Source: Siphonodentalium dalli (lineage: Eukaryota; Mollusca; Scaphopoda; Gadilida; Siphonodentaliidae). From it: a stretch of DNA of 64,000 bases. Below, in pieces: positions 1-64,000 of this stretch. The notes below the pieces were generated by a model, which did no database searches, was not told the DNA's origin, and worked only from the letters and a program-made list of their open reading frames with translations. Position 1 is the first letter of the stretch. Each line of letters begins with the position of its first letter. Both the position numbers and the translations under genes were made by a program. The stretch covers positions 186,549,309 through 186,613,308 of the forward strand of contig CP136068.1 in the NCBI GenBank assembly GCA_032622095.1, given 5' to 3'.

Positions 1-276
1 AGTGCCGATTGCGATACGAAATTGTGAGTGTTGGTTTGTAACCGGGATTTCTGAGAAGCATTATGCCTATAACTACCCCCCCCCTAGCCCTGACCTAAGT
101 GTCATACATACTATAACAATGCTGTTGTAAGAGTATGGCATCAAATAAATCTCCCCGCATAGGAAATGCACTAAATTTTCCCGTATAACTCTGCAGATGC
201 TAATAACGTTGAATGGGAAACAGACGCTCTTTATAGCGATGCGTCAAAAACAAACGCTCATTAAATAATCACTTGA

Positions 277-535
277 TTAACCCCCGCCGTGCCTTTGCGG
301 TGATTTGGGAGTGGATAAAGGGTGCTCTGAGCTTCTCCAAAACGCGACCACGGCGGTGTCGGTGGGATTTTACACTTATATACGAAATTTGATCTCAATC
401 GGTACACGCGTTTTGGATTCCATGAAGTACACACATATATACATATATATATACGGAGTTCTCAAAATATATAGTATAGACTAGCAGGTTAGCCCGCCAC
501 TGGTGGCAATCGTCAGAAACATGACAATTTTTAAG
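277..535 (+). repeat. Module repeat copy 1 of 4
   Basis: First of four related modules. Order seen: an AACCCCCGCCGTGCC-like start, GCTCTGAGCTTCTCCAAAA, a TTTTACACTTATATACGAA stretch, CGTTTTGGATTC, a short TA/CA microsatellite, then a tail containing TTAGCCCGCCACTGG and CAGAAACATGACAATTTTT. The order is the same in all four copies, so they are one family. No coding potential is conserved between copies. It may be the 3' region of an unidentified retroelement. Confidence 0.75.
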
Positions 536-1465
536 TTTTAATTTTTTTTAATTAAATTGTTTTGTTTTTCAAGTTAATTGTGCCTTTTTAATTTTTCGTC
601 TCATGGCTTTGTTCGAAAAAGCAATTGCAACAGCTTCCGAGACACGTATGCTGCACCTATGTGTACAATTTCGTCGAAATCAGCGAGTTTTATCCGATTT
701 GACCTTGAATTGATCAGTTGGCTTCAATATTCGACACAGCAATTGAGTGCGTTGGGCCACGGACTGCCGTAACAGTTGATAACATGTTCACATTCGGCGG
801 ATCGGGCACTGCGGTCAGTCAAAAAACATAACGCGCACGCTATAACTCCGGTATCACTAACGTACGCGGCATTGGAAGCGTCAGGTTAAATTCCGCCTGG
901 ACCCACGTGGCGTGACGTAATTCACAACCACGTGTATTTACCTCGAAAGTGTTAAAATTGTGCGACCGCGACACACACAATGGCCCGATAATGGGCACAC
1001 GTTCCCTGGCATTTCCCAGAAGATATTCATGGGGAGGTCAAGTGACCAATTTTGAAATTTGCTGGTCGCATTCGTCTGTATGTCTGAGGAATTCTCGGCT
1101 AGATATTGTTACCAACATGACATATTTAAATTAATCCCGCCGTGGACCCCATCGCCAACGGCAACGCGACATGTGCTGCGTTCTAAAAATAGGTCGATTG
1201 CAGTGGATTCGTACAGATGACGAAATATGAGTGCGACAGATAATATTGTTTGATCGAAAGCATTTAATTAATACGTCGCAAAACTCGCCTTGATGTTGGC
1301 TAATATATATTTGTCCCTGCTAGGTGTTGGGAATGTCGTCACACAACACGCTCATGTCTGCATACAGTCTTACACGCACACGCCGAGACCCAGACGTAAG
1401 AATGACATTAGGCATATACGCTCTTTATCAACTACAATGCAATAGGAACGCTCTTTAACTATCAA

Positions 1466-1720
1466 CGCGATTAACCCCCGTTGTGCCTTTGCGGTGATTT
1501 TGGGAGTGGAGAACGCGTGCTCTGAGCTTCTCCAAAACGCCGCGACGACGATTCCCGTAGGTTTTTACATTTAGATGGGAAGTTTGAACTCAATCGAGCG
1601 AACCGTTTTCGATTCTATGAAGTACATATATATATATATACGAAGTCTCAAAATATATAGTACAGACTAGCAGGGTTAGCCCGCCACTGGCGGCATTCGT
1701 CAGAAACATGACAATTTTTA
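1466..1720 (+). repeat. Module repeat copy 2 of 4
   Basis: Same module as at 277-535 with the same internal order. It keeps GCTCTGAGCTTCTCCAAAA, the TATATA microsatellite and TTAGCCCGCCACTGGCGGCA. AT-rich, TTTTTAATTAA-type sequence follows to about 1980. Confidence 0.75.
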
Positions 1721-2374
1721 ATGTTTTTAATTAATTTTTTAATAATTTTTTTTAATTAATTTTTTAATTAAATTTTTTTTTCTCAATGAGTTAATATACA
1801 CTTTTTGTCTATAACATGAGTTAATTGTGCATTTTTAATTTACCTGATTTTTTAATTAATTTTTTGGATTAATTTTTTAATTTAATTTTGGGTTTTTCAA
1901 TATTTTACCGGTGCATTTTTAATTTACTGGATTTTTGAATTTTTTTAATTTAATTTTGGGTTTTTCAATATTTTACCCGATTAGACCTTATTTTACCCGA
2001 TTAAGGTGAAGAAGACATAATAATCACTAAACACGCAGTACCCGTCCCAAAAAGAGGTATGCTTTAAGGGACATCGGGCGGAAAAACTGACCCGATGAAA
2101 AATTCCCCCGTGCCTAGGAACGACAGACATAAGAATAACACAACACGCATGTTTTTGGTTTCACGCAACACGCAGTACCCGTCCCTAAAAGAGGTATGAT
2201 TGAAAATTTTCGTTGTTCCTAGGAACGACAGACATAAGAATCACACAACACGTTAATTCTGCCTTTTTAATCGAGATAAATGCATTTCGCGTTTTGCGTC
2301 CGTAGTTTCGTACGCATGGCAATACAGAGCGTTAGTCGGTTAACGACTCCAACGGTCAATATAAAGATCGTTGA

Positions 2375-2668
2375 TGCCTCAACCCCCGAGAGTCGTTTGG
2401 GGTGATTTTGATGATTGGAAGTGGAGAATGAGTGCTCAGAACTTGTCCAAAATGCGACGTGGACGATCCCCGTGGGTTTTTACCCTTATATACGAAGTTT
2501 GAGCTCGATCCAACCAGTCGTTTTCGATTCTATAAAGTACCCACACACACACACATATATATATATATATGTACGGAAGTCTCAAATTATATAGTAGACT
2601 AGCGGATTAGCCCACCACTGGCGGCATTCGTATCATGGCTTTGTTTCAGAAACATGACATTTTTTTAA
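2375..2668 (+). repeat. Module repeat copy 3 of 4
   Basis: Third module copy. The microsatellite is a CA run followed by a TA run (about 2541-2572), and the TTAGCCCACCACTGGCGGCA tail is present. The next repeat (122-bp units) begins directly after its CAGAAACATGACATTTTTTT end. Confidence 0.75.
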
Positions 2669-2674
2669 TTTAAC

Positions 2675-2956
2675 CAAATTTCAAGTCGATAGCTCCACCC
2701 GTTTCCGAGATCTGGTCTGCGCATGCGCGAAGCTTGCGTCGCACGGGCTCGGCAACCCGATAAAATTCGTATCCGGGGCAAGATACATTCACATAGCAAA
2801 TTTCAAGTCGATAGCTCCACCCGTTTCCGAGATCTCGTCTGCGCACGCGCTGCACGGGCGTCGCACGGGCTCGGCGACCCGATAAAATTCGTACCCGGGG
2901 CAAGATACATTCACATACCAAATTTCAAGTCGATAGCTCCAACCGTTTCCGAGATA
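2675..2956 (+). repeat. 122-bp tandem repeat, 2.3 units
   Basis: CAAATTTCAAGTCGATAGCT starts at 2675, 2797 and 2919, an exact spacing of 122 bp. Each is followed by a C(A/C)CCGTTTCCGAGAT block. Between them lies a GC-rich stretch with GATAAAATTCGTA and CAAGATACATTCACATA. Open frames on both strands here (83 and 112 codons) are by-products of the repeat. Confidence 0.85.
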
Positions 2957-3249
2957 AAGCATTCTTTGTTTTTCAATGAGTTAATTCATGGTACCCGTCC
3001 TCCCCGTCCTATACTTCAGAGCGGACAGTCAATTTCTCTGCATAATATTTCGAGCTCTTAGATCAATTCTGCCATTTTAGTCGAGATAATTGCATTTCGT
3101 CCGCATCCGCATTTCGGACGCATGGGGTCAGTCGTTTAGCCACGTCCATTGGAAACCGCATCGGACGCATGGGGTCAGTCGTTTACCCACGCCCATTGCA
3201 ATAAAGAGCGTTGATTGTTAAAACCTCCGTATAAGGTCAATATGAAGAT

Positions 3250-3423
3250 CGTTGATGTGTTAACCACCGCAGTGCCGTTTTTAGTGACAGAGATTGGAGA
3301 ACGGGTGCTCTGAGCTTCTCCAAAAGGCGACCATGGTCGTGTCGGTGGTATTTTACACTTACATACGAAATTTGAGCTCAATCTGTACACCCGTTTTGGA
3401 TGTACCCACATACATATATATAT

Positions 3424-3481
<58 letters not shown>

Positions 3482-3510
3482 GGAAGTCTCAAATTATATA
3501 GTAGATAATA
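3250..3510 (+). repeat. Module repeat copy 4 of 4 with long TA tract
   Basis: Fourth module copy. Its microsatellite is the longest in the window: a CA run near 3425-3440 followed by an almost pure TA run to about 3480. The distal tail (TTAGCCCGCC...) is missing after AGTCTCAAATTATATAGTAG, so this copy is 3'-truncated. The open frames over it, one encoding a Tyr-Ile repeat, are microsatellite artefacts. Confidence 0.75.
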
Positions 3511-3861
3511 CATAATGATGGTTGAGCTGTCCTGTTGAATTTATATGATATTAATCGATGGTTAAGCGTTCCTAGCGAAATGATATGATGTTAGTGGGCA
3601 AACCAATACTGTTATAGAAAACATACGGCTATGTGTCTTATGATGTCATTGTCACGACCATTTGGGTAATATGAACTAATCGAGGAAAAGGCAGTATATG
3701 TACCGTACGATTCTGTGACAAGCAAAACACTCCACGTCGTCGGAAGAGACTGATTCACAGTGAACCACTCAACGTCGAAAGATTCACCAAATCTTCACAA
3801 ATTGTCTTGATGATTTATGTTGAGTCATATTAATGAGCTGCACTCAAGTTCACGGATGCTC

Positions 3862-6800
3862 ACCGCGCGATAAATCACCTTGGATTCTGGTGTCTGGTGT
3901 TCCACGATTAGCTTAGTGTAGTCGTCGCGGTGTACCACCGTGATTATAGGGTTCCGCGATGAGCTCAGCGGGGTCGTCGCGATAAATCACCGTGGATTCT
4001 GGTGATCCACGATTAGCTTAGTGTGGTCGTCGGGGTGTATCACCGTGGATTCTGGTGATCCCCGATTAGCTTATTGTGGTCGTCGCGGTGTATCACAGTG
4101 GATTCTGGTGTTCCACGATTAACATAGTGTGGTCGTCGCGGTGTATCACCGTTGATTCTGGTTCTCCACGATTAGCTTAATGTGGTCGTCGCGGTGTATC
4201 ACTATGGATTCTGGTGATCCACGATTAGCTTAGTGTGGTCGTCGCGGTGTATCACCGTGGATTCTGGTGTTCCACGATTAACATAGTGTGGTCGTCGCGG
4301 TGTATCACCGTTGATTCTGGTTCTCCACGATTAGCTTAATGTGGTCGTCGCGGTGTATCACTATGGATTCTGGTGATCCACGATTAGCTTAGTGTGGTCG
4401 TCGCGGTGTATCACCGTGGATTCTGGTGATCCACGATTAGCTTAGTGTGGTCGTCGCGGTGTATCACCGTGGATGCTGGTTCTCCACGATTAGCTTAGTG
4501 TGGTCATCGCGGTGTACCACCGTGGATTCTGGTGACCACGATTAGCTTAGTGTGGTCGTCGCGGTGTATCACCGTGGATTCTGGTGATCCACGATTAGCT
4601 TAGTGTGGTCGTCGCGGTGTATCACCGTGGATTCTGGTGTTCCACGATTAGCTTAGAGTGGTCGTCGCGGTGTATCACCGTGGATGCTGGTGATCCACGA
4701 TTAGCTTAGTGTGGTCGTCGCGGTGTATCACCGTGGATTCTGTTATTCCACGATTAGCTTAGTGTGGTCGTCGCGGTGTATCACCGTAGATTCTGGTTCT
4801 CCACGATTAGCTTAGTGTGGTCGTCGCGGTGTATAACCGTAGATTCTGGTTCTCCACGATTAGCTTAGTGTGGTCGTCGCGGTGTATCACCGTGGATTCT
4901 GGTTCTCCACGATTAGCTTAGTGTGGTCGTCGTGGTGTATCACCGTGGATTCTGGTGATCCACGATTAGCTTAGTGTGGTCATCGCGGTGTATCACCGTG
5001 GATTCTGGTTTTCCACGATTAGCTTAGTGTGGTCGTCGCGGTGTACCACTATGGATTCTGGTGATCCACGATTAGCTTAGTGTGGTCATCGCGGTGTATC
5101 ACCGTGTATTCTGGTTTTCCACGATTAGCTTAGTGTGGTCGTCGCGTTGTATCACCGTGGATTCTGGTGATCCACGATTAGCTTAGTGTGGTCGTCGCGG
5201 TGTATCACCGTGGATTCTGGTGATCCACGATTAGCTTAGTGTGGTCGTCGCGGTGTATCACCGTGGATTCTGGTGATCCACGATTAACTTAGTGTGGTCA
5301 TCGTGGTGTATCACCGTGGATTCTGGTTCTCCACGATTAGCTTAGTGTGGTCATCGCGGTGTATCACCGTGGATTCTGGTTTTCCACGATTAGCTTAGTG
5401 TGGTCGTCGCGTTGTATCACCGTGGATTCTGGTGATCCACGATTAGCTTAGTGTGGTCGTCGCGGTGTATCACCGTGGATGCTGGTTCTCCACGATTAGC
5501 TTAGTGTGGTCGTCGCGGTGTATCACCGTGGATTCTGTTATTCCACGATTAGCTTAGTGTGGTCATCGCGGTGTATCACCGTGGATTCTGGTTTTCCACG
5601 ATTAGCTTAGTGTGGTCATCGCGGTGTATCACCGTGGATTCTGTTATTCCACGATTAGCTTAGTGTGGTCATCGCGGTGTATCACCGTGGATTCTGGTGA
5701 TCCACGATTAACATAGTGTGGTCGTCGTGGTGTATACCGTGGATTCTGATGATCCACAATTAGCTTAGTGTGGTCGTCGCTGTGTATCACCGTGGATTCT
5801 GGTTCTCCACGATTAGCTTAGTGTGGTCGTCGTGGTGTATCACCGTGGATTCTGGTTCTCCACGATTAGCTTAGTGTGGTCGTCGTGGTGTATCACCGTG
5901 GATTCTGGTGATCCACGATTAACATAGTGTGGTCGTCGCGGTGTATCACCGTGGATTCTGGTTCTCCACGATTAGCTTAGTGTGGTCGTCGTGGTGTATC
6001 ACCGTGGATTCTGGTGATCCACGATTAACATAGTGTGGTCGTCGCGGTGTATCACCGTGGATTCTGGTGATCCACGATTAGCTTAGTATGGTCGTCGCGG
6101 TGTGTCACCGTGCATTCTGGTGATCCACGATTAGCTTAGTGTGGTCGTCGCGGTGTATCACCGTGGATTCTGGTGATCAATGATTAGCTTAGTGTGGTCG
6201 TCGCGGTGTATCACCGTGGATTCTGGTTCTCCACGATTAGCTTAGTGTGGTCATCGTGGTGTATCACCGTGGATTCTGGTATTCCACGATTAGCTTAGTG
6301 TGGTCGTCGCGGTGTATCACCGTGGATTCTGGTGATCCACGATTAGCAAAGTGTGGTCGTCGTGGTGTATCACCGTGGATTCTGGTTTTCCACGAATAGC
6401 ATAGTGTGGTAGTCGCGTTTTATCACCGTGGATTCTGGTGTTCCATGATTAGGTTAGTGCGGTCGGCGTGGTGTATCACCGTGGATTCAGGTGATTCACG
6501 ATTAGCTTAGTGTGGTCGTCGCGGTGTATCACCGTTGATTCTGGTTCTCCACGATTAACATAGTGTGGTCGTCGCGGTGTATCACTATGGATTCTGGTGA
6601 CCACGATTAGCTTAGTGTGGTCGTCGCGGTGTATCACGGTGGATTCTGGTGACCACGATTAGCTTAGTGTGGTCGTCGCGGTGTATCACCGTGGATGCTG
6701 GTTCTCCACGATTAGCTTAGTGTGGTCGTCGCGGTGTATCACCGTGGATTCTGGTGATCCACGATTAGCTTAGTGTGGTCGTCGTGGTGTATCACCGTGG

Positions 6801-9800
6801 ATTCTGGTGATCCACGATTAGCTTAGTGTGGTCGTCGTGGTGTATCACCGTGGATGCTGGTGATCCACGATTAGCTTAGTGTGGTCGTCGCGTTGTATCA
6901 CCGTGGATTCTGGTGATCCACGATTAGCTTAGTGTGGTCGTCGCGGTGTATCACCGTGGATTCTGGTGATCCACGATTAGCTTAGTGTGGTCGTCGCGTT
7001 GTATCACCGTGGATTCTGGTGATCCACGATTAGCTTAGTGTGGTCGTCGCGTTGTATCACCGTGGATTCTGGTGATCCACGATTAGCTTAGTGTGGTCGT
7101 CGCGGTGTATCACCGTGGATTCTGGTGATCCACGATTAGCTTAGTGTGGTCGTCGCGTTGTATCACCGTGGATTCTGGTTTTCCACGATTAGCTTAGTGT
7201 GGTCGTCGGGTGTATCACCGTGGATTCTGGTGATCCACGATTAGCTTAGTGTGGTCGTCGCGTTGTATCACCGTGGATTCTGGTGATCCACGATTAGCTT
7301 AGAGTGGTCGTCGCGGTGTATCACCGTGGATTCTGGTGATCCACGATTAGCTTAGTGTGGTCGTCGCGGTGTATCACCGTGGATTCTGGTGATCCGCGAT
7401 TAGCTTAGTGTGGTCGTCGTGGTGTATCAGCGTGGATTCTGGTGATCCACGATTAGCTTAGTGTGGTCGTCGCTTTGTATCACCGTGGATTCTGGTGATC
7501 CATGATTAGCTTAGTGTGGTCATCGCGGTGTATCACCGTGGATTCTGGTGATCCGCGATTAGCTTAGAGTGGTCGTCGTGGTGTATCACCGTGGATTCTG
7601 GTGTTCCATGATTAGCTTAGTGTGGTCGTCGTGGTGTATCACCGTGGATTCTGGTTCTCCATGATTAGCTTAGTGTGGTCGTCGCGGTGTATCACCGTGG
7701 ATTCTGGTGATCCACGATTAACATAGTGTGGTCGTCGCGGTGTGTCACCGTGCATTCTGGTGATCCACGATTAGCTTAGTGTGGTCGTCGCGGTGTATCA
7801 CCGTGGATTCTGGTGATCCATGATTAGCTTAGTGTGGTCGTCGCGGTGTATCACCGTGGATTCTGTTATTCCACGATTAGCTTAGTGTGGTCGTGGTGGT
7901 GTATCACCGTGGATTCTGGTGATCCATGATTAGCTTAGTGTGGTCGTCGCGGTGTGTCACCGTGCATTCTGGTGATCCATGATTAGCTTAGTGTGGTCGT
8001 CGCGGTGTATCACCGTGGATTCTGTTATTCCACGATTAGCTTAGTGTGGTCGTCGTGGTGTATCACCGTGGATTCTGGTGATCCACGATTAGCTTAGTGT
8101 GGTCGTCGCGGTGTATCACCGTGGATTCTGTTATTCCACGATTAGCTTAGTGTGGTCGTCGTGGTGTATCACCGTGGATTCTGGTGATCCATGATTAGCT
8201 TAGTGTGGTCGTCGTGGTGTATCACCGTGGATTCTGGTGATCCACGATTAGCATAGTGTGGTCGTCGCGGTGTACCACCGTGGATTCTGGTTCTCCACGA
8301 TTAGTTAGTGTGGTCATCGCGGTGTATCACCGTGGATTCTGGTGATCCATGATTAGCTCAGTGTGGTCGTCGTGGTGTATCACTATGGATTCTGGTATTC
8401 CACGATTAACATAGTGTGGTCGTCGCGGTGTATCACCGTGGATTCTGGTTCTCCACGATTAGCTTAGTGTGGTCGTCGCGGTGTATCATCGTGGATTCTG
8501 GTGATCCACGGTTAGCTTAGTGTGGTCGTCGCGGTGTATCACCATGGATTCTGGTGATCCACGATTAGCTTAGTGTGGTCGTCGCGGTGTATCATCGTGG
8601 ATGTGGGTGTTCCACGATTAGCTTAATGTGGTCGTCGCGGTGTATCACTATGGATTCTGGTGATCCACGATTAGCTTAGTGTGGTCGTCGTGGTGTATCA
8701 CCGTGGATTCTGGTGACCACGATTAGCTTAGTGTGGTCGTCGCGGTGTATCACCGTGGATTCTGGTGATCCACGATTAGCTTAGTGTGGTCGTCGTGGTG
8801 TATCACCGTGGATTCTGGTTCTCCACGAATAGCTTAGTGTGGTCGTCGTGGTGTATCACCGTGGATTCTGGTGATCCACGATTAGCTTAGTGTGGTCGTC
8901 GTGGTGTATCACCGTGGATTATGGTGATCCATGACTAGCTTAGTGTGGTCGTCGTGGTGTATCACCGTGGATTCTGGTGATCCATGATTAGCTTAGTGTG
9001 GTCGTCGTGGTGTATCACCGTGGATTCTGGTTCTCTACGATTAGCTTAGTGTGGTCGTCGCGGTGTATCACCGTGGATTCTGGTTCTCCACGATTAGCTT
9101 AGTGTGGTCGTCGCGGTGTATCACCGTGGATTCTGGTTCTCTACGACTAGCTTAGTGTGGTCGTTGCGGTGTTTCACCGTGGATTCTGGTGACCACGATT
9201 AGCTTAGTGTGGTCGTCGGGGTGTATCGCCATAGATTCTGGTAATCCACGATTAGCTTAGTGTGGTCATCGCGGTGTATCACTGTGGATTCTGGTGATCC
9301 ACGAATAGCTTAGTGTGGTCATCGCGATGTATCACCGTGGATTCTGGTTCTCCACGATTAGCTTAGTGTGGTCGTCGCAGTGCATCACCGTGTATTCTGG
9401 TGATCCACGATTAGATTAGTGTTGTCGTCGCAGTGCATCACCGTGGATGTTTGTGATCCACCATTAGATTAGACTAAGTGTTGTCGTCGCGCTGTATCAC
9501 TATGGATTCTGGTGATCCACGATTAACATAGTGTGGTCGTCGTGGTGTATCACCGTGGATTCTGGTGTTCCACGATTAACACAGTGTGGTCGTCGTGGTG
9601 TAACACCGTGTATTCTGGTTCTCCACGATTAACTTAGTGTGGTCGTCGCGGTGTATCACCGTGGATTCTGGTTCTCCACGATTAACATAGTGTGGTCGTC
9701 GCGGTGCATCACTGTGGATTCTGGTTCTCCATGATTAGCTTAGTGCGGTCGTCGCGGTGTACCAGCGTGGAATCTGGTGATCCATGATTAGCTTAATGTG

Positions 9801-12800
9801 GTCGTCGCGGTGTATCACTATGGATTCTGGTGATCCAAGATTAGCTTAAGGTGGTCGTCGCGGTGTATCACCGTGGATTCTGGTGATCCATGATTAGCTT
9901 AATGTGGTCGTCGCGGTGTATCACCGTGGATTCTGGTGATCCACGATTAGCTTAAGGTGGTCGTCGCGGTGTATCACCGTGGATTCTGGTTCTCCACGAT
10001 TAGCTTAGTGTGGTCGTCGCGGTGTATCACCGTGGATTCTGGTGATCCATGATTAGCTTAATGTGGTCGTCGCGGTGTATCACTATGGATTCTGGTGATC
10101 CAAGATTAGCTTAAGGTGGTCGTCGCGGTGTATCACCGTGGATTCTGGTGATCCATGATTAGCTTAAGGTGGTCGTCGCGGTGTATCACCGTGGATTCTG
10201 GTGATCCACGATTAGCTTAGTGTGGTCGTCGCGGTGTATCACCGTGGATTCTGGTGATCCATGATTAGCTTAGTGTGGTCGTCGTGGTCTATCACCGTGG
10301 ATTCTGGTTCTCCACGATTAGCTTAGTGTGGTCGTCGCGGTGTATCACCGTGGATTCTGGTGATCCATGATTAGCTTAGTGTGGTCGCCGCGGTGTATCA
10401 CCGTGGATTCTGGTGATCCACGATTAGCTTAGTGTGGTCGTCGCGGTGTATCACCATGGATTCTGGTGATCCAAGATTAGCTTAATGTGGTCGTCGCGGT
10501 GTATCACCGTTGATTCTGGTGATCCACGATTAGCTTAGTGTGGTCGTCGTGGTGTATCACCGTGGATTCTGGTGATCCACGATTAGCTTAGTGTGGTCGT
10601 CGCGGTGTATCATCGTGGATTCTGGTGATCCACGATTAGCTTAGTGTGGTCGTCGTGGTGTATCACCGTGGATTCTGGTTCTCCACGATTAGCTTAGTGT
10701 GGTCGTCGCGGTGTATCACCATGGATTCTGGTGATCCACGATTAGCTTAGTGTGGTCGTCGCAGTGCATCACCGAGGATGTTTGTGATCCACCATTAGAT
10801 TAGTGTTGTCGTGGCGCTGTTTCACTAAGGATTCTGGTGATCCACGATTAACATAGTGTGGTCGTCGCGGTGTATCACCATGGATTCTGGTGATCCACGA
10901 ATAGCTTAGTGTGGTCGTCGCGGTGTATCACCGTGGATTCTGGTTCTCCACGATTAACTTAGTGTGGTCGTCGCGGTGTATCACTATGGATTCTGGTGAT
11001 CCACGATTAGCTTAGTGTGGTCGTCGCAGTGCATCACCGAGGATGTTTGTGATCCACCATTAGATTAGTGTTGTCGTGGCGCTGTTTCACTATGGATTCT
11101 GGTGATCCACGATTAACATAGTGTGGTCGTCGCGGTGTATCACCATGGATTCTGGTGATCCACGAATAGCTTAGTGTGGTCGTCGCGGTGTATCACCGTG
11201 GATTCTGGTTCTCCACGATTAGCTTAGTGTGGTCGTCGCGGTGTATCACCATGGATTCTGGTGATCCACGAATAGCTTAGTGTGGTCGTCGCGGTGTATC
11301 ATCGTGGATTCTGGTGATCCACGGTTAGCTTAGTGTGGTCGTCGCGGTGTATCACCATGGATTCTGGTGATCCACGATTAGCTTAATGTGGTCGTCGCGG
11401 TGTATCACGGTGGATTCTGGTGATCCACGATTAGCTTAATGTGGTCGTTGCGGTGTATCACCGTGGATTCTGGTGATCCATGATTAGCTTAGTGTGGTCG
11501 TCGCGGTGTATCACCGTGGATTCTGGTTCTACACGAATAGCTTAGTGTGGTCGTCGCGGTGTATCACTGTGGATTCTGGTCCTCCACGATTAGCTTAGTG
11601 TGGTCGTCGCGGTATATCACCGTGGATTCTGGTTCTCCACGATTAGCTTAGTGTGGTCGTCGCGGTGTATCACCGTGGATTCTGGTGATCCACGATTAGC
11701 TTAGTGTGGTCGTCGCGGTGTATCACCGTGGATTCTGGTTCTCCACGATTAGCTTAGTGTGGTCGTCGTGGTGTATCACCGTGGATTCTGGTGATCCACG
11801 AATAGCTTAGTGTGGTCGTCGCGGTGCATCACCGTGGATTCTGGTGATCCACGATTAGCTTAGTGTGGTCGTCGCGGTGTATCACCGTGGATTCTGGTGA
11901 TCCATGATTAGCTTAGTGTGGTGGTCGTGGTGTATCACCGTGGATTATGGTTCTCCACGATTAGCTTAGTGTGGTCGTCGCGGTGTATCACCGTGGATTT
12001 TGGTGATCCATGATTATTTTAGTGTTGTCGTCGTGGTGTATCACCGTGGATTCTGGTTCTCCACGATTAGGTTAGTGTGGTCGTCGCGGTGTATCACCGT
12101 GGATTCTGGTGATCCACGATTAGCTTAGAGTGGTCGTCGCGGTGTATCACCGTGGATTCTGGTGATCCACGATTAGCTTAGTGTGGTCGTCGCGGTGTAT
12201 CACCGTGGATTCTGGTGATCCACGATTAGCTTAGTGTGGTCGTCGCGGTGTATCACCGTGGATTCTGGTGATCCATGATTAGCTTAGTGTGGTCGTCGTG
12301 GTGTATCACCGTGGATTCTGGTGTTCCATGATTAGCTTAGTGTGGTCGTCGTGGTGTATCACCGTTGATTCTGGTTCTCCACGAATAGCATAGTATGGTC
12401 TTCGCGGTGTATCACCGTGGATTCTGGTTCTCCACGATTAGCTTAGTGTGGTCGTCGCGGTGTATCACCGTGGATTCTGGTGATCCACGATTAGCTTATT
12501 GTGGTCGTCGTGGTGTATCACCGTGTATTCTGGTGATCCATGATTAGCTTAGTGTGGTCGTCGAGGTGTATCACCGTGGATTCTGGTTCTCCACGAATAG
12601 CATAGTATGGTCTTCGCGGTGTATCACCGTGGATTCTGGTTCTCCACGATTAGCTTAGTGTGGTCGTCGCGGTGTATCACCGTGGATTCTGGTGATCCAC
12701 GATTAGCTTAGTGTGGTCGTCGTGGTGTATCACCGTGTATTCTGGTGATCCATGATTAGCTTAGTGTGGTCGTCGTGGTGTATCACCGTGGATTCTGGTG

Positions 12801-12870
12801 ATCCTTGATTAGCTTAGTGTGGTCGTCGCGGTGTATCACCGTGGATGTGGGTGTTCCACGATTAGCTTAG
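3862..12870 (+). repeat. 53-bp satellite array, about 170 units
   Basis: A continuous 9-kb head-to-tail array. A typical unit runs from GTGATCCACGATTAGCTTAG through TGTGGTCGTCGCGGTGTATC to ACCGTGGATTCTG, 53 bp; successive ATTCTGGTGA starts at 5161 and 5214 confirm the period. Variation is concentrated at a few positions (GTGATCC, TTCTCC, TTATTCC or TGTTCC; GCTTAG or ACATAG; CGCGG or CGTGG). Multi-unit duplications of 159, 212 and 265 bp exist. All frames are closed by TAG within a few units, so it does not code. GTGGAT-TCTGGTG-ATCCAC in each unit can form a 6-bp hairpin. Edge units (3862-4000 and 12840-12870) are most diverged, as expected for a locally homogenised array. Confidence 0.97.
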
Positions 12871-13470
12871 TTTTGTTTACCCCCTTAAATCGGAAATCTA
12901 ATTCAAAATTCAAATTAGATTTGTGTAACGAGAGTGATATGAGAATCAAATTTGGAGTTTGGTCATCTGCTAATTGATTAGATTATATAGCTTAATGTAT
13001 AACAACATGCACTCATGGCAGGCTGGCAGTGCATTATCAAACAATATGCCACCAAATAGAATAAAACGGTAATGAGGATTAGCACTAATTAATCAATTGT
13101 CTGTCATAAGGCTGATTGGTATGTTGTGTGTAGTGCTATATTGTCAAGTAACAATGGTGGTTTTAAAGAAGTATGGACACGGTATTGAAGGTATGGACAT
13201 ATTAATATAGAATGTCAGATAAATAATAACAAAAAGTATGCATTTGTTGGGAAACCAGAAATTGAGGATTTAAATTGGCCAAAGTTTGTTTTAATTTGTC
13301 ACAAAAAATCAGAATTGGCCAATATAATTTTTCGGCCCACCATGAATACTGCATCTCATATGTCAAGAATATATATAATCAACAATTTTGGCACCGTACC
13401 AAAACATGTCCGCTCACCTGTGTTCTCTGGAAGCTTAGAGTGACCGACACTTACAAAGGTTTTAATGCAT
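12871..13470. other. Gene-free stretch after the satellite
   Basis: AT-rich unique-looking sequence between the 53-bp satellite and the foldback complex. I see no exon, tandem repeat or RNA gene in it. Confidence 0.5.
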
Positions 13471-13483
13471 TTTTTTACCCTGT

Positions 13484-13552
13484 GCCAATGCATTCTCTTA
13501 TATATGCGAGTCGACCATAGGTCGCCTCGCATATATAAGGGAATGCATTGGC
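13484..13552. repeat. Foldback hairpin H1
   Basis: Near-palindrome: GCCAATGCATTCTCTTATAT on the left pairs with ATATAAGGGAATGCATTGGC on the right around a GCGAGTCGACC...GTCGCCTCGC centre. It is followed by CCTAACAATATTTT, a spacer start shared with hairpins at 20.2, 31.3 and 32.7 kb. Confidence 0.9.
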
Positions 13553-13770
13553 CTAACAATATTTTATCATTTTTTTTAAATAAATGTTTCTTACAATTTT
13601 TAGGACATAAAATAAAAAACATCCATTATCCTGCAGGGAGCCCAACACATATATAGAAGCATATAGAAGAGTGTCGTCTGCTCATGTTTGTCTGGGGCTC
13701 TGTATGGGTGAAATTATAAAATTGTTAAAGAATGCAAGAAAAAATTATTAAAATTGTAAAAAATTGTTAG

Positions 13771-13839
13771 GCCAATGCATTCTCTTATATATACGAGGCG
13801 ACATATGGTCGACTCGCATATATAAGAGAATGCATTGGC
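13771..13839. repeat. Foldback hairpin H2
   Basis: GCCAATGCATTCTCTTATAT pairs with ATATAAGAGAATGCATTGGC. The centre is CGAGGCGACATATGGTCGAC with a CATATG core. It lies in the left arm of the composite foldback and mirrors H3. Confidence 0.9.
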
Positions 13840-14148
13840 ACAGGGTAAATAAATCCCGACTTACGACTGGATTTGATATGGCGGGTCACATGTGTGGCTT
13901 GACTCCAACGTCTGCCCATATACGGAATGCGTACTGTGCAGCATCTAAAAGCTTCTTCAAACACATGAAAACAGTAATACAAATAACCTACAAAGACAAT
14001 GCATTGTATGGTCGATTGATTGTGGTGTGTCGGAATGCGGGTTTGTCTGTATCGGCGGCATTCCGTATATGGGCAGACGTTGGAGTCAAGCCACACATGT
14101 GACCCGCCATATCAAATCCAGTCGTAAGTCGGGATTTATTTACCCTGT

Positions 14149-14216
14149 GCCAATGCATTATCTTATATATGCGAGTCGACCATATGTCGCCTCGTATATA
14201 TAAGAGAATGCATTGG
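14149..14216. repeat. Foldback hairpin H3
   Basis: Mirror of H2 in the right arm, with TGCATTATCTTATATATGCG on the left and ATATAAGAGAATGCATTGG on the right. One base in the left stem differs (TTATC for TTCTC). Confidence 0.9.
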
Positions 14217-14439
14217 TTGGCCTAACAATTTTTTACAATTTTAATAATTTTTTCTTGCATTCTTTAACAATTTTATAATTTCACCCATACAGAGCCCCAG
14301 ACAAACATGAGCAGACGACACTCTTCTATATGCTTCTATATATGTGTTGGGCTCCTTGCAGGATAATGGATGTTTTTTATTTTATGTCCTAAAAATTGTA
14401 ATAAACATTTATTTAAAAAAAATGATAAAACATTGTTAG

Positions 14440-14508
14440 GCCAATGCATTCTCTTATATATACGAGGCGACATATGGTCGACTCGCATATATAAGAGAAT
14501 GCATTGGC
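14440..14508. repeat. Foldback hairpin H4
   Basis: Nearly identical to H2 and the mirror of H1. After it, the CACAGGGTAAATAAATCCCG segment repeats the sequence that follows H2. Confidence 0.9.
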
Positions 14509-14726
14509 ACAGGGTAAATAAATCCCGACTTACGACTGGATTTGATATGGCGGGTCACATGTGTGGCTTGACTCCAACGTCTGCCCATATACGGAATGCC
14601 GCCGATACAGACAAACCCGCATTCCGACACACCACAATCAATCGACCATACAATGCATTGTCTTTGTAGGTTATTTGTATTACTGTTTTCATGTGTTTGA
14701 AGAAGCTTTTAGATGCTGCACAGTAC

Positions 14727-15249
14727 GCACAACACTGTCAAAAGTCAATTGCACACAAATGTCAAAAGTCAACTGTCTTGCGATGACACGAAAGTTATAC
14801 ATGTTTACTGAAATATTACGGTGAGGTTTTATATACATATTCCATACATTTGGAATAAGCAGTATATTTTCCAAATTCTTGTGTTTTATTCGATTCAGGG
14901 GGAGGTGAAACATTTATTTCCGACGAGGGGTGGGCGGGTATTCAAGAGGGCCCAAAAGCTATTTTTGCGCTGTTATACACAACTTTCCTCAATACTTTTA
15001 AACTATTTTTGCGCTGCTAAACACAAATTTCTTCAATACTTTTGAACTATTTTTGGCCTTAAAACTTAGAGATAATGTAATGTTAACATCAAAACTGACT
15101 TGAGACAGTCAGTAGAGATTGTTTCTTGGTGTACAATTAGTAAGTACCCGATAGTCAGTCTGTGTCATCCCGAACATAAAATGGGGGTTGGTGTCAAAAA
15201 ATGGTCGGATATAATTGATTAAACGAAACAACAACTGGGATCGAGCGGT
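14727..15249. other. Gene-free stretch with short direct repeats
   Basis: Holds two pairs of short direct repeats: GTCAAAAGTCAA at about 14737 and 14761, and CTATTTTTGCGCTG near 14958 and 15003. No exon is visible. It precedes the G tract and the membrane-protein exon. Confidence 0.45.
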
Positions 15250-15268
15250 GGGGGGGGGGGGGGGGGGG
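15250..15268 (+). repeat. Poly-G tract (19 G)
   Basis: An uninterrupted run of 19 G about 115 bp upstream of a splice acceptor. It could form a G-quadruplex on this strand. The exact length is prone to sequencing error. Confidence 0.8.
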
Positions 15269-15382
15269 TGGCCACACAAAGACAAACATAAAAAAAGTAT
15301 CATAAGCATCTGAAATATTTTGTCCGACACCCCCTGGTTCGATAAGTATATATTACATTGTGGTATTGTTGTATTTTTTCAG

Positions 15383-15738
15383 ATCACATATATTTTATAC
15401 GTTGTCGCTGTGTGAGTCGGTGGCCGAATGAATCAACTTTGACACAACAAATGCGATCAATCATTGAAGACATCAAATTAATCAAAAATCAAACCAGTCA
15501 ATGGAGGAACAAACATAACAGCGCGATGGAGAATAAAACCTCACCCCTTGTTATCGGAATCGTAGCAACGACACTGTTATGTTTGGCTTCAATCACCATC
15601 ATTCTCGCGGACATTCTGAGATATTTTGGGTGTCATTCTTCAAATACCCCAGCCGCCAATGGTACTGATTCTCTAACAACACATACCCGAGAAGCTGAGG
15701 GTACCGATTCAATACCAACACATACCAAAGATTCCTAG
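15383..15738 (+). CDS. Last exon of a single-pass membrane protein
   Basis: The exon follows a good acceptor (GTATTTTTTCAG ending at 15382) and reads in phase 1 to a TAG at 15736-15738, about 118 codons. Order seen: a Cys-rich end (RCRCVSRWPNES), a polar amphipathic stretch (TQQMRSIIEDIKLIKNQ), a Lys/Asn/Ser linker, one hydrophobic helix (PLVIGIVATTLLCLASITII) and a short tail with two copies of a 13-residue GTDS...T-H-T unit. This resembles the C-terminal exon of large extracellular protein families common in molluscs, with a Cys-x-Cys end, Lys-rich linker, TM helix and short tail. That match is from memory. The ligand or function is unknown. The ectodomain exons are not visible upstream. 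The ATG at 15358 is intronic and not the real start. A type I topology is inferred. Confidence 0.6.
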
Positions 15739-15744
15739 GATATC

Positions 15745-15944
15745 GTTAAGCCATTATGAGATGTTTCGGCTATCATTATTCTATACCAGCACATACCCGA
15801 GACGCTGAGGGTACTGATTCTGTAACAGCACACAACCGAGACGCTGATGGTACTGATTCTATAACAGCACACAACCGAGACGCCTATGGTACCGATGAGC
15901 AAGTTGCTGTGGATAGCAGCAACAACACCCATGTACGGGGTTAG
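15745..15944 (+). pseudogene. Duplicated cytoplasmic-tail segment after the stop
   Basis: Just after the stop of the preceding exon lies a second copy of its 3' end. ATGAGATGTTTCGGCTATCA parallels CTGAGATATTTTGGGTGTCA about 142 bp upstream (MRCFGYH versus LRYFGCH). It continues with further 39-bp units encoding GTDSVTAHNRDAD-like repeats. It is in a different frame from the exon and is cut off by the first TAG, so it is probably 3' UTR today. It could be an alternative tail if a splice acceptor exists near 15750, which I did not find convincingly. Confidence 0.6.
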
Positions 15945-16490
15945 ACAACATATCTGGTGTGGACAATTCATACCTATAAGTCCATTTTTATGTTGTGGTG
16001 GTTTGGTGGTGCATGTTATGTTGACGACGTTTATGTTCAATGTATCTACTGAGCGACGAGGTTTGCCATAGCAACGCCTCACAGTACAAAACGTAAACTA
16101 CCAGTCAGAATAAGTGGTATGTAAGCACGCCGCTTCTGATATTTCGCGCTTAATATTGCAATATATCGCGCTAAATGTTTTGATATCTTAGGCTTCATAT
16201 TTCATCATCACGAAGGAGTTTAATTCGTTTTCTCCTTATTATATACATTTATTAATTAGATATGACATTTTTGTCCCGAACGGCATGTTATCGAACTATG
16301 TGTTTTTCGCTTCAATTTGCATATAAACCGAGTAATATAATGTTACGACATCACCTATCCGAGTAGTATGGTTTTACGACATCCGTAAATCTACTGACAG
16401 CTAAATGTTTACATCGATTTTTGTGATGTAATTCATTTTAATGAGATGTCAGTTACTAAGAGGAGATATAGTTAATAAATAGGGTAGTAC
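15945..16490. other. Likely 3' UTR and flank
   Basis: No coding sequence seen. An AATAAA at 16474-16479 could serve as a distal poly(A) signal for the membrane-protein gene but lies about 740 bp after the stop. Short imperfect repeats (GTATTACGACATCAC-like) occur near 16340 and 16725. Confidence 0.35.
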
Positions 16491-16616
16491 TTGGTTCGTT
16501 TGATATTATAGGCCTGCTATCTGCCCTCGGTAAACTCATATCAGCCTTCCACTTTCGGTCTCAGACTGATATGAGGTTACCTCCGGTTGATATCGGGCCT
16601 AATATCAAACAAACAA
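16491..16616. repeat. Imperfect palindrome, about 126 bp
   Basis: Outer arms GTTTGATATTATAGGCC and GGCCTAATATCAAAC pair, as do inner arms CTCATATCAG and CTGATATGAG. The short centre lies near 16553. It is typical of a small foldback or MITE-type element. No target duplication is clear. Confidence 0.75.
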
Positions 16617-16808
16617 AGTGATAGCATCCAATTATTAATTAAATATGTTGGTTTTTCCCCAGAGCGGCCTGTTATCGAAATATGTTAATGCCGCTTCAAT
16701 TTGTCATTAACCCGCGTAATATCATATTACGACATCACCAGTCCAAGTAATGTCATTTTACGGCATCACAAATCAAAGTACATGTAATACGGTTTTAGGA
16801 CATACCTT

Positions 16809-16985
16809 AAATATATAAGGATTAACTGTCATGTGGACTGTTTTTATGGAGATGTAACCGTGAGGTAAGTGGACATAACTTGTGTAAAACCCGAAGGGTT
16901 TTAAATACAAGTTATGACCACTTACCTCACGGTCACATCGCCATAATAATAGTCCACATGACAGTTAATCCTTATATTTATATAC
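16809..16985. repeat. Near-perfect palindrome, about 177 bp
   Basis: AAGGATTAACTGTCATGTGG pairs with CCACATGACAGTTAATCCTT, and GTGAGGTAAGTGG with CCACTTACCTCAC. The tip AAAACCCGAAGGGTTTT leaves almost no loop. The arms are about 84 bp. This is a foldback element with no coding capacity. Confidence 0.9.
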
Positions 16986-17624
16986 ATTTAGCGAAAAAGC
17001 CACTTTTGTAAATGTATTTAAATCGAAAAGTGTATCGTGACAAAAACAGCCCAAAATACCCAAATAGCACCCATGGCAAAAGTTAATAGGAACAATTTCT
17101 CTTCATATTGAAACCCGATGATGTATTAAGTCAATCCTGCGCGAGTCCAAATGCGCCCAAAACATTACGCGTTCGTCTTTCCAAACCCAATGACGTATCG
17201 ATGGTGTTATGAGCTTGGTGTTATGAGGCGTTGCGCATTCACCGAGAAATAACTGCAACTAGCCACGTGGGCGCCGACCAATCAGAATGCTGGATTTAGT
17301 GATGACAACACTTATTATGTAAATATACATCAATGATAACTAACGTGTATATATCGCTGTGTGTGACGTCACCCATATGAAAGAGTTGTCAGTTATGGTC
17401 GAGTGATGCTGTATTCAGTGCGACCGTCACCAACATCCTTAATTGGCTTAAACCAAAACATTTGTCCGCGAAGACACACTGCCTGAATACCGTTGGTCGC
17501 TCATTCGGTACAAATATATTTAATGGAAAATGTAATGTGTGTCTCTTTCAGATCTCATGTGCTTATCCGTGTGTAATACAGTTCACGGATAATAGTAGAG
17601 CGTACCCACGCAGGAATGATTGCA
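16986..17624. other. Gene-free stretch
   Basis: No exon recognised. It contains GGTGTTATGAG in direct repeat near 17193 and 17217, and AT-rich sequence. The 73-codon open frame starting at 17462 runs into the dispersed repeat that follows and has no recognisable motif. Confidence 0.4.
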
Positions 17625-17790
17625 CATTCTTGACACATCTGCACATAATTAAACAGAGTGGGGATATATTTCGTCTCACATAAGTACCCCCGTGCGTAAA
17701 GATCGAATTTTTGCCATATACTGGCAGGATATTTCCATATCCGTAATCGTATTCGTGATTTTGCGAAAGGTCTCTAATGTAAACCGTAAA
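17625..17790 (+). repeat. Dispersed repeat R17, copy 1
   Basis: TTGACACATCTGCACATAAT, a GTCTCACATAA block and ATATTTCCATATCCGTAATC ending in GATTTTGCGAAAGGTCTC reappear in inverted orientation at 61925-62055. The terminal TTGCGAAAGGTCTC is also found, inverted, at the very end of the window. Element class unknown. Confidence 0.75.
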
Positions 17791-17943
17791 CGATACCGTT
17801 AGGTTATATACGTGTGAGTTGTTTTTGGCGACACATGCGGATTAACTCTTATACTACAGTTCAACTTGATGAAGTCAATGTTGGGCTATTGCAAGATGAA
17901 TGGGTGCATAGGTTTAATCCCCTTATGTTCTGGATTTAAAAAA

Positions 17944-18111
17944 TATATATCTAAACCCTATGTAGCAGATTGATTGTCTAAACCCTATGTAACAGATTTA
18001 ATATCTAAACCCTATGTAGCAGATTTAATATATAAACCATATGTAGCAGATTTAATATATAAACCGTATGTAGGAGATTTAATATCTAAACCCTATGTAG
18101 CAGATTATATT
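17944..18111 (+). repeat. 27-bp tandem repeat, about 6 units
   Basis: Unit of about 27 bp, CTAAACCCTATGTAGCAGAT plus TTAATAT. Because 27 is a multiple of three, one frame is open (SKPYVADLI repeated), but there is no start context, flanking coding sequence or domain, so I read it as non-coding. Confidence 0.85.
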
Positions 18112-18363
18112 AGTGTTGAGCGGGTTTATCGGCATACCGTCCTGTCTGCTCGAATATTCTTGTGTGAACCAGCCAAGAGCGGTAACTCTATAACATTTTT
18201 ATGACAGTGCGATATTCTTGATATTTTATCTCTTGTTCAAAACATTTTTGTAAACTGTATGCGTGTGTCCTTTTAGATTGTCGGTATGGCACAGGACAAG
18301 TAGTCGAACGGATTAGTTATTAGCATAGGTGTTTGCGTTGTTGTATAAGCTGTATACATAACT

Positions 18364-19561
18364 ACATGATACAGAACCTGATAACTGTTTTATCGTTATG
18401 AATTACGGTTAGACTGTATGTAACTTATCGTTATGAATTACGGTTAGACTGTATATAACATGGTATATGTTTGATCGTTATGAATTACTGTTAGACTGTA
18501 TATAACATGGTATCTGTGTGATCGTTATGAATTACGGTTAGCCTGTATATAACATGGTATCTCTTTGATCGTTATGAATTACGGTTAGACTGTATATAAC
18601 ATGGTTATTGGTTAATTGATCGTTATGAATTACGGTTAGACTGTGCGTTATGAATTACGGTTAGACTGTATATAACATGGTAACTGTGTGATCGTTATGA
18701 ATTACGGTTAGACTGTATATACCATGGTATATGTTTGATCGTTATGAATTACTGTTAGACTGTATATAACATGGTATCTGTTTAATCGTTATGAATTACG
18801 GTTAGGCTGTATATAACATGGTTATTGGTTAATTGATCGTTATGAATTACGGTTAGACTGTATATAACATGGTATCTGTTTGATCGTTATGAATTACGGT
18901 TAGACTGTATATAACATGGTTATTGGTTAATTGATCGTTATGAATTACGATTAGACTGTGCGTTATGAATTACGGTTAGACTGTATGTAACATGGTAACT
19001 GTGTGATCGTTATGAATTACGGTTAGACTGTATGTAACATATCGTTATGAATTACGGTTAGACTGTATATAACATGGTATATGTTTGATCGTTATGAATT
19101 ACTGTTAGACTGTATATAACATGGTATCTGTTTGATCGTTATGAATTATGGTTAGACTGTATATAACATGGTATATGTTTGATCGGTATGAATTACGGTT
19201 AGACTGTATATAACATGGTATATGATTGATCGGTATGAATTACGGTTAGACTGTATATAACTTGGTATATGTTTGATTGTTATGAATCACGGTCAGACTG
19301 TATATAACATGGTATCTGTTTGATCGGTATGAATTACGGTTAGACTGTATATAACATGGTATATGTTTGATCGGTATGAATTACGGTTAGACTGTATATA
19401 ACATGGTATATGTTTGATCGTTATGAATTACGGTTAGACTGTATATAACATGGTTGTATACTGTGTGATTGTTATGAATTACGGTTAGTCTGTATATAAC
19501 TTGGTATCTGTTTGATCGTTATGAATTACTGTTAGACTGTATATGACATGGTTGTATACTG
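18364..19561 (+). repeat. 47-bp tandem repeat array, about 25 units
   Basis: Consensus GATCGTTATGAATTACGGTT, then AGACTGTATATAACATGGTA, then TATGTTT. Units vary in length: some end after ACTGTGCG (short), others carry a TTATTGGTTAATT extension. The last recognisable unit ends near 19561. Confidence 0.93.
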
Positions 19562-20175
19562 TTAAAAATGCAACAATCTGACCGTAGTTGTTTACACAGC
19601 TGGCGATATAATACCGTATTTGGTAAAAAGCTAACAATGATACCGTTATGTATTACGGTCAAACCGTTGAGAATATGATTGTGTGCCGTAAAATAATCAG
19701 CAGTTTGGTCGTTACGAGGTATGGCATAATGTTGGCAACTCTGCTGCCGGTGTATAATTGCGTAAAATTTAAGTATAATTTTTACAGTGTTTTTTTTCCA
19801 TGGAGAGGAAGAGAGGACGACAAAACGTTCGAAGTATACAAACACAAAACGAGACTACCCCACGCTCTTTACACAAACGGTCTTCTTTTTTGTTGGTCAA
19901 ATTTATGCAACCTCATGATGCATATATCCTCTGTCATCTTGTTTGAGTTCACATATAGACTGTAAATGGGAGTGTGGACATTGTAAGTTGTTAATACTTG
20001 CACCCTTATGATGTTGTAATTGAATTTGTAATAAAATATTTACAAAGTAAAGTATTGTCAATAATATTTTGGTAACTGTATGATTGTTGCTATGCTATGC
20101 TGCATGTTCCATGCTGATCAAAGATTATTTAACCCTTCCATGACCAGAGCCTCCTGATTTTTTCAAAAACCCTAT
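19562..20175. other. Gene-free stretch
   Basis: AT-rich sequence with no motif-bearing frame. A 105-codon open frame at 19648-19965 overlaps a similar frame on the other strand, has no recognisable domain and is left unannotated. AATAAAATATTTACAAAG near 20030 resembles an end of a degraded retrosequence. Confidence 0.4.
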
Positions 20176-20331
20176 GCAAATGCATTATGTTATATGTGCG
20201 AGTCTCCCGTATATAAGAGAATCCATTGACCTAACACTATTTACCTGGATCTTGTAAACCAATGCATTTTCTGACATGTATATATGCGAGTCTCCCAACT
20301 GGACCCTCGCACATATAAGAGAATTCATTGG
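20176..20331 (+). mobile_element. Dual-hairpin foldback element, copy at 20.2 kb
   Basis: Two hairpins (20176-20229 and 20259-20331) are joined by a spacer CCTAACACTATTTACCTGG...TTGTAAACC. Each hairpin pairs CAATGCATT(C)TC-like sequence with AGAGAAT(T/C)CATTG around GCGAGTCTCCC. The same hairpin-spacer-hairpin plan recurs at 31.3 kb (reverse) and 32.7 kb. No coding capacity. Confidence 0.85.
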
Positions 20332-20389
20332 ACAAACAATATTTACCTTGACATTTACTGAGATTTTGTCATTTCTGAGTAATCAGTTG

Positions 20390-21465
20390 GTTTCTTGCTT
20401 TGATTCAGTGCTACTCTTGATCACGAAATACTGTTGAAGCGATTGGAAATTTCTTTTGGGATATCTGACAGCGCTCAAGTGGTTCGGTTAATATCTCTCT
20501 AATCGTGTTCAGAGGATTCAAATAGGCAGTGCGTTTTCCAAAACCTTTCATCTGCAATATGGAGTCCCTCGGGGATATGTCCTGAGGCCTGTCTTGTACT
20601 TAATCTACATCAAACCACTTGGTGAGATCATCAGGAGACAAAGTGTCTATGCGCACATGTATGCTGATGATACTCAGCTTTACATTTCTGGTGATAACCC
20701 CTATTTTCTTTTCACTGTAATGGAAAACTGCATCGGTTCTGTGAAATCGTGGATGTTGGCTAATAAACTAAAACTAAATAGTGACAAAACTGAAGTAATG
20801 TGGGTGTCTAAGCCGTCATACATAGAAAATGTGGGCATATATGTTATGACTATTGATGGTAACCAAGTTTATTTCTCAGATAGCGCGAAGAACCTTGGTG
20901 TATTTTTGGATATATCACTCTCTATGACATCACATATTAGCCAGATATGCAAGGCAATATACATTGAACTTAGAAAACTGGGTCAAATGAGGAAATACAT
21001 AAACACTGAGTCAGCTAAAAAAAACTTGCTTCATCTCTGATTCTCAGTCGACTTGACTATTGCAACTCTCTTTTGACTGGTATACCATCTATCCAAATTA
21101 CCAGGCTTCAGCGTCTGCAACACACTGCTGCAAGGATAGTTCTGTGTCGTAAAAAGATCTGAGGACGTAGATGAAATGTTGCAAGAATTTCATTGGCTAC
21201 CTGTGGCAGATATGATTATTTATAAACTTGTTACATATGCATATCAAGCAATCCATGACTCAAAAGCTCTTCCAGCATACTTCAGTCACCATCTCTTGAC
21301 GACTTTAAAACGTCATTGAAAACTTACTTGTTTGCGCGGCGTTTCAGAAAATGACTTTGATATTGTGTATATTTATATCTCATGTTTATGTTTATGTCAA
21401 GCGCTTAGGGCCCGCTTATTGGGGATAAGCGCTATACAAATATTATTATTATTATTACTTTTATT
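20390..21465 (+). mobile_element. L2/CR1-like LINE fragment, reverse transcriptase
   Basis: A 5'-truncated non-LTR retrotransposon. In broken frames it shows the RT core: an LDHEILLKRLEISFG-like stretch near 20410, YGVPRGYVLRPVLY near 20555 (family GVPQGSVLGP; note GY for GS), then in the open frame 20594-21040 the catalytic YADDTQLY motif with both aspartates, and NSDKTEVMW, KNLGVFLD. After a frameshift in an A-run near 21020 the family [15 protein letters not shown] follows, and LKTYLFARRF near 21310. The 3' end has the hairpin-like AGCGCTTAGGGC...GATAAGCGCT and an (ATT)n tail at about 21443-21465, as in L2-clade elements. It would copy RNA into DNA at a target site; this copy is dead (frameshifts, no endonuclease). 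Confidence 0.9.
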
Positions 21466-21474
21466 ATGCCTGTT

Positions 21475-22355
21475 GCTCATGGTATAGTGCAATAACTACA
21501 ACAACCAAAGGGAAATTGCAGAAATCTCAGAATATATTGTTTAGATTTTGTCTTGGGCTGCATAACCGAGCAACTGTGGGGTACAAGGAACATCTAAAAC
21601 GAATATGTTAACTGTTGAACATCGGGTTAACCAAAGAAAGCTGTTGCAAATGAAGAAGATTGTGGACCCAAAGGCTCCAAAATATATCTCTGAACACTTT
21701 ACCAGAGTTAGCTCTTACTATAGCTATGAATTAAGATCAGGGCAACAACAAATCACAATCCCTCATGTAGGTCCTTGTGGAAATATGTGCCTCATGTAAC
21801 TCTAGTGGAAAATATGTGCCGTTCAGCTCACTGCGACCTATCGTGACTTTAATTTCAAATGACCTTTTACATCTCATTGGTTAACTATAGCATAATATAT
21901 TTTAAAACCAGTAGTTCGTGATGGTAGGAAGCGTACGGGTGTGTTCCGGTCTCTCGTGTGGCCTGAATCCATTGGGGACCATAATGGAAATAAATTGTCT
22001 TAGGACTTTTTTCTTTGGCTATTCCCAATGGTTTTTGGTCACCTGTTAGTGCCGGACAACTCCTTTACAGGCTCATACCCTATATAAACGCCATACTCAT
22101 GATGGGAATTGGTCAGCTACGGTGGTGGTGATGTACCACATGGTACAACACATCCTTCAGTAGATGACCAATGTCCAGTAATAACTCAAATAATTTGATA
22201 TTCTAATTTCGATATCTTTACAATCTGTGTTAATCTGTCACTTGTCACATGTATATAACATATATACCATGTATTCCTGCTTTTATCTATACATGTCCTA
22301 CACAAATGTGTGTCTTAAAGACCATTAAAACGTATCTTATCTTATCTTATCTTAT
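21475..22355 (+). mobile_element. Second LINE fragment, RT C-terminus and 3' UTR
   Basis: Immediately after the first LINE lies another truncated non-LTR element in the same orientation. It encodes a typical RT C-terminal tail: FRFCLGLHNRATVGYKEHLK then MLTVEHRVNQRKLLQMKKIV and PKYISEHFTRVSSYYSYELR (open frame 21605-21799 plus its 5' extension). About 550 bp of non-coding sequence follows, ending in AAACG and a (TATCT)n-type tail at about 22330-22352, which marks a different 3' terminus from the (ATT)n element. Not functional: RT core and endonuclease missing. Confidence 0.8.
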
Positions 22356-22999
22356 GGTTCCAATTTTATTTCCCATAGAGTTCTATACCGGGTTTCAAGT
22401 TGAAAAGAAAAAAAAACAAATGTTTATTCTCGTATGAATACAGAGTAACACTTCGACACTGATCTGATCTGGATGTATTTAATAATGCGTTAAAGGGGCC
22501 CAATGCATTCGCAATTGGTACATTATAAATGTGTCTAGGACCATGATTATCATGAAGAATAATTTAGTGATAATTTAGATAATTATACATTTTGAAACAA
22601 TTATCTTTAAACTGTTAAGCAAACATCGCCAATGGCAATTGTGACTAAAATATTACATCAAAATATGTGTTCCAATGCTTTGATCATTTTAATTGGACTC
22701 TCGTGTTGTATTCATTGTTAGTGCAATGAGAAATATTAACATTGCTGTAACAGTTGGTATTTAGGTAACAATGGTTTCAACATGAAACTTCTTGTTATTG
22801 GATGCTTACAGACAAATGCAAATGACAACATAGTGTTTTTATTGTTCTCACGTTCTTCGCGACAATACCGACATTATTTTATATGTACCAAGTGTGAAGA
22901 AATTGCTTGCATGCTTTTGATATGAAACAGATAAAATAAAATCATTTGTTTCACTTGAGCATAAAAGTAAGACTCAATGACATAATATGATTTATACAA
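22356..22999. other. Gene-free stretch
   Basis: Unique-looking AT-rich sequence between the LINE tail and the 54-bp array. No exon or repeat recognised. Confidence 0.45.
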
Positions 23000-23262
23000 A
23001 AATAAGGGGGTGATTTCACGTAATAGATAGCCCTTTACACCGATTAGAGTAGTAAATAAGAGGATGATTTTACGTAATAGATAGCCCTTTACACCGATTG
23101 GAGTAGTAAATAAGAGAGTGATTTTTCGTAATAGATAGCCCTTTACACCGATTGGAGTAGTAAATAAGAGGGTGATTTTACGTAATAGATAGCCGTTTAC
23201 ACCGATTGGAGTAGTAAATAAGAGGGTGATTTTACGTAATAGATAGCCCTTTACACAACATT
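23000..23262 (+). repeat. 54-bp tandem repeat, about 4.8 units
   Basis: TGATTTTACGTAATAGATAG starts at 23011, 23065, 23119, 23173 and 23227, exactly 54 bp apart. Units end in GATTGGAGTAGTAAATAAGA. Few substitutions between units. Confidence 0.95.
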
Positions 23263-25101
23263 TTTTTCCATTATATTATGTAATACTCCCCATGTTCTTT
23301 TAGCACTAAGTCGGAACTCTCAGAACATGGACAACATTTATTATACACGAATATAATACTCAACATCAGGCGGCCAATAAGAACACATAATCATACCTAC
23401 CACGACGACGCGTGCGTCGTGGATAGCTTTACCTATAAGTCTCAGTTAGAATTCACAAGTCTCCGAGTCTAAGCTCTGACCAGAATATATATCACAAAGG
23501 TCAACGTCCGTTGGAGTGAATACACTACTTCACACACTCTCGTGTTTACGAGAATAGCCCCCATGTTTGCAAGATTAGTGACTCGAGATCAATAACAACG
23601 GAGTTTATCCACCTAGAGTTTGCTTAACCTTCCTATCCCGGACACTGACCCTCGTAATACTATAGTTTAACCTTCCTCACGCCATGTCGAACAGCTGGAA
23701 GTGTTACAATTAACCAAATTGAACTTGCACACAGGGTGCTGTATGTGAAGACGCACAAACTGAATTTGAAATGTGGATCAATGCAATTGGTCTCACCACC
23801 ATCAGCACCATCGAATGTCATTGGCAATTAATTCTGGAGTGTATCTTGTATAAACTTGTACACACATAGCCCTCTGCATCAAAACTTGTGTGAATGGTTG
23901 TCAGGAAAAAAATTTCAGTGTGAGAATTTAACCCCAGTTTCTGTCAGAATATGAGTACAATCTTTTATGGAGAAATTAAAATTGCGGTGTCAAGACCCGT
24001 ATATTAAAAAATATCCGTGCTTGCGTTGGAATCACTTAATATTACCAGATAGAATATCTTGTAAGGGAAGTGGGTAGTTTGTGCACAAAACACACGGCAC
24101 CGTTTCCATCTCACTGATGAAGAACCTTGGCACATTTTTTGTACATATTTGGTATGTAATGATCGCGTAACAAATCATGTACTGTAATAATAACATGTGT
24201 CTATCGCACATACCTGTGTGCTGATTAACAGTCATACTCCAACTATGTTATTAAACACAGACTGGTGTCCTCATGGTTACAGTGTGTAAACAACTGGCGC
24301 CCTGTCTTTACCAGTAGAACCAAATTCCAAATATTAAAGTGAGATATATGTATAGTGAACCCATATAGCTATTATAGATATACAAATTATTTATGAAAAG
24401 ATAAAAACTGTTTCATTGTCGAATTATGATGATTTGTTTTGAGTGGTCCTGTAGTAATATGTACTTATTTTGAGATGGACGATAACCATCGAATAAGCAT
24501 TGCTATGTGAAAAAAAGAGGGAAGTCTCATGAAGTGATCACTTCTAACACCTCTAAGCCACAAGTGACTTGTCAAACTGCAATGCAGAGTTCGGTCTCCT
24601 ACTACGCCGGCCCGACCACTGTCACCACGAACACAGAGTGTGAGGAAATATTTTTTTTAAATGCATTATTCTGAGAAACTGAACTCTCTATATTCATTTT
24701 AAAATTGACCGGATCAAGCCAGAATGAATTGTAACTGACAGAACTCTTAAATAAAAATGTTAAATTTACTTATGGAAACATACGTGATGTCAGTGGTCAG
24801 ACTATCAAGTGGACTGAAGAACTCTGCCCTGCAGTTTGTTGTATTGTACTTGATTCAATACATTTTTGCTACAATGCCATGCCACTGACCATTTCATCAA
24901 TACATTATAATGGGAATGCATAGAAATAATCATTAACCCTTTTATACTGAATGGAATCTCCGAAATAGTTATATATTGAAATTATATATTATACAATAAG
25001 TTCAACTAATGACTTATGCCCTTATCTTCTGAACATGACATATGAGATAATTACTCATCACTGACACTTTAGTATATAGAAAGGGTTAATAATAGCCATA
25101 C
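23263..25101. other. Gene-free stretch, 1.8 kb
   Basis: I find no convincing exon, transposon terminus or tandem repeat. The longest open frame (67 codons, minus, 24032-24235) has no motif. Confidence 0.45.
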
Positions 25102-25440
25102 ACATCTAACCGGTGTGACATGTATGTTATCTCCCACACCATGGTCAACCCATCACATTTAACCGGTGTGACATGTATGTTATCTCCCACACCATGGTCA
25201 ACCCATCACATTTAACCGGTGTGACATGTATGTTATCTCCCACACCATGGTCAACCCATCACATTTAACCGGTGTGGCGTGTATGTTTTCTCCCACACCA
25301 TGGTCACCCCATCCAGCCATACACATTTAACCGGTGTGACATGTATGTTACCTCCCACACCATGGTCACCCCATCCAGCCATACACATTTAACCGGTGTG
25401 ACATGTATGTTATCTCCCACACCATGGTCACCCCATCCGC
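25102..25440 (+). repeat. 53/62-bp tandem repeat, 6 units
   Basis: CACATTTAACCGGTGTGACA starts at 25154, 25207 and 25260 (53 bp), then 25322 and 25384 (62 bp). The longer units gained CCAGCCATA. Each contains CTCCCACACCATGGTCA. A first, slightly diverged unit starts at 25102. The sequence is unrelated to the 53-bp satellite at 4-13 kb. Confidence 0.95.
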
Positions 25441-26754
25441 GTGAAGTTATCTTACATTGACATGTAGCGGCCAGTTAGTCTGATTTTATCATTCAGAATG
25501 ACTGTGTGAGTCAGAAAAATTATCATTGGTGACACGGAAGCATGTTTTTTCTTCGACAGAGGCATTATGTGCAGTTCGCAATTGTTTTTGTTGAAAATTA
25601 TTCAGGCTACTGCTGTATATGTTATTGTTTAACACAAACCCAGGCGGGGTGATCACGGTGGGGGGGGGGGAGATATACTCTAGGTGAATCCAGTATTTCT
25701 CCCACCCCTACACATTTTAGCACAGGCAGCCGTGTGGGATAGCTGGGTGAGAGAGTTCCATGTCTCATCCAACACGTTCGACCAGCTGTCTTATCCTACC
25801 CACGTGACTACTTTATATATTTAATTAAGAGTCGGAATTATTTCAATAATCAGTCATCGTGCTTTGTGTCAACTAAAACAATGGCGACCAACCAGTTACG
25901 CTTCACATTTCAAGTAAATAAATACGGACGAATTCGTGGACGCTAATACATAATAATGGAGATAAGCCACACATATTATATAGCCTATAATGTATGGCAT
26001 GTACATCGTACAATCGTTTCTAAAATCGTTGCAATAAATCGTCGAACACGTCTAACTAACATTCGTTTGTCATATAAACATGTTTCCTTTTCCAAATGGT
26101 CCCGATATGGACAATTTTCCCATGACAAATAACATGATTAGTCTAGTTGTATAATTATACTTCATATCAATAAGCGCGTTTCTCGGAATCTATGCAGGTG
26201 CAACGATGTGACGTATTCATATCGATTTCAGAAGACTATGTCGATTTCACTCTAACGTATTAACCCTGAGCGCACGGGCAAGACGCTTTGTTTTTATAGT
26301 ATATACTTTTGGTATATACCAATATCAACCCAGATAATCACGAATATCTCATCAGATTTATCCACAGACGCACCGTTACGAAGCTACTGGAATGTGCCAA
26401 AGATTGGTATAGAACAAAAAATCGGAATGAGGCTCTTGGGTTGGGATATGACGGATAATATTAAACTCCCCCTGCCCCGGATGAAGCTGCGCAGACGGGC
26501 GGGTGGTGTGGGGGAATTTTTGTAACACACACTGATTATGAATATTCCAAATCAAATTGCCGAGTGACAAAATCAAAGTTCAAAGTAGTGAAATGATCAA
26601 GTAATATATCTTCAGGAATACAAAAACAAAGATTGACCGATCAAATTGCACACAGAAAGGAACCGACAGTTATTTTGTTTCGGCTGATGTTTCCGTGATG
26701 AACTGTCTCTGAAAAATCATCGAAGATAAGACTTTTCCTACGGAAGCAATCTCG
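25441..26754. other. Gene-free stretch with a G10 tract
   Basis: No exon recognised. It contains a run of ten G near 25660 and TATACTTTTGGTATATACCA near 26302, a short palindromic stretch. Open frames are at most 66 codons and lack motifs. Confidence 0.4.
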
Positions 26755-26945
26755 TGTCAATGCATAAAACTACATTTGCAATAAATCGCAAACCATTGAG
26801 ATTAATCGCAAACTACTTTGCGTTCAATCCCAAACCTTTGCAACAAATCGCATACATCTTTGCGATAAACCACAAATACTTGTTTGCGATTTATCGCAAA
26901 TGTTTGCAATTATCACAAATTAGTTATCGCAGATATATCGTTATG
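26755..26945. repeat. Cluster of degenerate TTGCGATAAATCGCAAA motifs
   Basis: Seven to eight short degenerate copies of a self-complementary word (for example TTTGCGATTTATCGCAAA at about 26882-26899) spaced about 22-26 bp apart. Each is nearly palindromic, giving alternating TTTGC and GCAAA. The 64-codon open frame here is a by-product. Confidence 0.7.
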
Positions 26946-27689
26946 TGACGGCACTAATGGGCTTCCGTGCGTTTTCAACATTGTGATTGGGTCACATAAA
27001 TTCGTGTGTTGTTTTTATATATTTGTGTTGTTTGTATCATGATTCTTGGCCATGTATGACCACTATCAATTATTATCATGCCATGCCTAACTATGGGTTT
27101 AGAGAACTCAGTTTTTAACTAAGCCGTTGATAGTCTCGCCTTTATATAAGTAATATATCGCTCTCTTAATCGGCGTTACGCACGGTGTCTGATGGGGGAT
27201 AGTCTTGAGTGTAGTATAGCCCTACACATGGAGTTATTCTATATTTTTTTACTGACGATCGAGTGAACTTAATTTGTTCACAATAATTTCTGTCGATAAT
27301 TATAGCACCCGGCATTATGCGTTCAGCAGCAGATCAGTCTACAACGCACACTCACTGATAATCTATGTCAATGTTTAATACCATTGTAGGCCTACCATAA
27401 AAATGAATAAATTCATAAATACCTTGTTTATTTTATTCGGTCTTCAGGTCTATGTGGGTTTGGATATTTTATTTAGCCCTGGAAATCTAAACGTTTAGTC
27501 GTCGTCTTGTGGAATTCATTTTGTTCATTTTTTATAAAATCATCTGATTTACATTGAACAATATCATCCGCCTCGGAGTTCGCAGCCGTTAATAGGGATG
27601 CACATCTAACATGCCTTCAGGCTAAAACGTACCCATTCGAGTAGCGAAATGCCTCATATATGTTGTTTAGTTATAGGGGAAACACATTT
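26946..27689. other. Gene-free stretch
   Basis: No exon, tandem repeat or RNA gene recognised. Base composition is as in the flanks. Confidence 0.4.
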
Positions 27690-27950
27690 GTGAGTGGTTG
27701 ACTCATGTGAGGGGAGGCCCCATGTCAGGATTCAATCTGGTTTCCATTGCAACGCCATATAATATTTGGGGAAAAGATAACAAAATGAGACTGTTGGCAA
27801 CCAATTTGCCTCAACATTGTGACATAACCATTGATGTAAACTCATAGTGCCATCACTGGTACATCAAACGGATTGAGCCACATATAGGGTCAAGGTCACT
27901 TGCGTAGGTCAAGGTACCTGGTGTTATTTCATGGATGTAGAGTCTGTGTC
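27690..27950 (+). repeat. Dispersed AGGTCA repeat family, copy 1
   Basis: Shares an ordered set of blocks with 56510-56740: a mid block TTCCATTGCAACG, GACTGTTGGCAACC, then AACTCATAGTGCCAT and finally GGGTCAAGGTCACTTGC and TAGGTCAAGGTA. The conserved 3' portion carries TCAAGGTCA, the sequence bound by FTZ-F1/ERR-type nuclear receptors. Element type unknown; no coding potential. Confidence 0.75.
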
Positions 27951-28361
27951 ATGGTGGTTTAGTTACAAAATATTTTAACACGCTATTCTATGATACAAGC
28001 GTTATTATGTTCTATACAGAGAATGATATATTGTTGAATCAGGTTCAGTAAAGTCTTCATTTGATAAAGACCGGGCTCTTGTTGAAACTTGCTAAACTAA
28101 TCATAAAAGCCTTAAATGATTTAAATAGGCCAGATGCCGTAATATGCTTGTATGTTTCAAATTGCCTTTGCGAGAGTAACCATCTAGAACCTAGAATAAA
28201 TATAGATGCACTCATTCAAATGGCCCTTAGTTCCAGCACACCATGTAGTTTTAGCTCTTTTTGACAATCCATACTTAAAGTCCTGTGCTAAAAGGATAAG
28301 ATAATCTATCGATGACTCGATCCTATGTCAATTATATTTTAAGGCAATTAAGTTTGAGCCA

Positions 28362-28570
28362 CATACGGACATCTATACGAGTCGAGCCCATGTTTCTCTG
28401 GTCAGCACATTCACCTCACGACATGGCACCTCATACGGACATCTAACCAGTCGAACCCATGTTTCTCTGGTCAGCACATTCACACCACGTCATGGCACCT
28501 CATACGGACATCTAACCAGTCGAACCCACGTTTCTCTGGACAGCACATTCACCTCATGACATGTCTCTGC
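28362..28570 (+). repeat. 70-bp tandem repeat, 3 units
   Basis: CATACGGACATCTA starts at 28362, 28432 and 28501. Units carry ACCCATGTTTCTCTGG and CAGCACATTCAC. The third unit degenerates after ATGACATG. Confidence 0.92.
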
Positions 28571-29847
28571 ACATCATACAGTCACGATTAGATAGCGATT
28601 GGTATTCAATATGAGAAACGCGTACTCGATGTGAGGATTGTAGCTTAATTTAATCGGAAGGGGATATTCCAATATAGGACGTACTTTTGACTAAATAAAG
28701 CAGATTATGAAACAGTTTACAAATCAAAAGTTATAAACTTTGGTCATAAATTGATCAAATTCACCTCTTTAAAAAGTGAAGTCCGATTAATTTAACAAAA
28801 ATGTTTTATGTGTTTGAATTGCTGAATATCTCGATTATTTAGTCAATATAATCATTCCAAAAGGGAGTATATTAATAGTGGCTAGTTGGCTCCGGTTCCC
28901 GATTGAATCCGGTTACTAAATGTGAAACAAAATCAAACCAAAACTGTCTTCTGAATATTACATCTGGGCTGTTAACGCTGGTCTTATTTAACGCTGAAAG
29001 CAAATTCAGTCTGTGTACACAAGCTTGTTTGTTCGTTGCAACACCCAAGTTTTCGTTTTGTTTTTATGGTGTACCTATAGATTTTGGGATATGCATCTCC
29101 CAGTTGCCAGTAAATGATGCAGTACGCGGCAGTAGCAAATGGGGAAAACTAGTGCGAGTTACTATATCATTGATATCTCAATATCCGATCGTAGTAAAAT
29201 AGTGACAATCAGTCGCTGGTCTGGATTATTTGCACTGGAAATCGGAGTTTGTCGGCGCCTTTGTGCATATGGTCAGTTGGTCATTGGATAAGTTCCAACC
29301 GCTGGGGTGATGGCGAAACTGCTTATTACAAATACTGTTAAGGCTTATTTGTCCAGTTCAGTAAAACCCAGCAATGTCCTCATTGTGTCTTATTATCATT
29401 TGTTGCGTAAAAGGCATATATTCAGAAATATATATTTAAAACAAATAGTATTTACCACTCAACCATACTAATCTTCCTTCCATTTGGGGTAACATCATTA
29501 TTCGATTTTACGCCTTAAAGACATATTATGGATTGATTCGGGTGCGTGAAACTGATTAGTTAGTATTCAGTGGCTATGCCAACTGGAAGAATATAGCATT
29601 CTGCTAACATCGCCGAAAATATCAAGACAATCGACCGTACGACTCCATAGAAAACATCGTCAGAACTATGCTCAATTGTAAATATGTACTACTCGATTCG
29701 GGACGCAACTATAATTGTTGATAAACTAACGAAAACGATTTCGCCACCAAGAGTCATCGCATTTAATTAATATATAAGAATGCTGGTGTGTGTTGTCAAT
29801 TTGGATAAGATAATTCTAAAAATAATTACTTTGAACACGATTTTTCT
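28571..29847. other. Gene-free stretch
   Basis: No recognised exon. A 99-codon open frame (28903-29202, plus) lacks any motif I know and has no splice or start evidence. I leave it unannotated. Confidence 0.4.
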
Positions 29848-30714
29848 CCATTTCTATTTGATTACCATACCGGAGTGTTTCACATCACTTTAAGATTATT
29901 CTCCATTTATATTTGATCACCATACCGGAGTGTTTCACATCACTGTAAAATTATTCTCCATTTATATTTGATCACCATACCGGAGTGTTTCACATCACTT
30001 TAAGATTATTCTCCATTTATATTTTATCACCATACCGGAGTGTTTCACATCACTTTAAGACTATTCTCCGTTTATATTTGATCACCATACCGGAGTGTTT
30101 CACATCACTTTAAGATTATTCTCCATTTCTATTTTATCACCATACCGGAGTGTTTCACATCACTGTAAGATTATTCTCCATTTCTATTTGATCACCATAC
30201 CGGAGTGTTTCACATCACTTTAAGACTATTCTCCATTTCTATTTGATCAACATACCGGAGTGTTTCACATCACTTTAAGACTATTCTCCATTTCTATTTT
30301 ATCACCATACCGGAGTGTTTCACATCACTTTAAGATTATTCTCCATTTATATTTGATCACCATACCGGAGTGTTTCACATCACTTTAAGATTATTCTCCA
30401 TTTATATTTGATCACCATACCGGAGTATTTCACATCACTTTAAGACTATTCTCCATTTCTATTTTATCACCATACCGGAGTGTTTCACATCACTGTAAGA
30501 TTATTCCCCATTTATATTTGATCACCATACCGGAGTGTTTCACATCACTTTAAGATTATTCTCCATTTATATTTGATCACCATACCCGGAGTGTTTCACA
30601 TCACTTTAAGACTATTCTCCATTTCTGTTTTATCACCATACCGGAGAGTTTACATCACTGTTAGATTTTTCTTCATTTCTATTTGATCACCATACCGGAG
30701 TGTTTCACATCACT
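29848..30714 (+). repeat. 55-bp tandem repeat, about 15.7 units
   Basis: CATACCGGAGTGTTTCACAT recurs every 55 bp (for example 30031 and 30086). The rest of the unit is CACTTTAAGATTATTCTCCA plus TTTATATTTGATCAC. A few alternates recur (TTATA or TTCTA; GATCAC or TATCAC; GATT or GACT). The last units near 30650 are most diverged. Confidence 0.96.
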
Positions 30715-31260
30715 TTAGGGAGGTTTCGCGACTCACGGATATAATTACGATTACTTTTAGCTACTTTTAGTTGTAAATTAATTTGGGGCGAAAAACAATG
30801 CTTCCCAAATATACAATAACGATGATTATAATTAATGTATACAGCACTGTGTGGATAATAGTTCACAGTGAGATTGTTCACATGGCACTATCTACAATGT
30901 TCCAATTTGAATTATTAATAACTCTCCAGTGACAAGATTTCACTTAACCAAAGTTGAACCATTGTTAAGTAAACATGACTTTAGTCATAACTGCATGTTG
31001 ACATCAACATTGGAAAAGGTCAAAGAATTGAAAAAATATTCTAATAATATCTCAACTCAATATTTGAATTTATTTCATTATTAGCAACGTGTGTTAACAA
31101 ATCACTGTAACATTTCTGTTTACATAACAATCTTTTCAATGTGCGACATTTTGTGATTGGAGAGCTTTCAATAATTAATTAGCAACACAGCTTATCTATT
31201 GGGAGGTGTGGGTTTTTTTTAACCCGGGAGATGCGCTGGTGTAGCATTAAATCATCATGT
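30715..31260. other. Gene-free stretch
   Basis: AT-rich, with no exon or repeat recognised between the 55-bp array and the hairpin pair. Confidence 0.4.
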
Positions 31261-31418
31261 GCCAGTCCATTATCTTATATATGCGAGCGAGTCTCCCATA
31301 GGGCGGCCCGCATTTATCAGATAATGTACTGATTACAAGGTCAATGTAAATATTGTTAGGCCAATACATTCTCTTATGAATGCGAGGGAGACTCGCATAT
31401 ATAAGAGAATACATTGGC
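31261..31418 (-). mobile_element. Dual-hairpin foldback element, copy at 31.3 kb (reverse)
   Basis: Hairpins at 31261-31332 and 31360-31418 are separated by TACAAGGTCAATGTAAATAT TGTTAGG, which is the reverse complement of the spacer seen at 20.2 and 32.7 kb. Stems are ATTCTCTTAT...ATATAAGAGAAT with GCGAG/CTCGC. The first hairpin is more decayed. Confidence 0.85.
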
Positions 31419-32640
31419 ACAAGGTTTTCGCAAAATTTCAGGAAGCTCCAGTCATGAACCAAAACTTGTAAAACTATTTACCTAAAATGGGATAGTGTTG
31501 CCTTCCGTGAGAGGCCAAATTTGATATGTAAGATGAGAAATTGCCCACAAGGAGTGGCAACAATGTCACATACGTTGTTAAATTTCCCCACAAGATGTGG
31601 TAACATTGCTCCCAAAAATGAGCAATTATCTACCTCTTTTTATGGAGTGAGTTAACAGGCAGTCTGCCCAATAATTGGGAAAGAGTAATAGCAACCCCAT
31701 GATAGTGCAGATTTCCCCCCTAAGCACGATCAACACGGTATAACCAATATTAATGAGGCTTTTCATTCCAAGGAATTCCATTGTTGAAATGTTCGCGTGG
31801 CAACACTTTTCGTTAAATTAATGTAAGTTTTTATGTAATCACACAACAGCGCAAAACTCCAACCGAAATCGTAGGCAGAAACTGATACATAATCACGCCA
31901 ATCCCCTCCCCAAGCTGAAGAGTACTGTTTTTTTTACCCGTACAACCTTGAATTTGAATTTGACTTGTCGGACAGTGTCGGTATGCATGCAATGACTTGT
32001 ACAGCTGAAACCCATAGCATGTATAGCTTCAGACAAATATTATGCTATAACAAATACTTCTAGTTCAGAGCACAACAGTTGTCAATACAAACAATAGTAC
32101 CTATACGAAGATAGGAAAGATATAACATTTCGTTAGGTTTACAATAATTTATCCAAGTTGAAAGTCCCACTAAGGTAGCATTACACAGTTTCTAGTAATT
32201 GTGTCCAACCTGAGAGGGGGGTACTCAACATCAAATATATGCTGATCCATTTTATTACCGTTGGCATAGGTCCAATCAAGCATGGTTATTTTCGACAGAA
32301 CTCGGACCCCAATTGGACCCCATACAACCGATACATCGTGTACTGCTACCTAATCCAAAAATAGACTTCACAAGCGAATGGGTGGAATGTTTTCACGCCC
32401 ATTACCAATTAGCAAGCCCTGTGGATTTGTATCCACGGACATATCCATCGTCCCTGACGATAATGACAGATGATAAAAACATCGAAACGCAAGGTCACTC
32501 TGATGACCAATAAAATAATTAATTAAAACTGACAGGTTTTTGGTGGTGAAAGAAAAATGATAACATCCATATATGTGACATTGTCAATGGCGCTATGCAT
32601 GTGGCTATTGTTGTCACTGACATTTTGCGAAAACCTTGTG
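31419..32640. other. Gene-free stretch
   Basis: No exon recognised. A short direct repeat, CCCACAAG(G)A(G/T)TGG followed by CAACA/TAACA, lies near 31548 and 31590. The 66-codon frame at 32313 has no motif. Confidence 0.4.
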
Positions 32641-32789
32641 ACAATGCATTCTCTTGTAATTGCGAGTATCGCATATATAAATGAACACATAGGCCTATCA
32701 ATATTTGCCTTGACCCCGTAAGCCAGTGCATTCGCTTATATAAGCTGGGCTCCCTATGTTATACCCATATATATCAGATGATGCAATGC
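32641..32789 (+). mobile_element. Dual-hairpin foldback element, copy at 32.7 kb
   Basis: Hairpins at 32641-32692 and 32722-32789 are joined by GGCCTATCAATATTTGCCTT GACCCCGTAAG. The left stem is AATGCATTCTCTTG...; the right hairpin is diverged (TGCATTCGCTTATATAAG...ATATCAGATGATGCAATG). Same architecture as at 20.2 and 31.3 kb. Confidence 0.8.
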
Positions 32790-33044
32790 CACACCAGCGC
32801 ACTCCCACCACGAAAGGGTTAACGCAATTTCTATTTCACTCTTTGATCTTGTTGATTATATATACATGTACAACTACAAACAGACACGTAGCCACAGAGA
32901 CGGTTACGTTTAACGATTATTTTTAAACGGAACCTTGTCGTGTGACCAGTCCAATACACACGGTACACATAGATATATACGTGGTGCATATTTACCAATG
33001 ATAAACACATATACACCCTTTACCAATGATAAACACATTTATAC

Positions 33045-33260
33045 CATAATTGCCTGTTCTATTGTGTGTATAACACCTATTTTGTAAACTTCATCTTTAC
33101 ACCCTACTGTGGGTATACAGCTTTCCACTGTGGGTATACATTTCTACTGTGGGTGTAAATGTTTCAACGGCACTTCATGGTTTAAGCGTTTATACCCATA
33201 ATAGATCTACACAGCGGTTGACCTCTGGTGGCCTCGCTGTCAATATTTAGCCCAATTATT
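33045..33260 (+). repeat. Dispersed repeat R33, copy 1 (3 internal 21-bp units)
   Basis: TTTGTAAACTTCATCTTTAC, then three copies of CTACTGTGGGTATACA-like units, then GGGTGTAAATGTTTCAACG and AGCGTTTATAC. The same order occurs at 51395-51740, where the internal unit is expanded to about nine copies. Element class unknown. Confidence 0.75.
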
Positions 33261-33561
33261 CGTCACGCCCGTTTCGCGAAGTAAATACACATTTTTTCCG
33301 ATCCAAAACGCTCTGAAATGCGATAAGTGGTCTAAATACACAGATATATACTACCCAATTAATATATTAGTGTTTACTTGTCGACAGGTTAAAGTTAGTT
33401 TTACGATCTAGCTGCACCGACTGACTAGGCCTACACATGTTTCATCTTATCTAGGTCGGCGACCGCTGTTGAGAATGTAAACAAAAACAAACGCACACGT
33501 TCGTCTGCTTCGGTGACTGCTTACATTTTTACAACAACAATTTGCTATTATATTCGATAAC
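33261..33561. promoter_or_regulatory. Upstream region of the Crypton-like gene
   Basis: The 300 bp before the first ATG of the recombinase frame may include its former promoter or 5' UTR, but I see no clear TATA box or other defined signal. No other feature recognised. Confidence 0.2.
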
Positions 33562-34580
33562 ATGTTCGGTGCCTTTACTTGTGAAAGTGACTTAGACGGC
33601 CTATTTAGTGACCAAGAACTAATGCAGAACTTTGTGACTGAAATGAATGATAATTCCAATGATAGTTTGGATTTAGACAGTACAGGTGACTTTGACAATC
33701 ACAATGAAGAATCAACAGACAGTGAACATAGCATGGGAATGGACGCAGACACCAGTCATGTGATTAATGAGCCAGCTGAGGCAGATACACCTCCACATAA
33801 CTATCCAAATAGTATGCCTAATGATGCACAGAGATTTGCTGAATTGAACAGTGACGGTGTAGAAAGTTTCATCACAGACCAGCAAAGCAAGCACACTCTG
33901 AAAAAATCTACGACTGACATTCGACTATTAAAGGTATGTCTAGCTGCGCAGTCGGAATCAAGAGAAATTCACGAGATACCAGTAATCGAGCTTGACCCCC
34001 TAATTGCAAAGTACATTCTAAGTGTTGACGTTGTGTTTCTCAACAGGAGTTCCGAAAAGATGGAACTGATTTTGAGCCCAGTTCACCAAGAGGACACATT
34101 TCTAATTTTTATCAGTATTTAAAGCGGCTCAAGTATGGCACCTCAGTGATGAACAAGGAGGATAACTCTTTGAAACAGCACGTAGAGCATTAATCGCTAA
34201 ACAGAAGCATATTAAAAGGCGTGGCAATGGAATAAGCCAAAGAAAGCCGAACCAATCAGCGACTATACGAGATAGACCTATTGTACGAAAAGAGAATTCT
34301 TGGAGAACAAACCCCAATTTCAATATTAAATACAATTTGGTTCAACAACACTGTGCAGTTTAGTTTACGCGGAGCGCAGGAGCATTACAATCTGCAGTGG
34401 GGTGACGTGATGCTGAAAACAACAAATGATGGAAAACAGTTATCACCAGTTGAGTGAGAGACAGACGAAAACTAGGACAGGCGCGGATATTCGAAACGTG
34501 CGCGAAACTGCACCAATAATGTGTTACACAGAAATAATCGATGAACGCAACCCAGCATGTTGTATGCCAGTAAACGGCCA

Positions 34581-34586
34581 TCTGGA
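34581..34586 (+). repeat. Target-site duplication, left (TCTGGA)
   Basis: TCTGGA immediately before the long-TIR element, repeated at 35574-35579. Deleting the element and one copy keeps the recombinase reading frame across the junction. Confidence 0.7.
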
Positions 34587-35573
34587 TCTCAGTTGTTGGC
34601 CATTATATATAAGTAGTAGCCCTAGAGTAAGAATAATAGGAAAGTTGGGAAACAACATGTTAAAAAACAATTTACACACCCACCCACCTCCCCTGTTGCA
34701 CTCGAAATCTCATCAAAACGAATACGCTTCGGACATGAATAACTACGTATGGAAAACTAAAGAATATCGATAATCACACTTACCATACATTTCTTGAGAG
34801 GTATATCCAGAAAAGCAACTTTTATCAGGTGAACATAATCAAAATCACGATAAAATTTGGCTCGACACAACATCATTAGCACGGAAATGTTAGGATCGAT
34901 AACTCTTTTGAAAAGTCGCGTTGGCGATTACCGCAATACGATAGGGGAACACCGAGTGCGTAACGTAACTATCACAAGTATAACATACTCTGATAACTTA
35001 TGACACTTATCGCCAAATTCATGCTTCAAACATTTTAAACATGTCATCTTCAGGTTCTTTTATTTTATTTTTATGAAAATGAATAATAAATGGGGTGATA
35101 AATATGTATAAAATGACAAATAGAATCAAATTAGCCATTTTCCCGTGAAACTTAGGACAGGTAAGCCAGGTACAAAAATTGGTGAAATATGAGTACGAAC
35201 GTCAAAGTGTTCCCCTATCGTATTGCGGTAATCGCCAACCCGACTTTTCAAAAGAGTTATCGATCCTAACATTTCCGTGCTAATGATGTTGTGTCGAGCC
35301 AAATTTTATCGTGATTTTGATTATGTTCACCTGATAAAAGTTGCTTTTCTGGATATACCTCTCAAGAAAGGTATGGTAAGTGTGATTATCGATATTCGAT
35401 AGTTTTGCATACGTAGTTATTCATGTCCGAAGCGTATTCGTTTTGATGATATTTCGAGTGCAACAGAGGAGGTGGGTTTTTTGTTTAAATTGTTTTTTAA
35501 CATGTTGTTTCCCAACTTTCCTATTATTCTTACTCTTGGGCTACTACTTATATATAATGGCCAACAACTGTGA
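34587..35573. mobile_element. 987-bp long-TIR element inserted in the recombinase
   Basis: The outer ends are TCTCAGTTGTTGGCC and GGCCAACAACTGTGA (inverted, one mismatch). The inverted arms are about 366 bp (34587-34952 and 35207-35573) around a core of about 255 bp. It has no transposase; the open frames in it are arm by-products. It is flanked by a 6-bp direct repeat TCTGGA, so it looks like a cut-and-paste DNA transposon derivative of unknown superfamily. It splits the codons between KRPSG and RSESEDPIYIAP of the recombinase. The total of 993 bp with the duplication is divisible by three, but the element has stops. Confidence 0.88.
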
Positions 35574-35579
35574 TCTGGA
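35574..35579 (+). repeat. Target-site duplication, right (TCTGGA)
   Basis: Right partner of 34581-34586. The alternative of a 7-bp duplication ATCTGGA cannot be excluded, because the base before it is also A on both sides. Confidence 0.7.
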
Positions 35580-36103
35580 AGGAGTGAATCAGAGGATCCA
35601 ATTTATATCGCGCCGCGTACAACAGCAGTTGAACACCCTGCCGATATGTGGTTTAATCGTCAAAAAGTTGGAGTGAATACACTTTCAACATTGATGTCGA
35701 TCATGGCGAAACAAGGTGGTCTGGACGAAAACAAAAGATTGACAAATACGAGCGCTCGAAAACACCTTGTGCAAAAGCTTCGTGAACCTGATGTGGTGCC
35801 TATTGGTATAGCCGCAATTAATGGGCATACACATTTGGCCAGTATTAACAATTATTCAACATCAGGTGAAAATGAAAGGGAAAGGTGTTCACTCCTGTTG
35901 AGCAACACAACGTCAACACTTACCTCCGAAAACAACTCTAATCCAGGGTCAAGTAATTCCAATTACTCTATGGACATAGTTCCAATTCAAGAAAGCGCAA
36001 TAGTCACAACAAGAAGCGAAAATGTGCAACCTAAAGAAACTGCATATTGCAATGTGCTTTCCTGCAAACAAAATTCGAAAAATGTCAACGTAAACATGCG
36101 CGA

Positions 36104-36558
36104 CTTTGGGTTACACTGGTCTAAATAAGGTTCCGAGTGACATCTAGCGGATGCGGGAGGAATATATAGGAGAGAATAAAATAGACACTGGGCCCTGATT
36201 GGTCAATAGCCTTGTGTCCTTTTTGCATAACAAATAATCACACCTCTTCCCTATGATTTCCCATAGGTAAAATAACCATGGGCACAGAATTAACCCTTTG
36301 TAGTGAAGATTGAATTTTTTGGTGTGGTCTAAAATATGACAGTATTTTTTTATGCGGATCTGACACTAGTTACGAAAACACAAGATTTAAAGGCGAATTC
36401 CCTGCTAGACAGACATGATTTTTCTGTGTAAAAAGTTTCCCCAAATGTAAATTTTTCCGATAAAAAATATTTGGACCAAATATTTATATAGCCAACAGCA
36501 TACGCTAAAACGTTAGCACTGAGGCCTATGAAATCATTTACACCAGTGTAACCTAAAG
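36104..36558. mobile_element. 455-bp TIR element (MITE), complete copy
   Basis: The left end CTTTGGGTTACACTGGTCTA and right end ...TTTACACCAGTGTAACCTAAAG are inverted repeats of about 23 bp with two mismatches. The interior is non-coding (ATCTAGCGGATGCGGGAGGA near the left end). A second copy starts at 37439. No target duplication is obvious. The left end overlaps the terminal codons and stop of the recombinase-derived frame, so the frame's apparent C-terminus (FGLHWSK) is supplied by the element. Confidence 0.85.
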
Positions 36559-37438
36559 GGAAAATGAGCTTTTTGGCATTTTTGATTCCTGGGAGTCACT
36601 TTAAAGCATTTTAATGCATTTTTAACAGCCTGGTCTGTCAGTCCAATGAATCTCCCATGTATGGTGTGGCTATTCTTGCCGCTGAAGTCTTCTTTCACTT
36701 ACATCGGCCAAAAACTTGTATGATTTTTCATAAAAAATGCCAATTTTTCAAGGTATTTTCAAAAAATTTCAATAGTCACATGATAATGCAAATGACCCGT
36801 AATATGAGCATGTCAATGACACACATACCAATGGTTATAAGAAGCTAATCTAAAAAGTATTTTGGATTTTATAGCCAGTGATATACAGATATATATAATA
36901 AAAGTGTGTCATTTTCACTGGTGGGTATGGCCATTTGAAGGTTAATAGCACTAAAACTTGGACACATTTAAGAAAATGCTTCCGCATTTCAAAGAGAGCA
37001 TATCTGTGTTCAACTAATTCAATATACACCAACATCCAGTTATCTTGGATCAGCCTTGCAGACCTGAAAATGTCATATTTTAGTCTTCCATGAGCTGATA
37101 AAGTAATGTGCTTGATGCTCAGCTGATCAGATCTGGACTCAATGACCTCACATCACCAGAAGTTCTCTCATTGAAATAATATTGTACAGTCTTCCATAGC
37201 TGATCCAAGTTTGCAACACCGGACCCCAAAAACTGTGTGAAAATGGGGTCTGAACATGACTTGTGGCGGAAAATTGTGTTCTTTTGATGAATAATGTGTT
37301 AAAGGGGTGGGGTTAAATTGTGTATGATAAATAAAGAACCACCGAAGTGATATTGTTTTTGAACACAGTTTTCCATTGATGGGCAATTCTGAACAAATGT
37401 AGGGAGTTACAATTATTCCGCGAAAAAGCGGTCTATCG
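36559..37438. other. Gene-free spacer between two MITE copies
   Basis: No exon recognised; open frames on either strand are at most 72 codons and motif-free. The two copies of the flanking element are in direct orientation 1.3 kb apart, so this interval could be host DNA or part of a larger element. Confidence 0.4.
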
Positions 37439-37872
37439 CTTTAGGTTACACTGGTGTAAATAAGGTTCCGAGTGACATCTAGCGGATGCGGGAGGAATAT
37501 ATAGGAGAGAATAAAATAGACACTGGGCCCTGATTGGTCAATAGCCTTGTGTGCTGTTGCATAAAACAATCATCACACCTCTTCCCTATGATTTCCCATA
37601 GGTAAAATAGCCATTGGCACAGGAATTAACCCTTTGTACTGAAGTTCGATTTTTTTGGTGTGGTCTAAAATATGACAGTATTGTTTTATGCGGATCTGAC
37701 ATTAGTTACGAAAACACAAGATTTAAAGGCGAATTCCCTGCTAGACAGACATGCCAGTGATTTTTTTGTGTAAAAAGTTTTTCCAAATGTAATTTTTCAG
37801 ATAAAAAAAAATTTGGACCCAATATTTATATAGCCAACAGCATACGCTAAAACGTTAGCACTGAGGCCTATG
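37439..37872 (+). mobile_element. 455-bp MITE family, second copy lacking its right end
   Basis: From CTTTAGGTTACACTGGTGTA to ACTGAGGCCTATG it follows the element at 36104 almost base for base. Differences include a small CCAGTGAT insertion. The right TIR (ATTTACACCAGTGTAACC) is absent, so the copy is truncated or interrupted at 37872. Its left TIR matches the consensus better than the first copy's. Confidence 0.88.
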
Positions 37873-38350
37873 GAAGTTTATCTTCTTTGTTCAGCAACAA
37901 CCACATACAGATTGACAATTTAAATATCCTAATGCCAGGATGTGAATGAAAACTTCATTTTAATGTTCGAATTTCCCACGTTGGATTTTAACTGACCTCA
38001 ACTTCGTTCCCAACAAAAAAATAGTTCATGTGTTAGATTCATTCAAAGATTTATTCAAAATTGTATATTGTTTTGATGTCATTTATATACGAGAAAATAC
38101 AGCAAAATAAATCAAACATAGGTTGTTACTGTTATTTTCAATGAGTGAAATCTGAATGTGTATTCACATCAGCTGATTGATTCCCCAGAAAGTGGAGGAT
38201 CACCGAATGACCTAGAAGTATATATTGCTACACGTGCCCCACATTCCTGGTAGCTTCAAATATTTGGGTCACTGGGTACGCATACATTTTAACAGCAAAG
38301 TAGTAATACCAGTAGATAAATTTACGAAGCGACTAAAGAATAATAATTAT
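37873..38350. other. Gene-free stretch
   Basis: AT-rich flank between the truncated MITE and the palindrome. Nothing recognised. Confidence 0.4.
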
Positions 38351-38491
38351 GGTATAAATAAAATACACCCATAGTAGCCGATAATAAAAATTGTTCACCA
38401 CTCGTGGAATTGTGGTTTTAAACACTCGCAAAAGGCTCGTGGTGACATTTTTTAATTCTCGGCTACTATGGGTGTATTCTATATTTATACC
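38351..38491. repeat. Imperfect palindrome, about 141 bp
   Basis: ATACACCCATAGTAGCCGA pairs with TCGGCTACTATGGGTGTAT; inner CACCACTCG pairs with CGTGGTG. The arms are about 55 bp. It shares the CACCACTCG...GCTCGTGGTG tip with the palindrome at 38754, so the two belong to a related foldback group. Confidence 0.85.
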
Positions 38492-38582
38492 ATGATCGCC
38501 TATCTTACTATATAAATAAAGCCATCTGTTTAAATTTTATATTTAATCAACACCTGTTGATTAAACGTTCCTACTGTTGATT

Positions 38583-38751
38583 AAACTTTGCAGAGTGGAT
38601 TAAACTTTCTCCATACAATTTGAACGGAAAAGTGTTTATCCATCGCATTGTAAAGATCGTGGCATAAACTTCGCAGAGTGGATTAATCTTTCTCCATATA
38701 ATTTGAACGGAAAAGTGTTTATCCATCACATTGTAAAGATCGTGGCATAAA
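38583..38751 (+). repeat. Tandem duplication, about 80 bp x 2
   Basis: GCAGAGTGGATTAAACTTTC and GCAGAGTGGATTAATCTTTC head two copies that both continue with TTTGAACGGAAAAGTGTTTA and TAAAGATCGTGGCATAAAC. It lies between the two palindromes. Confidence 0.88.
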
Positions 38752-38753
38752 CA

Positions 38754-38896
38754 AAATATACGCATAGTGTTTCTGAATAACAAATTTAATCCACTCGTGG
38801 GATTGGAGATTTACACCACTCGCTGAAGCTCGTGGTGTATATCGCCAATCCCACACGTGGATTAAATTTTGTATTCAGAAACACTATGCGTATATT
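38754..38896. repeat. Near-perfect palindrome, about 143 bp
   Basis: ACGCATAGTGTTTCTGAATA pairs with TATTCAGAAACACTATGCGT. AATTTAATCCAC and GGGATTGG pair with GTGGATTAAATT and CCAATCCC. The tip ACCACTCGCTGAAGCTCGTGG has a short loop. Foldback element with no coding capacity. Confidence 0.92.
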
Positions 38897-39166
38897 ATAT
38901 ATATACACCCTATACTAGTACTCTACCCATATACACCCTATACTAGTACTCTCCACATAATCGCTAGAAGCGGATTCTCTCTACTAAATAGATAGAAAAT
39001 GTTATCAAACAAGATGGTGTATTTCCTATGGCAGTGGTCGTTCCACGCACGCGCATGTCATTTTATATAATGTACATTTGTAGAATCTTAATATAAAGCA
39101 AATAAGTTGTGTAAAATGTAGCATAGGAATCATAATATATATATATATATTTTTTGTTTTATATTT

Positions 39167-39172
39167 TTTATT
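39167..39172 (-). terminator. Candidate poly(A) signal of the lectin gene
   Basis: AATAAA on the minus strand about 145 nt after the lectin stop codon. It is a suitable distance for a 3' UTR, but the area is AT-rich. Confidence 0.4.
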
Positions 39173-39315
39173 AAAAACAACACTGAAACAAATAGCAAAA
39201 AGAGTTGTAGAGTTTGTGAGACGATTGTCGCAATATAGCATGCATGCTACAAACATTTTATGACACCATATATAAGTCGTTAAAGAGTGTACAGAAACAA
39301 TCACCAATTCTTGAG

Positions 39316-39551
39316 TCAGTTGAGATCAACCTGACACACGTAAGGTTGATCCGATGAGCATTGCCAATCGCTCATTTGCCACTGTGAGGAGAACTTCCAC
39401 AGTTCTATACATTCATCTGGCTGGGTGCCATCGTTCGGTTCGTCCGTGCCCCAGTTTGTCCACGGAAGTGGTTGCTGCAAATCCCACGTCTGCCACCCGT
39501 ATGTATCCCCTGTGTTAATCGAGGTCCCATCGATCCAAACCCCATTTATTC
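39316..39551 (-). CDS. C-type lectin, last exon (C-terminal half of CTLD)
   Basis: On the minus strand a strong acceptor (TTTTACTTTTCAG) precedes the exon at 39551, phase 1. It encodes INGVWIDGTS, TYGWQTWD, then PLPWTNWGTDEPNDGTQPDE, CIELW, QWQMSDWQC and QPYVCQVDLN, ending at TGA (39316-39318). This is the long-loop half of a C-type lectin domain, which binds sugars, usually with calcium, outside the cell. EPN is the mannose-type calcium and sugar motif. The usual WND appears as MSD, keeping the Asp. Three Cys (CIELW, WQCSS, YVCQ) fit the canonical disulfides. The protein ends right after the domain, so it is probably a soluble single-domain lectin of an innate-immune or mucus type (inferred). 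It joins in phase to the exon at 45776-45952. Confidence 0.88.
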
Positions 39552-39598
39552 CTGAAAAGTAAAATCCGAATAATAAGCCAAGTGGTTTAAAACTCAAG

Positions 39599-40685
39599 TT
39601 TACAGACACGTCGGCTAGGATCAGGGCCGGAGTATAGTTTACAGACACGTCGGCTAGGATGAGGGCCGGAGTATAGTTTACAGAGACGTCGGCTAGGATG
39701 AGGGCCGGTTTACAGAGACGTCGGCTAAGATGAGGGCCGGTTTACAGAGACGTCGGCTAGGATGAGGGCCGGAGTATAGTTTACAGACACGTCGGCTAGG
39801 ATGAGGGCCGGAGTATAGTTTACAGAGACGTCGGCTAGGATGAGGGCCGGAGTATAGTTTACAGACACGTCGGCTAGGATGAGGGCCGGAGTATAGTTTA
39901 CAGACACGTCGGCTAGGATGAGGGCCGGAGTATAGTTTACAGACACGTCGGCTAGGATGAGGGCCGGAGTATAGTTTACAGAGACGTCGGCTAGGATGAG
40001 GGCCGGAGTATAGTTTACAGACACGTCGGCTAGGATGAGGGCCGGAGTATAGTTTACAGAGACGTCGGCTAGGATGAGGGCCGGAGTATAGTTTACAGAG
40101 ACGTCGGCTAGGATGAGGGCCGGAGTATAGTTTACAGAGACGTCGGCTAGGATGAGGGCCGGAGTATAGTTTACAGACACGTCGGCTAGGATGAGGGCCG
40201 GAGTATAGTTTACAGACACGTCGGCTAGGATGAGGGCCGGAGTATAGTTTACAGACACGTCGGCTAGGATGAGGGCCGGAGTATAGTTTACAGACACGTC
40301 GGCTAGGATGAGGGCCGGAGTATAGTTTACAGACACGTCGGCTAGGATGAGGGCCGGAGTATAGTTTACAGAGACGTCGGCTAGGATGAGGGCCGGAGTA
40401 TAGTTTACAGACACGTCGGCTAGGATGAGGGCCGGAGTATAGTTTACAGACACGTCGGCTAGGATGAGGGCCGGAGTATAGTTTACAGACACGTCGGCTA
40501 GGATGAGGGCCGGAGTATAGTTTACAGACACGTCGGCTAGGATGAGGGCCGGAGTATAGTTTACAGACACGTCGGCTAGGATGAGGGCCGGAGTATAGTT
40601 TACAGACACGTCGGCTAGGATGAGGGCCGGAGTATAGTTTACAGACACGTCGGCTAGGATGAGGTCGGCTAGGATGAGGGCCGGG
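39599..40685 (-). repeat. 39-bp minisatellite in the lectin intron, about 28 units
   Basis: Unit GTTTACAGACACGTCGGCTA then GGATGAGGGCCGGAGTATA, 39 bp. Most copies are identical; the main alternate is ACAGACACG versus ACAGAGACG. Two short 32-bp units near 39675-39740 lack AGTATA. On the minus strand the array is one open frame (13-residue SVNYTPALILADV repeat) over 300 codons without an ATG, and it stops about 47 bp short of the lectin exon acceptor. It lies in the intron, so the frame is most likely a consequence of the unit being 13 codons long. Confidence 0.95.
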
Positions 40686-40686
40686 G

Positions 40687-41189
40687 TACTACGTCGTAAT
40701 GTTCGCGTTTTCGTCGCCTAAATATGAATGACTCAAACGAAACAGATAGCGAATGAGCTATGTATTACTTATTGTTAGCTCAATGTGAGTCCCAATTTAA
40801 TTACGACTGTTGACAAGATATAATTGTAGTATAATAATACTAATATAAGTGTAATAATCATCAGTTTTCGAGGTTTTGACGTTTGAACGCCACAATCTCC
40901 TTATAACACATCTGTTCGACGTCCAAGTGTTTGTCCAAGACGAGTTATTGGTATTGTTTACAGATGGACTAAATAGTTTCCTGAGTATGAACTAATAATG
41001 TATATATGACTCGATGACCCCTGTCCTGAAACACTTCTGTCAATTAATATTGATTTCATGTTGAATATTTTGGTATACTATACATATAATCAATTTAGGG
41101 CATTATACTGCTCGCTTTCGTTCCGAGCATACCATGCGGGATAACTCTAAAATAAAATAAAAAAACAATTGATTGTCGCACTATATTTA
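40687..41189. other. Intronic stretch without features
   Basis: Part of the lectin intron. AT-rich; no exon or repeat recognised. Confidence 0.4.
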
Positions 41190-42705
41190 GAATATGTAGC
41201 TAGTGTCGTCGCTTAAACTGTTTTTGTCCTAGTCCAAGTCTTCTCGTACTAAAACCAGCTAAGATATTGGTATGGCGAGATGGTAGTCCGAGATCGCGCC
41301 CATAGCCTTCTTATGACACGAGTTAAGCGTTAATGACCCGCTCAAATAAAACCACAATTATATGAAATAAAATATCACAATTGCGACAATAAACTGATAT
41401 TTTCAGCAGAAGACATGCTATTTGATCTGAAACCCACATCAGTTGTGAATTGAAAGCGGTAATTTAATGCGAAAAGAGACATTTACCGTAGTGTTTACAA
41501 CTTTTTAAAAGTGCGAACTCAGTTGACCTCGCGAACTGTGTTCGGCATTTCCCGTTGAAAATATTGCGTAGATTTTCGACTAACTACGCAAATTACGATG
41601 AATTCTCCATTGTAATCGTAATTATGTGTGTCAATAAATAAAAACTAAATAAATTAAGTAAACATTGAAGATATAAATGTAATACATTAAATAAATTACG
41701 CGAATTACAACCCTCTCAAAGTTTAAAACAGTGTAAACACAACGAGCATTAGAATAAATATGGCGCTACATTTCACCCACATTTGGTGGACTTAAGATAT
41801 ATTAAGATATATACTAAGCGAACAAAGCTATATACTGCTCTTGTTAAGCACACAAAAAATCAAACAAAATTTGTATAAATTTTGAACCTTAAATTTGAAA
41901 AATCCCACTAAAACCGAAGAACTATATTTCGAAACGGTGTGATTCGGTTCTCCGATTATTTTATCGACACAAAAGTCAAAACGCACATAGACGAAACTCA
42001 CACGCATGGCAAGTCAGACACAAGAGTTCTAATTTGCTGCAATTGTGACGAGTTGCTTGCGAAAATCGTCAACAAAACTACCGTTCTGATCCTCCATTAT
42101 GTCATTAAGTTTTTAGTGCGGGAATTGTTCTCAAAGCACATAGGAAATTTGACTTTGGGGCGATCGGTTTTCGCCATTTTGTTCGGAAAACCCCGCGCTA
42201 TATATAAAAACGGAAACTAGTATACCCAGAACAAACTCCGGACTATGCCGGAGTTCTCCGGACCACTTCTGCTTTCAGTTAAAACGTAAACAAACAGAGA
42301 AAAAAGCGATGTTTGTGGCAATCAACCGGAATATTCTATGTGTAATTTAACATTAAAGTTGTATAGATTATTATATACCATTATGACCATATGATGTCTC
42401 TCTTTCCGATGTATATAGCATCATGTATTGATTTGTTAGGTAAATCGAGTAAAATACACCACAGATTCCCGCCACAGATCCTGGGCGTAACTCGTGTCAT
42501 AAGAAGGCTATGGGCGCGATCTCGGACTAAAATCCAGCATCTCGCCATACCAATATCTTAGCTTGTTTTATTACGAGAAGACTTGGACTATTTATGTCCG
42601 TGAGGGGAGCTTGATCTGCCGAGTCCAATATATTTTACATCCCCCAAGCGGACATAAACAGTTTCAGCGACAACATTAACTAGGCCTACATATTTTACTT
42701 ATCCA
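41190..42705. mobile_element. Inverted-repeat element in the lectin intron
   Basis: Arms at about 41190-41335 and 42486-42705 are inverted copies: CTAAGATATTGGTATGGCGA and AGATCGCGCCCATAGCCTTC on the left, with GAAGGCTATGGGCGCGATCT and TCGCCATACCAATATCTTAG on the right. The right arm carries about 60 extra bp (CGTGAGGGGAGCTTG...CCCCCAAG) before the outer AAACAGTTT...AGCGAC block resumes. The 1.15-kb interior has a 93-codon open frame (41939-42220) without a recognised domain. I infer a non-autonomous DNA element; termini and target duplication are not resolved. Confidence 0.7.
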
Positions 42706-43320
42706 TCTCGCAAAACTTGCCTTTTGTGAGTTAAGTCTGTAATTTAAGTCGTCCAACGGTGAACCTACAGCCAAATCAAGGCTACGACACCGAACTACAT
42801 ACAGATACAGATTTCCTCAGTTTTATATTCGTTATTTCAATGACGCCCTCATATTATTAGGACAAGCACAGTAATTAGCATTCCTGACGTGGAAAAACCG
42901 GAGTGCAGATTAGAGCGGAATAGTTCGTTGGTTTGTTTTAATAGTTATTCTAAGCTGGCCTCGTTATAATTGTTTATAGATTTTTTAGAGCGAAAACACA
43001 TATCCGTTTGCGAATTGTGTATTAATTGCGGTCAATTATATGGCCGATAAAAACGTCTCAAAACCACAATGACGTAGGTATATAAGGTCGATTGACGTCC
43101 CTAGTTACCTGCGCAATTTTGCAATTGCGTCATGAATGTAACACTAACCTAATAAAGCTACGTTGGCCAAATAAAGCTACATTGAGGCAATAAACTTCAC
43201 GTTTTATAGGCAGGCTTTATGTAGAGGTAGAGAGCGGTGGATAAAAGAAAATTCACCGCAACATCAATATTAATTGATAGAAGCGTTTCCTGGTGTTTTT
43301 GATTCATAATTATTAATTCA
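42706..43320. other. Intronic stretch without features
   Basis: Short direct repeat AATAAAGCTACGTTGGCC/AATAAAGCTACATTGAGG near 43152. Otherwise nothing recognised. Confidence 0.4.
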
Positions 43321-43470
43321 TACCCCGAACACTATATAGCACGCTTTTATGAAGAGATATACCATCTTTATACCCCGATCACTATATAACACGCTTTTAT
43401 GGAGAGTTATACCATCTTTATACCCCGAACACTATATAACACGCTTTTAGGACGAGATATACCATCGTTA
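43321..43470 (+). repeat. 50-bp tandem repeat, 3 units
   Basis: TACCCCGAACACTATATAGC starts at 43321, 43371 and 43421. Units include ACGCTTTTATG and ATATACCATCTTTA. In the lectin intron. Confidence 0.95.
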
Positions 43471-44034
43471 ATAGTCTAATAGCTTGATAATATATTTAAA
43501 CAAAAACAGCAAAAAAACAAATATTGAATTTATCAGCCGAGACAATCTTGCCATCATTTTTGAAAAACCATGACGACGGTTCCCATACATGAGAAACCAT
43601 GACGTAGGTTCCCGCACATGAGGGTGGTCGGTTGTCCATCGGCCGCCAAACACATGTTTTACTCATGTTAGTGTAATAGAGTGATCTTTTTTCGTATTTA
43701 TTTATCAGCATTACTTCCATGCGTTTACAACCATACCTTGTTTGTAAACCAGTTTTTCGTATTTATTTATCAACATTATTTCCATGCGTAGGCGGCATAC
43801 CTGGGTTGTAAGCCACGTTTTGATTGGTTGCTTTTGTATTTTGCTTCGAATATTTTGATAAATGATTGTTCGTTTTGTAATTATTATTGCATTAGCACAA
43901 CTTCTAACTCTTCCATACCCATTATGTTATGAAACATGTTATTAAACTGGTGTTGGAATAACTCTGGCACAATCATAGGTTTGAATTCAAGGTGATGGGA
44001 TTTGTAATTTCGCACAGCAATAGTGACACCTGTT
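43471..44034. other. Intronic stretch with short direct repeats
   Basis: Contains ACCATGACG(A/T)(C/A)GGTTCCC in direct repeat near 43568 and 43598, and TTTTTCGTATTTATTTATCA near 43688 and 43754. No exon. Confidence 0.5.
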
Positions 44035-44110
44035 GAGAATACAGTTATCGTTCGTTCATTGGTAGAGTTATCGTTTGTTCATTGGTAGAGTTGTCGTTCG
44101 TTCGTTGGCA
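44035..44110 (+). repeat. 24-bp tandem repeat, 3 units
   Basis: GAGTTATCGTTCGTTCATTG GTAGA repeated with CATTGG or GTTGGC variants. In the lectin intron. Confidence 0.85.
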
Positions 44111-45775
44111 GAGTTACTTTTCTTAGTCCGTGCGTGATCGTGAGCAGCCATTTTTCGCATGCTGTCTTGTGTTTGACACAACGTTAACAAGATATCTGGT
44201 TTCTTGTAGTTTCTTGAAGTTATACTTCAAGAAATAGGGTGGCGATGTTCATGTTTGAACCATGAAGGTTCAAGATGGCGAGTTATTGTCACATTGAAGA
44301 TGTAAGTTGAAAATGAGACATTTAGTCGTAATTTTGATGATTAATTGAAAGATCAATTTGGCTGAGATCAATTTCAGAGGAGAAAACATTTCTCTGGCTT
44401 CATAATGACTCTTCTAGTCTGAATACTGTTTTGCTGTGGCTTCTCTATTTTATTCTAAGAAACAAGTTATGCTTGAAGCATAGTTGTAGCATGAAATTTG
44501 AATTAGTTTAGATTTATTTGAACTTCCACACTTGTATTTGGTTTATCTTTATTCCTTGCTATTGATAAATGGTAATTTATCAATGGTGATTTTGATAAAT
44601 GGTGATTTATAAATGGTGATTAATGAAATCCGGTATCTTTCCATTCTGGAGGATCCAGATGTTTCTGAAAATCAGTTTTCCACTTGGTTGATCTTTCCCG
44701 AAATGAAATTATGCTCAATAGATAGCATAGTGCATTTATTATTAACTGATATCGTTAACTTTTAACCAGTAGAGCAAAATCATATTTTATATATTTTATT
44801 ATTTAATTTACAGAGCTGAGACATTTATCATCTGATGTGCATCATGATTCGCAGACTGATTTAATTAAATGGTTTGAAGAACCCGTGTCTATACATCCAT
44901 ATACCATTAGAATATTTTTACTTAACATAATTATGTTATAAAAATCAACTAAGAAAGGATAATGAACGGTCCGTATAGCATACCACTTGACGAAAGTGAC
45001 GTTTACATATATACCGATACCACATATTTCCAATGCATGACATTTCACTCATTTTTTTTTTAAAATATGCAAAACCCTTAAACTTTATGTTTGATATCAC
45101 GTAAATGTCATATAAACGACAACTTACAAATAATCCGGGAAAAAGTCATACTGGACTCGGAAATACCACCTGATATCACAGGAGTTTTATAAAAGTTATC
45201 CGGACTTCGGATGACGTCACGTAGTAATCCTAATCAAAGCGCAATAAATATATTGGCAAGTGAATAAGTGAAATTGTAATGGGATATTGGACTAGATTAC
45301 AGTCGGAAATGTCAAAAAATTCTACTGAAATTTCGATGCTCCGGTTTGTCCACTACTGAACCTGTGGATCAACATGAGGGCGTGAGATACCCAACCCGGT
45401 TGCCATGTCCCTGGGAAGATTGTGGACAAAAAACCTGTTTATTTTAAATAACATGGAAGGTCTGCTGGTATATTATGACAAACGTCCCAGTCTAATTTTT
45501 CCTCGTTCTCATGCCATACACTTTGAAGTGGAATAGGATCGTGGGGTTGTTTAGTATATATTTTTTTAAACAATTTAGAACGTACCCCCTCCAAGACAGT
45601 AGATATTTATAATGAAAACAAGTAAGTAGAATTTAAACAGATTGGGAAAATTGACTCCCAAATGAGTTAAATGATAATGTTCCAATATGATCATCATCCG
45701 TTGCAGGTAGCCGACTCCGTGCTACACTAAGCGCATGTCACATCACGGTCCGGCTCGTTTCTAATAATGACTCAC
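44111..45775. other. Intronic stretch next to the lectin N-terminal exon
   Basis: AT-rich. Degenerate GATAAATGGTGATTTAT repeats sit at about 44563-44625. No further CTLD exon is visible between the two recognised ones, consistent with a single large intron. Confidence 0.45.
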
Positions 45776-45952
45776 CACCTGGCAGGATGGAAACAACTTC
45801 GTCCAAATCAGCTTGCGATTTCAGTAGAACAAGGTGTCCAGCAGGGTGTTGTGTTTGACAGTCCAGCTGTGCCGCTTCAGGTCTCTTCGATGTGCCCACA
45901 TACTTGAGACAAAATGTTCCACTTGTAGACTTTGTGAAATCTGACGGACATC
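45776..45952 (-). CDS. C-type lectin, N-terminal half of CTLD (internal exon)
   Basis: A 177-nt minus-strand exon between an acceptor (ACACAAAACACAG) and a donor (G then GTGAGTCA), phase 1 at both ends. It encodes CPSDFTKSTSGTFCLKY, then AAQLDCQTQ and HLVLLKSQADLDEVVSIL, which is the first half of a CTLD: two N-terminal Cys, the helix-alpha Cys (LDCQT) and the HLV-L-S-x-x-E/D-L segment. Joining to 39551 restores VSILPG-G-INGVWIDG without a gap, the normal order in the fold. Together the exons give six Cys, the long-form pattern. The first exon (signal peptide, ending in phase 1) should lie upstream on the minus strand, beyond 45952. I could not identify it. Because the frame runs past the donor, unspliced open frames are longer than the true exon. 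Confidence 0.85.
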
Positions 45953-46224
45953 CTGTGTTTTGTGTAAACAATATGTTATTCTCAATATGTGTGCACATAC
46001 ATAGATAATTTGAAATTCAACATGCACATGTGGCGTATCGGGGGAGGGGTACCTATATAAATGTACTAACTGACAAAATATATACCCCAATGCCACACGT
46101 GAAACTAACTGTTTCCCAATTTAGAAGTGGCAGCGTTATAGTTATACTGAGGAAGTGCCACAACATGGACCACTGGTCAACTCACTACATATAATTACCA
46201 TATCATAAATATGCATAAGCCAGT

Positions 46225-46475
46225 CGGTAAGTATATCTGCATCTGTATCGGATTGGTAGCGATAGCTCATATTGTGATCGTTGACCTCGCTCACTACCTT
46301 ACCTATCTACATATATGCTAGCTGGTAGGTACCTGTATACCCAAGTCTGTATCGGATTGGTAGCTGACACTGTGACCTCGTTCACGACCTGACCTGTATA
46401 TCCATACCTGTATCTGATTGGTAGCGGTAGCTGATACTATCACCTTCGACATGGTTCACGACCTGACATTGCTGG
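46225..46475 (+). repeat. Imperfect tandem repeat, about 90-bp units x 3
   Basis: CTGTATCGGATTGGTAGC(G)-like starts occur near 46242, 46351 and 46410. Each is followed by GCTGA(T/C)A(C)..GTGA(C)C and TTCACGACCTGACCT. Poorly conserved. Confidence 0.75.
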
Positions 46476-47671
46476 TTATGGATAGGCTCGTTTGCATGCT
46501 ATTAGCTGGACTGACAGTGAAGCACAACGACCAGATCTGACATCACAGAATGGATGAGTAACACGTCAACCGAGACATATGACGAGCAGTTGATAGGGTG
46601 GTAAAGCGACATGATTGTCGACAGTACATGGCTGGATGACGACATCAGTATTCATAAGTAAGCTGATTGACGTAGTACATCTGGGATGTCTATAGACCTG
46701 TCAGTACATGAGCGTTGCCAACTGGTGGACTGGATTATAACCTACATTGTGTACATGATGAATACAGCACTCAAATACCCAAATCAATCTGAATTGACAA
46801 GTCTAACAAGAGTAGAGACCAGTATAAAATGCTATAATTTATTTACAATGACCAGAATAATATAATAGAAGTAAAGCTATAAGGCAACAATATGAACAAT
46901 ATATAAGCACTATCTTACGGGAATAGAGCAGTGATGGAATACTCGTAAATTATTTCAATTAGTGCGATTACTGCACGTATACAGCTAAAATTATTCCATA
47001 ATCTACTCTATTTGTACCAACGACTACGTATGCAAATACGTATTTATATGTCTGAACATGAATATATTATAGTAAATGAGCTACCTGTGAGGAATAATAA
47101 TAATATGACCTGGATAAACCTGTTATGTATATATGATCGTAGAATGGTACTGCAGCATATACTGATAAAGTATTGACGTGGTATGTGTACTGTGTGGTGG
47201 GTGCATTGCGTGCATGTGGGCTGACCTTCATACCTTGGCCTCAACCAAGTGTGGACATCTATGTGTCACCAGGCAGCACTGGAAATGGTTCACCTGGGCT
47301 GGGCGTAATACCGTGCATCGGCAAAGCAATCGACCAAGTGGTTGTATGGTTGGTTGATTCCGTTGGAATGTCCTTGTATGGTTGTTGACAAAGTGACGCA
47401 AGTGTCTATGCCGAGAGAGAAAGTTGAAAGCCATCGACGTTGGCGGTAGACTAGACACTGGCTCTATGACGCTCCGACGCTCTACTCTGTTCGCCGTCAT
47501 GACGGCGTGCATAGTGTAATGACTTAACCACGATGGCGGTTGGTCTGAAACGAGGCCGTAAAATAGCATGGCAACACACAGCACGCGGCACGTTGGAATT
47601 CCGTTAATATTTACAATTATGAAAGTGTCAGATCAGCAAAGCGATTTGTGAAGTAACACTGATCACACTGA
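46476..47671. other. Gene-free stretch
   Basis: No confident exon. I searched here on the minus strand for the missing lectin signal-peptide exon. A frame near 47570-47530 has a short hydrophobic start but no phase-1 donor, so I did not accept it. Confidence 0.4.
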
Positions 47672-47911
47672 TCAAATAGTACGAATACGACGAATCGATA
47701 TAAATCGCAATGAATAGTACGAATACGACGAATCGATATAAATCGCAATGAATAGTATGAATACGACGAATCGATATAAATCGCAATGAATAGTACGAAT
47801 ACGACGAATCGATATAAATCGCAATGAATAGTACGAATACGACGAATCGATATAAATCGCAATGAATAGTACGAATACGACGAATCGATATAAATCGCAA
47901 TGAATAGTATG
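47672..47911 (+). repeat. 38-bp tandem repeat, about 6 units
   Basis: Unit AATAGTACGAATACGACGAA then TCGATATAAATCGCAATG, almost invariant (GTACG or GTATG). Units contain TCGATATAAATCG, a short self-complementary stretch. The parallel open frames of up to 100 codons on the minus strand come from the repeat. Confidence 0.95.
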
Positions 47912-48329
47912 AAAGTCAAATTACGTAAACTAGGGCGAACGTGTAATTAGTTAACCCTCTCACGCAACACACATATGTTACAAAATGTTAGCACGTGTGT
48001 CGCAGCACATATTATAATAGAAATTGATATGAGAGTAAGCTGTCATATGGATGCTTATAATATATATTTTATAATATACAACTTTCGGTAACCAAAATCG
48101 GTCGCGCTAAGTAAAAGCCATTAAGAAAGTGTGAAGGGTACGTGGTGTACTGTTTGGAGAGCCACGGGTCATTAAACAAACTTGGATATAGTACTTTACG
48201 CAATGCCATGCGTGTATTAATTTCAGTTACAAACATATCCCCTGTACTTATTTGGTAATTGAATAATTAGGGGATTGACCATTTGGAGTAACAGGTATGG
48301 AACGAGGAACAGGAACAACTTCCGAGTAA
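47912..48329. other. Gene-free stretch
   Basis: AT-rich between two arrays. Nothing recognised. Confidence 0.4.
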
Positions 48330-49080
48330 CAGAATTACTATAGGGAGTAACAGGAATGAGGAACAGAAAGAATTGCCTCTCTCATTCATGAATATTTCAA
48401 CATTTAAACACTCGCTTTTGAAAACTAGGCGTACAATTGACAAGGAGCGTTGAACGGTAAATCGGAAATTACCAAAATGTTAATTTTTCCGAGTAACAGG
48501 AATGAGGAACATATATATAAACTTAATTTTCTCGCGCTTTACGCAATCAAAGAATATACATTATATATCATTCGAAAGCATAGCCACTCCACTAAAAGCA
48601 TATTGCAACATGTTTGCACTACTTTTGGAAACGAAACGTATAATTGGCCCGGGACGTCGAGCGGTGAAGCTTAAATTAGCAAAAACGTATTTTTTCCGAG
48701 TAACACGATGGGGGTATAGATATATAAACTTAATTTTCTCGCATTTTACGCAATAAAACAATACATGTTATACATCATTCGAAAGCATAGCCTCTTCCCT
48801 TCATTAATATTGCAACAGTTAAACACTACATTGAGAACTAAGCGTATAATTGGCCAAGAACGTCGAGCGGTGAATTAGTAAAACGAAGTAACAGGAATGA
48901 GGTACAGATATATATAAGCTCAATTTGCTCGCATTTTACGCGACAAAATTGTTATATATCATTCGAAAGCAGAGCCTCACCCCTTCATTAATATTACAAA
49001 ATATACACACTACCTTTGAGAACTAGGCGTATAATTTGCAAGAAACATCGAAATTAGCACCCCGAAGAACGTAACATATT
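48330..49080 (+). repeat. About 200-bp tandem repeat, 3 to 4 units
   Basis: ATCATTCGAAAGCA(T/G)AGCC recurs at about 48568, 48774 and 48958. Each unit also has GAGTAACAGGAATGAGG, a TATATAAACTTAATTTTCTCG stretch cut short here, and AAGCGTATAATTGGCCA. The first unit (48350-48480) lacks the middle. Spacings are 207 and 184 bp. Confidence 0.88.
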
Positions 49081-49357
49081 CTTCGTAAATTACGCAATAT
49101 CACTGCCAAATATTTTCAGAAATGGGACGAGTATCATTCATGGTATTCATTGCTGGCACATAGAATGCTTTTTATTTGACAAATTTACGAAAAAGTTGGA
49201 AAAATGGTTGATATCTGTTTTGGGCGAAATGAAGCTACCTCGAACAAATATCTATATATATGATATATGGCTCGGCCAATCAGAAAACTCATTACAGCCT
49301 TTAACAAATTCACATTACCACATGCAGCACGTGTTTACTGCGTGTGGATATATATAT

Positions 49358-49502
49358 ACGATAATAGCATAGTGTGTTTTGAGATGTGTTTTATCTCAAT
49401 GAGTTAGAAGTATGATTTTTCGCGAGGCTCTGCTAAGCGAAAAATCATACTTCTAACGAGTTGAGATAAAACACATGTCAAAACACGCTATGATATTGTT
49501 GT
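49358..49502. repeat. Near-perfect palindrome, about 145 bp
   Basis: GTTAGAAGTATGATTTTTCG pairs with CGAAAAATCATACTTCTAAC; TGTGTTTTATCTCAA pairs with TTGAGATAAAACACA; ATAGCATAGTGTGTTTTG pairs with CAAAACACGCTATGAT. The loop is AGGCTCTGCT-like. A foldback element. Confidence 0.92.
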
Positions 49503-50809
49503 ATTTATCTTATGCCAACTGACACTATAATTTTTTGTCAAATTAAACAATTTGTATGGCAGTTTTCAGACAAAAACAACCTACATTTTGGTCATTTCGA
49601 AGAGCAATTCCTGTTACGCATGAATACGCAGTTACAGTACATGTGATGAGGTCGCGAATATATGGAACATTGGGGTGATTTGTCAGCAATAAACAAGATA
49701 GAAGTCCTGATGTAATATGAATCCATGTACAGAAATCGGAACTGTGAAATTCTTTCAATCAAATATCAATGTTCTCAAACAAAAAGCAAAGTCATTGAAA
49801 CTGTTATAGTTCAGAATTCGCTAGATTGAAAATAGCCATGCAAGTTCTGATAAAAGTGTACATCGTAAATTTTTCAAATTTCGTGCGGTTCCAGCTGTCT
49901 AAAATTATAGGAACAGAATAGTGAAAGCTAAAATTTAATCCTATTAGGGACATGAAATCATGTTTCATCGAATAAATAGCTACATTACAATTTTATTCAA
50001 CTTGTATGCATTAATTTATTCGATTAAACCATCCGAAACGCTGAAGTAGATATGACCCAATTTCGAGGTGAGAGTTTTTGTTGATACGTCGCCAAGGCAG
50101 CAACGTCGTGATGTGAAAGGTCACGTTGTGCATAGTCCTTTCTTGGAGTATAATACACATATGTAAGATATAGCTAACATTTAATACACAGTATAACATC
50201 AAACCAGTATAGAATAAAAGGTTCATAACAAGCATGTCTGCATTTATTAACACTCAAACTATATACATCGGTTCCCTCAATGTTATGTATATACACCGGT
50301 CTCCTTAAAGAATGCATCATACTCTCAAAATATGAAGGAGACCTAAAAAAATGCATATCCCATAATGCTGACTCCTCGTTGGAATATATATAATTTAGAG
50401 CCTGTTTGATGGACATAGTGATGATATTCGGAAGTGTTATCTATATTGCATCATAAATAAAGGATATACATTATGGCCTCTTAATGCAGAATTCCGACCA
50501 CAGTGCCCTTAAGGAAGAAAGCAGCATTATATATATAGCGTCCTGCCTGGCTACCCTTCGGCATACAGTTGCCAAATAGTATATTGTTTTCTCTATTTTG
50601 TTGTTAAATCTTCTTGTTAGTAAACTATAGTTCTGCACTCCGAAGATAACAATGTTCTGATATAATGGTAGTGACTGTGCTCCTTTAATAAGATCATTAA
50701 TACTTAGTCTGTCGCGAGTACAGTAAACGCATAACGCTCACTCATTTGTGAACTTTCCACAATAAAAGATGTATTCTAGGGTCTCTGTCAGAACGAAAAA
50801 TAATACCTA
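49503..50809. other. Gene-free stretch
   Basis: No exon, transposon terminus or repeat recognised. Open frames are at most 80 codons and motif-free. Confidence 0.4.
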
Positions 50810-51300
50810 ATCGTGGTAGAACAAGCTGAAACTAACTATTTTTGCAGAAGATATTGTTCACGAAAATGATAGTTAAAAATAACGGAATCGGTGGTGGTGA
50901 CTATTGTCAAATCGACGAGGGACGATACCCACCACAGACTTGTTCCATAAATTAATGATGTTGGTATAGTGAGCTCTGTGGCAAAGTCCTAACTCATTTG
51001 CCAACATTGTTGGTGTTAAAAGTACTACATCATATCATATATATACTCGATAAGAAACAATTGTAGGTTAATTTGAATTTTCCGTCCATCTGGAGCCGAA
51101 ACATTTTTGTTGAACAAATTTATTTTCACAAAAATTTATTTTCACACATGATAATTAAAATGGATATTGCAATATTCCCAAATAGTTAAAACATATGGCG
51201 TAGCAGTTATCTGGCAAAGAAATTTACAAATGTTTTAAACAGTTTGCGAGTTACTGGATTTTAGCTACTCCTCCCCGAACACGTTTTTGTTCATCATATG
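50810..51300 (+). repeat. Dispersed repeat R50, copy 1
   Basis: Ordered blocks GTAGAACAAGCTGAAACT, GATATTGTTCACGAAAATGA, GGTGGTGGTGACTATTGTCA and AAATCGACGA, then CTAACTCATTTGCCAACATTG and finally GTTTGCGAGTTACTGGATTT and TAGCTACTCCTCCCC. All appear in the same order, inverted, at 62270-62760. Length about 490 bp. Class unknown; no frame is conserved. Confidence 0.85.
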
Positions 51301-51394
51301 GGGCAGTGTGAGCAGTGCTGACTTTGTAGTTGAGTGGTATTTTTTTTAAAAACAAAAACCGATCGAGCTCTGTGTGGTGAAAGTTACTTATACC

Positions 51395-51740
51395 AAAATT
51401 GTTCATGTAGGTATATCTCCTATGTTGTAAACTTCAGCTTACTCGCTGCTGTGAGAATATATTTACACGCCACTGTAGGTATACAGCTTCCTACTGCTGG
51501 TATACAGCTTCATACTGTGGGTATACAGCTTCCTACTGTGGGTATACATATTCCTATTGTGGGTATGTAGCTTCCTACTGTTGGTATACAACTTCCTACT
51601 GTGTGTACACAGCTTCCTATTGGGTGTATCCTATTGGGTATAGCTCTCTTTACACGCTGCTGGCCATATATTTCTGACACGGGTGTAAATATTTCAACGA
51701 GAGTTAAACGTTTATACAATCAGTGGGATTACGTCGTAGA
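51395..51740 (+). repeat. Dispersed repeat R33, copy 2 (about 9 internal units)
   Basis: Same family as 33045-33260: GTTGTAAACTTCAGCTTAC, then about nine 20-22-bp units (CTACTGTGGGTATACAGCTT), then GTGTAAATATTTCAACGAGA and AAACGTTTATAC. The internal unit has expanded here compared with three at 33.1 kb. Confidence 0.85.
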
Positions 51741-52009
51741 TTACCTCTGTCGACGTCTGTCGAAAGGGCGCAACTTGAATAAACTACAAGGACGGACTTT
51801 CCTGTACCGTACACATAATTCTAAAACTGTCAACATGCGCCACTTTGTCAATAATGGTAGTTCACTAATCGACACTAATCGTTATTTAAAGGTGTCGACT
51901 TCAGTGAGACGAGTTGACGTGTTATTTGTAGGTTGACATATCGGGTCTTAATTTAATTGACGGGGAAATTGTCGTCTTTTTGCGTGGCATTCATGTGCTT
52001 ATCAGAGGG

Positions 52010-53310
52010 ATACTCCAATTAGAAACATGAAAATATTTCACCTATCCTTGTTAAAAAAGGGTTACAAAGTTACATTTGGAAGTCGTTTCAAAAATCCGAC
52101 TTGTTTTTTGTTACATAGTTACAAATGCTTATCAGAGAAAAACTCCAATAAGAAAGATGAAAATATTTCACCCACCCATGCTTAAAAAAGGTTAAAAAGT
52201 TACATTTGGAAGTCGTTTCAAAACTGCGACGAGTTTTTGTTACATAGTTACAAATGCTTATAAGAGAATAACTCCAACTAGAAAAATCTAAATATTTCAC
52301 CCATCCTTGTTTAAAAAGGCTTACAATGTTACATTTGCAATTCGTTTCAAAAATGCGACGTGTTTTTTTGTCACACAGTTACAACTGCTTATCTGCGAAT
52401 AACCACAACTAGAAAAATGAAAATATTTCACCTATCCTTGTTTAAAAATGGTTACAAAGTTACATTTGGAAGTCGTTTCAAAAATGCGACGTGTTTTCTG
52501 TCACATAGTTACAAATACTTATCAGAGAAAAACTGCAACTAGAAAAATGAAAATATTTCCTCCATCCTTGTTAAAAAGGGTCATAAAATTACATTTGGAG
52601 ATCGTTTAAAAAATCCGACGTCTTTTTGTCACAAAGTTACCAATGCTTATCAAAATACAACTGCAACTAGAATCAAAATATTTCTCCTATCCTTGTTTTA
52701 AAAGGGTTATAAAGTTACATATGGAAGTCGTTTCGAAAATCCGACGTGTTTTTTTGGTCACATAGTTACAAATGCTTATCAGAGAATAACTCCAACTGAA
52801 CAAATTTAAATATTTCACCTGTCCTTGTTAAAAAAGGGTTACAAAGTTACATTTGCAAGTCGCTTAAAAAATCAGACGAGCTTTTTGTCACATAGTTACA
52901 AATCCGTATCCGCGAATAACACCAAATAGAGAATATTTCACCTGTCCTTGTTAAAAAAGGGTTACAAAGTTACATTTGGACGTCGATTTAAATATGCGAT
53001 GTGTTTTTGTCACAAAGCTACCAATGCTTATCATTGAATAACTCAAATTAGAAAAATGAAAATATGTATCCTATCCTTGTTAAAAAAGGGTTACAAAGTT
53101 ACATTTGCTAGTCGTTTCAAAAATCCGACGTGTTTTTTTTACAAAGTTACAAATGCTTTTCAGAGTATAAATCCAATTAGAAAAATGAAAATATTTCACC
53201 CACACTTGTTTAAAATGGTTATAAAGTCACATTTGGAAGTCGTTTCAAAAATGCAACGTGTTTTTGTTACATAGTTACAAATGCTTATCAGACAATAATC
53301 CAATTAGAAA
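52010..53310 (+). repeat. About 130-bp tandem repeat, 10 units
   Basis: Each unit contains AAAATGAAAATATTTCACC, TCCTTGTTAAAAAAGGGTTA, AAGTTACATTTGGAAGTCGT, TTCAAAAATCCGACGTGTTT and TACAAATGCTTATCAGAGAA. Starts of the last block at 52122, 52251 and 52382 give 129-131 bp. Older than the 53-55-bp arrays, judged by the many substitutions. Confidence 0.92.
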
Positions 53311-54149
53311 AATGAAAATATTATTTTATAAGGGAGATAACTTTGTTGAGAATGCGACACGGTCATTTCCGAATTTCAGGGAAGCCATAGAGAATACGCT
53401 GATAGGGTTTGGCAAAATATTAAAGGTACTCATAGAAACCATACACTTTCGTTTGTCCAGCTTATAGACATCAGAATGATCAGATGTATTAATTAAAAGG
53501 GCACCATAATAATTTAACTAACCAACTAATTATATACCCACTTTAGAACATATTAATCTGCACCACTATCTTTCTCGTAAAATGATACTTATGTTGGACA
53601 CCGTTATAACATCTATAGCAGACAGGTAGGCATGCATTGACAAATATAGATATTGACGAAAATGTGAACACTCTACAACCTGTATAAAATGTACAAGGGC
53701 GAATGGAAGAAGCACGCTGTCGAAATAGACAGTTATTGATAAAACATAGTTTACAACATTGATCATTGGACCAGTTATTTCAACTGAAGTAGCCACTCAT
53801 AATACCTACACAAATGTGAAAGTGCGTGTCACAATGTTGAATCAACTGAATTATCTTCAAGTACGATCGGAGTAAGGGTTTTTTCCGAATGACACCCGGA
53901 CAGTAAATTAACAGAATAGTCTGGGGAAAAAAGATAATGCGAGTTTCTAAAGGTTTGATCAATTTTACTTGTTCAAAAGACGATTGTATGTCTAACTGCC
54001 CACGGTTATTTTTCTGATCGATGAGTATCGACTGAGAACACGTTTGTTGCCAGTGTCCTTGGAATTTCGCGGGGACTCTTGTACTCTTTAATCTCATCAA
54101 AGAACTTTGCCAGTGGCTCTCTGTATGTTCACAAGGTTAAGCTCGCGAT
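53311..54149. other. Gene-free stretch
   Basis: No exon recognised; AT-rich flank of the 130-bp array. A 106-codon minus frame (53780-54100) has no motif. Confidence 0.4.
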
Positions 54150-55066
54150 GCACCCGGCCCACACGGAAACCATGCTGGACCAGGGGGGGCGGAAAAAAAC
54201 TGCACACACAGGGTGGAAAAAACTGTTTTCTTGGGTTTGGGTACACCCCCCCCCAAACAGCAAAAACTGCAGTTTTTTTCCACTGACCATTTGCCCCCCC
54301 CCCCCCAGAAAAATCAAATCTACCCCAGCTGGACAACAACTCGGTTTGACCGGAAACCGAAAAAAACACCGGAGCATACAATTCACGAGAAGGTGCTTGG
54401 TAACTTAGTTTAGATTATTATGACTAAAATGCTCATTGTCTACCAGTAGAACGCAGATTTGTACCTCGTGATGTCATGACTTGTACAAACATGTATATTG
54501 GTGATCGCAACGCTTTGTATGCACTTTAAAAAATGACAACTAGTCATTACCTCGACTTTGAAAAAGATGCAAATGAGATGAGTGAGATACCAGCATATAA
54601 CTGTTTTCTGATACCATTGGAGGAGAAATTGTTTAATACATGGGATAGTTCTGCAGTAAAAAAATGCCAGATAAGCGATCGCAGGGTAGAATTCTGCATT
54701 CGACTTGTAGACACTGACATAGTCGACATTATTAAGAGGGTTAATGGGGTCAATATCACATGTAAACCAAGACAGTGGTTATCCAAAATTGTTTTAGGTG
54801 GATTGTACTACTCATGTATATATGATTTGGATATTAAGGTTAATCCATATTCTATAAAATGAGAGAAAATTGAAGTTGTGAGTCTGAAAATACATATTTG
54901 GAAAAAAAATACATGCAATTTTTTCCGACAACCCCCCCCCCCCTAAATGAAAAAGGAAAACATTTACGTGTAAATTGTTGACGCCTAGGTAGCCCCCAAC
55001 CCCCGGTACGTTGTGTCCCGCAGTTTTTTTCCGCCCCCCCCATGGCTGGACTGTTCATTTTATCAT
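54150..55066. repeat. Cluster of poly-G/C plus GGAAAAAA(C/T)TGC motifs
   Basis: The composite motif G-tract followed closely by GGAAAAAAACTGC occurs five times: plus strand at about 54183 and 54211; minus strand at about 54270-54306, 54917-54943 and 55021-55041. C or G runs reach 9 (54246), 13 (54294), 12 (54932) and 8 (55034). The outermost copies (CCATGCTGGACCAG... and its inverted partner ...CCATGGCTGGACTG) face each other, suggesting an inverted-repeat-bounded unit of about 0.9 kb that encloses an open frame at 54533. Confidence 0.7.
54533..54862 (+). CDS. Unrecognised 109-codon open frame
   Basis: ATG 54533 to TGA 54862, inside the G/C-tract-bounded interval. The predicted protein is soluble-looking and acidic at first (HYLDFEKDANEMSEIPAYN), with IIKRVNGVNITCKPRQWL and a hydrophobic patch VLGGLYYSCIYDLDIKV. 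Composition looks more protein-like than neighbouring frames, with few low-complexity runs. I recognise no family. A 79-codon frame runs antisense. It could be a small single-exon gene, a captured exon inside a mobile element, or chance. Confidence 0.25.
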   Translation: MTTSHYLDFEKDANEMSEIPAYNCFLIPLEEKLFNTWDSSAVKKCQISDRRVEFCIRLVDTDIVDIIKRVNGVNITCKPRQWLSKIVLGGLYYSCIYDLDIKVNPYSIK

Positions 55067-55789
55067 TCTTTTACATCTAGCTGATAAATAATTTACAAAT
55101 ACACTTCTCCCACCAGGCCAAAACATTGTCGACCGATGGGTCCTGGACCCTCACTTGTCGCCAATAAAGCACTTCTAATCAATTATAAAAAAGCAAACAA
55201 ACCAGATACAAATCAAGGCCTGAACGTGCATATTGACTTATAGTTTCTAGGATTGTGCTGCTTTTTTCAGTCAAGTTTGGATTTAAAATGTCCTGCTCCC
55301 TCTGCGATGGCCAGCGAATAACTAGTAAGCAATTATGAACAAATAAGCGAGGCTTGAATTTTCCGAAAATATAATTTTAATTTTCAGATTAAAAAATGTA
55401 TTCACACATGGCCGAAAAAAATACCATTGGTCTGACCTTTATTAGTTACGGTCTTGATATTAATTAAACGGTGTTCAACCGTTAAAAAATACAATGGTCT
55501 GACAGTTACTGGTTACTTATTAAACGGTTTTGTACCATGGAACTTGCTACAACCTGACCATGTGTTTAATGGTCCAATGTTGGCAGCGATGTTTCGCGAT
55601 ATGACACCGTTAAAGTGACGGGCTTTTTTCTAACAGTCCATGCAACTATGCGAATCGTAGAGAAAAACGTGTATGATAAACGGACTAGAATATTGGGTGC
55701 GATGGTGTGACAGTACCCTTAGAAAATAACAATTGGATCATCTACAACCATAATCATCGCCATAAACGTATCCGTTGCTCTATCCGTTA
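55067..55789. other. Gene-free stretch
   Basis: A weak pair of related segments near 55432-55460 and 55490-55520 (ATGGTCTGAC...GTTA.). No exon recognised. Confidence 0.4.
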
Positions 55790-56160
55790 GTTGCGAAACC
55801 TTTCTAATAGTCAGGAGGCAAGCATTCCCAAATTTGTTTTGCTAAACATTTTTAGTACCATATGACAACATATCCTTGGTGGTAGAGTTTGGTCCGCTCA
55901 TTAAAAAAAACATTGTTGCCAATTTTCTATTCCCATGTTAGAGGTCAAATGTCAAGGTCATATCTATAGGCGCCTTTCTGTCCTAGCCTGAATTTTTCAA
56001 CATATAGCATGAAAAATTGAAAAAGGCCAATCTCAAGAACCAACAAACCATGTGTTTGAAGAAATGGTGTTAACTTATAGTGCCAATGGTTCATCAAGCG
56101 GACTGAGTCACTTTGACATATATGGTCAAGGTCAATTGCTAAGGTCAAGGTCATTCGAAA
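55790..56160 (+). repeat. Dispersed AGGTCA repeat family, copy 2
   Basis: CTAATAGTCAGGAGGCAAGC, CTAAACATTTTTAGTACCAT, CATTGTTGCCAATTTTCTA and GAGGTCAAATGTCAAGGTCA match, inverted, 63340-63545. Then ACTTATAGTGCCA...TGGTCAAGGTCAATTGC and TAAGGTCAAGGTCATTCG match copies 1 and 3. It therefore joins the 5' part seen at 63.4 kb to the 3' part seen at 27.8 and 56.7 kb. Confidence 0.8.
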
Positions 56161-56850
56161 AATGTGATATTTTGGTCTATTTTTTATATTGTCTCATATT
56201 TCGCCACACCTAGTGCGTTAGTCATGAAAGCAATCGCTACCATAATGCACAAAAAGTAGGCCGCACTCAGTGCTTAATTTGTTATATGATGCATTTGGCA
56301 TAATACGGTCACTGTCACATGTGACAGCATTTAGTTGATACACAATCACATTTTAAGTACTAATTTTTATAGTATTTGTGGCAGTACACAAGTCACGATA
56401 CATTACCCTTAAGATACCATTATGATTTTGTGACTTTAGTAACTAAAGCATGAACCTGCATCATATGTGTTGCTTAGTTTCAGTGGAAACTTTTTGGAGG
56501 TGGTGCCCAAGTGAGGGATCATGTGTCAGTAAGCAATATGGCTTCCATGGCAACGGCATCAAATACAATGTATTTGGAGAAAAGTTGATAAAGTCCACTG
56601 TTGGCAATCCGATTAGCCTTGTGTTTGAAAACATTATGTGAACTTATAGTACCATTAATGGTCATACAAACGCACTAGGCCATAGGACATGTAGGGTCAC
56701 AGTCACTTGCTAAGGTCATGGTCATTGAAAATTTGATATACCTTTTATAAATTGTCTCATATTCCACTACCACTAGCGCATGCTGAAATACCCAAGCAAG
56801 CCATGGTATGATGGGATCTGCTACTAAATGACAATGGGGTATAGCAAAAC
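56161..56850 (+). repeat. Dispersed AGGTCA repeat family, copy 3
   Basis: After a linking segment, GTGTCAGTAAGCAATATGGC, CTTCCATGGCAACGGCATC, CACTGTTGGCAATCCG, GTGAACTTATAGTACCAT and TCACTTGCTAAGGTCATGG follow the order of copy 1. Both copies 2 and 3 continue with an ATTGTCTCATATT(T/C)C(G/A)C block. The 63-codon frame at 56450 is incidental. Confidence 0.75.
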
Positions 56851-57129
56851 AGCTGCGACATCAGGCAGTGTGCAATATTGTGAATATATAGAGTGGCCAA
56901 TGGCACCGTGGATTGAGGGAATATGATGCTTTGAGACTTAGGATTTGGTCAAAAGACTGCTGGCCTAATGTGAGGCCGCAGCCGTGGACTATTTATAGAA
57001 GCTAGTCAATTAATGACTGTTGAGTCGCTCACACGAAATTCAATGCAAAGACTGAGAAGACTCTGACTCTTAAGATCACGACAGTTAGTACATGTCGATA
57101 TCACTTAAGAACAAGTAGTTCTAAGCAGG

Positions 57130-58030
57130 GACGTCTTTATATGGTATCCATTGATCAGTGGGGTGTCAACCTTGAAACTGTCAATTGCACGCCCAAACCC
57201 ATCCCAACATAGTCCACATGAGGACCCCTCCAACTGAAACAAACATACTCCCAAGTTTGTAAAATTCCTTTTCATACCCCCTTGCATACATTGGAAGTGA
57301 TGCCCCCTTCCCTTCCGACCCCATTCAAACATATTTTATTCCCAACTATCCATGGACCCTACACACCAAAGCGACATTGTTTGACTGGTCGGACCCATTA
57401 TAACAAATCTAACCCAAGGACCTTCCAAACTATATATAGGCTAAAAAGGACTGATGGCTCTTGAGAACATTTTTAAGATTAACCATTGAGGAAAATAGTT
57501 ATGTCCCAGGATCCGCCAGTATTGGATACCCAATTTGAACAAATAACACAAAGACCTCTTTACCAAATATAAGCATAATAGGCCTGATGGTTCTTGATGT
57601 GTTTTGTGAAATACTATAGAGGGAACGAGTTATGTCCCTGGGTCTACCCCTATTTGACCTGGGGACCCCATTTGAACAAATCTGAATCATTGTCACACAA
57701 TGATTCTCCATACCAAATATAATCTGAATATAGGTCGGGTGGTTCTTGATAAGAAGACATTTTAACAATTATTATGGATAGAAAAGTTATTGTCCTGGCT
57801 CCGCCATTGTTGTATTCCTGACACTCAAGGACCATCCATACCAAATATAAGCTAGATAGCCCCGATGGTTCTTGAGATGTTTTAAGAATTAATATGGACG
57901 GAAAAAGCTTGAACCCTTTTGACCCGGCGACCCAATTTGAACAAATCAGAAACCCAGTCACCTGGGGACCATCCACAATATATATAACTCAATTCTGACT
58001 TGAGGTTCTTGAGAAGATATTGACGGGTGT
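57130..58030 (+). repeat. Tandem/dispersed GGTTCTTGA repeat, about 5 diverged units
   Basis: Recurring order in 110-150-bp units: ATTTGAACAAATC..., CC(A)TACCAAATATAA, a (A)TAG(G)CC(T)GATGGTTCTTGA block and AAGA..TTTTAA. The best units are at 57510-57620, 57660-57770, 57820-57890 and 57920-58015. This class of repeat is frequent in molluscan intergenic DNA (from memory). Overlapping minus-strand open frames (89 and 108 codons) are by-products. Confidence 0.75.
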
Positions 58031-59479
58031 GTAGTGGCGACTATAGCTGCACTGGATACTTTGTCTCACATGCGCTAAAATACACCACCCTCATCTAGTT
58101 TCTCATATGTAACGGTCCGATAACAGAGGAATTTATTTTTTATGGCATGACCGTCAGATTTACACTTGAGAACAACATTTATATCTCTGAATATACCAAT
58201 ATTGATAATTTTGATTGAAACTAGTTAGTTATAATACAACATTCAACATGGCTGTCACACACAGCAGATTTAATTCCAATTATAACTGCAATGCATTGTT
58301 TTGTTAACACTGGAAAATCATTGACATTAGAATATAATATGATGAAAACTGCTGGTTCTAGGATGTGAGAAGGGATTTAGTTTTGCAAAGAGTAAAATCC
58401 AAGATGGCTGCCGGCAGCCATATTTTTGATCGAAAATCGTTCACATTAGACAGCTCTTATCTACACCCGGTGTACGTGCCAAACCATGCAGACTGAATGG
58501 GAAAGTCATTTTCACGTATTGTGATATGGGAATATGTGTGTTTCTCATCGTAAAACAGACAACGAACAACGATTGTATACGTCCACACGAAGCAGGAGTA
58601 TTTACCCACCCACTGCCAGTTCTCCCAGATCAAACCATTTAATAATGTTTTGCTTTTTCTCACTCAAATTTTCGAGAACACCATCCACTATTATAGTTCC
58701 TGGCCTTCCAGCTGCCAAAACAAATGCCGGTATATAGGTGAATCTGTCAATGAAGCCTAGGATTGAACAGAATTTAAAAAATCAGTGTCATTACGCCCCA
58801 GGTGTATTATAACCTACAGTTTCTTGGTAAGCTATATGAGCTTGTGGGTTTTATTCATAGAATTGGGCTTTTTGGGACGGATTAAAAGTCGAACAGCAAC
58901 CCAGAGGCCGAGTCCGGTAAAAGGTGTAGCTGGGAATTTCAATTTCGTTTATTGTCGTTTACATTATTAGTTCATGCATCGGGCGTCTCTCGATACATGC
59001 TTGATTGACCCATGGTTTGTTATTCGGATGTCAAGAAGTGCAAGGCGATTAATTATAACGTGAATTCGTGCGTTAACCATTACCGCGCTGCGCGGTATGT
59101 GTTTATATTGTTCTTTATCCTGTTTTGTTGCATTGTTATTTGAACATCCTTTATTTTTACGGGACATAATTCGGAATGCTATCTACTATTAAACTGCACG
59201 GGGATTTGACGACTGGACAAGAAATTCGAACATGAATCCTATGAGGTGTTTGTTTATATCGGTGTTTAACATGTTATTTAATATCGTTTAGTGAACTTTT
59301 TCATTTAGTTATACGCGACAAATATCGGCATATTATATTCTAAATGAATTGGAATGGTAATTATTAAATATTGCATATTTTCTGATAGAACAGCTATTCC
59401 ACCAAAATGTATGGTGATATCGATAGCATATCCCTGTCGAAAGTTCTATACTTCAAATAGGGATTGGGTGTCCCATGAG
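58031..59479. other. Gene-free stretch, 1.4 kb
   Basis: No exon recognised. AATCCAAGATGGCTGCCGGC near 58397 resembles a common YY1-type or repeat motif. Open frames are at most 68 codons. Confidence 0.4.
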
Positions 59480-60230
59480 ACAGTTTGCCACCTTCTTTTT
59501 GAAAAGTTCAATAGGATTTCGAGAACAACCCCATGTATAAAAAAGTGTATTTCCTTATATAATACATTTTCCCACACCATCAGCTAATATGGAAAGCATG
59601 TAATTTCAGTTCGTGGCGTGTTTAAGACTTCAAATGGGATAGTGGGGTCCTCAAAACAAAACATTCTCCTTTCGTATTTGACAGCCACATTTTGTAAAAA
59701 TGCCCCAGGATTTCGGGGGGACCAACCCACCCATACCAATTGTATGTTTCCCAATAGCACTACCTTTCATTCACACAGCCAGCTAATTTGAGAATATATA
59801 ACTTCAGTGTATGGTGCGTCCGAAATATTAAATGGTTTAGAATATCCTCCAATAACAGTGAGAATTCGCCTTTCTCGTTCGCCAGCCGCTTTCTGTGAAG
59901 TATCCAATACATTAGGAACATCATTTCAGTTCGTAGTGTGTAGACTTCAAATGGGATAGGGGCCTCAAAACAAAGAACATTCACATTTCGTATTTTCCAG
60001 CTGCCTTTTGTAAAGTGCCCTAGTTTTCTGGAACCACCCATACCAATTCTATATAATCCATGACAACACTATCTTTCGTTCACTCATTTAATATTTGGAG
60101 CATATACCTTTCAGTTTGTGGTGTATTTAAGACTTTAAATGGGGTAGGCGGCCGTGAAAAAAACAAAGAAAATTAAACTTTCTTATTTGCCAGCCGCCCT
60201 TTTTAAAGTGCCCTATATGATTTTATTACA
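59480..60230 (+). repeat. Diverged tandem repeat of about 170-330 bp, 3 to 4 units
   Basis: ATTTCAGTTCGTGGCGTGTT, AAGACTTCAAATGGGATAG, CTCAAAACAAA(G/A)AACATTC, TTTCGTATTTGACAGCC and TTTTGTAAA(G)TGCCC, ending with CCACCCATACCAATT, recur starting near 59602, 59788 (partial), 59920 and 60108. Older and patchier than the short-unit arrays. A 93-codon minus frame across it is incidental. Confidence 0.8.
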
Positions 60231-60989
60231 TTTTATACTTGACAAATATAATCTGAAAAATGATACGAGTTAAACAAAAGGGATGGGAGCACAAGTTATT
60301 CAACTTAGAGTATTGCTCCTCTCCCTTAACAATATTGAAACGCATAATAATATTTATATATTGTATTATGTTTGGTCTCAAAGTTTGCTTAGTTGGAATG
60401 TAGTACATAAAAAGGGGATCGAGATCCGGGGTGAGGTCTGGAGTTGTGACTGAACATATATCACCGAGGGGATGTAGGTCCTATGGCGAGATGAGCCGAG
60501 ACTTTTGATAACAATATGGGCGAATACATAGGCGAAGATATAGGCTTATTGGGATTTTGAAAGATTTCCGTCAATGAGATCTACCTGCGTGCTGCTAAAC
60601 AATTTAGCATTTAGAGTATTGGATAGGTTGCTTTGACCGATAGGATATCTTCAACCCTATCAACAAAAAATTCCATTTAGCCATTTCTTCAAATAATTGG
60701 CACTGGAAGAAAAAAATGCAAAGCGTCGTCAATATAAAACCCACATTGACAGTGAAAATAAAGTTTCCAAGTTTCCAAAATTTAACATATCTATTGTGAT
60801 CCACTATATAAATGAAGAATAGTATGCACTCCGGGTTATATGAAATATGTTGAGCGCATGTGCACTGCCTCTCAACAATGTCACAACACTCATATTTTAA
60901 CAGCCGCTTGGTTGTCTGATAAACAAACCCAAATACAAATTCGCAACCAGTATACACATACGGAACAAGTAGAGACAATTGTATAAATG
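60231..60989. other. Gene-free stretch with an unsupported long frame
   Basis: A 124-codon minus frame (60604-60978) has hydrophobic runs but no recognisable domain, no splice borders I trust, and AT-driven composition. Not called as a gene. Confidence 0.4.
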
Positions 60990-61345
60990 TTGGCCAAGTA
61001 TCAACAATGTGTCTATTGAACAGCCTCTATAAGATATCTCCACACAACTTTAAAAGATAACATCAATTTCCTCAGTAGTTCTGAAAATGAATAGATATAA
61101 TTTAAACATTATTACATGAAGCACAATTCCGTGGAGTTGGTATGTAGATGGTATTTAAGAACGCACAATGTCAAAATATGGTCCAATGATTTTTCACAGA
61201 GCTTTGCTGATTGTTCCACTTATACAATAATTCACAGTTAACAAGTATCAACAATGTGTCTACTGAACAGCATCCATCAGATATCTGAACACCACTTTGA
61301 AAAATAAAGCCAATTTGCTCAGTAGTTCGCAACGTGAATAGAAAT
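60990..61345 (+). repeat. Direct repeat of about 105 bp, 2 copies
   Basis: AAGTATCAACAATGTGTCTA begins at about 60998 and 61244. Both continue with TGAACAGC(C/A)TC(T/C)AT, AGATATCT, CAC(A)ACTTT(A/G)AAA and CTCAGTAGTTC. The spacing is 246 bp. The middle part is unrelated. Confidence 0.88.
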
Positions 61346-61924
61346 GATTTCTCGGAAATATGTTCAAGTATGAACACAGCCTGGATGTCGATGACTTACA
61401 CATACTCGAGCCAAAACGTCCGCTATTAAGAAGTCTGAACAAGGAAGTTCATAATACTGAAGCAAAATAATTGTTGCTTGATTTCTTGAAGCGACATTCA
61501 AATTGACGTACGTGATACTTGTGAAAATGGGAGAGTCACTCGTTTCTATTCCCAAACGATTTCGTTAAACAACTGTGATTCAGACTCAAAGCACTCGTGT
61601 CGAAGTGCTCCAATCCTAATCATCATGCCGGTTGTTGCACTTCCTTTGAATCATGGCACATATTTCATATACAATGGAGATAATAGCTCGGTAAGTTTTG
61701 TGCCCCTCTCCTCGTCCCTGACGGGGACGACGCCACAATGCAACATATGTATCCCTAAACCACAGCATGATACTCTTACCTATACTATGGAGATGACAAC
61801 ACATAAGTTTGGTAGAAACCGCCAACAATAAATGTGTTCATTAACTCTGAGGCAATTTTTCCCACCGTCTCTGATTCGAGCGGTGCTCCATTTATGTATC
61901 TGTAAACGAAGTATTAAAATTCTA
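61346..61924. other. Gene-free stretch
   Basis: ACAATGGAGATAATAGCTCG and ACTATGGAGATGACAACACA suggest a weak internal repeat (61671 and 61784). Otherwise nothing recognised. Confidence 0.4.
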
Positions 61925-62055
61925 TGTACTAGAGACCTTTCGCAAAATCACGATTACGGATATGGAAATATCACGCCAATATACGGCCAGAATTTGATTT
62001 TATGTGAGACGTAATATACCCCACTCAGTTAATTATGTGCAGATGTGTCAATAAT
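61925..62055 (-). repeat. Dispersed repeat R17, copy 2 (inverted)
   Basis: GAGACCTTTCGCAAAATCAC, GATTACGGATATGGAAATAT and TTATGTGCAGATGTGTCAA are the reverse complement of 17625-17790. Confidence 0.8.
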
Positions 62056-62269
62056 TAGCTTAGGGACGCTCTAACATTCTCCGTTCATACAGAATTACCT
62101 GTTATTAATAAAATATGTTGTTGTTGTAACTGGGATATGGAAGCCTAGACATATCTGTAATCAATACAACAGCATCTCTGGACACCCGTGTCAGTACACG
62201 ATTTATATCGGGTCACATTAAGATCAATTAGAAAATTCTAAAGTCGTTATCAAAAATAAGTAATTTTTC

Positions 62270-62760
62270 ACACCAAAACGTGTATGGGGAGGGGTAGCTA
62301 AAATCAATTATCTCGCAAACTGTTCAAACTTTCTGTTAACTTCTTTATCTGTATGCTTGCTAGATAACTACTGCACCACATTGATTAAATATGTTGGCGT
62401 TATTACAATATACGTTTAAATGATAATGTTTAAAAAATATATTTCCGTGAAAAAGAGAGATTTTTCAGCAGAAAATAAATGATTCGGTTCCATATGGCAG
62501 GAAAATCCAAACTTACCAACAATTTTTCCTATAAAGTAGATGTGGCAATATTAACACAAACAATCTTGGCAAATAAGTTAGAACTTCGCCACACCGTTCG
62601 CCTGACCAAAATACTTAATTTCTGGAAAAAGTAACTGGTGGGTATCTTTCATCGTCGATTTGACAAAAGCCACCACCAATTCCGATATTTTTCACTATCA
62701 ATTTCGTGAACAATATATGTTTCAACTTGTTCTACTGCGGGTAGGGGTACCGAACCACTT
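62270..62760 (-). repeat. Dispersed repeat R50, copy 2 (inverted)
   Basis: Reverse complement of 50810-51300 block by block, including GGGGAGGGGTAGCTAAAATC, CTTGGCAAATAAGTTAGAAC, TTTGACAAAAGCCACCACC and TTTCAACTTGTTCTACTGC. The copies are moderately diverged. Confidence 0.85.
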
Positions 62761-63339
62761 TTGGCGTTTGGTCACTGCGCTATTTAGTCTCAGTAATATT
62801 ATTCGACACAAGCTAGGGGCCCGTGTATCTGCTTAGGGGTGACGCATATTGGGAGGGGTCAAGTTACAAGCCCTTGTGGTTCATAGTTTGGGTTAATAAA
62901 TATTAGTTTCAACATTATTATGAAAATAAATAAAGTTAATTTATTTTATCAATTATAACAGCATTATAAGCATGCATGCGTGTATTCATGTTTCCGAGTT
63001 TGTTGAATAAAATAATTTGTCCGCAATTTTGAAAGTTATTTAGAGTTCACGTGCTTTCACGAAAATAATAGTAAATATAGTGAAAATGCAACAGAACAGT
63101 TCTTATTCCAAGGTGTATAACTAAGAGAGGAAGAGAGAATGTATTCATTAATATATATGTTTTTGAAGCACATATGCCAAGAAACAATTAAATTGTGAAC
63201 AATATACAAAGTTTGGTATATTTCAATTGCATATCAACTGTTGTTATGAACGACACATTTGACAACCTAATCAACGTGAGAGGAATTGGGAGGGAACATT
63301 TAATGTGGACACAAAGTTTCTGGCGGTCTTTGCCCTTTC
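62761..63339. other. Gene-free stretch
   Basis: AT-rich; no exon or repeat recognised. Confidence 0.4.
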
Positions 63340-63545
63340 TCTCGAAAATGTTATAAAAAATGTTTTTGAGTCCAATTTGAACTTGACCTTTGACCTTGAC
63401 AGAGGTAACTAGAAAATTGCCAACAATGATTTTATTTATCGGGGTATCCCTAGCACATTATTAATATTGTTGGTGTATGGTACTAAAAATGTTTGGCAAA
63501 AATTGTTCTAGCCACCTTTTCTGCCTCCTGACTATAATATCGTAT
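63340..63545 (-). repeat. Dispersed AGGTCA repeat family, copy 4 (inverted)
   Basis: Reverse complement of the first part of copy 2: TTGCCAACAATGATTTTA, ATGGTACTAAAAATGTTTGG and CTGCCTCCTGACTATAATAT. It includes TGACCTTTGACCT at 63384-63396, a perfect DR1 nuclear-receptor site, overlapped by TGACCTTGA. Confidence 0.85.
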
Positions 63546-63980
63546 TCAGCATTCTGTCTGCTGAAATGCAGCGTGTGATCATATAATTAAGACAGTAATC
63601 ATGCGAATATAGTCAAGTTGCAGGCCAGACCGATTGGATTGTCGGCTTCAATGATAATTTTACGGGTGTGTTTTAAGAAGGCGCCCCATTCTGAATTAGT
63701 ATTTAAATGAATATTTCGTTATAAGTAGCAAAAACACCAACTTCACTGTTCCTACTAAACAGCACGGAATACAACTTCAGTCATTGGAACTGGCACAACA
63801 GTTTAAAAGTTCATACAGAACCCGTCGGCAATTAGGCAATGCTTATGTTTACCTACGGCATTACCTATGTCAAAGGTATCAGTTGAAATCATGTATGCTA
63901 GGAGTCCACGGAAGTAAACGGTGTGTGGTTAAGGGATGTCTTAAAATAATGCGAATTTACACGTGTAGACACAAAGTATA

Positions 63981-64000
63981 TAATTGGAGACCTTTCGCAA
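63981..64000 (-). repeat. Partial terminus of dispersed repeat R17
   Basis: GGAGACCTTTCGCAA at the window edge matches the terminal part of the copies at 17.8 and 61.93 kb, in the same orientation as the latter. The rest would lie outside the window. Confidence 0.6.

Follow-up and report, generated by a model that had tools for sequence, protein, structure and literature searches.

The window (the whole stretch of 64,000 nucleotides analyzed here) contains a now dead animal Crypton, a CryptonA-like DNA transposon that encodes a tyrosine recombinase, and its relatives in the same genome carry an inverted copy of their own left end beside a hairpin that forms the right end. By sequence comparison, both the assignment of the window copy and the identity and architecture of the hairpin-ended Cryptons are well supported. 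The recombinase is proposed to use a folded attachment site analogous to the attC site of integrons; this mechanism, read from the architecture by analogy, is the explanation toward which we lean slightly.

Identity and Limits of the Window Copy

The genome searched comprises 2.227 Gb in nine contigs, with the window on contig 8. Families are designated here by letters (A, B, C and so on) introduced for this analysis, and the window copy belongs to family C. A Pfam scan of window pieces gave a match to PF12012 (DUF3504) at positions 34236–34457 with an E-value of 5.4e-11. When scanned alone, the piece at 35574–36128 returned a weak PF12012 match (E = 0.031, below the cut-off), and the scan of four other window pieces gave no match. 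The protein of an open-frame paralogue, L002, was compared with the window using tblastn, and its pieces appear in order in two frames. Residues 1–326 and 160–340 match the overlapping window stretches 33562–34554 and 34053–34586, respectively, and residues 339–520 and 527–550 match 35574–36113 and 37875–37946. The first-pass annotation of this DNA had described the pieces of a Crypton-type recombinase in order over three frames; the recombinase and the order of its pieces stand.

The limits of the element were set by homology with 14 paralogous loci, which were fetched for comparison, and by the end motifs described below (Table 1). These limits replace the earlier ones of 33562–36107 and make the Crypton approximately twice as long as previously described. 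A genome search with the first 1022 bases gives matches at 35 places, the window itself counted among them. Besides the window, 12 places match over the full query and one over bases 1–1015, with identities of 85–88%. In a tree of the copies, L007 is the sister of the window copy, whose private branch is 0.060.

Table 1. Features of the decayed Crypton copy and of the element that abuts it, in window coordinates
Feature	Position	Strand	Evidence
Whole decayed Crypton copy, family C, with two later inserts	33039..38484	+	Homology limits against 14 paralogues; end motifs
Left terminus TTATACCATAATT	33039..33051	+	Homology starts here among paralogues with unrelated flanks
Recombinase frame, 5' part, frame-shifted	33562..34579	+	tblastn with L002 protein; Pfam DUF3504
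Target duplication ATCTGGAT, left copy	34580..34587	+	Comparison with paralogues and other copies
985-bp long-TIR element, hAT-like, non-autonomous	34588..35572	+	Multi-copy family; 8-bp duplications in 4/5 other copies fetched
Target duplication ATCTGGAA, right copy	35573..35580	+	Comparison with paralogues and other copies
Recombinase frame continued: box II with Thr (NTSARK), GH, Tyr	35581..36108	+	tblastn; window translation
Second insert: 455-bp TIR element, ~880 bp, truncated further copy of that element; 22 bp of Crypton missing	36109..37872	+	Comparison with paralogues
Recombinase frame, C-terminal end	37873..37946	+	tblastn
Inverted internal copy of the left terminus, AATTATGGTATAA	38345..38357	+	End motifs
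3'-terminal hairpin with CTCG loops; right terminus ...TTCTATAT	38358..38484	+	End motifs; fold
421-bp non-autonomous Crypton in head-to-tail contact; carries a left end, an inverted copy and a CTCG hairpin of its own	38485..38905	+	Multi-copy search; ends; hairpin

Nested Inserts and Order of Events

The first of the two inserts belongs to a family with 2071 candidates in the genome, the best 40 of which were scored. A long-TIR element had been recognized at this place in the first-pass annotation, with a length of 987 bp and a 6-bp TCTGGA duplication; the element is confirmed, and its length and duplication are revised to 985 and 8 bp. The two copies of the duplication, ATCTGGAT and ATCTGGAA, differ by one mismatch. 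Perfect 8-bp duplications flank four of the five other copies fetched, and the fifth is without its left part. A search for an empty site had been suggested earlier, and the site ATCTGGAT is present once, uninterrupted and free of the insert, in the 7 paralogues compared (of 14 fetched). A further paralogue outside those 7, L006, lacks the sequence beside the insertion site.

Target duplications of 8 bp and short CA...TG ends are the hallmark of hAT elements, and the 985-bp insert has both in common with non-autonomous elements of that superfamily. On these two features it is classed as hAT-like. It differs from hAT elements in its inverted arms of approximately 365 bp, which are 96% alike, and the placement is putative. 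The second insert had been missed, and the codon near position 36128 that was taken as the final stop of the recombinase lies within it.

In private changes the Crypton copy diverges by 7.0% (coding pieces), against 3.1% in the non-autonomous element next to it and 2.5% in the hAT-like insert. This is a rough clock, in that the sequence classes differ and the hAT-like figure is derived from four other copies. From these values the Crypton was inserted first, and the proposed order of events, with the nested hAT-like insert younger than the Crypton, is upheld.

Relatives and Recent Activity

A PF12012 profile search of the genome returned 1168 candidates, and each of the 150 best, the ones scored, lies above the cut-off. 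Among these best 150 of 1168, the open frame is exactly 659 aa long in 13 matches and exactly 646 aa long in another 12, of which one contains a stop. The presence of intact relatives in this genome had been posed as a question, which these open-frame copies of 659 and 646 aa answer.

Eight loci of family A and five of family B, the first and second families, respectively, were sampled. Copies are 97.7–98.7% alike in family A and 98.9–99.2% alike in family B over 3.7–4.0 kb, and beyond this length homology stops. The coding differences between young copies are very few (pS of 0.0019 in family A). The pN/pS values for families A, B, C, E, and F are 1.49, 0.44, 0.92, 0.58, and 0.64, respectively, and the changes between young copies are too few for these ratios to inform on selection. 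The sequences point to recent movement of at least two Crypton families in this genome, and such recently active elements, with many near-identical copies, provide experimental material. In family C, frames open between stops extend over 568 codons in L002, L003, and L004, 543 codons in L001, and 517 codons in L013 and L014. The frame is broken in the other eight of the 14 family C paralogues.

These relatives bear on the view of the window feature as a mere fossil Crypton with a datable nested insertion. The fossil state itself is borne out by frame-shifted coding pieces and inserts, and the lesions, the nested hAT-like insert and the order of divergence are real. As an account of the whole it is very improbable, for it has nothing to say about the element ends, the second insert, the relatives that were active recently or the non-autonomous element alongside. 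A single fossil is ruled out by the number of PF12012 candidates (1168) and by the paralogues at 85–88% identity.

Recombinase Proteins and the Box II Threonine

PF12012 lies above the cut-off in all 8 proteins scanned, and PF00589 (Phage_integrase) does so in 6 of the 8. No PF00589 match was obtained for L034, and the family C protein scored 16.7 bits, below the cut-off of 27.1 bits. Matches to PDB chains were found for QRICH1 and, weakly, for the Int protein of 6emz (which we take to be Int of Tn1549), XerA, XerD, and the integron integrase IntI4. Relatives were also sought in viral contigs, and none were found there.

In the alignment, the full catalytic set R-H-R-Y is carried by the sampled members of families A, B, D, E (L029, L031), F, and H, hence by most families but not by the one to which the window copy belongs. 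Departures from this set are Thr for His in family C and in L037, Asn in L041, and NNH in L040 where the others have NNY; L034 aligns without the catalytic residues. Box II reads LTNTSARKH in six family C loci with long open frames and LTNTSARKL in the 564-aa frame of L037, which belongs to another family. The corresponding sequence is TNNCVRK in L041 and NHS(L/A)R in the other proteins compared. The replacement of the box II His by Thr that had been noted in the window copy is present as described, and only its interpretation changes: decay is ruled out because open-frame relatives in family C and a second family, represented by L037, carry the same Thr. The residue is a trait of a clade that has multiplied. 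The family C enzyme may be fully active with Thr, or family C may be helped by another recombinase.

Element Ends and the Inverted Inner Copy

The elements begin with TTAT... at the left terminus and finish with ...TAT at the right. The left ends are TTATTTCACGCCG in family A, TTATTACATATG in family B, and TTATACCATAATT in family C. In all three families the letters of the left end appear again in inverted form, starting 164–188 bases before the right end, and this inner copy is followed by a long hairpin that ends in ...CTAT or ...CTATAT. The ends are supported by several copies of each family with unrelated flanks, and the inverted match starts where independent copies stop being alike. The left 13 bp recur inverted beside the terminal hairpin in eight Crypton families, and each element thus contains, in reverse complement, the junction that its circle is predicted to have.

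Fourteen further loci, chosen for diversity, were used to test the ends. The exact left end of 13–14 bases and its inverted copy were found in seven of them (L028, L029, L030, L031, L032, L038, and L040). The inner part only was found in two, L037 and the broken family A copy L033, and neither the left end nor the inverted copy was found in L034, L035, L036, L039, and L041. The copies at L036 and L039, with a protein like that of L030, may have lost the end, and L035 and L041 may be of other types or have ends outside the fetched stretch. A 14-base inverted match in L036 (at 262 and 4800) was judged to be a dispersed repeat because similar words occur at window positions 31388–31441.

The 13-mer predicted from the inner site is located upstream of its own frame in 8 of 8 families. 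As controls, the predicted 13-mer was sought in cross-family pairings, where it appears in 1 of 56 (the word of family H upstream in family D), and in dinucleotide shuffles, where it appears in 1 of 8000. A chance 13-letter word in common with the whole hairpin region arises in 0–5 of 200 shuffles per locus, and for this reason what carries weight is that, in eight families, the match lies at the position predicted for it. In a first local-alignment test, the scores had been close to the highest of 40 mononucleotide shuffles or lower, even at loci where the match was later found to be exact. The probe in that test was taken beside the palindrome, and the scores are explained in part by a palindrome call that overran the true end; the exact-word test and its controls took its place.

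The inner site is shorter than the predicted junction by 2 bp in families A, B, C, E, and H, by 3 bp in Q, and by 4 bp in D, F, and P. Such a difference could keep the inner copy from recombining if the elements moved by conventional duplex recombination, with the circle junction as an ordinary attP and with the inner site and palindrome as accessory sites or an inversion brake. The inner site could also be a second protein-binding site in duplex DNA, and most characterized tyrosine recombinases use duplex sites. We nevertheless regard duplex recombination as rather unlikely here; it leaves unexplained the long, near-perfect hairpin kept in nine families of unrelated sequence, the nearly fixed position of the CTCG motifs, and the resolved junctions without mixed overlap, all of which are presented below.

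The order of left end, inner left copy, inner right copy, and right end, together with the zero target duplication, also fits DIRS1 as described in PMC3266345. On this basis the inner region could be the template from which a copy completes its ends, a role proposed for it in DIRS retrotransposons, and reverse transcriptase would then have to come in trans. DIRS-type templating is improbable in view of the frames and the repeats: the recombinase is the only frame longer than 131 aa in one element of family A and one of family B, the inner copy of the left end has just 13–14 bp, and no long inverted terminal repeats were seen.

Terminal Hairpin and CTCG Loops

The right-end hairpin together with the left end folds as one stem in 9 of 9 cases, the ninth (P) having been folded without the left end. 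Relative to mononucleotide shuffles, the z-scores of the nine hairpins range from −10.9 to −27.4. The two arms pair over 34 positions, ungapped, at 0.88–1.00 in eight of the nine hairpins; in the ninth, Q, an indel is present and the arm pairing is 0.44. When arms were swapped between families, the mean pairing was 0.35 with a maximum of 0.62. Three or four pair types are found among the families at 25 of the 34 stem positions. That the hairpin is a MITE that landed once near the end is ruled out, because the hairpin sequences differ between families and the layout is constant.

The coding strand of the nine hairpins contains 37 CTCG motifs and 2 CGAG motifs. The outer CTCG motifs face each other in internal loops, with TC opposite TC, and the hairpin sequences are otherwise unrelated. 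If the other strand folds, GA would face GA, which is a stable tandem mismatch. In all nine hairpins the outer CTCG starts 43–46 bases after the inner cut-equivalent, with its partner 46–50 bases short of the right end. Measured from the start of the inner copy, the outer CTCG is found at 57 bases in 7 of the 9 hairpins, in the window copy, and in 15 of 17 non-autonomous hairpins; this value depends on the chosen start of the inner copy, and the distance of 43–46 bases from the cut-equivalent is the figure to use. The window copy has CTCG at 57, 81, 92, and 114 bases from the start of the inner copy.

A long hairpin with regularly placed internal loops is a typical form of RNA signal, and the structure could act in the transcript, in stability, small-RNA evasion or packaging, with its closeness to the element end being incidental. 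The pairing between the left end and the inner copy, however, is available only when the ends are joined. It would be needless in a linear transcript, yet it is exact in eight families, and a role confined to RNA is scarcely likely.

Non-Autonomous Crypton of 421 bp

The element that follows in the window begins immediately after the right end of the first element, its opening letters being TTATACCATGATC. Its inverted inner copy, GATCGTGGCATAA, matches the left end at 11 of 13 positions, and it has its own CTCG hairpin. A genome search with the 421-bp element returned 1630 candidates, the best 40 of which, including the window, were scored and are all nearly full length. The 39 scored copies outside the window are 95–97% identical, and 37 of them match from query base 1. 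The left end is preceded by T in 19 of the 20 copies fetched, and the pattern gave no match in L049.

Covariation was counted in 17 of 21 non-autonomous hairpins, four having been dropped with the inner-copy pattern unmatched. Among these 17 hairpins there are 33 one-sided changes and no two-sided changes. Covariation of the arms is therefore seen between families and not within the non-autonomous family. An element reduced to the ends and the hairpin is still this abundant, which suggests that the smallest unit able to move includes the hairpin.

Insertion Sites

Twenty insertions were examined, and at 6 of 6 resolved sites there is neither duplication nor loss of the target. Three of the insertions are in minisatellites (L017, L021, and L027), and the exact empty join of 10 + 10 bases appears elsewhere in the array 5, 12, and 3 times, respectively. 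For the 17 other insertions, 60 + 60 bases of flank were joined and the genome was searched, with the best 40 of 8805 candidates scored. Three further sites were resolved in this way: the joined flanks match ungapped through the junction, at 99–100%, in at least 2 places for L018, at least 13 for L019, and at least 25 for L004. Over the 20 insertions the target has T before the junction in 19, followed by A (11), T (6) or G (3), then T in 20 and A in 18, which corresponds to T^DTA. Short direct repeats at the ends, a trait of fungal and oomycete Cryptons, are absent at 6 of 6 resolved sites.

At the resolved sites, the base of the element is kept in the left product and the base of the target in the right product, with no mixing. 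A staggered exchange over 6–8 bases would tend to mix the junction bases; no such mixing is expected if one strand is exchanged and replication follows.

Proposed Mechanism

The folded junction is proposed as the substrate of the recombinase because four observations fit this role: the fold, the nearly fixed distance of the loops, a pairing that only the predicted circle makes possible, and junctions without mixing. The recombinase would excise the element as a circle, and the circle junction, as a folded strand or a cruciform, would form one continuous hairpin. In this structure the inner copy would be the pairing partner of the left half-site, and the other arm that of the right half-site. 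The unpaired TC/TC within CTCG/CTCG would give the hairpin its polarity, and the nearly fixed distance of the CTCG loops would position the protein. One strand exchange at the edge of the spacer would join the junction to T^DTA, and the product would be resolved by replication, as for the insertion of an integron cassette.

With defined ends, a defined target and a conserved folded junction, the movement of Cryptons becomes directly testable, and the hairpin design suggests a cut-and-paste route for these poorly understood elements. A broader proposal is offered tentatively, with less than even confidence: animal Cryptons might use, as the eukaryotic counterpart of attC, an attachment site whose hairpin arises only once the two ends are joined in the circle and which is recognized by its fold and CTCG loops instead of its sequence, and the internal complementary region of DIRS elements might have been inherited from a Crypton and not be a reverse-transcription device.

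Comparison with Known Systems

No earlier report of the hairpin-ended Crypton design was found in the literature searched, a search that stopped short of Repbase entries and most subscription papers. Animal Cryptons have been described, and terminal repeats were not found in them according to Kojima and Jurka (2011; PMC3212892). On that account terminal direct repeats are not a defining feature of CryptonA. The CryptonA elements of that text and the present elements have in common a single DUF3504-related tyrosine recombinase and both autonomous and abundant non-autonomous copies. The present elements differ from that description in their defined ends, inverted inner copy, CTCG hairpin, and T^DTA target.

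DIRS1-like elements contain inner regions complementary to both ends and make no target duplication, as stated in PMC3266345. The inner region complementary to the joined ends, the zero target duplication, and the tyrosine recombinase are the same here. The differences are that no long second frame for a reverse transcriptase is present in the two elements (families A and B) examined by frame length, that no long inverted terminal repeats were seen, and that CTCG loops are found at a nearly fixed distance. DIRS elements have been proposed to be composites of a Crypton and an LTR-type element (PMC6681497 and PMC4157794). The present finding bears on that origin because a DIRS-type inner region is found in elements in which no reverse transcriptase frame was seen.

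Integron attC sites are recognized by their fold, with the strand selected by unpaired bases and resolution achieved via replication, as set out in PMC2727003. They belong to bacterial cassettes and differ from the present elements, which have longer stems, CTCG motifs facing on both arms, and a fold that is predicted. From the same source, attC sites have a common fold despite little common sequence and unpaired bases that mark the strand, and both are found here likewise. An unpaired spacer beside the crossover and a variable tip, also features of attC, are present in the predicted Crypton fold.

Insertion sites of the Crypton copies

Three of the Crypton copies fetched for comparison (L017, L021, and L027) are hosted by minisatellite arrays, the units of which include the T^DTAT target (^, insertion point). 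Two minisatellites are also present in the window and are listed in the table below. For L004, a family C paralogue of the window Crypton, the empty site (the joined flanks without the element) recurs at least 25 times in G000:C2:155-157 Mb of the same genome, and a segment of this stretch is therefore present in many repeats.

The left flank of the Crypton at L002, also of family C, is similar in sequence to the foldback palindrome of the window, and this Crypton therefore lies within or next to such a foldback element. The right flank of the L025 copy contains an apparent terminus (CACTCG...GATCCTCTATAT) from a different type of Crypton, which suggests that this copy was inserted next to an older Crypton end.

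Coordinates of repeats, hairpins, and the DUF3504 frame
Feature	Position	Details
Minisatellite	window 30000-30769	55-bp
Minisatellite	window 39584-40819	39-bp
Foldback palindrome	window 16813-16977	165 bp, without CTCG
Further hairpin	window 49352-49508, minus strand	CTCG on minus strand
L034 frame	G000:C7:69668978-69674336, frame 599-2899	767 aa

Hairpin and palindrome variants

The right end of the further hairpin in the window is Crypton-like (TTATCGTATATATAT). No exact word of 11 bases or more marking a left end was found within the approximately 7.5 kb examined. In L020, a family A copy, CGAG is found in one arm and renders the palindrome perfect over that part. The palindrome tip of L016 is lost symmetrically.

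A candidate domesticated gene

The protein alignment of L034 shows the catalytic Arg and Tyr to be absent at the aligned places, and no Phage_integrase match was obtained in this protein. The L034 frame encodes QRICH1 and DUF3504 domains and a proline-rich end, and L034 is a candidate domesticated gene.
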